The notes beneath the pieces are model-generated. The model had not been told where the DNA came from. It saw only the letters and a program-made list of their open reading frames with translations, and made no database searches. A DNA stretch of 24,057 nucleotides from a virus. The stretch is from positions 1 through 24,057 of IMG/VR virus record IMGVR_UViG_3300008110_000404, one strand, 5' to 3'. The position numbers and the translations under genes are program-made. Shown one piece after another: positions 1-24,057 of this stretch (its first letter is position 1; each line of letters begins with the position of its first letter).

Positions 1-424
1 ACATCACAATAATTACAATGGCAATTGCCCACTCCATCTGTTCGGCCTCGGCCTCTTTGCGCTTTTTCTCTTCAGCGTGTAAGGCCGCCATCTCTTTGGC
101 ATCATCCCTGTCCAGTTCAGCTTGACGGGCTTTAGCCGCATTCCATACATCTATGCGCCCAGCTTGCATAAACAACATTTTTAACTGCTCTTCAAACCGT
201 TTGGCTTCATCCAAAGCCATCTCAATCTGTAACGCCGCACCAAGGTTAGACTTACCGCCCGTACGCTTGGCGTGAAGCATGGCCTTCGTAGCGGTTGACT
301 TGGCATCAAAAAGCTTGGCTATTGACGGCGTTAGGCCTGCCAGATCACTAGCCACTTTACTAGCTTTTTTAACGACACTGATTGCAGTTTGCAATCCTTC
401 TAGCGCCGTGATTGGATCAATCAT
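1..424 (-). CDS. Phage protein with C-terminal hydrophobic segment (partial, runs off left edge)
   Basis: I translated this frame by hand; 141 codons are present and the gene continues beyond base 1. It opens MIDPITALEGLQ and its first half is a helix-prone, Ala/Lys-rich stretch. Then comes a segment with LQIEMALDEAKRFEEQLKMLF, a run rich in charged residues (EEKKRKEAEAEQ), and a strongly hydrophobic end (WAIAIVIIVM) that looks like the start of a membrane helix. The ATG at 424 overlaps the TGA of the preceding gene (ATGA), so the two are translationally coupled. The layout, a long amphipathic/charged part followed by a terminal membrane segment, would fit a membrane-associated or internal virion protein, but I do not recognise an assigned function. 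An inner-membrane spanin is possible, although those normally carry the membrane helix at the N-terminus, which argues against it. Confidence 0.85.
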   Translation of the reverse strand, partial: MIDPITALEGLQTAISVVKKASKVASDLAGLTPSIAKLFDAKSTATKAMLHAKRTGGKSNLGAALQIEMALDEAKRFEEQLKMLFMQAGRIDVWNAAKARQAELDRDDAKEMAALHAEEKKRKEAEAEQMEWAIAIVIIVM

Positions 425-873
425 CTAAATTCAAAACTTAAATTTGCATGACGAGGGTACTGTACAACGCGCTCCCCTTCAGGACACTTGTACTTGATCG
501 TCGCCAGCAAAGTGGCTTTGCCGTTAGTAACCTTCTCCTTGCCTACCATCGTAAGTTCGTAGGTGAACGTATCAATCTCTGGCCCGGCTGGGCCGCTAAA
601 CTTGCTTGCGGTGGTGGTTGCCTCATGCACCATACCAGCCGCATCACGGATGCTTGGCGTAAAACTCTCGACAGAACAGTCGTCCCGCTTCTTTATTCTT
701 GCAACCGTGACGTTGATGGGCTTGCCAGCTTCTGCCACAATCTTAAAGTTTTCAGGCGACCACTCAATGATTGCGCGGTCAAACCAACCAAACTTGTCGG
801 CAAGCGTGTAACTACCGCCTAAAGCGGCAACGGTAGCGGCAACGGCTCCAATTGCTTTGGTAATGTCAACCAT
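421..873 (-). CDS. Conserved phage protein with N-terminal hydrophobic segment, unknown function
   Basis: The 150-residue protein starts MVDITKAIGAVAATVAALGG. The first 25 residues are an Ala/Gly-rich hydrophobic helix ending near DKFGW, consistent with a membrane anchor or uncleaved signal. The rest (about residues 30-150) is predicted by eye to be mainly beta-strand and contains the conserved-looking pieces ARIKKRDDCSVESF, FSGPAGPEID, and KYKCPEGERVVQYP with two cysteines. I chose ATG 873 rather than an in-frame TTG at 894: ATG 873 follows the stop of the preceding 30-residue gene by one base and has a GGGGA Shine-Dalgarno just upstream. Its TGA overlaps the start of the next gene. Function is unknown; its position beside two other genes with hydrophobic segments suggests an envelope-related role, by inference only. 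Confidence 0.88.
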   Translation of the reverse strand: MVDITKAIGAVAATVAALGGSYTLADKFGWFDRAIIEWSPENFKIVAEAGKPINVTVARIKKRDDCSVESFTPSIRDAAGMVHEATTTASKFSGPAGPEIDTFTYELTMVGKEKVTNGKATLLATIKYKCPEGERVVQYPRHANLSFEFR

Positions 874-874
874 T

Positions 875-967
875 TCATCCCCAAATCCAAACAAGGGTGA
901 ACGTTCCCCAGATTATAAAAATAACCAAAAAGGCCGCAACGATGAACGCTTCGACCCAGTCCCACAT
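875..967 (-). CDS. Tiny single-pass membrane protein (30 aa)
   Basis: This 30-codon frame opens MWDWVEAFIVAAFLV and ends VWIWG before TGA. Almost the whole peptide from residue 7 to 29 is hydrophobic (Ile, Val, Phe, Leu, Trp), giving one clear membrane-spanning helix with an acidic N-terminal cap. Its ATG lies two bases after the TGA of the upstream gene, and its TGA is one base before the next ATG, so it fills exactly what would otherwise be the only hole in this part of the operon. No good Shine-Dalgarno is visible, so translation is probably by re-initiation. Role unknown; a lysis-accessory or membrane-anchoring function is a guess from size and topology. Its exact fit and its composition make a real gene likely despite its length. 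Confidence 0.7.
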   Translation of the reverse strand: MWDWVEAFIVAAFLVIFIIWGTFTLVWIWG

Positions 968-969
968 GG

Positions 970-1176
970 TCAGGCAGGAGCGCTAGGCTCTTCTGGAGGG
1001 GCTTCAGGGGCGGCAAACGAGCCGTCCTCTTGCCTGACCCAGTTGACTTGCACCTCATCTTCGACCGTTTGGCACTGGGCCAAAATGCTTGGGTGGAAAC
1101 ATTGGTCAATTGTAAAACCCTCAACAGGTACAAGAATCTCTGCGACTACGTTGTTTTGAATTCGTGCTGTTTTCAT
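970..1176 (-). CDS. Small tail-region protein, unknown function
   Basis: This 68-residue protein starts MKTARIQNNVVAEILVP and ends in an acidic, proline-rich tail (APEAPPEEPSAPA). The middle carries GFTIDQCFHPSILAQC and VQVNWVRQEDGSF. The ATG at 1176 is preceded by GGAG at a spacing of about 8 bases, while an in-frame GTG three codons upstream lacks this spacing, so ATG is preferred. It directly follows the glycine-rich adhesin gene (stop at 1179) and resembles the small proteins that accompany tail-fibre genes in many tailed phages. By position it might help fibre assembly or be a minor tail component. That is inference; no catalytic motif is visible. Confidence 0.85.
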   Translation of the reverse strand: MKTARIQNNVVAEILVPVEGFTIDQCFHPSILAQCQTVEDEVQVNWVRQEDGSFAAPEAPPEEPSAPA

Positions 1177-1178
1177 TT

Positions 1179-1943
1179 TTACCACTCCACAATAACCATA
1201 CCACCGCCAGCAGGGTAAGAGGTGGACGCACCTGCACCGCCACCGGGGTAGCCGCCGCCTGAACTATTGCCACCACCACCACCGCCGTTTATGCCACTCT
1301 GTTGTGGGCCACCGCCACCGCCAGTGCCAATGAAATCTATTGAAAATCCACCTTGCATTCCAGATGTTGGCATTGGTGGGCTTCCGTTTGTGAAGTAAGT
1401 GCCACCACCTGAACCCATAATGCCATTGCCGCCAGTAAAGCTAGCGTTACTTCCTGACCCGCCACCTGACGCGCCAGTTCTTCCGTTGTCACTAGCGGTG
1501 ATAGCGCTTTTTCCGCCATTCCCAAAAAGGTTGCCAACGCCACCACCAGCGACTGCCTGATAGCCTTCGCCGCCAGAAGTGTTTATATCGCCACCTACGC
1601 CAACGCCACCAGACACTACCTGCGCACTAGACGCAGAGCCTCCGCCTGTCGCAGAGCAGTACAAGCCGAACGAGGAAGTCCCCCCAGTAGAACTGTTGCC
1701 CAAACCAGCGGAGCCAACGGTTACGGCAATAGATGTCACTCCCGTCAATTCGTATATGGCACGCATTGTGAAGCCGCCACCTCCACCTCCAGCGCCGCCG
1801 CCGCCACCAAAACAACGGGCGCGAACTTTAGCAACGCCCGGTGGTACATACCATGTGCCCGAGTAAGGGAAGATTTGAACCTGTCCAGTGCCAAAGACAC
1901 CAGAGAGGGGGTTGGACGCCTGAGATTGAATAGGAACAGCCAT
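1179..1943 (-). CDS. Glycine-rich tail-tip adhesin / receptor-binding protein candidate
   Basis: The 254-residue protein has a short N-terminal part, then a beta segment reading TWYVPPGVAKVRARCFGGGG (about residues 31-50), followed by about 200 residues dominated by glycine runs separated by short polar or hydrophobic segments. It ends GGGMVIVEW. The pattern of a (V)PxGV-x-x-V strand leading into glycine runs and ending GG-x-VIVE is typical of phage glycine-rich fibre-tip proteins. In the characterised phage S16 Gp38 adhesin, glycine-rich motifs form a polyglycine type II helix sandwich that displays variable receptor-binding loops; homology to that protein is not established here. Its ATG overlaps the TAA of the 970-residue neighbour (TAATG), suggesting coupled production with it. 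The loops between glycine runs would be the likely host-range determinants. Confidence 0.85.
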   Translation of the reverse strand: MAVPIQSQASNPLSGVFGTGQVQIFPYSGTWYVPPGVAKVRARCFGGGGGAGGGGGGFTMRAIYELTGVTSIAVTVGSAGLGNSSTGGTSSFGLYCSATGGGSASSAQVVSGGVGVGGDINTSGGEGYQAVAGGGVGNLFGNGGKSAITASDNGRTGASGGGSGSNASFTGGNGIMGSGGGTYFTNGSPPMPTSGMQGGFSIDFIGTGGGGGPQQSGINGGGGGGNSSGGGYPGGGAGASTSYPAGGGMVIVEW

Positions 1944-4855
1944 TATGAATTTCCTTGTAAATTGACGCTTCGTCCGTTGAAGGTTCCTTTGACGCCATTC
2001 ACCGCCGCGCCAGTGCTGTCAAAAGCGCCAGTTGCCGTGCTTGTGTATGACGCTCCTAACAAAACCTGTCCGTTGTTTGCCAGCTGGCCTGTGGAGCCTG
2101 CTGTTGCGCCTGTAATGGCAACCCCAGCAAAAACGCCTGCGATGTTTGAAGAAGTAGTTGTTGGCGCAATTGGCGTCAACGCCGAAGGAGTTACGCCCGC
2201 GACGATGGGGTACGAATTTGAAACGCTAGTGCCGTTGATAATCAGGAAAGTTGGGAAACGGCTTGTGTTTAAAAAAGTAAGGACGCAGTTATTTCCCACT
2301 CCAGAAGTGACTCGGGGTTGGGCCGCAAGGCCGTACGAACCACTCACGCTGTATCCATTGTTTGAGAACATGGGGACGTTGCTAGTGCCAGTTATTTGGT
2401 ATGGCAGTTGCTGACCACTGCTGAACGTCATTTGTGCTGGCAGGCAGGCAATACCTATTTGCGTGCTGTCGTATGCCGTTGCTATAACTACATTGCCGTT
2501 GCCAGTCAAACCTATGCCCATCATAGGGTTCGAAATTGGGCCGTTTGTTGAACCCAAAGGCCAAGAGCTCAATGCGGCGGTTGACCCAACGGTTGCAGCT
2601 CCACTGTCTGTGAACATAAAATAATCAGGGTATCCAGACTCATAGCTTGTATAAATATACATACCAGACTCAGTAGCACACAGTTGCGGACTTTGAATGG
2701 CCGCACTCATGCTAAATGACACTACAGCCGAACTTGTCCATGTGTTTGGCGCTGTTGGAACAAAGGTTTGAGAGTACCCCGGTCCCCCGCTGCTATACCA
2801 CCCGCAAACAGCAAATCCACCGTGATTGTTTCCTGCGGCAGTAAGAGATTGCGCGAGGGAAGTAGTGGTAATTTGACTTAAAAGCGTTAACGATGAGTCA
2901 TATACTCTTGCATATACGAGGCTACTGCCGTCCACGCTATAAACAAACACAAAATTGTTGTCTGTCATGCCAGAAATGTCAAAAACCAAGCTTGTGGAGT
3001 AACCTGTAATGGTGACGTTGACGCTGGATGTAGGCGAATAACCAGAACTAAAAACTTGCAAAGTAGCAACGGTGTTACTTGTTGAGGTATATGCCACAAC
3101 AAATCCGCCACCAGACAGCGCCCCAACTCTTACAGAAAAATCTGTACCGTTACCAGAAGTTGAAACAGTTGCGGTGGTTATCAATAAACCTGTTGGCGAA
3201 TATACGCTTGCGTAAACCGGGTAAGGTGCACTGGAAGATTTCCATGCCACAACAAAGTTACCATTTGGCAACGTGCAACTAGCAATCGAATTAGCACTTG
3301 AACCAGAAACAACTGTAGGCCCAGATACCGTAGATGGAGTATTTGTGACCACTGTTGCCGAGTTGACTGTTGAATAAAACGACAACGAGTTAGGATTAAC
3401 TGTAGACGGAATGAACGCCCCGGCAGGCTGACCCGTAACAACGACTGAAGGGCCAGTTGTAGAAGAAACTGGCTGAATCGCATAGTTTGAAGTGCTTATT
3501 TTGCAAAACACTTGATTTACAGGTTTCTGTTGATTGGTTGCCGAAACCCAATACGCATTGACAAAACCGCCAGATTCAATCAAAGTAATTTTGCTGTACC
3601 TACCCGCAAAACCACCAGTCACCTGAATAGGTATTGCGCCAGTGACGTTTGAGCCGCTCACACTAACCCCAGAAGAGTTATAGAACGCATACTGCATATT
3701 CCCATAACCATCTGAAAAATACATAATAAAATTGCCAGAACTAAGGCATTGGAGGCTTAAATAACCGCCCGCATAGTTGGTCTGGTAAAAGCTGTTTGCT
3801 ATAGGAATCGCAATATTCTCTGCGCCCATCGTATTGCTTAGTGGCAAAAAACGGAATGCTGGGTATCCATATGTTCCGTTGCTTGAGTAATAACCAATAA
3901 CAATTGTTGTTCCATCAGCCTGCACAGAGGCGTCTGGGTTTCCAGCGCCTTGAGCGCTTGAGGATATACCAGAGGGAGTTGTAAATTGGGTTATGCCAAT
4001 AATTGCCGCCCCTGCCGAGTTGTAAAGCCTGTAGTAGTAGGTTGTGGTGTTAAATCGGTCGCAAACAAACAGGGAACTGTCGCTCCTTGATGTGAAAGCA
4101 AACGAATTTTCAACAGCAGCTGCAATTATTCCAGTGGCAATAGTTGCGTATGCACCAACACCAGTAGCGTTGTATGCACGCAAAAATATCTGACTTGATG
4201 TATTTTTTGCGGCAATAGCGAAGCCGCCGTTTGCCAGACTCGTCATCTCGATAGGAACGTAAGACGCACCGAGGGAGAACGAGGTGTCCTGCGTAGCCGC
4301 TGTGACAACGGTTCCGCTATTGTCGTAAATTGCATAGTTGACGGAGTTTGCTGTTCCGCCAGTGTTGTTTATCCAACCTACAGCAAATCCGCCACCAATC
4401 AAAGCGACAACAGAAACAGCAGAGTAGCTGGCATTTGTAAATGTTGCAGAAACAGATGTTGGCGCGACCACAACAGTGTTAGTTGAGTCAACAATTCTAA
4501 AATAGACTTGGTTTGGAGTTGATGGCGATTGGGTGTAATTTGTCCAAACCTGAACAATATTACCGTCGGTCAAAACAGCCGCAAACTTCCGAGATGTCCC
4601 GCCAGAAATTCCAGTTTGCATCTGAGCAAATGAAAATGCTGGAGAAATAATTCCGCCTACCCCGTTAGGATTGATTGCGGCTGGAAGCGCAAAATTAAAA
4701 TTTACAGTGCTAGGCGGCGTCAAATTGGCAGGATTCTTGTAGTCGCCATTTTGAAAGTACACAGGGTCGCCAGCATTAAAGCCAGTGGCTGTGTAGACCT
4801 CAGTAACGCTTGCTGTGCCTGAGTTGTTTGGAAGCTGTTGAATAGAACGTGACAT
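1943..4855 (-). CDS. Large repeat-rich virion protein, beta-propeller-like, probable tail fibre/host recognition
   Basis: At 970 residues this is the largest protein in the window. After an N-terminal region (about residues 1-85) it is built from a degenerate repeat whose core is (D/N/G)-G-x-(F/I)-(V/A)-(V/I)-x-(W/Y), followed by a strand and a turn of the type YD-x-SG. Clear examples are LTDGNIVQVW near residue 96, IGGGFAVGWIN near 153, LANGGFAIAA near 207, and later NGNFVVAWKSS, GGGFVVAYTST and NGNVVIATAYD. Spacing is about 45-60 residues and I count roughly 12-13 copies. The composition is Ser/Thr/Gly-rich with very few Lys or Glu. Such repeats suggest one or two beta-propellers or a beta-solenoid. 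The position between fibre-type genes and the glycine-rich adhesin supports a role in receptor or matrix binding; no enzymatic motif is seen. Confident as a gene, moderate on role. Confidence 0.85.
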   Translation of the reverse strand: MSRSIQQLPNNSGTASVTEVYTATGFNAGDPVYFQNGDYKNPANLTPPSTVNFNFALPAAINPNGVGGIISPAFSFAQMQTGISGGTSRKFAAVLTDGNIVQVWTNYTQSPSTPNQVYFRIVDSTNTVVVAPTSVSATFTNASYSAVSVVALIGGGFAVGWINNTGGTANSVNYAIYDNSGTVVTAATQDTSFSLGASYVPIEMTSLANGGFAIAAKNTSSQIFLRAYNATGVGAYATIATGIIAAAVENSFAFTSRSDSSLFVCDRFNTTTYYYRLYNSAGAAIIGITQFTTPSGISSSAQGAGNPDASVQADGTTIVIGYYSSNGTYGYPAFRFLPLSNTMGAENIAIPIANSFYQTNYAGGYLSLQCLSSGNFIMYFSDGYGNMQYAFYNSSGVSVSGSNVTGAIPIQVTGGFAGRYSKITLIESGGFVNAYWVSATNQQKPVNQVFCKISTSNYAIQPVSSTTGPSVVVTGQPAGAFIPSTVNPNSLSFYSTVNSATVVTNTPSTVSGPTVVSGSSANSIASCTLPNGNFVVAWKSSSAPYPVYASVYSPTGLLITTATVSTSGNGTDFSVRVGALSGGGFVVAYTSTSNTVATLQVFSSGYSPTSSVNVTITGYSTSLVFDISGMTDNNFVFVYSVDGSSLVYARVYDSSLTLLSQITTTSLAQSLTAAGNNHGGFAVCGWYSSGGPGYSQTFVPTAPNTWTSSAVVSFSMSAAIQSPQLCATESGMYIYTSYESGYPDYFMFTDSGAATVGSTAALSSWPLGSTNGPISNPMMGIGLTGNGNVVIATAYDSTQIGIACLPAQMTFSSGQQLPYQITGTSNVPMFSNNGYSVSGSYGLAAQPRVTSGVGNNCVLTFLNTSRFPTFLIINGTSVSNSYPIVAGVTPSALTPIAPTTTSSNIAGVFAGVAITGATAGSTGQLANNGQVLLGASYTSTATGAFDSTGAAVNGVKGTFNGRSVNLQGNS

Positions 4856-4857
4856 TT

Positions 4858-5166
4858 TTAACCCTCGTATCCGTAGACGTTGACATTTACACCAGCGACA
4901 GTGGCATAAGCAACTACCAATTTGCCAGCAGTAGCGACCAAGCCGCCCCGCTCCAAAACACTGTTTGGCGGAATCACGGTCTCAAACTCCAAGTATTCAG
5001 CCGCTGTTGGTGTTGATGTTGCGGCAATTGCCAAGTTGACAGCAACAGGAAAACCGCTCGTGTTGTTCATCGAGACATTGAACACAGACGGAGTTACTGC
5101 AACCGTGTATACGGTGGTGTTTGTTGCGGCGGCGAGTGACGCCTGACCTAGTGTGCCTGATGCCAT
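4858..5166 (-). CDS. Small tail-associated structural protein
   Basis: This 102-residue protein opens MASGTLGQASLAAATNTTVY and is almost entirely beta-strand-prone. It includes FNVSMNNTSGFPVAVNLAIA, EYLEFETVIPPNSVLERGG and a closing VNVNVYGYEG. The overall pattern, a strand pair followed by a PPNSVLER-type turn and GKLVVAYA, matches a small beta-sandwich seen beside fibre genes in phages; I know of no biochemical role. It lies two bases before the 970-residue gene and nine bases after the fibre gene, inside the tail cluster. It could be a trimeric tip, a fibre connector or a decoration protein. No cysteines or catalytic residues stand out. Confidence 0.85.
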   Translation of the reverse strand: MASGTLGQASLAAATNTTVYTVAVTPSVFNVSMNNTSGFPVAVNLAIAATSTPTAAEYLEFETVIPPNSVLERGGLVATAGKLVVAYATVAGVNVNVYGYEG

Positions 5167-5175
5167 GTTCGTTCC

Positions 5176-6243
5176 TTAAAATTGGGCCATGAAATATGTT
5201 TTGGCGGTTGTTGGACCTGTGACTGGCAAATCATTCCAACTAGGGGCTGCGCCAGCATTTGCCGTCAATACCTGTCCGGTCGTACCGTTGGTCAAATACG
5301 CAGTTGTACCTACTGAGGACTGATACACCACCGTATACGCACCGCCACCAGCTAAGTTTGAAGCCGTTGTAGCAGCAGGGCCTGCGCCCCACACAAGGTT
5401 TGTACCATCCCAAAGCAAAGCATTACCAGCGGTTACTGGGGCAGCTACAAAGCCTGTGGTGTTTAAACCTGTTTGGTATGCAACTCGATTAGCTGCACCG
5501 CCAGCAATGTTAGTTGCTGTGCCCACCGACAAGGTAGACTGCGCCACATACTGAGGGGCTGTAGCACCGGCAGTAAGTACTTGGTTTGTTGCACCAAGGG
5601 GGAGGAATGTGGTTGTGCTGGCCGCGCTCTGATAGGGCAGTGAACCTGTTGCGCCACCAGAAAGGTTAGTCACTGGAATTGTAGAAGGGGCCACCCAAGT
5701 CATTGCTGAACCTGTAGAGGACAGCAGGTATGTATTAGCGCCAACAGCGTTTAAGCCCGTACCGCCGGAAGTAATAGGCAACGCAGTACCCAGATCCAGT
5801 GTGGGCAGGTAGTCCATCGCCACGCCAACGTCTGTACCATTGTTATAGAGCCAAGCTTTCTTGCCGTTGGGAACACTCACACCGGTCTGGCCAGCAACCT
5901 TAACGGTAACTGCAAAGCCACCAACCGAGTTGTTGAATACCAGATATGGTTTGAAAATAGCTGGTACGTTAATTGTGCCCGGAGCAGACAACGTAGCCGT
6001 AACGTTCAAAACAAACGCGCGAGCAACTTGGTATGCAGGATCATCAATCAGTGTGTATGTGGCAACGTTGGCGGTGAAGTCGCCCGTAGCGCAAACAGCT
6101 GTACCAACAATCGCTTGCTCCAAACCGGATGCAGCCGAGCTTGTGCTACCAAGGTTAGAGTTGGTAATAGAACCCCACACACCCGACTTATCGCCGGTGG
6201 TCATCAGTTCTATTTTTAGATTGGCACTGTATAAACTTGGCAT
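5176..6243 (-). CDS. Tail fibre-type protein with about 52-residue repeats
   Basis: The 355-residue protein starts MPSLYSANLKIELMTTGDKS, an N-terminal region that resembles a virion-attachment domain (residues about 1-150, including KSGVWGSITNSNLGS). A linker LPITSGGTGLNAVG (about 156-168) follows, of the SGGTG type common in phage fibres. The C-terminal half repeats a unit of about 52 residues: NLSGGATGSLPYQS at about 193, NIAGGAANRVAYQT at about 245 and NLAGGGAYTVVYQS at about 296, each followed by a strand and a GQVLTA/NQVLTA-type turn. This periodic layout is typical of trimeric fibre shafts. A Shine-Dalgarno (AAAGGTAG) precedes the ATG. The gene sits between two small virion proteins, so it is likely part of the adsorption apparatus. 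Confidence 0.85.
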   Translation of the reverse strand: MPSLYSANLKIELMTTGDKSGVWGSITNSNLGSTSSAASGLEQAIVGTAVCATGDFTANVATYTLIDDPAYQVARAFVLNVTATLSAPGTINVPAIFKPYLVFNNSVGGFAVTVKVAGQTGVSVPNGKKAWLYNNGTDVGVAMDYLPTLDLGTALPITSGGTGLNAVGANTYLLSSTGSAMTWVAPSTIPVTNLSGGATGSLPYQSAASTTTFLPLGATNQVLTAGATAPQYVAQSTLSVGTATNIAGGAANRVAYQTGLNTTGFVAAPVTAGNALLWDGTNLVWGAGPAATTASNLAGGGAYTVVYQSSVGTTAYLTNGTTGQVLTANAGAAPSWNDLPVTGPTTAKTYFMAQF

Positions 6244-6252
6244 GATCTACCT

Positions 6253-6684
6253 TTAATACGAACTGCGGATCAACGCTGTTGTTGATGTGTTGGCAGGCAT
6301 CGTGATCGTGAAGTTGGATGACGTCTTGTCGCTTCCAAAGTCTAGCACGGCAATGGATTTATTACCTTGCGTTTCGTTATAGATCAATGCACACCGCGCT
6401 GTGATTGTGCCAGTCCACGAGATGTTTGGGAAGCCCACATACGCAGTATAGTCAGATGAAGACGAAGAAACTGTAATAGGCGTGAGTTGTGCACCGCCTG
6501 CAGCGTACGGAGACGCCCCCGTTGTAGCTGGCACTTCGTTTGCGGAAGAGTACACAGTTGTGTCGGCATTCAAATTTGCGTCTGCCGTGTACAAAGCGAT
6601 CTTGATAACGTCTGTAGTCAGGTCGTGAATACCTTGATACAGCTCCGCCTTGAAGCTCGTTGTTTGGGTTTGAACAATACTCAT
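6253..6684 (-). CDS. Virion structural protein, unknown exact role
   Basis: The 143-residue protein opens MSIVQTQTTSFKAELYQGIH and continues DLTTDVIKIALYTADANLN. Further on are WTGTITARCALIYN, KSIAVLDFGSDKTSSNFT and a hydrophobic end ALIRSSY. The series FK-ELYQGIHD, IKIALYT, ARxALIYN and AVLDFG is a pattern I recognise from conserved tail-region proteins of many tailed phages, usually annotated only as structural. The fold appears all-beta. Its ATG overlaps the stop of the adaptor-like gene at 6681 (ATGA), which links its production to the head-tail joining module. A connector, tail or fibre-base role is plausible but cannot be decided from the sequence alone. Confidence 0.85.
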   Translation of the reverse strand: MSIVQTQTTSFKAELYQGIHDLTTDVIKIALYTADANLNADTTVYSSANEVPATTGASPYAAGGAQLTPITVSSSSSDYTAYVGFPNISWTGTITARCALIYNETQGNKSIAVLDFGSDKTSSNFTITMPANTSTTALIRSSY

Positions 6685-7343
6685 GAGACGGGTATCCTTG
6701 GCTCACGACGATAAGTGTCGGTTTGCTGTTTGCCCTCACCCAAGTTCTTCAGAAGCGCCAATGCCTCCATGTACTTCTGGTTGTACATAGCCGTCATGTC
6801 CTGCTCACCCTTCATGTAGGTGTTAGCCTCAACCAAAGTGCCGTACAGCAGCACAGAGCTGAAGTTTTCGCTTAGCCATGTTGTCGTTGCAGTGACAATG
6901 GACTCAGGCATGTAGAAGTAACTTAAGTTGGTGGTCAGCGCAGCGCTGGGCGTAGGTCCCAGAATGAACTGCAACTGCGTCACAGGTGTGGCAGGGCCAT
7001 TGATTGCGTAGTACTTTGGCGTGCCAGTAGTGGCTGGATTGGGGTACGCCTCCTGCATGAACGCAGGGTCTTTGTTAAGCAAGTAAATGTAGTTGCCACT
7101 TGCATCAATCACGGCAAACGAATACACGGACAGCAAGTCTGTTGGCGCATTAAACGTATTCACGCTTGGCGTTAAAGCCGTAGTCGAGGTCTTACGTAAA
7201 TTGGCCAGCTGCACCGAGTTGTAGATGCGCTGCTCCGCCTGCTGAATCATGGTGTTCATGTCAGTAGTGTCGAAGGTGTTCTGCGTGTAATCAGATACCG
7301 CAGTCACCAATTGGGAGTAAGTCAGCGCACCTAGTGTTGCCAT
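6681..7343 (-). CDS. Head-tail adaptor (connector) protein, phage SU10-adaptor-like
   Basis: This 220-residue protein starts MATLGALTYSQLVTAVSDYT and has an N-terminal helical part with MIQQAEQRIYNSVQLANLRK (about residues 31-50). A beta part with FNAPTDLLSVYSFAVID follows, then a C-terminal helix set with WLSENFSSVLLYGTLVEANTYM, QKYMEALALLKNL and an arginine-bearing tail. The order of an N-terminal helical pair with AEQRIY, then PxDLL, then a long helix ending in a tail is the layout I associate with podovirus adaptor proteins that bind under the portal. A GAGG Shine-Dalgarno precedes the ATG. It lies downstream of another adaptor-like gene at 8184-8885, so the two may form stacked rings or one may serve another tail step. 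Family call by pattern only. Confidence 0.7.
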   Translation of the reverse strand: MATLGALTYSQLVTAVSDYTQNTFDTTDMNTMIQQAEQRIYNSVQLANLRKTSTTALTPSVNTFNAPTDLLSVYSFAVIDASGNYIYLLNKDPAFMQEAYPNPATTGTPKYYAINGPATPVTQLQFILGPTPSAALTTNLSYFYMPESIVTATTTWLSENFSSVLLYGTLVEANTYMKGEQDMTAMYNQKYMEALALLKNLGEGKQQTDTYRREPRIPVS

Positions 7344-7350
7344 ATAAACC

Positions 7351-7602
7351 TCAAGCCATTGGGCCGCGAGCCATCACCCCTTTGGTAGCTGCGCCAGTAC
7401 CACGGATTTTAATACCGGTTTCTTTTACAGACTCTTTGCCTTGTGAGTTGTTGTACATGCCAACACTCATACGTGGCTGCATAGCGGCCAGCGTCTCCAG
7501 ACCAGAATCTTTACCGGGCGTTGTGGAAGCCCTAACGGTTTTGCCGCTCATTGTGTGCGGCTTTGCGTAAGCTGAAGCGGGAAGATTGTTAACTTTAGCC
7601 AT
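7351..7602 (-). CDS. Small basic protein with GTGAATKG tail
   Basis: This 83-residue, positively charged protein starts MAKVNNLPASAYAKPHTMSG. The body holds MQPRMSVGMYNNSQGKES, and the C-terminal part reads KIRGTGAATKGVMARGPMA. The tail loosely parallels the ADGxAxKGKT module of neighbouring small genes (small residues, a conserved KG, then a basic residue), though it diverges enough that common origin is uncertain. A full GGAGG Shine-Dalgarno lies upstream, inside the last codons of the previous gene. No enzymatic motif or membrane segment is visible; the composition suggests disorder and nucleic-acid or capsid-surface binding. Function unknown. Confidence 0.8.
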   Translation of the reverse strand: MAKVNNLPASAYAKPHTMSGKTVRASTTPGKDSGLETLAAMQPRMSVGMYNNSQGKESVKETGIKIRGTGAATKGVMARGPMA

Positions 7603-7604
7603 GA

Positions 7605-7790
7605 TTAGCCTCCGCGTTGGTTGTTCACACGCGCCATGTTGCGGCCAACCGCTTTCATCGCTTCGCTCTTAACGCCCAAAGATTTCTTGCCACCCTTGTC
7701 AGTCCCTTTGGTGGGGCCGCTGTTGGGGAAAACTTGAACGTCTGTCTTACCGCGTTTAGCGACGCCGTCCGCTGCTTTTGTGTATGCCAT
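7605..7790 (-). CDS. Small basic protein carrying an N-terminal ADGVAKRGKT module
   Basis: At 61 residues this is very small. It starts MAYTKAADGVAKRGKTDVQ and has ADGVAKRGKT at residues 7-16, the same module that ends three other small proteins nearby. The remainder (about 20-61) is Gly/Lys-rich: PTKGTDKGGKKSLGVKSEAM, then MARVNNQRGG. An AAGGAGC Shine-Dalgarno precedes the ATG and the stop lies two bases from the next ATG, so it sits in a continuous reading sequence of the operon. The protein is probably disordered and highly basic. I do not recognise a function; its relation to the other module carriers suggests a shared partner. Confidence 0.78.
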   Translation of the reverse strand: MAYTKAADGVAKRGKTDVQVFPNSGPTKGTDKGGKKSLGVKSEAMKAVGRNMARVNNQRGG

Positions 7791-7800
7791 GATTAGCTCC

Positions 7801-8184
7801 TTAAGATACCGTTACTGTACCAACATTTGCTCTAGCCACCAAGTAGTTTGGTGTTAAAGCTGCATCAAAACTGCTGGCACCCCCAACTGGATTCCAGCCC
7901 CACTGAATATCACGACTGCCGCCTGTGGGATCGCCCCCTGCATTTGGCCCTGCAGTCACATAAGTTGTGTCTCTACGCGGGTTGCGTACAGCCTGCGGGT
8001 CATCCACCGGATACATACCCAACTGCAACTGCGGTTGATCGGGGTCCCAGCAAGTGTCGCACACCAACAGGTTGTACGTCTTGGTCTTGATGACCTCTTT
8101 GCGCAGTGCCGTTAATTTGAACTGGAAGCCACAGCGATCGCATATCGCGATACTGTTCTTACCAGAAGCAAATCTGTTGCCCAT
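7801..8184 (-). CDS. Zinc-ribbon-like virion-region protein
   Basis: The 127-residue protein starts MGNRFASGKNSIAICDRCGF. Cysteines at 15, 18, 42 and 45 (CDRC and CDTC) form two CxxC knuckles about 24 residues apart, the spacing of a zinc ribbon. After the second knuckle comes DPDQPQLQLGMYPVDDPQAV, then a Gly-rich linker and an end rich in small and beta-prone residues. Its ATG shares a base with the TAA of the adaptor-like gene (TAATG). Zinc ribbons in this position in tailed phages are usually structural elements rather than transcription factors, but either is possible. The linear C-terminal half has no recognised domain. Confidence 0.85.
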   Translation of the reverse strand: MGNRFASGKNSIAICDRCGFQFKLTALRKEVIKTKTYNLLVCDTCWDPDQPQLQLGMYPVDDPQAVRNPRRDTTYVTAGPNAGGDPTGGSRDIQWGWNPVGGASSFDAALTPNYLVARANVGTVTVS

Positions 8185-8885
8185 TATGTACCACTACCAA
8201 TAAACATTTGACGAGGAACAAACCGCACAGATGCCTTCTCGCGGTCTTCCGTAGATGCCAACTCCCAAGCCTCATCGTACTGTTGTTTCAGCACGGGCAA
8301 ACGCTCCGCACCACCGGGAACCTTAAGCGCCAAGTAGTAAGCCAAACCTGCAACCATGCAGGGTAAGAACCGGAACGGCACGTCCATCGTGTTCACGCCA
8401 TTACCCGCATCATCAATGCGGCGCAAGCGCCAATATACAAATGTATAAGTCTGTGAGTTGTCCGGCACAGGCCAAACGGTAATCGTAGGGATTTCCTGAC
8501 GGCGCTCAATCCACACCTGAATAGGTCTGGCTTGCTGTAATTTGTTTGGAATGGTTGCGTAAGTAGAAACACTGATACGCGTGATGGTCAAGTCCGCTTG
8601 AGTCGAGGCGCTCCCCGCGCCCGTGCGTATGACGTGCTCCATCAAGTCCACAGTGTCCGCAGGCAGGTTGTATGTGGCCGTACCGGGAACAAGAGGAATC
8701 GTCCCCTGCTCAAACGTCCACATGTTCAAACCACGGTTAGCCCAGTCAGCAAATAGAAGATTCAAACTTCGTCTTGCAGTGCGCAGGTCGTAGCCCGTGC
8801 GCATCTCAGAACCAGCGCGTTCAAACGCTTCCTCAACAACTTCCGTGAGGTCAAGATTAAATGCAGTGGTTCCAGAGACGGCCAT
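8184..8885 (-). CDS. Head-tail adaptor / tail-tubular-A-like connector protein
   Basis: The 233-residue protein opens MAVSGTTAFNLDLTEVVEEA and continues with FERAGSEMRTGYDLRTARRS and LNLLFADWANRGLNMWT (about residues 21-57), a helical block. It then has a beta block with GTATYNLPADTVDLMEHVIR, IERRQEIPTITVWPVPD and YTFVYWRLRRIDD, and a C-terminal helical block with FRFLPCMVAGLAYYLALKV and QYDEAWELASTEDREK. This order (helices with RTARRSLNLL, then TATYxLP, then YxxAxxLA-x-ExRE) is one I associate with podovirus gatekeeper/adaptor proteins such as P22 gp4-like or T7 gp11-like connectors. It follows the small basic protein gene with a one-base overlap. Confident on connector class, less on the exact family. 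Confidence 0.8.
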   Translation of the reverse strand: MAVSGTTAFNLDLTEVVEEAFERAGSEMRTGYDLRTARRSLNLLFADWANRGLNMWTFEQGTIPLVPGTATYNLPADTVDLMEHVIRTGAGSASTQADLTITRISVSTYATIPNKLQQARPIQVWIERRQEIPTITVWPVPDNSQTYTFVYWRLRRIDDAGNGVNTMDVPFRFLPCMVAGLAYYLALKVPGGAERLPVLKQQYDEAWELASTEDREKASVRFVPRQMFIGSGT

Positions 8886-9133
8886 TATTTCCTCGCAGTC
8901 TTAGCGGAATCAATAAACGCTTGGGCAGTGGGAGCACCCTTCTGTCCGGGCTTACGCATCTTTTCTTTAGACCCAGCGGCTATGCGTTTTTTCTTTGCGT
9001 GGATGTTGGCATACAAGCCAACAGGCCCACCCTCTTTGTACTGGGTAAAGTCAGTGTCATCCCTTCGGGCAGTCTTCTTACCCTTGGGCATTTTAGAGGG
9101 GGAGATGTCCCCCATCCCACGGCTAGCCATCAT
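8885..9133 (-). CDS. Small basic phage protein, unknown function
   Basis: The 82-residue protein begins MMASRGMGDISPSKMPKGKK. The middle is KEGGPVGLYANIHAKKKRIA and the C-terminal part is AGSKEKMRKPGQKGAPTAQA, closing with FIDSAKTARK. It is strongly positive with almost no hydrophobic core. Two adjacent ATG codons are possible starts; the second gives MASRG. It starts three bases after the upstream stop, and its stop overlaps the start of the connector gene. The GLYANIHAKKKRI segment is a pattern I recognise from phage neighbourhoods without assigned function. A DNA-condensing, internal head or scaffold-accessory role is plausible from charge. Confidence 0.8.
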   Translation of the reverse strand: MMASRGMGDISPSKMPKGKKTARRDDTDFTQYKEGGPVGLYANIHAKKKRIAAGSKEKMRKPGQKGAPTAQAFIDSAKTARK

Positions 9134-9136
9134 GGT

Positions 9137-9502
9137 TTAGCACATCTTTCCACGGGTCTTGCCTTTAATGGCAATACCGTCTGCACGTTTAGAAGCAGTC
9201 ATACCGCCTTTGGCGTAGCCCATGTCGCTAATTTTCTTACGATCTTTAGCGTCTTTAGCGTCTTGTTTGGCTTCTTGAACTGCATCGAAATTAGCTGGTT
9301 TTTTAACACCGCGCGACTCACGCTTCATTTCAGCAGCGGCTTCGCTTTTGTCCTGCTCTCTTTGTTTTGTAAGTTTGTAGTCGGCATAACCAGCCGCACC
9401 ACTCCCCGCTAACAAAGCTGGCCCTGCATTGTTTTCAAGAGCTTTAAAAACTTTGCCGCTTCCGCCACGACCTTCGTCGTACTCGTTAACGCTACGTTTC
9501 AT
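9137..9502 (-). CDS. Small charged protein ending in RADGIAIKGKTRGKMC
   Basis: This 121-residue protein starts MKRSVNEYDEGRGGSGKVFK. Residues about 25-45 are an Ala/Gly stretch (NNAGPALLAGSGAAGYADY), perhaps a short helix. Residues 46-92 form a long charged helix (EQDKSEAAAEMKRE, then VQEAKQDAKDAKDRKK). The C-terminus is a glycine-bearing linker and the module RADGIAIKGKTRGKMC (about 106-121), ending on cysteine. An AAGGA Shine-Dalgarno precedes the ATG. The protein shares only the last segment with its neighbours, which points to a functional tag rather than whole-gene duplication. No known domain is recognised. Confidence 0.8.
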   Translation of the reverse strand: MKRSVNEYDEGRGGSGKVFKALENNAGPALLAGSGAAGYADYKLTKQREQDKSEAAAEMKRESRGVKKPANFDAVQEAKQDAKDAKDRKKISDMGYAKGGMTASKRADGIAIKGKTRGKMC

Positions 9503-9511
9503 GGTGCGTCC

Positions 9512-9901
9512 TTAACAGGCTTTGCCGCCCATGTTCATCTTAACCATTGAGCCTTTGGTTTTACCTTTTGAAGCAACACCGTCAGCACGACTAGAGGCAG
9601 AGCCGCCAGCTTTTAAACCCGCGTGGGCTTTGGAAGCGGGTTTACCGGCATGTTTTGCCAATGCAGCGGGCATACCGCCACCAGCCATTTTGCTAGTGCC
9701 TTTTTTCTTAGCCATCATTGCCATGAAGCCAGCATTCATTTTAGAAGCCATAGTATCACCACCTTTTGAAAATTTGCGGCCCTTGTCCGCAGTTGTAAAA
9801 TCCTTGCCCACAGATTGCGGGACTCCTACTTTCTTAGCAAACGCTGGGTTGTTAGCCACCGCCGCCATGAAATTGTGTTGCTTCTTACTCGTCGACGGCA
9901 T
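9512..9901 (-). CDS. Small basic protein with SKKQxxFM start and ADGVASKGKTKG tail
   Basis: The 129-residue protein starts MPSTSKKQHNFMAAVANNPA. The opening S-x-S-K-K-Q-x-x-FM is similar to small DUF3008-like proteins that begin with a SK-x-Q-x-x-(F/L)M motif; that link is tentative. It continues FTTADKGRKFSKGGDTM, then a Met/Gly/Ala/Lys-rich region, and near the C-terminus SRADGVASKGKTKGSMV (about 104-120) before a short extension MNMGGKAC. Its ATG lies within the last codons of the holin candidate, with 17 bases of overlap in another frame. It is likely disordered and very basic. Function unknown. Confidence 0.8.
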   Translation of the reverse strand: MPSTSKKQHNFMAAVANNPAFAKKVGVPQSVGKDFTTADKGRKFSKGGDTMASKMNAGFMAMMAKKKGTSKMAGGGMPAALAKHAGKPASKAHAGLKAGGSASSRADGVASKGKTKGSMVKMNMGGKAC

Positions 9902-10079
9902 CTTTAGCCTTAGTACGTTTAGTTATTTCACGAACAGTATCAGACTCCCAGATACGAAGACCAAGGTAAATAATCGTGAACAAAGAGGCCAGAGGCGGGA
10001 GCCACGTAGCCATAACGCCAACAGTTGTCAAGACTGCTGCGCCATCTGCAACTGCTTTAGCTGTGTCGTGCTGAGTCAT
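9885..10079 (-). CDS. Small membrane protein, holin candidate
   Basis: The 64-residue protein starts MTQHDTAKAVADGAAVLTTV. Residues 14-44 are hydrophobic and interrupted by WLPP near 26-29, giving either two short helices or a kinked pair (AAVLTTVGVMATW and LASLFTIIYLGLRIW). A charged tail follows (ESDTVREITKRTKAKDAVDE). Size, hydrophobic hairpin and charged C-terminus fit the general design of small phage holins, and the family pattern with TxxGxxAxWLPxxxxLFTIIY is one I have seen annotated as holin or membrane protein in aquatic podoviruses. No endolysin is visible next to it, so lysis function is unproven. Its ATG overlaps the upstream stop (ATGA). Confidence 0.75.
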   Translation of the reverse strand: MTQHDTAKAVADGAAVLTTVGVMATWLPPLASLFTIIYLGLRIWESDTVREITKRTKAKDAVDE

Positions 10080-10393
10080 ACCATACGTCCTTTAGTCTTG
10101 CCTTTTGTAGCGCAGCCATCAGCCGCAGTTACATAGCCACCATCCTTACAATTCCAAGCCCTCAAAGACTTATTGATCCGTGAATCCGGATCGTTGGCTG
10201 TCTTTGCGCTGGTTAGCTTCTTTTTCATCCCTTCCATCCTCGCACAGAAAGAGTCTCGCCGGGAGCCGCCTTCTGGCTGGGGCGGTTTCAAATTCATACC
10301 TTGCGCTTTCGCGGAGGCTCGTCCCTTGGCGTTTAAACCGCCCTTGGGGTTCTTGCCTTCCTTCCTTGTCCATGCAGGTGATTTTGCCATCAT
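10076..10393 (-). CDS. Basic DUF6321-like protein with ADGCATKGKTKGRMV tail
   Basis: The 105-residue protein starts MMAKSPAWTRKEGKNPKGGL. The segment AWTRKEGKNPKGGLNAKGRA, followed by SRRDSFCARMEGMKKKLTS and RINKSLRAWNCKDG, is a pattern I associate with the DUF6321 family of phage proteins. To this is appended the C-terminal module AADGCATKGKTKGRMV. It is strongly basic with conserved-looking cysteines (FCARM, WNC). Of two adjacent ATG codons (10393 and 10390) the second has the better spacing from AGGAG; an in-frame TTG further upstream was rejected. The first ATG overlaps the TGA of the preceding 50-residue gene. Function is unknown; nucleic-acid binding is plausible from composition. Confidence 0.83.
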   Translation of the reverse strand: MMAKSPAWTRKEGKNPKGGLNAKGRASAKAQGMNLKPPQPEGGSRRDSFCARMEGMKKKLTSAKTANDPDSRINKSLRAWNCKDGGYVTAADGCATKGKTKGRMV

Positions 10394-10542
10394 TCGGCTC
10401 CTGTGCAAACATGTTCTTCAGCGTGGTACTGCTCGGCTGTTAACTGCTCATCCCAGTCTGTTCCTTCTTCATTCAAGATTTGCCACTGCTTGCCGCAGAG
10501 GTTGCAGGAGATGTGGGCGATGGATTCGTTTATTTCAGACAT
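10390..10542 (-). CDS. Tiny Cys/His-rich acidic protein (50 aa), possible zinc site
   Basis: I read this 50-codon frame directly from the sequence. It starts MSEINESIAHISCNLCGKQW and ends HAEEHVCTGAE. Cysteines 13 and 16 (CNLC) with His40, His44 and Cys46 could bind one zinc ion as CxxC plus HxxxH, although the gap between the halves is longer than in classical C2H2 fingers. The ATG shares a base with the TAA of the 817-residue gene (TAATG) and its TGA overlaps the next start, so it fits exactly between its neighbours. The acidic composition contrasts with the basic small genes that follow. Function unknown; a small structural or regulatory zinc protein is possible. Confidence 0.8.
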   Translation of the reverse strand: MSEINESIAHISCNLCGKQWQILNEEGTDWDEQLTAEQYHAEEHVCTGAE

Positions 10543-12995
10543 TATTGGCTCTCCACCTGTGCATCAAGGGCAAATGAAGTTTGGGCTACCGTGCCGTTAA
10601 TGTACACAATACGTGCGTATCTAAGAAACAACGAGGCGTTCAGTGTGGTGTATGTTGACGCAACCACAGCCACTTGAGCCGCAACACGCCAATTTGTACC
10701 ATCTCGGCTAACTTGAATCTGTAACCCGTTCGCCGCGCTTGCTTGGTCAGCAAACACAATTGCGTTAATGGATTGGTACACGCTCATCGTATCGCCAAAG
10801 TCCAACGTAGCACTTGTAAATGTTGCGCTGATAGCCAAGTTGGTTGTGGATAATGCGTACTGTAGGTTAACTGGAAACGAGTAAGCGTTTGACAGCGCAC
10901 CGCCGTTGTATGTCAAGAAAGTAGATATACGGAAATTGGTCTGCGCTGTTGCGCCGTTGACAAAACGCAAGCGGTAGTAGCGAGTTGAAATTGGTACGCT
11001 GAACTGTTGCCAGTTGGCGTTTGATGGGATTGCAACAGCCAAGGCTTGGTACCAGACCGTAGGCGTTGTGGAAGTCGTCTCAGTTCCAAGGTCAAGGTAT
11101 AACTGGCCGGGAACCAAACCAGCGGTGTGGTTAACGCCAATCACAAGTTGCGTGTTGTAGACAGTGCCAGATGTGGTGCTTGACGCAATGTTTTGCGATG
11201 TACCTGTAAAGGTTGCACCTGCCGCCAAGTTGGTGCTTGATTGCAGGGAATAAGTGTTGCTGTTAGTTGGAACAACACTTGAACCAGACACTGACACGCT
11301 TCCGCCGTTAACAGCCACTGGAACAGATGCAGAGTTTGCGCCGTTTGCTTGGACCTCTACACGCTCACGCAGGTATTCATAGATGCGAACAAACGAGATG
11401 CGTGCGTCAGTGCGGCGAATGACTGCTCCGCCCGTGTTTGTCAAAGTGAGGGGTGCTGGCAGAGTTGTACCAGTCAAAGGCTCTAAAACAAGTGTGGACG
11501 TGACTTGATCTACAACTTTGTAAGCCCCATCAAAGCCAAGATCAGCGCCTGTTGCCCTGTTGCGTAAACCATACACATTGACATAGTCGCCAATGACCAA
11601 AGACCAAGACGCGCTACCTCCCAACGTTAATTGAGTGGTTGTGCTTGATGCGTTTCCTATGACTGGGGTTGCAATACCTTGAATATTCAACGAACCTTGG
11701 GAACGAGAAACAAGGCCACCAGCAGATGTCGCACTTACAGAAGCTCCAAACGTCACAGTTAATGTTGTGCTTGTCGGTACAGAGGCAACTGGAACTTGCG
11801 CTGTTTGGTTTGCAAAGTTTGTGGAATCACCAATGCCGTATATGGTTATATAGTCGCCAGTTGTCAACCCGTGAGCTGCGGCTGTAGTGATTGTTGCGAC
11901 TGAAGATCCTGTTTTAACCGCCGACACAATCTTGCCATTGGGAATTGGCAAAGAATCCACGTTGGTAAAGCGAAAGCGAAGCGTGTACTGTTTTGTTGGA
12001 TCTGGAACAACCTGAGTGCGCAATACTCGGGAGGCTGGCATACTTGTTGAGTCAACGTTGGCATCAAGAGCCTGCGCCATGTCAGACTTCAGAATAAAAC
12101 GATATTCTGTAGTGGGCAAAAATGAGTAGGTGTACGGAGAGGCAATTGCTTGAACCGAGGCCGTTGAACCAGCCGTAACAGACTGATTGCCACCACCCGT
12201 TCCTGTTGGGAGCGAGTCACCCGCCGCCGATCTCAAATAAATAGACGCATTGGTTGTTGTTGCATTCTCAAAAATCTCCGACATGCCGTTTTGCGCGTAC
12301 CCAAGCGCTGAACGTAAATACACAAAGCCTTGGCTTGTGTAAGGTCCGACAGTAAGAGTTGGGATAGTGCCACCGGGGCCAGCAGCGCAATAAAACTGCG
12401 TAGCGCTAACAGTGTAAGAAACTACCACTGATGGGTAGTTCATCCGACTGTCACTTGTAACGCCCTTAATGCCAATACGCTTGCCCGGCACTAGGCCATG
12501 CGGCCCGGTTGTAGTAACAATTAAGGTTGTTCCGTTTTGAGAAATACTTGAAATCGCAATATCCGCAACAGGAGGGAGCGGTGTCTCGGTGCTCACCAAC
12601 TCCATCGACAGCTCTTGGCCCAGTGTGCGCTGAGACATTGACAGTCCCACCGATGTCTCAATAGGCATTGGAAAACTGCCAATGTAGGTCAGAATTGTCT
12701 CTGTGGCTGTCTGCAACGGGTCTTTGGAAATGACCAAGTAGCTGGCGGAGACGGCGTTACCGTCGGTCTGCACGATGTCGCCACTGCCCGTGGTCAGGTT
12801 CCAGTTAACGCCGGGTATGAAGTTCTCAAACGACTCGCGGAACTTACCTGTGATGTTTGCAGGAACAACTGGCAGACCATCAGGCTGCGCAATCGTAAAC
12901 CCATCTATTGATACAGGCAACGGATTGGACGGAGTCACGGGGGAACCCCCCGTGTTGATCGTCAATAGTTCCGTCAGGGCGACTACTGATGCCAT
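10542..12995 (-). CDS. Large beta-rich virion protein with HGL-xxGD repeats
   Basis: The 817-residue protein begins MASVVALTELLTINTGGSPV, followed by NPLPVSIDGF (about 24-33). It contains three copies of a strand-turn motif of the type HGL-xxG-xx-(I/V)-x-(I/V)-x-G: GPHGLVPGKRIGIKG at about 164, AAHGLTTGDYITIYG at about 373, and a degenerate VIGDYVNVYGL at about 467. Such segments occur in phage fibre and tail proteins as small barrel-like modules. The region 525-550 (RISFVRIYEYLRERVEVQA) is a possible helix, and the C-terminal third is Ser/Thr/Asn-rich beta-sheet with NGGSVSVSGSS. No enzyme motif is visible. Its position after small head-region proteins and before the DUF6321-like gene suggests a major virion component, perhaps an appendage or fibre. 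Role not certain. Confidence 0.85.
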   Translation of the reverse strand: MASVVALTELLTINTGGSPVTPSNPLPVSIDGFTIAQPDGLPVVPANITGKFRESFENFIPGVNWNLTTGSGDIVQTDGNAVSASYLVISKDPLQTATETILTYIGSFPMPIETSVGLSMSQRTLGQELSMELVSTETPLPPVADIAISSISQNGTTLIVTTTGPHGLVPGKRIGIKGVTSDSRMNYPSVVVSYTVSATQFYCAAGPGGTIPTLTVGPYTSQGFVYLRSALGYAQNGMSEIFENATTTNASIYLRSAAGDSLPTGTGGGNQSVTAGSTASVQAIASPYTYSFLPTTEYRFILKSDMAQALDANVDSTSMPASRVLRTQVVPDPTKQYTLRFRFTNVDSLPIPNGKIVSAVKTGSSVATITTAAAHGLTTGDYITIYGIGDSTNFANQTAQVPVASVPTSTTLTVTFGASVSATSAGGLVSRSQGSLNIQGIATPVIGNASSTTTQLTLGGSASWSLVIGDYVNVYGLRNRATGADLGFDGAYKVVDQVTSTLVLEPLTGTTLPAPLTLTNTGGAVIRRTDARISFVRIYEYLRERVEVQANGANSASVPVAVNGGSVSVSGSSVVPTNSNTYSLQSSTNLAAGATFTGTSQNIASSTTSGTVYNTQLVIGVNHTAGLVPGQLYLDLGTETTSTTPTVWYQALAVAIPSNANWQQFSVPISTRYYRLRFVNGATAQTNFRISTFLTYNGGALSNAYSFPVNLQYALSTTNLAISATFTSATLDFGDTMSVYQSINAIVFADQASAANGLQIQVSRDGTNWRVAAQVAVVASTYTTLNASLFLRYARIVYINGTVAQTSFALDAQVESQ

Positions 12996-13549
12996 TACAA
13001 GCTTTCAATAAAGGCTTGGTGCTTTGCCAAAATACTTGCTTTGGTAGCTTCTGCGTCTTTCTTGGCGGCTTCAGCATCAGCTTTGGCTTGTTCAGCAGCG
13101 GCGTTTAAACCTTCTGCTGCGGCCAATGCTTTTGTAGCTTTATCCTGTGCAGCAACCGCTTCGTCCATCAACTTTTGAGCAGCTGCAGTAGAGGCGGCGG
13201 CATTAGTTTCAGCAGTTTTAGCCTTGGCAGTGACATCCTTAGCCTTGGTTTGAGCCGTAGAAACAATGTCAGCAGCTTGCGTTTTAGCATCGGCCACAAT
13301 GGTTGTAGCGTCTGCATTGGCCTTAGCGACCAGTGCATCTGCCTCTTCCTTTTGAGCCGCAGCCTTATCACGCAAAGCAACAATCTCAGTAGCGGGGCCA
13401 ATGGCCTCCACGTACTTTTTGTTCTCTGCTGTAGCCGCTTCTAGTGCATCAACTTTGGCTTTGTAAGCGTCTGGGTTTGAGACTAACGCCAATAAATCCA
13501 AAAGTTGATTGCCGCTACCACTCCCAGTAATATCGGTAGAAATGCTCAT
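12995..13549 (-). CDS. Ala/Lys-rich coiled-coil virion protein
   Basis: The 184-residue protein has a short N-terminal region (MSISTDITGSGSGNQLLDLL) followed from about residue 30 to the end by a nearly uninterrupted alanine-, lysine- and glutamate-rich helix. Heptad-like spacing of Ala/Leu/Val is visible in EIVALRDKAAAQKEEADALV and AEGLNAAAEQAKADAEAAKK. No proline occurs after residue about 52. This strongly suggests an extended coiled coil. An excellent Shine-Dalgarno, GGAGG with six bases to the ATG, implies high expression. It lies between two beta-rich virion proteins and overlaps both neighbours. It could form a shaft, a whisker-like appendage or an internal virion rod. Low-complexity sequence means homology searches would be misleading without masking. 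Confidence 0.83.
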   Translation of the reverse strand: MSISTDITGSGSGNQLLDLLALVSNPDAYKAKVDALEAATAENKKYVEAIGPATEIVALRDKAAAQKEEADALVAKANADATTIVADAKTQAADIVSTAQTKAKDVTAKAKTAETNAAASTAAAQKLMDEAVAAQDKATKALAAAEGLNAAAEQAKADAEAAKKDAEATKASILAKHQAFIESL

Positions 13550-13878
13550 GCGTTACCTCCGCCACCGGCTTGGATAATTGTCAATGTAGCAGTGCCCGAA
13601 CCAGCAGAAGAACTAATCCTAATGCCTCGCACGGGGTATGCAATGTTGGAGTTAAGCGAAGCTGAACCAGTCAAGGTAGGATGGTCAAACCATGTACTTG
13701 TACCGGCTGTTGGGCTGTAACCAGCCGCAAAAATATCGTCAAAAGTGTATTGCACTTTGTACGTGATAGTCCCAGAGACAACCACAGCCAACCCCATGTT
13801 ACTGGGGGAGATGTAGGTGTCTACTGGGTAGACAGGGGAGTTGTTAATCCCCGTAACAGAAAGTACGACAGCACGCAT
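13546..13878 (-). CDS. Small beta-rich virion protein, unknown function
   Basis: This 110-residue protein starts MRAVVLSVTGINNSPVYPVD. It includes MGLAVVVSGTITYKVQYTFD, an aromatic turn around WFDHPTLTG, and SNIAYPVRGIRISSSAGSG before a glycine-rich tail IIQAGGGGNA. Alternating hydrophobic and polar residues indicate a beta-sandwich. The pattern VSGTITYxVQYTxDD followed by PVRGIRI is one I recognise from small conserved phage virion proteins with no assigned role. The end of the gene carries the GGAGG that serves as Shine-Dalgarno for the coiled-coil gene, so the last codons are under dual constraint. Head decoration or tail completion are possible roles. Confidence 0.83.
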   Translation of the reverse strand: MRAVVLSVTGINNSPVYPVDTYISPSNMGLAVVVSGTITYKVQYTFDDIFAAGYSPTAGTSTWFDHPTLTGSASLNSNIAYPVRGIRISSSAGSGTATLTIIQAGGGGNA

Positions 13879-13890
13879 TTTGCGCTCCTA

Positions 13891-14367
13891 TCAAGAAGAA
13901 GCGGGAACACTTGAGCCATCAGAATCACGAACAGCGTAAGCCATTACCAAAGTACCAGCGCCAGCACTTAAAGTACCGCTGCTTGCCATTGTGTAGGTAA
14001 TGATGTCATCAGTTGAACCTGAGTTAACCCATGAAGACATTTGAGCAGCAGTGCCAGTGAAAGTGATCACGCCAGCAGTACCGCCGGTAATAGCCGCGCA
14101 AGTGGCGATAGCTGTACCGTTTGCATAAATGGTGATAACACCGGATGTACCAGTGAATGTGGTGGTCTGCAAGAGCTGAATTGAAGTAATCAATGAGCCA
14201 GCAGGGATTGTGAATGCAGAAGATGCGGCGGTGTCGTTGTACGCTACGCCGTTTTTACTCTGGCAAACAATGGTGTTGCCCAAGTTGCGGATAGTGCCAG
14301 CAGTTGTGCCAGTAGTGTTTTTGACTGTGCCCAAGAGCCAAGGGCCAAGGTGAGTTGCGAATCCCAT
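13891..14367 (-). CDS. Beta-rich virion protein, first gene after the capsid terminator
   Basis: The 158-residue protein begins MGFATHLGPWLLGTVKNTTG and continues GTTAGTIRNLGNTIVCQSKN. The rest is Thr/Ser/Ala/Gly-rich beta-strand, with FTIPAGSLITSIQLLQTTTF and GVITIYANGTAIATC, and ends RDSDGSSVPASS. It has no recognised enzyme motif. The composition and position next to the major capsid gene favour a capsid-surface or other virion component. It is preceded by AAGGAC as Shine-Dalgarno and by a 146-base gap with a terminator, so it probably relies either on read-through or on its own promoter. I found no convincing -35/-10 pair in that gap. Confidence 0.85.
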   Translation of the reverse strand: MGFATHLGPWLLGTVKNTTGTTAGTIRNLGNTIVCQSKNGVAYNDTAASSAFTIPAGSLITSIQLLQTTTFTGTSGVITIYANGTAIATCAAITGGTAGVITFTGTAAQMSSWVNSGSTDDIITYTMASSGTLSAGAGTLVMAYAVRDSDGSSVPASS

Positions 14368-14391
14368 GATATGTCCTTACATACAAGTTAA

Positions 14392-14434
14392 GTACATCAA
14401 TCGGTATGTCGTCAGCCGGGACTGTTTGATGTAC
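14392..14434. repeat. 9-bp inverted repeat GTACATCAA / TTGATGTAC with 25-base loop
   Basis: GTACATCAA at 14392-14400 is matched exactly by TTGATGTAC at 14426-14434. It lies just upstream of the gene starting at 14367 on the minus strand and downstream of the capsid terminator. A hairpin in the leader or a binding site are both possible. A related 10-mer GATGTACCGG occurs at 14429-14438 and again at 14518-14527, the latter within the capsid gene end. Confidence 0.6.
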
Positions 14435-14462
14435 CGGAAAGCCCGGATTAAAGACAATATAC

Positions 14463-14493
14463 AGCAAAAGAAAAAGGGGCACAAGGCCCCTTT
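14463..14493 (-). terminator. Intrinsic terminator after the major capsid gene
   Basis: On the minus strand AAAGGGGC, a five-base loop and GCCCCTTT form a perfect 8-bp stem (plus-strand positions 14473-14480 and 14486-14493), followed by a CTTTTTCTTTT-like tract. It starts about 20 bases past the capsid stop codon. It should reduce expression of downstream genes relative to the capsid gene. Confidence 0.88.
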
Positions 14494-14513
14494 CAAATAT
14501 TTCCGAAGAAATA

Positions 14514-15425
14514 TCAGGATGTACCGGGTGAACCGAAGATACCCAGAGGATCAGACCAGCCGAAGCTGTAACGCTCACGAGCCTTGTAACGGACGTTGCC
14601 AGTGTCAAAATCACCATCCATGGAGTTTTGCAGAGGAGTACGTTCGAAGTGCTTCAAACCGTTAGGCACATCAGTTGTCAAGAACCAGCCGTTCGTATCT
14701 GTCAAGAAGTGGTTAACTGTGTAACCTTCAGGGATAGAACCGTTGTTTTTCAACGCGTTGATGTCGTTGTCGGTTGTACCAACACGCAAAGAAGTCTCAA
14801 GCAAACGAGTTGCAACGAACATCAGTGCTGGGGGAACAATCAACTTACGGGGCTTAGCAGCGATCAACAGACCACGCTCATCAGTCCAACCGGCGATTTG
14901 AATCACAGCGTTTTCCAACGATGTTTCGTTCAAGTCAGCGTTTGTTGATGGACGGTTGCTGTTTGTGCCGCCGTTAACCAAGGGGTGAGCCGTGGAGAAC
15001 AAAGAAACACCGTCACCACCCAAGTATGAACCGCTGAAACCGTTGTTCAAGACGGAAGCAGCTTTAACTTGCTTGGTGTAAGCCATAGCGCGAGCCAAGG
15101 CTTTGGTGTAACGGGCTGACAAGCTGTCATACAAGTTATCTTCCACAGCTTCTTCAGTGATGGAGAAGCCCAGAGCAATAGTCTCGTGGTTGTAACGTGC
15201 GGTGAAAGCTTCCTGCGCATTGTCATAAGCAATGGCAGAACCCTCGTTCTTGACGGGAGCAGCAGAGAAGCCAGACAGTTTTGTCTCTTCTTCAAAGCTA
15301 CGCTCAGATTTCTCTGTTTCGTAGATTTCTTTGTGCTCTTCGCCGTAGCGAGCGTATTCCAAACCAAACAAGGCGTTCAAGCCGGGCAGGAGTTCTTTAA
15401 GTAGTTGTGCGCGTGAAATAGCCAT
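14514..15425 (-). CDS. Major capsid protein, HK97-fold (Mu gpT-like) candidate
   Basis: This 303-residue protein starts MAISRAQLLKELLPGLNALF, then has EYARYGEEHKEIYETEKSER (about 23-42) corresponding to an N-arm/E-loop-like charged stretch. It continues with YNHETIALGFSITEEAVEDN, a long helix ARYTKALARAMAYTKQVKAA, and LFSTAHPLVNGGTNSNRP, a motif typical of gpT-type capsid proteins. The later part has LLIAAKPRKLIVPPALMFVA and ends in YKARERYSFGWSDPLGIFGS. Length, helix/strand order and the STAHP segment fit an HK97-fold shell subunit. The position after the scaffold and immediately before a strong terminator is standard for a capsid gene. The P-domain and A-domain boundaries cannot be set by eye. 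An alternative as another abundant structural protein is unlikely. Confidence 0.85.
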   Translation of the reverse strand: MAISRAQLLKELLPGLNALFGLEYARYGEEHKEIYETEKSERSFEEETKLSGFSAAPVKNEGSAIAYDNAQEAFTARYNHETIALGFSITEEAVEDNLYDSLSARYTKALARAMAYTKQVKAASVLNNGFSGSYLGGDGVSLFSTAHPLVNGGTNSNRPSTNADLNETSLENAVIQIAGWTDERGLLIAAKPRKLIVPPALMFVATRLLETSLRVGTTDNDINALKNNGSIPEGYTVNHFLTDTNGWFLTTDVPNGLKHFERTPLQNSMDGDFDTGNVRYKARERYSFGWSDPLGIFGSPGTS

Positions 15426-15438
15426 TTTAAGTTACTCC

Positions 15439-16263
15439 TTAAACACCAGCCGCAGCGTAGTAGCTGTGGTAGCCAAAGTTGAATTTCACAATGACTTCTG
15501 GCGAACCAACGAATGTCAAAGTGTTCCCTGATGTACCAGTGATAGAAGCGCTGGCGGTCAAAGACGTACCAGAGATTGCAGTCACAAAAGTACCTGCGGT
15601 CACGCCTGTACCGCTGATTGCCATACCGACTTTAATGTCAGAGTTGGCAGCAGACAGTGTTTGGCTGGCGCTAGTTGCAGTGGCTCCCAAAGTAGCAGTT
15701 GTAGTGATACCTGTGTCAGGCACCAAACCAACGATACGGAAAGGAGTAGTTGTAGCAATACGAGCATTGCTTGTATCCAAGCAAATAGCAATTGCGGAGT
15801 TACCTGCGGTTGTGTTCGCAGTGTTGCCAGTTACGACAAAAGCGTTAGAACCAACCAATTGCTGACCGAAGGCGGCAATGGTAGTGCTGACGTTAGAGCC
15901 GCTGTTATTAACAGCAACGACCTTGAACAAGGTGTCAGGATCATCAGCAACGATAGCAACTGCATCAGAAGCTACGGTGCCAGAAGGCCAGTACTGTGAG
16001 AACAGTTTCTGACCGGTCGTGGGGCTGGTATACGAGCAACCCAAAAAGACGCCGACAGTACCGGCATCATAGGTGGCAGACGTATATGTCAGCGCTGTAC
16101 GAACGATATTACCAGTTGCAAACTTCACAATGTCACCGTAATAGATGGATGTGCCGTAAGCGCTGGCGATAGGGATGCTGCGGGTAGAACCTGCAAACAC
16201 CTGCCCACCGATCAGGTTGATCGGTTGTAGGCCGTAGGGGGCCGAGACCGTTGGATAAGCCAT
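15439..16263 (-). CDS. Head decoration or capsid-associated structural protein
   Basis: The 274-residue protein begins MAYPTVSAPYGLQPINLIGG, with IYYGDIVKFATG near residue 40 and VGVFLGCSYTSPTTGQKLFS near 70. About residues 205-255 carry an insert of the type DIKVGMAISGTGVTAGTFV followed by AISGTSLTASASI, a repeat-like beta module seen in phage virion proteins. The remainder returns to FGYHSYYAAAGV at the C-terminus, so the module appears inserted in a larger domain. The gene lies directly upstream of the major capsid gene with a 13-base gap, in keeping with a decoration or stabilising protein. The first 200 residues have the PYGxxPIxxxGG start I associate with capsid-associated proteins of podoviruses. 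Confidence 0.82.
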   Translation of the reverse strand: MAYPTVSAPYGLQPINLIGGQVFAGSTRSIPIASAYGTSIYYGDIVKFATGNIVRTALTYTSATYDAGTVGVFLGCSYTSPTTGQKLFSQYWPSGTVASDAVAIVADDPDTLFKVVAVNNSGSNVSTTIAAFGQQLVGSNAFVVTGNTANTTAGNSAIAICLDTSNARIATTTPFRIVGLVPDTGITTTATLGATATSASQTLSAANSDIKVGMAISGTGVTAGTFVTAISGTSLTASASITGTSGNTLTFVGSPEVIVKFNFGYHSYYAAAGV

Positions 16264-16278
16264 GAAAGACTCCTATGT

Positions 16279-16737
16279 TTATTTAGAACCAGAACCAAAC
16301 CCAGCTCCGCGTGTTGTTGTCGACTTGCGGTCAGAAAACAACGGCATTCTTGGGTCATTATTTCGCATGAAGTGGTTGTCCACTGAGTCCATCTGGTTTT
16401 GAGCTTGGGAGGCGTAGTACTCAGCCATCGCCTGTAATTGGCCCTTATGGATCTTGCAAAGCATGAGTCCACCAATTTCGACGTTGCCTGTTACAGCGTT
16501 ACCTTCCATCATCAATTCCGGATGGTCTACTGCCTTAACCGGTACCCAGCCATCGCGAGTCTTACGAGACACGTTGGTTGGATCAGACTGCCCCAAAATG
16601 TGTGTCGCAATCCAGCGAAACTCAAAATCAGGATCAGGTGTCGGATCGGGCAGGGCGCTCGATGGTTTGTAAACGTATCGAACTTGTTTTTCGCGTGTTT
16701 TTAAATCACGTTGTGTGCGGTCTTGTGTTTCAGCCAT
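16279..16737 (-). CDS. Conserved head-region protein, unknown function
   Basis: The 152-residue protein starts MAETQDRTQRDLKTREKQVR. It contains FEFRWIATHILGQSDPTNVS and RDGWVPVKAVDHPELMM (about 62-78), then NVEIGGLMLCKIHKGQLQAM and a helical EYYASQAQNQMDSVDNHFM, ending in a Ser/Gly/Arg tail. The order of RW-x6-D-x3-(R)-x3-GWxPV and GGLxLCKxPxxx-like segment is a pattern I recognise from conserved proteins between scaffold and capsid genes in podoviruses; none that I know has a proven role. A GGAGAGAC Shine-Dalgarno is present. Its stop is 15 bases from the next gene, and its start overlaps the scaffold end by 8 bases. A minor head or assembly-accessory protein is likely. Confidence 0.8.
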   Translation of the reverse strand: MAETQDRTQRDLKTREKQVRYVYKPSSALPDPTPDPDFEFRWIATHILGQSDPTNVSRKTRDGWVPVKAVDHPELMMEGNAVTGNVEIGGLMLCKIHKGQLQAMAEYYASQAQNQMDSVDNHFMRNNDPRMPLFSDRKSTTTRGAGFGSGSK

Positions 16738-17686
16738 TCTGTCTCTCCAATTTCATCACTTCAGCAGCATACTGCTGCGGGGTTAGTCCATACTTTTTAG
16801 CCAACGCAACTTGCGTCGTAGTTAGCTTCACCTTTCCTGCGCTCGTAGAACGAGATGCAGAAGCAACGACCGTGGAAGGCTTCTTGACTGCCTCACCAGA
16901 CCTTTTGTCTCGGGCTCCACTGAAAATATCAGGGAACGTCGACTTCATGCGAGCATCAATTTGCTCGAAATATTCTTCAGAGCGGGGGTCAACCCCGTTT
17001 GTGACTAGTTTCTGGTGCAGCCCTAGTGCGTAGCTGGTGTATTCCTCAAACCCTTGAGCGCCGAACCACTGGTTTTTTGCCTGCCAGCGCAGTGTCTTTT
17101 CGTCGGGCTCAGCCTTTGCAGGCTGGGTTTGTGGAGTTTGTACATCAAAATTATCTTCCTGTAAAGGGGTTGGACGATAATTTTTTGTTTGTTCAACTTT
17201 AATCTTGGCGTCCATCACCGCTTCTTGGGCTTCAATGATGGCGTCCGTGTCAAAAGATTCTTGGGCCGCTTTGAGTTTGCGACGCGCCATATCCAGTTCG
17301 GAATCGGCACGCTGTTTAGCACCTTCAATAACAGCTTCCTGTCCTGTGTAGACGTTCTGCTTGAGGCGTTTGTTTTCTTCTACAAGATGCTGTGCAAGAC
17401 GCTCTAGCTCTTGTTTCTCCCGCATCGTGGCTTCTTTGACTCGGCGCTCGTCGTGACGGGCGTGGGTCAACTCTTTGATTCGGTTCTTCACCTTGTCGGA
17501 GTACGACTCAATTTCTTCGTCGGTCGGATCAAGAACTTCTTTGTCCAAGGGCTTGCGGCCCCTGTCACGTTCAGGCGTGTCGTCTTCGATTTCTATCTCA
17601 ACGTCGCCTTCCACCTCGATTTCAATCTCAGGTTCTTTTTTGTCGTCGATTTCGTCGGGGAACTTAAATTCGTCTTTTATAGCCAT
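16730..17686 (-). CDS. Scaffolding protein candidate
   Basis: The 318-residue protein is extremely acidic at the N-terminus (residues 1-60, with EIEIEVEGDVEIEIEDD), then helical and charged from about 65 to 170 (KVKNRIKELTHARHDERRVK, QELERLAQHLVEENKRLKQN, then EAVIEGAKQRADSELDMARR). A Gln/Pro/Thr-rich linker follows near 175-195. The C-terminal part has a helical EYTSYALGLHQKLVTNGVD block and ends with LTTTQVALAKKYGLTPQQYA. Position before the capsid gene, predicted coiled coil and high charge are the usual marks of a phage scaffold. The C-terminal helix with basic residues could contact the capsid protein. No protease domain is visible, so any proteolytic removal would need another gene. Confidence 0.8.
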   Translation of the reverse strand: MAIKDEFKFPDEIDDKKEPEIEIEVEGDVEIEIEDDTPERDRGRKPLDKEVLDPTDEEIESYSDKVKNRIKELTHARHDERRVKEATMREKQELERLAQHLVEENKRLKQNVYTGQEAVIEGAKQRADSELDMARRKLKAAQESFDTDAIIEAQEAVMDAKIKVEQTKNYRPTPLQEDNFDVQTPQTQPAKAEPDEKTLRWQAKNQWFGAQGFEEYTSYALGLHQKLVTNGVDPRSEEYFEQIDARMKSTFPDIFSGARDKRSGEAVKKPSTVVASASRSTSAGKVKLTTTQVALAKKYGLTPQQYAAEVMKLERQNG

Positions 17687-17695
17687 TTTTACTCC

Positions 17696-18142
17696 TTATG
17701 CACCAATAAAACGTTCGGTGTGTACGTTTGACTTTCGTCGGTTCCAAATCGCCGGTACGACTTGTATATTGTCCGGGCGACTGTCGCCGCCTTTAGACAC
17801 CGGTAGCACATGATCGACATGCCAATGGCCGCCAACAACGTGTTCTCTCAACCGAGCAAGTGATACAGCTTCCTGTAGCACCCAAAATTCAAATGGGTTG
17901 AGGGCCTTCTCCAACGTCCTGCGATAAGATCGCATCGCCGTGAAATACGCTTGGTTGTTCTCAGCCCATTTAACTCTTGCTGCTCGTCTTGCATCTGAAA
18001 GAGGTACATTTTTTCGACGCGCTTCTGTAGCGGCTCTGCCGCCAGACGCCCTATACGTCGCTTCGTGCCTACGCTTTGCTGCCTGACCTTTTTCACTGGC
18101 CTCGTAGCGACGGCGAGCCTCTTTCTGAGCTTCACTACGCAT
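17696..18142 (-). CDS. HNH endonuclease with basic DNA-binding N-terminal region
   Basis: The 148-residue protein from ATG 18142 begins MRSEAQKEARRRYEASEKGQ. Residues about 10-60 are Arg/Ala-rich with repeated E-KGQAAKRR- and ARR-type segments, a probable DNA-binding helical region. The catalytic part near the C-terminus reads HWHVDHVLPVSKGGDSRPDN (about residues 106-125), followed by IWNRRKSN (about 132-139). His108, Asp110 and His111 with Asn125 and Asn134 fit the HNH beta-beta-alpha-metal layout, with Asn at the last position in place of His. A longer frame starting at 18322 was rejected because it would overlap most of the co-chaperonin gene; ATG 18142 overlaps that gene's stop by only 8 bases. 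It could be a homing nuclease or a packaging-associated nuclease. Confidence 0.88.
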   Translation of the reverse strand: MRSEAQKEARRRYEASEKGQAAKRRHEATYRASGGRAATEARRKNVPLSDARRAARVKWAENNQAYFTAMRSYRRTLEKALNPFEFWVLQEAVSLARLREHVVGGHWHVDHVLPVSKGGDSRPDNIQVVPAIWNRRKSNVHTERFIGA

Positions 18143-18566
18143 GTGTAATCCCTCTGGGATCCTGAACAACAGCATCAACTTGGTCGTCGTTGATGAGACG
18201 GAACTCTTTACCGTAAATCTTGACTCGCGTACCAGAATACGTACGTACAAGCACAAAATCACCTTCTTTGCACCATGCTCCTGCGGGGAACTTGGCGGTG
18301 TCTTTGTACGCATCTGGGCCAACTTTCATCACAAATAGCACAGTTGTTGAGTGCTCTTCTTGACGCATGGTGGCTGTCGGTTTGTACAAATCAGTACCTT
18401 CAATCTTGTCAGAGACGTCTGGCACAGCGCACAAAATTTTCCAACCTGTGGGGTCGGGTAGTTGTCGTGCTTTTTCTTCGTCCGTAGCTTCTGGGGCGGG
18501 GGCCACCATAGGCTCGATGGTTTCAGGCAGTGCAAAAGCACCGGGAGACAAATCAAGATTACTCAT
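18135..18566 (-). CDS. GroES-like co-chaperonin (Cpn10), phage-encoded
   Basis: From ATG 18566 the protein has 143 residues. After a disordered, Pro-rich N-terminus (about 1-40) come GWKILC (about 42-47), a flexible segment with KIEGTDLYKP (about 55-64), then LFVMKVGPDAY, KEGDFVLVRTYSGTRVKIYG (about 101-120) and FRLINDDQVDAVV (about 123-134). This order matches GroES: first strand, mobile loop with a hydrophobic tripeptide (here DLY in place of IVL), a VLxVGxxAY strand, a GDxVLV barrel strand and a closing LI-xx-D-(D/V)-x-A-VV strand. It is longer than host GroES (about 97 residues), mostly at the N-terminus. Placed in the capsid-assembly cluster, it probably helps fold the capsid protein with host GroEL, as T4 gp31 does. 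An in-frame TTG at 18578 was not chosen. It overlaps both neighbours by 8 bases. Confidence 0.85.
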   Translation of the reverse strand: MSNLDLSPGAFALPETIEPMVAPAPEATDEEKARQLPDPTGWKILCAVPDVSDKIEGTDLYKPTATMRQEEHSTTVLFVMKVGPDAYKDTAKFPAGAWCKEGDFVLVRTYSGTRVKIYGKEFRLINDDQVDAVVQDPRGITHA

Positions 18567-18753
18567 CTGATTCTTCAACTTTCTGCAGCAGGTCTAGTAG
18601 ATAACGCTCTGCGAGTGCTAGACCCGAAATAACACCACAGAGTTTTTGATATTCTTCAAATGATCGACACGAACCGCCAGCGAGATCGTCGGCGTAGTTG
18701 TTCATGTCCGTGCGTAATTTTTCGCGCAATACGCGTGCGAAGTCTTGAATCAT
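18559..18753 (-). CDS. Small helical protein between portal and co-chaperonin, unknown function
   Basis: The 64-residue protein starts MIQDFARVLREKLRTDMNNY and continues ADDLAGGSCRSFEEYQKLCG, then VISGLALAERYLLDLLQKVE and ESDE. It appears to be entirely helical, with a GGSCRSFEEYQKLCGVI segment and an amphipathic C-terminal helix ending in acidic residues. The ATG overlaps the portal TGA (ATGA) and its TAA lies inside the start of the co-chaperonin gene. The same kind of small helical protein, with GxCxxFExYQxxxGxIxGL, is familiar directly after portal genes of podoviruses. It might bind the portal or help nucleate assembly, but nothing in the sequence proves it. Confidence 0.82.
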   Translation of the reverse strand: MIQDFARVLREKLRTDMNNYADDLAGGSCRSFEEYQKLCGVISGLALAERYLLDLLQKVEESDE

Positions 18754-21251
18754 TTGGTTGGTTTAGGTTGGTTTTTTGATGCGTGCTGCAATGCTGCAGT
18801 TCGCGCTTGTAAATCCAGCTGGGCTTTACTCTTTGCAATGTCAGTGCCCAGCTGTACGCCTGCACGCTCTTGCTCAAACTGTTGTTTGGTCTTGCTCTCG
18901 TTGATCTGTGCACCGACCTTGAGAGAGTCCAGCTCCAAGTTGCCTTTGACTTTCTCTTCTTCTAGCGCCTGCTTGTCGGAAGCAATAGCGGCGTCGATCA
19001 TCAGCTTTTGTTTCTTGAGCTCCAGCTCGCCTTGTTTGATCTGCAACTCCTGCATCTGAAGCTGCAAGACCGGGTCTTGTGCTTGTTGCTGTGCCTGCTG
19101 CTGGGCAGCTTGCGCTTGGTTCTGCATCAACACCTGATTGGCCGCTTGAGCCATCATGCCTGAGAGCGCGATCTCCACCTGCGGTGGCAACTTCTCGTCT
19201 TCGGGTGGCAGTGGCATGCCCAACTGCTGCTCAATTTGCTGACGCATCTTGTAGCCAACGTGTTCTGCAATGTGCGCAGTAAGTGCGCCCATGATCTTGG
19301 GAGCCTGTGGGTTCTGGCCAATGAACTGCTGAATCATCGGGTCTTGCAACATCATCATGTGCACTTGGATGTGTGACTGATGGTCTTGGTGCAAGAACGC
19401 CTTGAGCGGTGTGCCCTTGAGCGCATTTTGATTCTCTTGCACAGGGTCAATCGGTTTCTGATCGTCCTCAATTGGTACAAGCTTGTCAGCGTTCTTAACA
19501 CCCAGCACGTCCAGCATCCCGCGATGCAACTCTGGCAAGTTGTAAATGTCCGGAGCCATCTGCGCCATCTGAATCACGGCTTGGTACTGCACCACACGCT
19601 GGCTCATCGTCGCCGCATTGGGGTCAGACACAGGGATCACATCTACCAAGTCATAGTCCGCTTGCTTAGCTTTGCGGTTGCCGTACTCTGGATCGTATGT
19701 GTAATCTGGATCCGTGTAGTCACGGATCAGGTTCTTCAAGAGTTTTAACTCTTGCTTCAATGCAAAGTGCACACGGGCCTGCACAGCAGACATGACTTTA
19801 AGCTGGCGCTCAAGCAAAGCTAGCGTTGTACCCACGGGCGCGTTCGCGCTCATGTCGGCTACTTTCATGTCTGAAGTAGACGCAAAACGGCGGCCCTCTT
19901 CAACAATGTTGTTGAGCAAGTTGTACAGCGTAGCACTAGGCTCTTTGTATGGCAGCGGCAGGATATTGTCCCGAATGTTGCCAGAGCCAATGTCTACATC
20001 TCGCCACTCGCCGGGGGCAATCGGTGTGTCATCACCTTTAATCCGAAGGCCACGGGACTTGAGTCCACCCGGTAAGTTCGACAGTGTGCCCGCATCCACC
20101 AACTGGCGCATGAGAGATGTCGCAGATTTGGCAAAGCCACCAATGAGGTGGAAGAGGCCAAAGCCGTAGGCTCCGAAGCCGGGGATGTACTGGTAGTGGA
20201 CGAAGTGCTGGCGCTTAAGTTTGAGGTCATCGTCTTCTTTCCAATTTCTACGAATAGACAAGATGTCGTTCGTACCTTTAATGATTGTCACAACGTACGG
20301 CAACATGATGCCGGTCTTCTCGCCGTCTTCGTCCTCGTCTTCATAGCCTTCAAGGTCTAAGTCAACGTGGCACTCAAGCAAGATGTAGCGCTCATCGTTT
20401 AAGTCACTAAAGCCTGTCTCTTTATCCTTGGCTTTCTGAATGTCTGTCTGCTCGCGTGTTGGGTCAGACAGCTCTGTGTCTAGGTAAAAGCCCGACTGCT
20501 GCAGCTTGATAATCTCATTCTTGGTCTTACGCATCACATGCGTGACGCGGTGGCATGTATCTAAGTCTGTCGCGCCGTATGGGAGGATGATGTCCTCGGC
20601 AGGAATAAACATAGAGACTTGACGGCCAAGGTTGGGGTCAAAATACACCTTCTTAAACGCTGAACCCGTAGCTGGCAGTGACCACAACATGCGCTCGTGC
20701 TCAGCACGAAACTCAACCATGTTCTCTGTCAACTCAAAGTTCATGTCTTCTTCAACGTTGGCCGCTTTCTCCCGTGTCTCTGGGGAGTCTTTACCTACAA
20801 TTTTGGTACGCACGGGGCCACGAGCCGGGAACGTCTCGGTGATTGTCTCGGCTTGGAAGCGAACAACCGCTTCTGTAATCATGGGGTGGAACACGCCGCA
20901 CGCGCCGTTCCAAGGTTCTGTGCGCTCCTCCATCTGAAGGCCGAGCAGTTTCAAACCCTCAATGTAAGACTTCTCCCACTCTTTGCGCGACGCTTTATCG
21001 TTATCAATGTCTCCGGCCAAATCGCCAGCAAGGGATTGCAAAACGCCAGCAGAAACGTATTCGGCAAGGTTGTCGTTAAAACCTTCTTCGTCCTTGTCTT
21101 CATCGGGGATCAAACTGATCTCCATACCATCCATGCCGATGGTGACTTCTTCGGGATCAACGATCTCGATCTCAATGGGGGACTCTTGCTCTGCAAGTGC
21201 GTCGATGCCAACGGGTTGTTGGTACAGCGCTTTGTCGATGTTCGTTGCCAT
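18750..21251 (-). CDS. Portal protein (head-tail connector), P22-like size
   Basis: The 833-residue protein begins MATNIDKALYQQPVGIDALA. An acidic N-terminal part (20-60) is followed by WEKSYIEGLKLLGLQMEERT (about 92-111), then GACGVFHPMITEAVVRFQAE and TITETFPARGP (about 116-146), a signature block of large portal proteins. The stretch SAFKKVYFDPNLGRQVSMFI and PAEDIILPYGATDLDTCHRV fits the clip/stem region, and VAD-MSANAPVGTTLALLER about two-thirds through is also typical. Residues roughly 700-830 are a Gln/Ala-rich helical tail (for example QAQAAQQQAQQQAQDP) likely to form the long barrel coiled coil of P22-type portals. It lies directly after the large terminase with an AAGGA Shine-Dalgarno. 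The portal forms the dodecameric DNA gate bound by terminase. Confidence 0.88.
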   Translation of the reverse strand: MATNIDKALYQQPVGIDALAEQESPIEIEIVDPEEVTIGMDGMEISLIPDEDKDEEGFNDNLAEYVSAGVLQSLAGDLAGDIDNDKASRKEWEKSYIEGLKLLGLQMEERTEPWNGACGVFHPMITEAVVRFQAETITETFPARGPVRTKIVGKDSPETREKAANVEEDMNFELTENMVEFRAEHERMLWSLPATGSAFKKVYFDPNLGRQVSMFIPAEDIILPYGATDLDTCHRVTHVMRKTKNEIIKLQQSGFYLDTELSDPTREQTDIQKAKDKETGFSDLNDERYILLECHVDLDLEGYEDEDEDGEKTGIMLPYVVTIIKGTNDILSIRRNWKEDDDLKLKRQHFVHYQYIPGFGAYGFGLFHLIGGFAKSATSLMRQLVDAGTLSNLPGGLKSRGLRIKGDDTPIAPGEWRDVDIGSGNIRDNILPLPYKEPSATLYNLLNNIVEEGRRFASTSDMKVADMSANAPVGTTLALLERQLKVMSAVQARVHFALKQELKLLKNLIRDYTDPDYTYDPEYGNRKAKQADYDLVDVIPVSDPNAATMSQRVVQYQAVIQMAQMAPDIYNLPELHRGMLDVLGVKNADKLVPIEDDQKPIDPVQENQNALKGTPLKAFLHQDHQSHIQVHMMMLQDPMIQQFIGQNPQAPKIMGALTAHIAEHVGYKMRQQIEQQLGMPLPPEDEKLPPQVEIALSGMMAQAANQVLMQNQAQAAQQQAQQQAQDPVLQLQMQELQIKQGELELKKQKLMIDAAIASDKQALEEEKVKGNLELDSLKVGAQINESKTKQQFEQERAGVQLGTDIAKSKAQLDLQARTAALQHASKNQPKPTK

Positions 21252-21259
21252 GTTGTTCC

Positions 21260-22801
21260 TTAATAGTATGCCGCTTTGCGCCCGTAGCCATACAGCCGGT
21301 CTTCTTTCTCGTCTGAGTCGAGAGCAATAAACCCACCTTGTCTGTATCGCAACAGCGCCTGTGTTGTCGTATCCACGTAGTCGTCGTGTTCCCCAACAGG
21401 AAACGCCGCCATCTCTTCAATTACTTCCCGTGCCCAGCGTGTGTCAGGTGCCCAGACTTTACCACTGCTGAATAAATCTGCAACTGCGTTCACACGCACC
21501 ATCTTGTCGTTGCCCCGTGACGGGCTGAACTCCTGCACCGGTATGCCAGTGGCCCGAAGTTCTTGTATTAGTGGTGCGCCAGCTGCCTTTTTCTCCACAA
21601 TGAACGCGTCTGGCTCCCACTCTTTCCAATGTTTGAGCGCCACGGCCTTAAGTTCTGGAAAAGCCATCCGGTCTTTAAACGCGTCGAGCAATATCAGCTG
21701 CGGTGAGTCATTCTCTTCCTCGTTATAGAACACGCCCCATGTGGTGCATGCTGAATAGTCAGAGTTGTTCTTGGTTTCAAACGCCGTATCCCAAGACTGA
21801 ATGATGTAGTCACACTTTGGGGGGTCATCCTTCTCCCAACTACGCCACATCCTGCGTGAGATGACGGCTGAGTTCTCAGATGTGGGCTGCTGCATGTACT
21901 GCGCGTTCCAATACCGTGGGTCAAGCGACGCTTTTGTTGATTTCAAGGACGCCAGCGGCCACTGCTCTGGCCAAAGTGACTTCTCGTCCTCGCTGTCTTC
22001 GTTCAGTATCGCAGGCAGCTCCACAATCTCCCACGGCACAGCCTCTGGGTTCTTGGCTTGGTAGTCAAGCAGCCGCCCAGTCAAGTCCAACAGCGACCAC
22101 CTAGTCATAATGACTATGATCGCCCCGCCCGGCATCAAACGTTGGAGCGGCCCTGTCTGGAACCACGACCATGCGGTATCAAAAGCCAGTCTGCTATTTG
22201 TTTTAACGTCCTGCTCGGAATGAGGATCATCAATAACGAACAAATCAGCACCACGACCAGCAAGAGCGCCCCCGACACCAGCAGCATAGTACTGACCGCC
22301 AGCGCTTGTAGACCACTTACCAGCGGCTTTTTGGTCGTCTGCCACCAATGTTTGAGGAAAAACATCGCGATACTCCTCTGAGTCAATCAAATTTCGTACC
22401 CGCCGACCAAAGTCCTCAGACAAACCCGCCGTGTGCGTGCCCATGATAATCTTCTTGTTGGGGTATTTGCCCAGAAAGTACGCAGGGAACAGGTAAGAGC
22501 TGAACTCCGACTTGCCCATACGCGGCGCGATGTTGATAATCACCCGCTTTTTCTTGCCTTCAACCACATCTGTGAAGATTTTTGCCAGCTTCCTATGGTG
22601 CGGCCCAATCTTAAAGCCCGGATACACCGCAGTAGCAAAGCCCAGCATGTTTGTTTTAGCAGCTTGCAGACTGGCGCGGCGTTCTCGCACTTCTATATCG
22701 TCAAGAAGCTCAATCTTGTCATGCAAGCTCATGTGCGGAAGCGCTTTCTGTATGGCTTCCAGCTCAACTTTGCTTATAGACGTAAACTGTTCAAGATTCA
22801 T
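21260..22801 (-). CDS. terL: Terminase large subunit (packaging ATPase and nuclease)
   Basis: From ATG 22801 the protein has 513 residues. The ATPase half shows a Walker A PRMGKSE (about 93-99), a Walker B LFVIDDP (about 187-193), and a coupling motif MTRW (about 232-235). The nuclease half shows SWDTAF (Asp at about 338), FIVEKKAAGAPLI (Glu at about 403) and HDDYVD (Asp at about 473-474), the three acidic positions of the RNase H-like metal site. This pairing is specific to TerL, the motor that packages DNA through the portal and cuts the concatemer. ATG 22801 has a GAGAG sequence at good spacing and overlaps the previous stop by 11 bases; an ATG at 22822 without a clear Shine-Dalgarno would add seven residues. 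The next gene is the portal, eight bases on, as expected. Confidence 0.95.
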   Translation of the reverse strand: MNLEQFTSISKVELEAIQKALPHMSLHDKIELLDDIEVRERRASLQAAKTNMLGFATAVYPGFKIGPHHRKLAKIFTDVVEGKKKRVIINIAPRMGKSEFSSYLFPAYFLGKYPNKKIIMGTHTAGLSEDFGRRVRNLIDSEEYRDVFPQTLVADDQKAAGKWSTSAGGQYYAAGVGGALAGRGADLFVIDDPHSEQDVKTNSRLAFDTAWSWFQTGPLQRLMPGGAIIVIMTRWSLLDLTGRLLDYQAKNPEAVPWEIVELPAILNEDSEDEKSLWPEQWPLASLKSTKASLDPRYWNAQYMQQPTSENSAVISRRMWRSWEKDDPPKCDYIIQSWDTAFETKNNSDYSACTTWGVFYNEEENDSPQLILLDAFKDRMAFPELKAVALKHWKEWEPDAFIVEKKAAGAPLIQELRATGIPVQEFSPSRGNDKMVRVNAVADLFSSGKVWAPDTRWAREVIEEMAAFPVGEHDDYVDTTTQALLRYRQGGFIALDSDEKEDRLYGYGRKAAYY

Positions 22802-23402
22802 CTGTGCTCTCTGACCCATCATTCTGCACAGGTGGGATATCTTCTGGGCGCTCGGAAACGTCCACCACGTCTATCACTCCCATGAACTTAGCCAACTTAT
22901 CCTTGATGCGCTGCTCAACTTCAGCGTCGCTCATCTCAATCTTTTTGACCTCAATTTGCTCAGTAAACAGCCCGACTTCCGTGACTTTGCCTAGCGCGAT
23001 CAAAGCTTTTAGTCGGATGTTGGCGTTGGGCGACTTAGTCTCCTCAACCAGTTTGGCCACTGTGTAGCCCCGGATCTCCTGCGCCATATCAATGAACTGC
23101 CAGTCATACGCAGCCAGCATACCCGTCAAGTGGCGTACAGCAGGGGGAGTCTTAAGTTCTGCAAGGGAAGCTTTTTGCTCCGCAGTATCTGAGTTGGTAG
23201 TCAGCGTGTTGAAAGCTTTTCGCGCAGCTTGTGTCTGTTGTTGGTTTGCAACAGACTCGTCATCGTCCACACCCAGCTCTGCTAACCACTGCTCTGTAGT
23301 AACTTGCGCAGACAGGACATCCTCGGGCGACGCGTCGTCCAGTTTTTCAAAGCCTTCCCGAGAGGTGACCTCAGGTTCAAAATGCACCAAGTGATCTAAC
23401 AT
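22791..23402 (-). CDS. Putative terminase small subunit
   Basis: The 203-residue protein starts MLDHLVHFEPEVTSREGFEK. Residues 1-90 are acidic and helical with few hydrophobics. The segment AVRHLTGMLAAYDWQFIDMA (about 88-107), followed by YTVAKLVEETKSPNANIRLK and ALIALGKVTEVGLFTEQIEV, is a helical core that could be a DNA-binding or oligomerisation domain. The C-terminus is Asp/Glu/Ser-rich. No helix-turn-helix is obvious. The call rests on position: it is the first gene of the operon and overlaps terL, where small terminases usually lie, and on size. The segment KSPNANIRLKALIALGKVTEV is a pattern I have seen in proteins at that position. The start is supported by an in-frame TGA upstream. 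The Shine-Dalgarno is weak. Confidence 0.7.
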   Translation of the reverse strand: MLDHLVHFEPEVTSREGFEKLDDASPEDVLSAQVTTEQWLAELGVDDDESVANQQQTQAARKAFNTLTTNSDTAEQKASLAELKTPPAVRHLTGMLAAYDWQFIDMAQEIRGYTVAKLVEETKSPNANIRLKALIALGKVTEVGLFTEQIEVKKIEMSDAEVEQRIKDKLAKFMGVIDVVDVSERPEDIPPVQNDGSESTDES

Positions 23403-23473
23403 GCGTAGGAATCCGTTTCAGTTGCTTCCTCGTTGGCGCTAGTGTACACTTCTTCTTGGCAACAATGCAAGCG

Positions 23474-23479
23474 ATTGTA
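23474..23479 (-). promoter_or_regulatory. Possible leftward -10 element (TACAAT)
   Basis: On the minus strand TACAAT matches five of six consensus positions, but the -35 region is poor at every usual spacing. If used, transcription would start near 23467 and read into the putative small terminase gene. Treat as weak. Confidence 0.3.
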
Positions 23480-23515
23480 TTTTTGCTTCTCCTCGATGGT
23501 TCAGTTGCCATCTTT

Positions 23516-23553
23516 ACCCCCGGAACGTCTGCAGATGCCCGGGGGTTTTTTTT
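23516..23553 (+). terminator. Intrinsic terminator on the plus strand with no obvious gene before it
   Basis: ACCCCCGG (23516-23523) pairs with CCGGGGGT (23539-23546), a strong 8-bp stem, and T8 follows (23546-23553, the first T pairing with A23516). The loop contains the palindrome TCTGCAGA. On the minus strand there is no T tract, so it acts rightward. No plus-strand coding gene is seen upstream of it in this window. Confidence 0.8.
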
Positions 23554-23581
23554 GCCTCGAGTTTTTTCAAATTTTTATAAA

Positions 23582-23610
23582 ATTTTATGGGGGTACTGTG
23601 TTTTTGTACA
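23582..23610 (-). promoter_or_regulatory. Candidate leftward promoter for the packaging/structural operon, overlapped by LexA box
   Basis: On the minus strand TGTACA (23605-23610, four of six -35 matches) and TAAAAT (23582-23587, five of six -10 matches) are separated by exactly 17 bases. Transcription would start near 23575 and run into the terminase genes with a leader of about 170 bases. The region around it is AT-rich. The LexA-type box covers its -35 and part of its spacer. Confidence 0.5.
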
Positions 23611-23613
23611 GTA
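23594..23613. promoter_or_regulatory. LexA-type (SOS) operator candidate
   Basis: The 20-base site TACTGT-N8-ACAGTA matches all twelve arm positions of the E. coli LexA consensus and 16 of 20 positions overall. Arms are perfectly symmetric; the central eight bases are T-rich (GTTTTTGT). It lies in the only long intergenic region. Confidence 0.65.
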
Positions 23614-23724
23614 TAGGTTATCCGGATTTTTTGAAATTTGAATTGTGGTTACGAAACAGTGTTCACACCATGACGCCACGGCACACCCCAATAGGGCTTG
23701 GTGGGGGTAGGGTGGGGTTCGAGT

Positions 23725-23740
23725 GTGGAGAACTCTCCAC
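23725..23740. promoter_or_regulatory. Palindromic operator candidate GTGGAGA-AC-TCTCCAC
   Basis: A perfect 7+2+7 inverted repeat. Its right edge is about 29 bases upstream of the extended -10 element of the rightward promoter, so it sits roughly at -60 to -44 relative to the predicted start. A dimeric activator or repressor site is the natural reading; no cognate regulator is visible in this window. Confidence 0.5.
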
Positions 23741-23768
23741 TCTGTCAAGGGGATACGGCAACGACTTG

Positions 23769-23777
23769 TGGTATACT
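23769..23777 (+). promoter_or_regulatory. Extended -10 rightward promoter (TGG-TATACT)
   Basis: TATACT at 23772-23777 matches five of six consensus positions and is preceded by TGn, the extended -10 element, which can compensate for the lack of a recognisable -35. The start would be near 23784, giving a leader of about 74 bases to the ATG at 23858. Confidence 0.6.
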
Positions 23778-23815
23778 AGATGTATCGATTGGGGGAACTC
23801 AGTCGGTTCGGTTTG

Positions 23816-23840
23816 CCTCGCCCGTCTGCGAGGTTTTTTT
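23816..23840 (+). terminator. Intrinsic terminator inside the leader of the rightward gene
   Basis: CCTCG (23816-23820) and CGAGG (23829-23833) pair around an eight-base loop and are followed by T7 (23834-23840) and then CTTTT. It lies between the extended -10 promoter and the Shine-Dalgarno of the next gene, so it could act as an attenuator or end a short RNA of about 57 bases. The stem is short, so strength is moderate. Confidence 0.65.
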
Positions 23841-23857
23841 CTTTTGGAGATTCAATC

Positions 23858-24057
23858 ATGAACATTCAGTTCGATCGTTACATCGTTGCCGTTGGTAAGG
23901 CATTGGAATCAAACGCCAAGGTTGGTGTTGCACTCAAAGCCTTCAAGCCCATCTACGACAAAGCTACGCCAGAGAAACAGTTCGAGTATCGCTTGGCTGT
24001 TGGCACACTCATTGGCAAGCACTATGAGTGCGAGACTCGCGAGAGTGTCTATCGTGG
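23858..24057 (+). CDS. Rightward phage gene, unknown function (partial, runs off right edge)
   Basis: I translated this frame directly; 66 codons and two bases are present. It starts MNIQFDRYIVAVGKALESNA and continues KVGVALKAFKPIYDKATPEK, then QFEYRLAVGTLIGKHYECET. A GGAG Shine-Dalgarno at 23846-23849 lies eight bases before the ATG. The frame is open to the window edge and the predicted protein is helical with balanced charge. No domain is recognised from this piece. It is the only gene in the window on the plus strand and is preceded by its own promoter and leader terminator, so it most likely begins the opposite (early or middle) transcription unit of the phage. Confidence 0.8.
   Translation, partial: MNIQFDRYIVAVGKALESNAKVGVALKAFKPIYDKATPEKQFEYRLAVGTLIGKHYECETRESVYR

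Follow-up and report, generated by a model that had tools for sequence, protein, structure and literature searches.

The LexA proteins of gamma- and betaproteobacteria bind CTGT-N8-ACAG, and a change of one half-site to CCAG occurs in several of the E. coli LexA boxes. LexA sites normally lie on or near the site of RNA polymerase (PMC3323433), and host LexA is established as a regulator of phage genes in GIL01 and CTXphi, in the latter of rstR (PMC4551915, PMC3323433). Further phage genes under host LexA have been reviewed together with virulent phages that respond to other host factors, such as Spo0A in phi29 and CtrA in Caulobacter-type phages, an arrangement termed "lytic deferment" (PMC9437464). 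Of more immediate relevance for the phage described here are the pelagiphages of the HTVC023P type, which share a GroES gene as a core gene (PMC9599517).

The window, by which we mean the whole stretch of DNA that was analysed, is a linear IMG/VR fragment of 24,057 bases. Its minus strand carries genes for the terminase large subunit, portal, a GroES-like co-chaperonin, capsid and tail, and a 455-bp gap (23403-23857) separates this block from a divergent one that begins with the first early gene. The LexA-type box lies inside this gap, as expected from a preliminary description that had placed it in non-coding DNA. The closest named phages are HTVC027P, HTVC023P and the metagenome-assembled DSL-LC04, whose terminases are 50-53% identical to that of the window. 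In related contigs of 65-66 kb an early block (DNA polymerase A, a SNF2 helicase and a DUF927 protein) occupies one strand and the virion block the other, and this control region is the sole place where the two meet head to head. Neither mark of a temperate phage with SOS induction was found, as eight long related contigs, which may be incomplete, contain no tyrosine integrase (Phage_integrase) and Pfam and PHROGs scans named no repressor family among 20 early proteins. The best reading is that of an integrase-less, lytic-looking podovirus related to the HTVC023P group. The clade that carries the box is one of uncultivated, integrase-less aquatic phages, with no isolate in the phage collection searched. 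Relatives within bacterial genomes were uninformative as to the host, since the four MAG contigs obtained each belong to a different group; in 369 genomes from the class of one such MAG, only three short gene-level matches were seen. Additionally, a gammaproteobacterial MAG with a related phage contig has TACTGATAATTTATTCAGTA at the start of lexA, a weak hint that may be a binning artefact. A LexA of the E. coli type in the host is presumed, which counts against the LexA reading.

The box, TACTGTGTTTTTGTACAGTA, is identical to the E. coli consensus at twelve of twelve arm bases, as first described, and it has the half-sites and the spacing of the SOS box of beta- and gammaproteobacteria. CTGT-N8-ACAG occurs exactly nowhere else in the window, and the next candidate for the longer TACTGT-N8-ACAGTA has two mismatches. 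At equal base frequencies, a stretch of 24,057 positions would contain the twelve arm bases by chance with a probability of 1 in 697, which reproduces the earlier figure of about 1 in 700. Scored with an approximate matrix made from 15 E. coli boxes, the box reaches 22.7 bits, within the 14.4-27.9 bits of the E. coli boxes; the next-best score in the window is 7.7 bits and the best among 30 Markov copies of the window is 16.9 bits. The window has no other strong LexA-like site, and the genomes of its clade have one such site each, aside from chance and coding matches. A second LexA-like site in an early HNH-like gene of one genome of this clade (G001, 20.1 bits) was rejected as a coding coincidence arising from codons for P-V-Y-K-H-S. 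Coordinates of the box and of the surrounding features are collected in Table 1.

Table 1. Features of the control region and flanking genes, in window coordinates.
Feature	Position	Strand	Remarks
Terminase large subunit	21260-22822	-	
First packaging-block gene	22791-23402	-	Small terminase by position only; no family match
Promoter TTGCTT-N17-TACACT	23422-23450	+	Would drive the predicted small RNA; spacing 17 in 49/49 distinct relatives
Possible leftward (packaging) promoter TTGCAT-N18-TACACT	23441-23470	-	Shares palindromic -10 AGTGTACACT; spacing 18 in 34/49
Predicted phage small RNA, ~95 nt	23457-23553	+	Three hairpins; UUCUCCU unpaired within the stretch that complements phage ribosome-binding sites
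Intrinsic terminator of small RNA	23515-23553	+	CCCCCGG...CCGGGGG, then T8
Conserved A/T element AAATTTTTATAAAATTTTAT	23569-23588		Part of palindrome; possible unwinding element
Initially proposed promoter TGTACA-17-TAAAAT	23582-23610	-	Not conserved
LexA-type dyad TACTGT-GTTTTTGT-ACAGTA	23594-23613		Core CTGT-N8-ACAG at 23596-23611
Anchor element TGAACACTGTTTCGTAACCACA	23644-23665	-	42-44 nt (from AACACTGTT) from box
Extended -10 TGGTATACT of rightward early promoter	23769-23777	+	
Terminator-like hairpin in early leader	23815-23842	+	Before first early gene
First early gene	23858-24057	+	Cut by window end; homologs in relatives

Conservation was assessed in 80 relatives of the terminase, 80 relatives of the first packaging gene and 91 contigs with the anchor element beside the box. 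Close relatives, defined by at least 82% identity in the first packaging gene and enough upstream sequence, comprise 49 loci in 36 distinct regions. The site is present in all of them, which answers the earlier suggestion that its conservation upstream of terminase genes be checked: the core CTGT-N8-ACAG is exact in 33 of the 36 regions and the other three have CCAG (A-to-C at position 15). The complete TA...TA flanks of the window occur in only three of the 36 sites, and more distant family members are without the box. By the approximate matrix, the 19 site variants score 15.2-24.0 bits, all within the range of the E. coli boxes, and they vary in the manner that LexA prefers. Their mean of 19.8 bits compares with 13.1 bits for equal numbers of random changes (0/2000), with 17.4 bits when the arms are held fixed (0/2000) and, in a weaker contrast, with 18.7 bits when only the substituted base is redrawn (18/2000). 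Variability per position is anticorrelated with LexA information content (rho -0.62, p 0.003). The control region as a whole is well conserved, with half of all columns invariant. Among 113 comparable windows, 13 have arms whose conservation equals or exceeds that of the box arms, so the case for LexA draws on the match and on which changes are tolerated; conservation by itself would not make it. This comparative evidence supports the box as a LexA-type site, conserved and under LexA-like constraint. A genome of ~65 kb is expected to contain one exact CTGT-N8-ACAG by chance, and one 20-bit coding match does exist, but a non-coding box kept in 36 distinct regions with LexA-like constraint is hard to reconcile with a palindrome devoid of function; we consider such an accident very improbable and largely excluded.

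The preliminary description had proposed that LexA covers a leftward promoter, TGTACA-17-TAAAAT, and thereby holds back the terminase and virion operon until SOS induction. This string does overlap the box in the window and does point toward the terminase genes; its role as the promoter of the operon did not hold up. Three promoter-like strings of such quality were found in that stretch where 1.2 are expected by chance, and only six of the 36 relatives have a string passing the same rule. In ten of the 36, insertions of up to ~55 nt separate the box from the -10, and the A/T element comes to lie 37-64 nt from the box. The promoter is lost in 30 of the 36 with the box retained, and no conserved promoter overlaps the box in close relatives. 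A promoter element with stronger conservation is found 120-200 bp nearer the packaging genes, with a rightward terminator and the predicted small RNA in between. Because the palindromic -10 is nearer to the packaging genes and TTGC is found at a spacing of 18 in 34 of 49 relatives, the packaging promoter is probably the one on the minus strand at 23441-23470, which is ~120 bp away from the box. Occlusion of TGTACA-17-TAAAAT by LexA is, in our judgement, quite improbable. We also considered whether a leader peptide follows AGGAGAAGCAAATG ahead of the packaging genes and rejected this for want of a conserved frame; the sequence is accounted for by the predicted small RNA, whose antisense strand it is.

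Spacing around the box differs between its two sides. The anchor element, on the early-gene side, stays 42-44 nt from the box in 36 of 36 close relatives, whereas the A/T element, on the packaging side, lies anywhere between 9 and 64 nt away. For this reason the box more probably acts on the early promoter or control region than by occluding a terminase promoter. The explanation that we tentatively favor makes the palindrome an operator for host LexA that sits in the central control region of this integrase-less podovirus and acts on the early side. Host LexA of the CTGT-N8-ACAG kind would bind the palindrome in undamaged cells and would be released from it upon SOS induction, and the box may tune the early promoter or control region through repression, a roadblock or joint binding with the anchor element. 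We infer LexA as the binder, as well as the direction and sign of control and the dependence on SOS. Further points count against LexA: the box recurs without a conserved promoter overlap in 36 relatives, neighboring elements unrelated to LexA are as conserved as the box, each genome has a single site apart from chance and coding matches, and the matrix is approximate.

The same region holds several other elements. The early promoter together with its hairpin (23769-23842, plus strand) may form an attenuator or a short leader RNA, with a sub-threshold OmrA-B-like match in Rfam. Additionally, a G-rich run, GGTGGGGGTAGGGTGGGGTT (23700-23719, plus strand), could form a G-quadruplex and is kept in close and distant relatives. 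The strictly conserved A/T element, the G-rich run and palindromes clustered between divergent blocks have an origin-like appearance, which raises the alternative of a replication origin or other DNA-structure element with the box as an initiator site. However, we found no iteron array and no initiator, and the substitutions in the box are LexA-like, so that we regard an origin as improbable.

Between the box and the packaging genes lies the predicted small RNA. All 49 distinct regions have TTGnnn on the plus strand at exactly 17 nt before AGTGTACACT. The three-hairpin fold is found in 45 of 45 distinct relatives examined, with UUCUCCU mostly unpaired between the first two hairpins, and folding is 4.4-4.9 standard deviations better than that of shuffles in the four sequences tested. 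Automatic alignment gave little covariation because the first hairpin varies in length; paired changes are seen in five variants framed by hand. No Rfam family reaches its gathering threshold, only sub-threshold matches being obtained. The segment CAUUUGCUUCUCCU exactly complements the ribosome-binding and start region AGGAGAAGCAAAUG over 10-16 nt at four early genes of G001 and five of G003, a second genome, and starts with complementary runs of at least 9 number 7 and 13 in these genomes, against shuffled-seed means of 1.1 and 1.8. Free RNA-RNA duplex energies are dominated by the terminator stem and hence uninformative. To judge from these complementarities, the predicted small RNA looks like one by which the phage silences several early or middle messages of its own.

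Genes that stand behind a second palindrome, TGTC-N8-GACA, are among those complementary to the small RNA. This palindrome recurs two to four times in many genomes of the family; its sites lie at an early-gene promoter and also directly before the gene that follows the helicase, where they touch the promoter TTGCAA-N16/17-TAnnCT. Examples of the operator, TGTCnAACnnTnGACA, stand at early-gene promoters in G001 (L252-L255) and G003, and three sites each occur in G014, G015 and G016. A literature search found no known factor for TGTC-N8-GACA. Its recurrence at early promoters nevertheless implies that the family has a regulator with this operator, and the palindromic TGTC operator is a predicted phage regulon across the whole family. 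The box occurs at 18 of 77 distinct loci bearing the anchor element, never together with a control-region TGTC-N8-GACA; in the other 59 this palindrome is present within one mismatch in 55 and exactly in 49, and the box is present in none. The window's clade retains two copies in the early block (G001 at 18854 and 30444; G003 at 10397 and 24819), and the copy in the control region is the only one that it has lost. As read from this distribution, the window's clade is one that has exchanged its control-region TGTC-N8-GACA operator for a LexA-like one.

Given a family regulator and an exchange of operators, a phage regulator must be taken seriously as the binder of the box as well, and it is quite possible, although we lean away from it, that the palindrome serves a different regulator, most likely phage-encoded, and only resembles a LexA box. 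The mutual exclusion of the two palindromes (TGTC in 0/18 box loci versus 55/59 others) and the presence of a family regulator with palindromic operators, including in the window's clade, are in its favor. So is the model of the first early protein (pLDDT 84), whose helix-helix-helix-strand-strand order is compatible with a winged helix; a fold search with this model gave no significant match. On the other hand, class A genomes have no further copy of the box in non-coding DNA, its tolerated changes track LexA preferences, and Pfam and PHROGs recognized no phage repressor gene. Binding of the TGTC regulator itself to the box is unlikely because the two sequences share no half-site. As a separate observation on the first early protein, full homologs (L203, L218 and L179) have strongly exchanged N-terminal halves and a common C-terminal motif, SAxEKRRFL.

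An independent LexA-like box, scoring up to 25.1 bits, occupies an intergenic stretch early in the early block of a separate sister clade (L236-L248), which favors repeated recruitment of LexA. In L237 (137-156), L238 (944-963), L240 (1009-1028) and the relatives L239-L244 this box scores 21.8-25.1 bits and lies within an extended inverted repeat. A broader proposal, that a repressor-less, strictly lytic clade replaced the operator of its own regulator with one for host LexA, such that the DNA-damage state of the host would gate waiting versus lysis, strikes us as rather unlikely in this full form. One palindromic operator swapped for another between sister clades constitutes a natural experiment in regulatory rewiring.

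Comparison with described systems places this locus between several of them. The window phage shares with the HTVC023P-type phages (PMC9599517) a terminase up to 53% identical and a GroES-like co-chaperonin gene, and its relatives have a size of ~60-65 kb and DNA polymerase A and helicase genes in common with that group; the window and its relatives differ in their G+C content of ~50%. The box resembles the LexA boxes of gamma- and betaproteobacteria in its half-sites, its 8-bp A/T-rich spacer and its tolerance of CCAG. It differs from them in being located in a phage control region, where it is overlapped by no conserved promoter, and in that LexA binding is predicted from sequence. GIL01 and CTXphi rstR likewise have a LexA-type site in phage regulatory DNA. 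However, those are temperate phages with LexA sites in antirepressor, co-repressor or lytic gene promoters, whereas neither an integrase nor a recognizable repressor was found for the window phage. The phages controlled by Spo0A and CtrA are similar in having sites for a host regulator in intergenic control DNA and in needing no repressor of their own; in the window phage, by contrast, the regulator would be LexA, with one site per genome. If LexA does bind, then abundant uncultivated lake phages would read the SOS state of their host without a lysogenic repressor, and "lytic deferment" would extend from CtrA and Spo0A to LexA.
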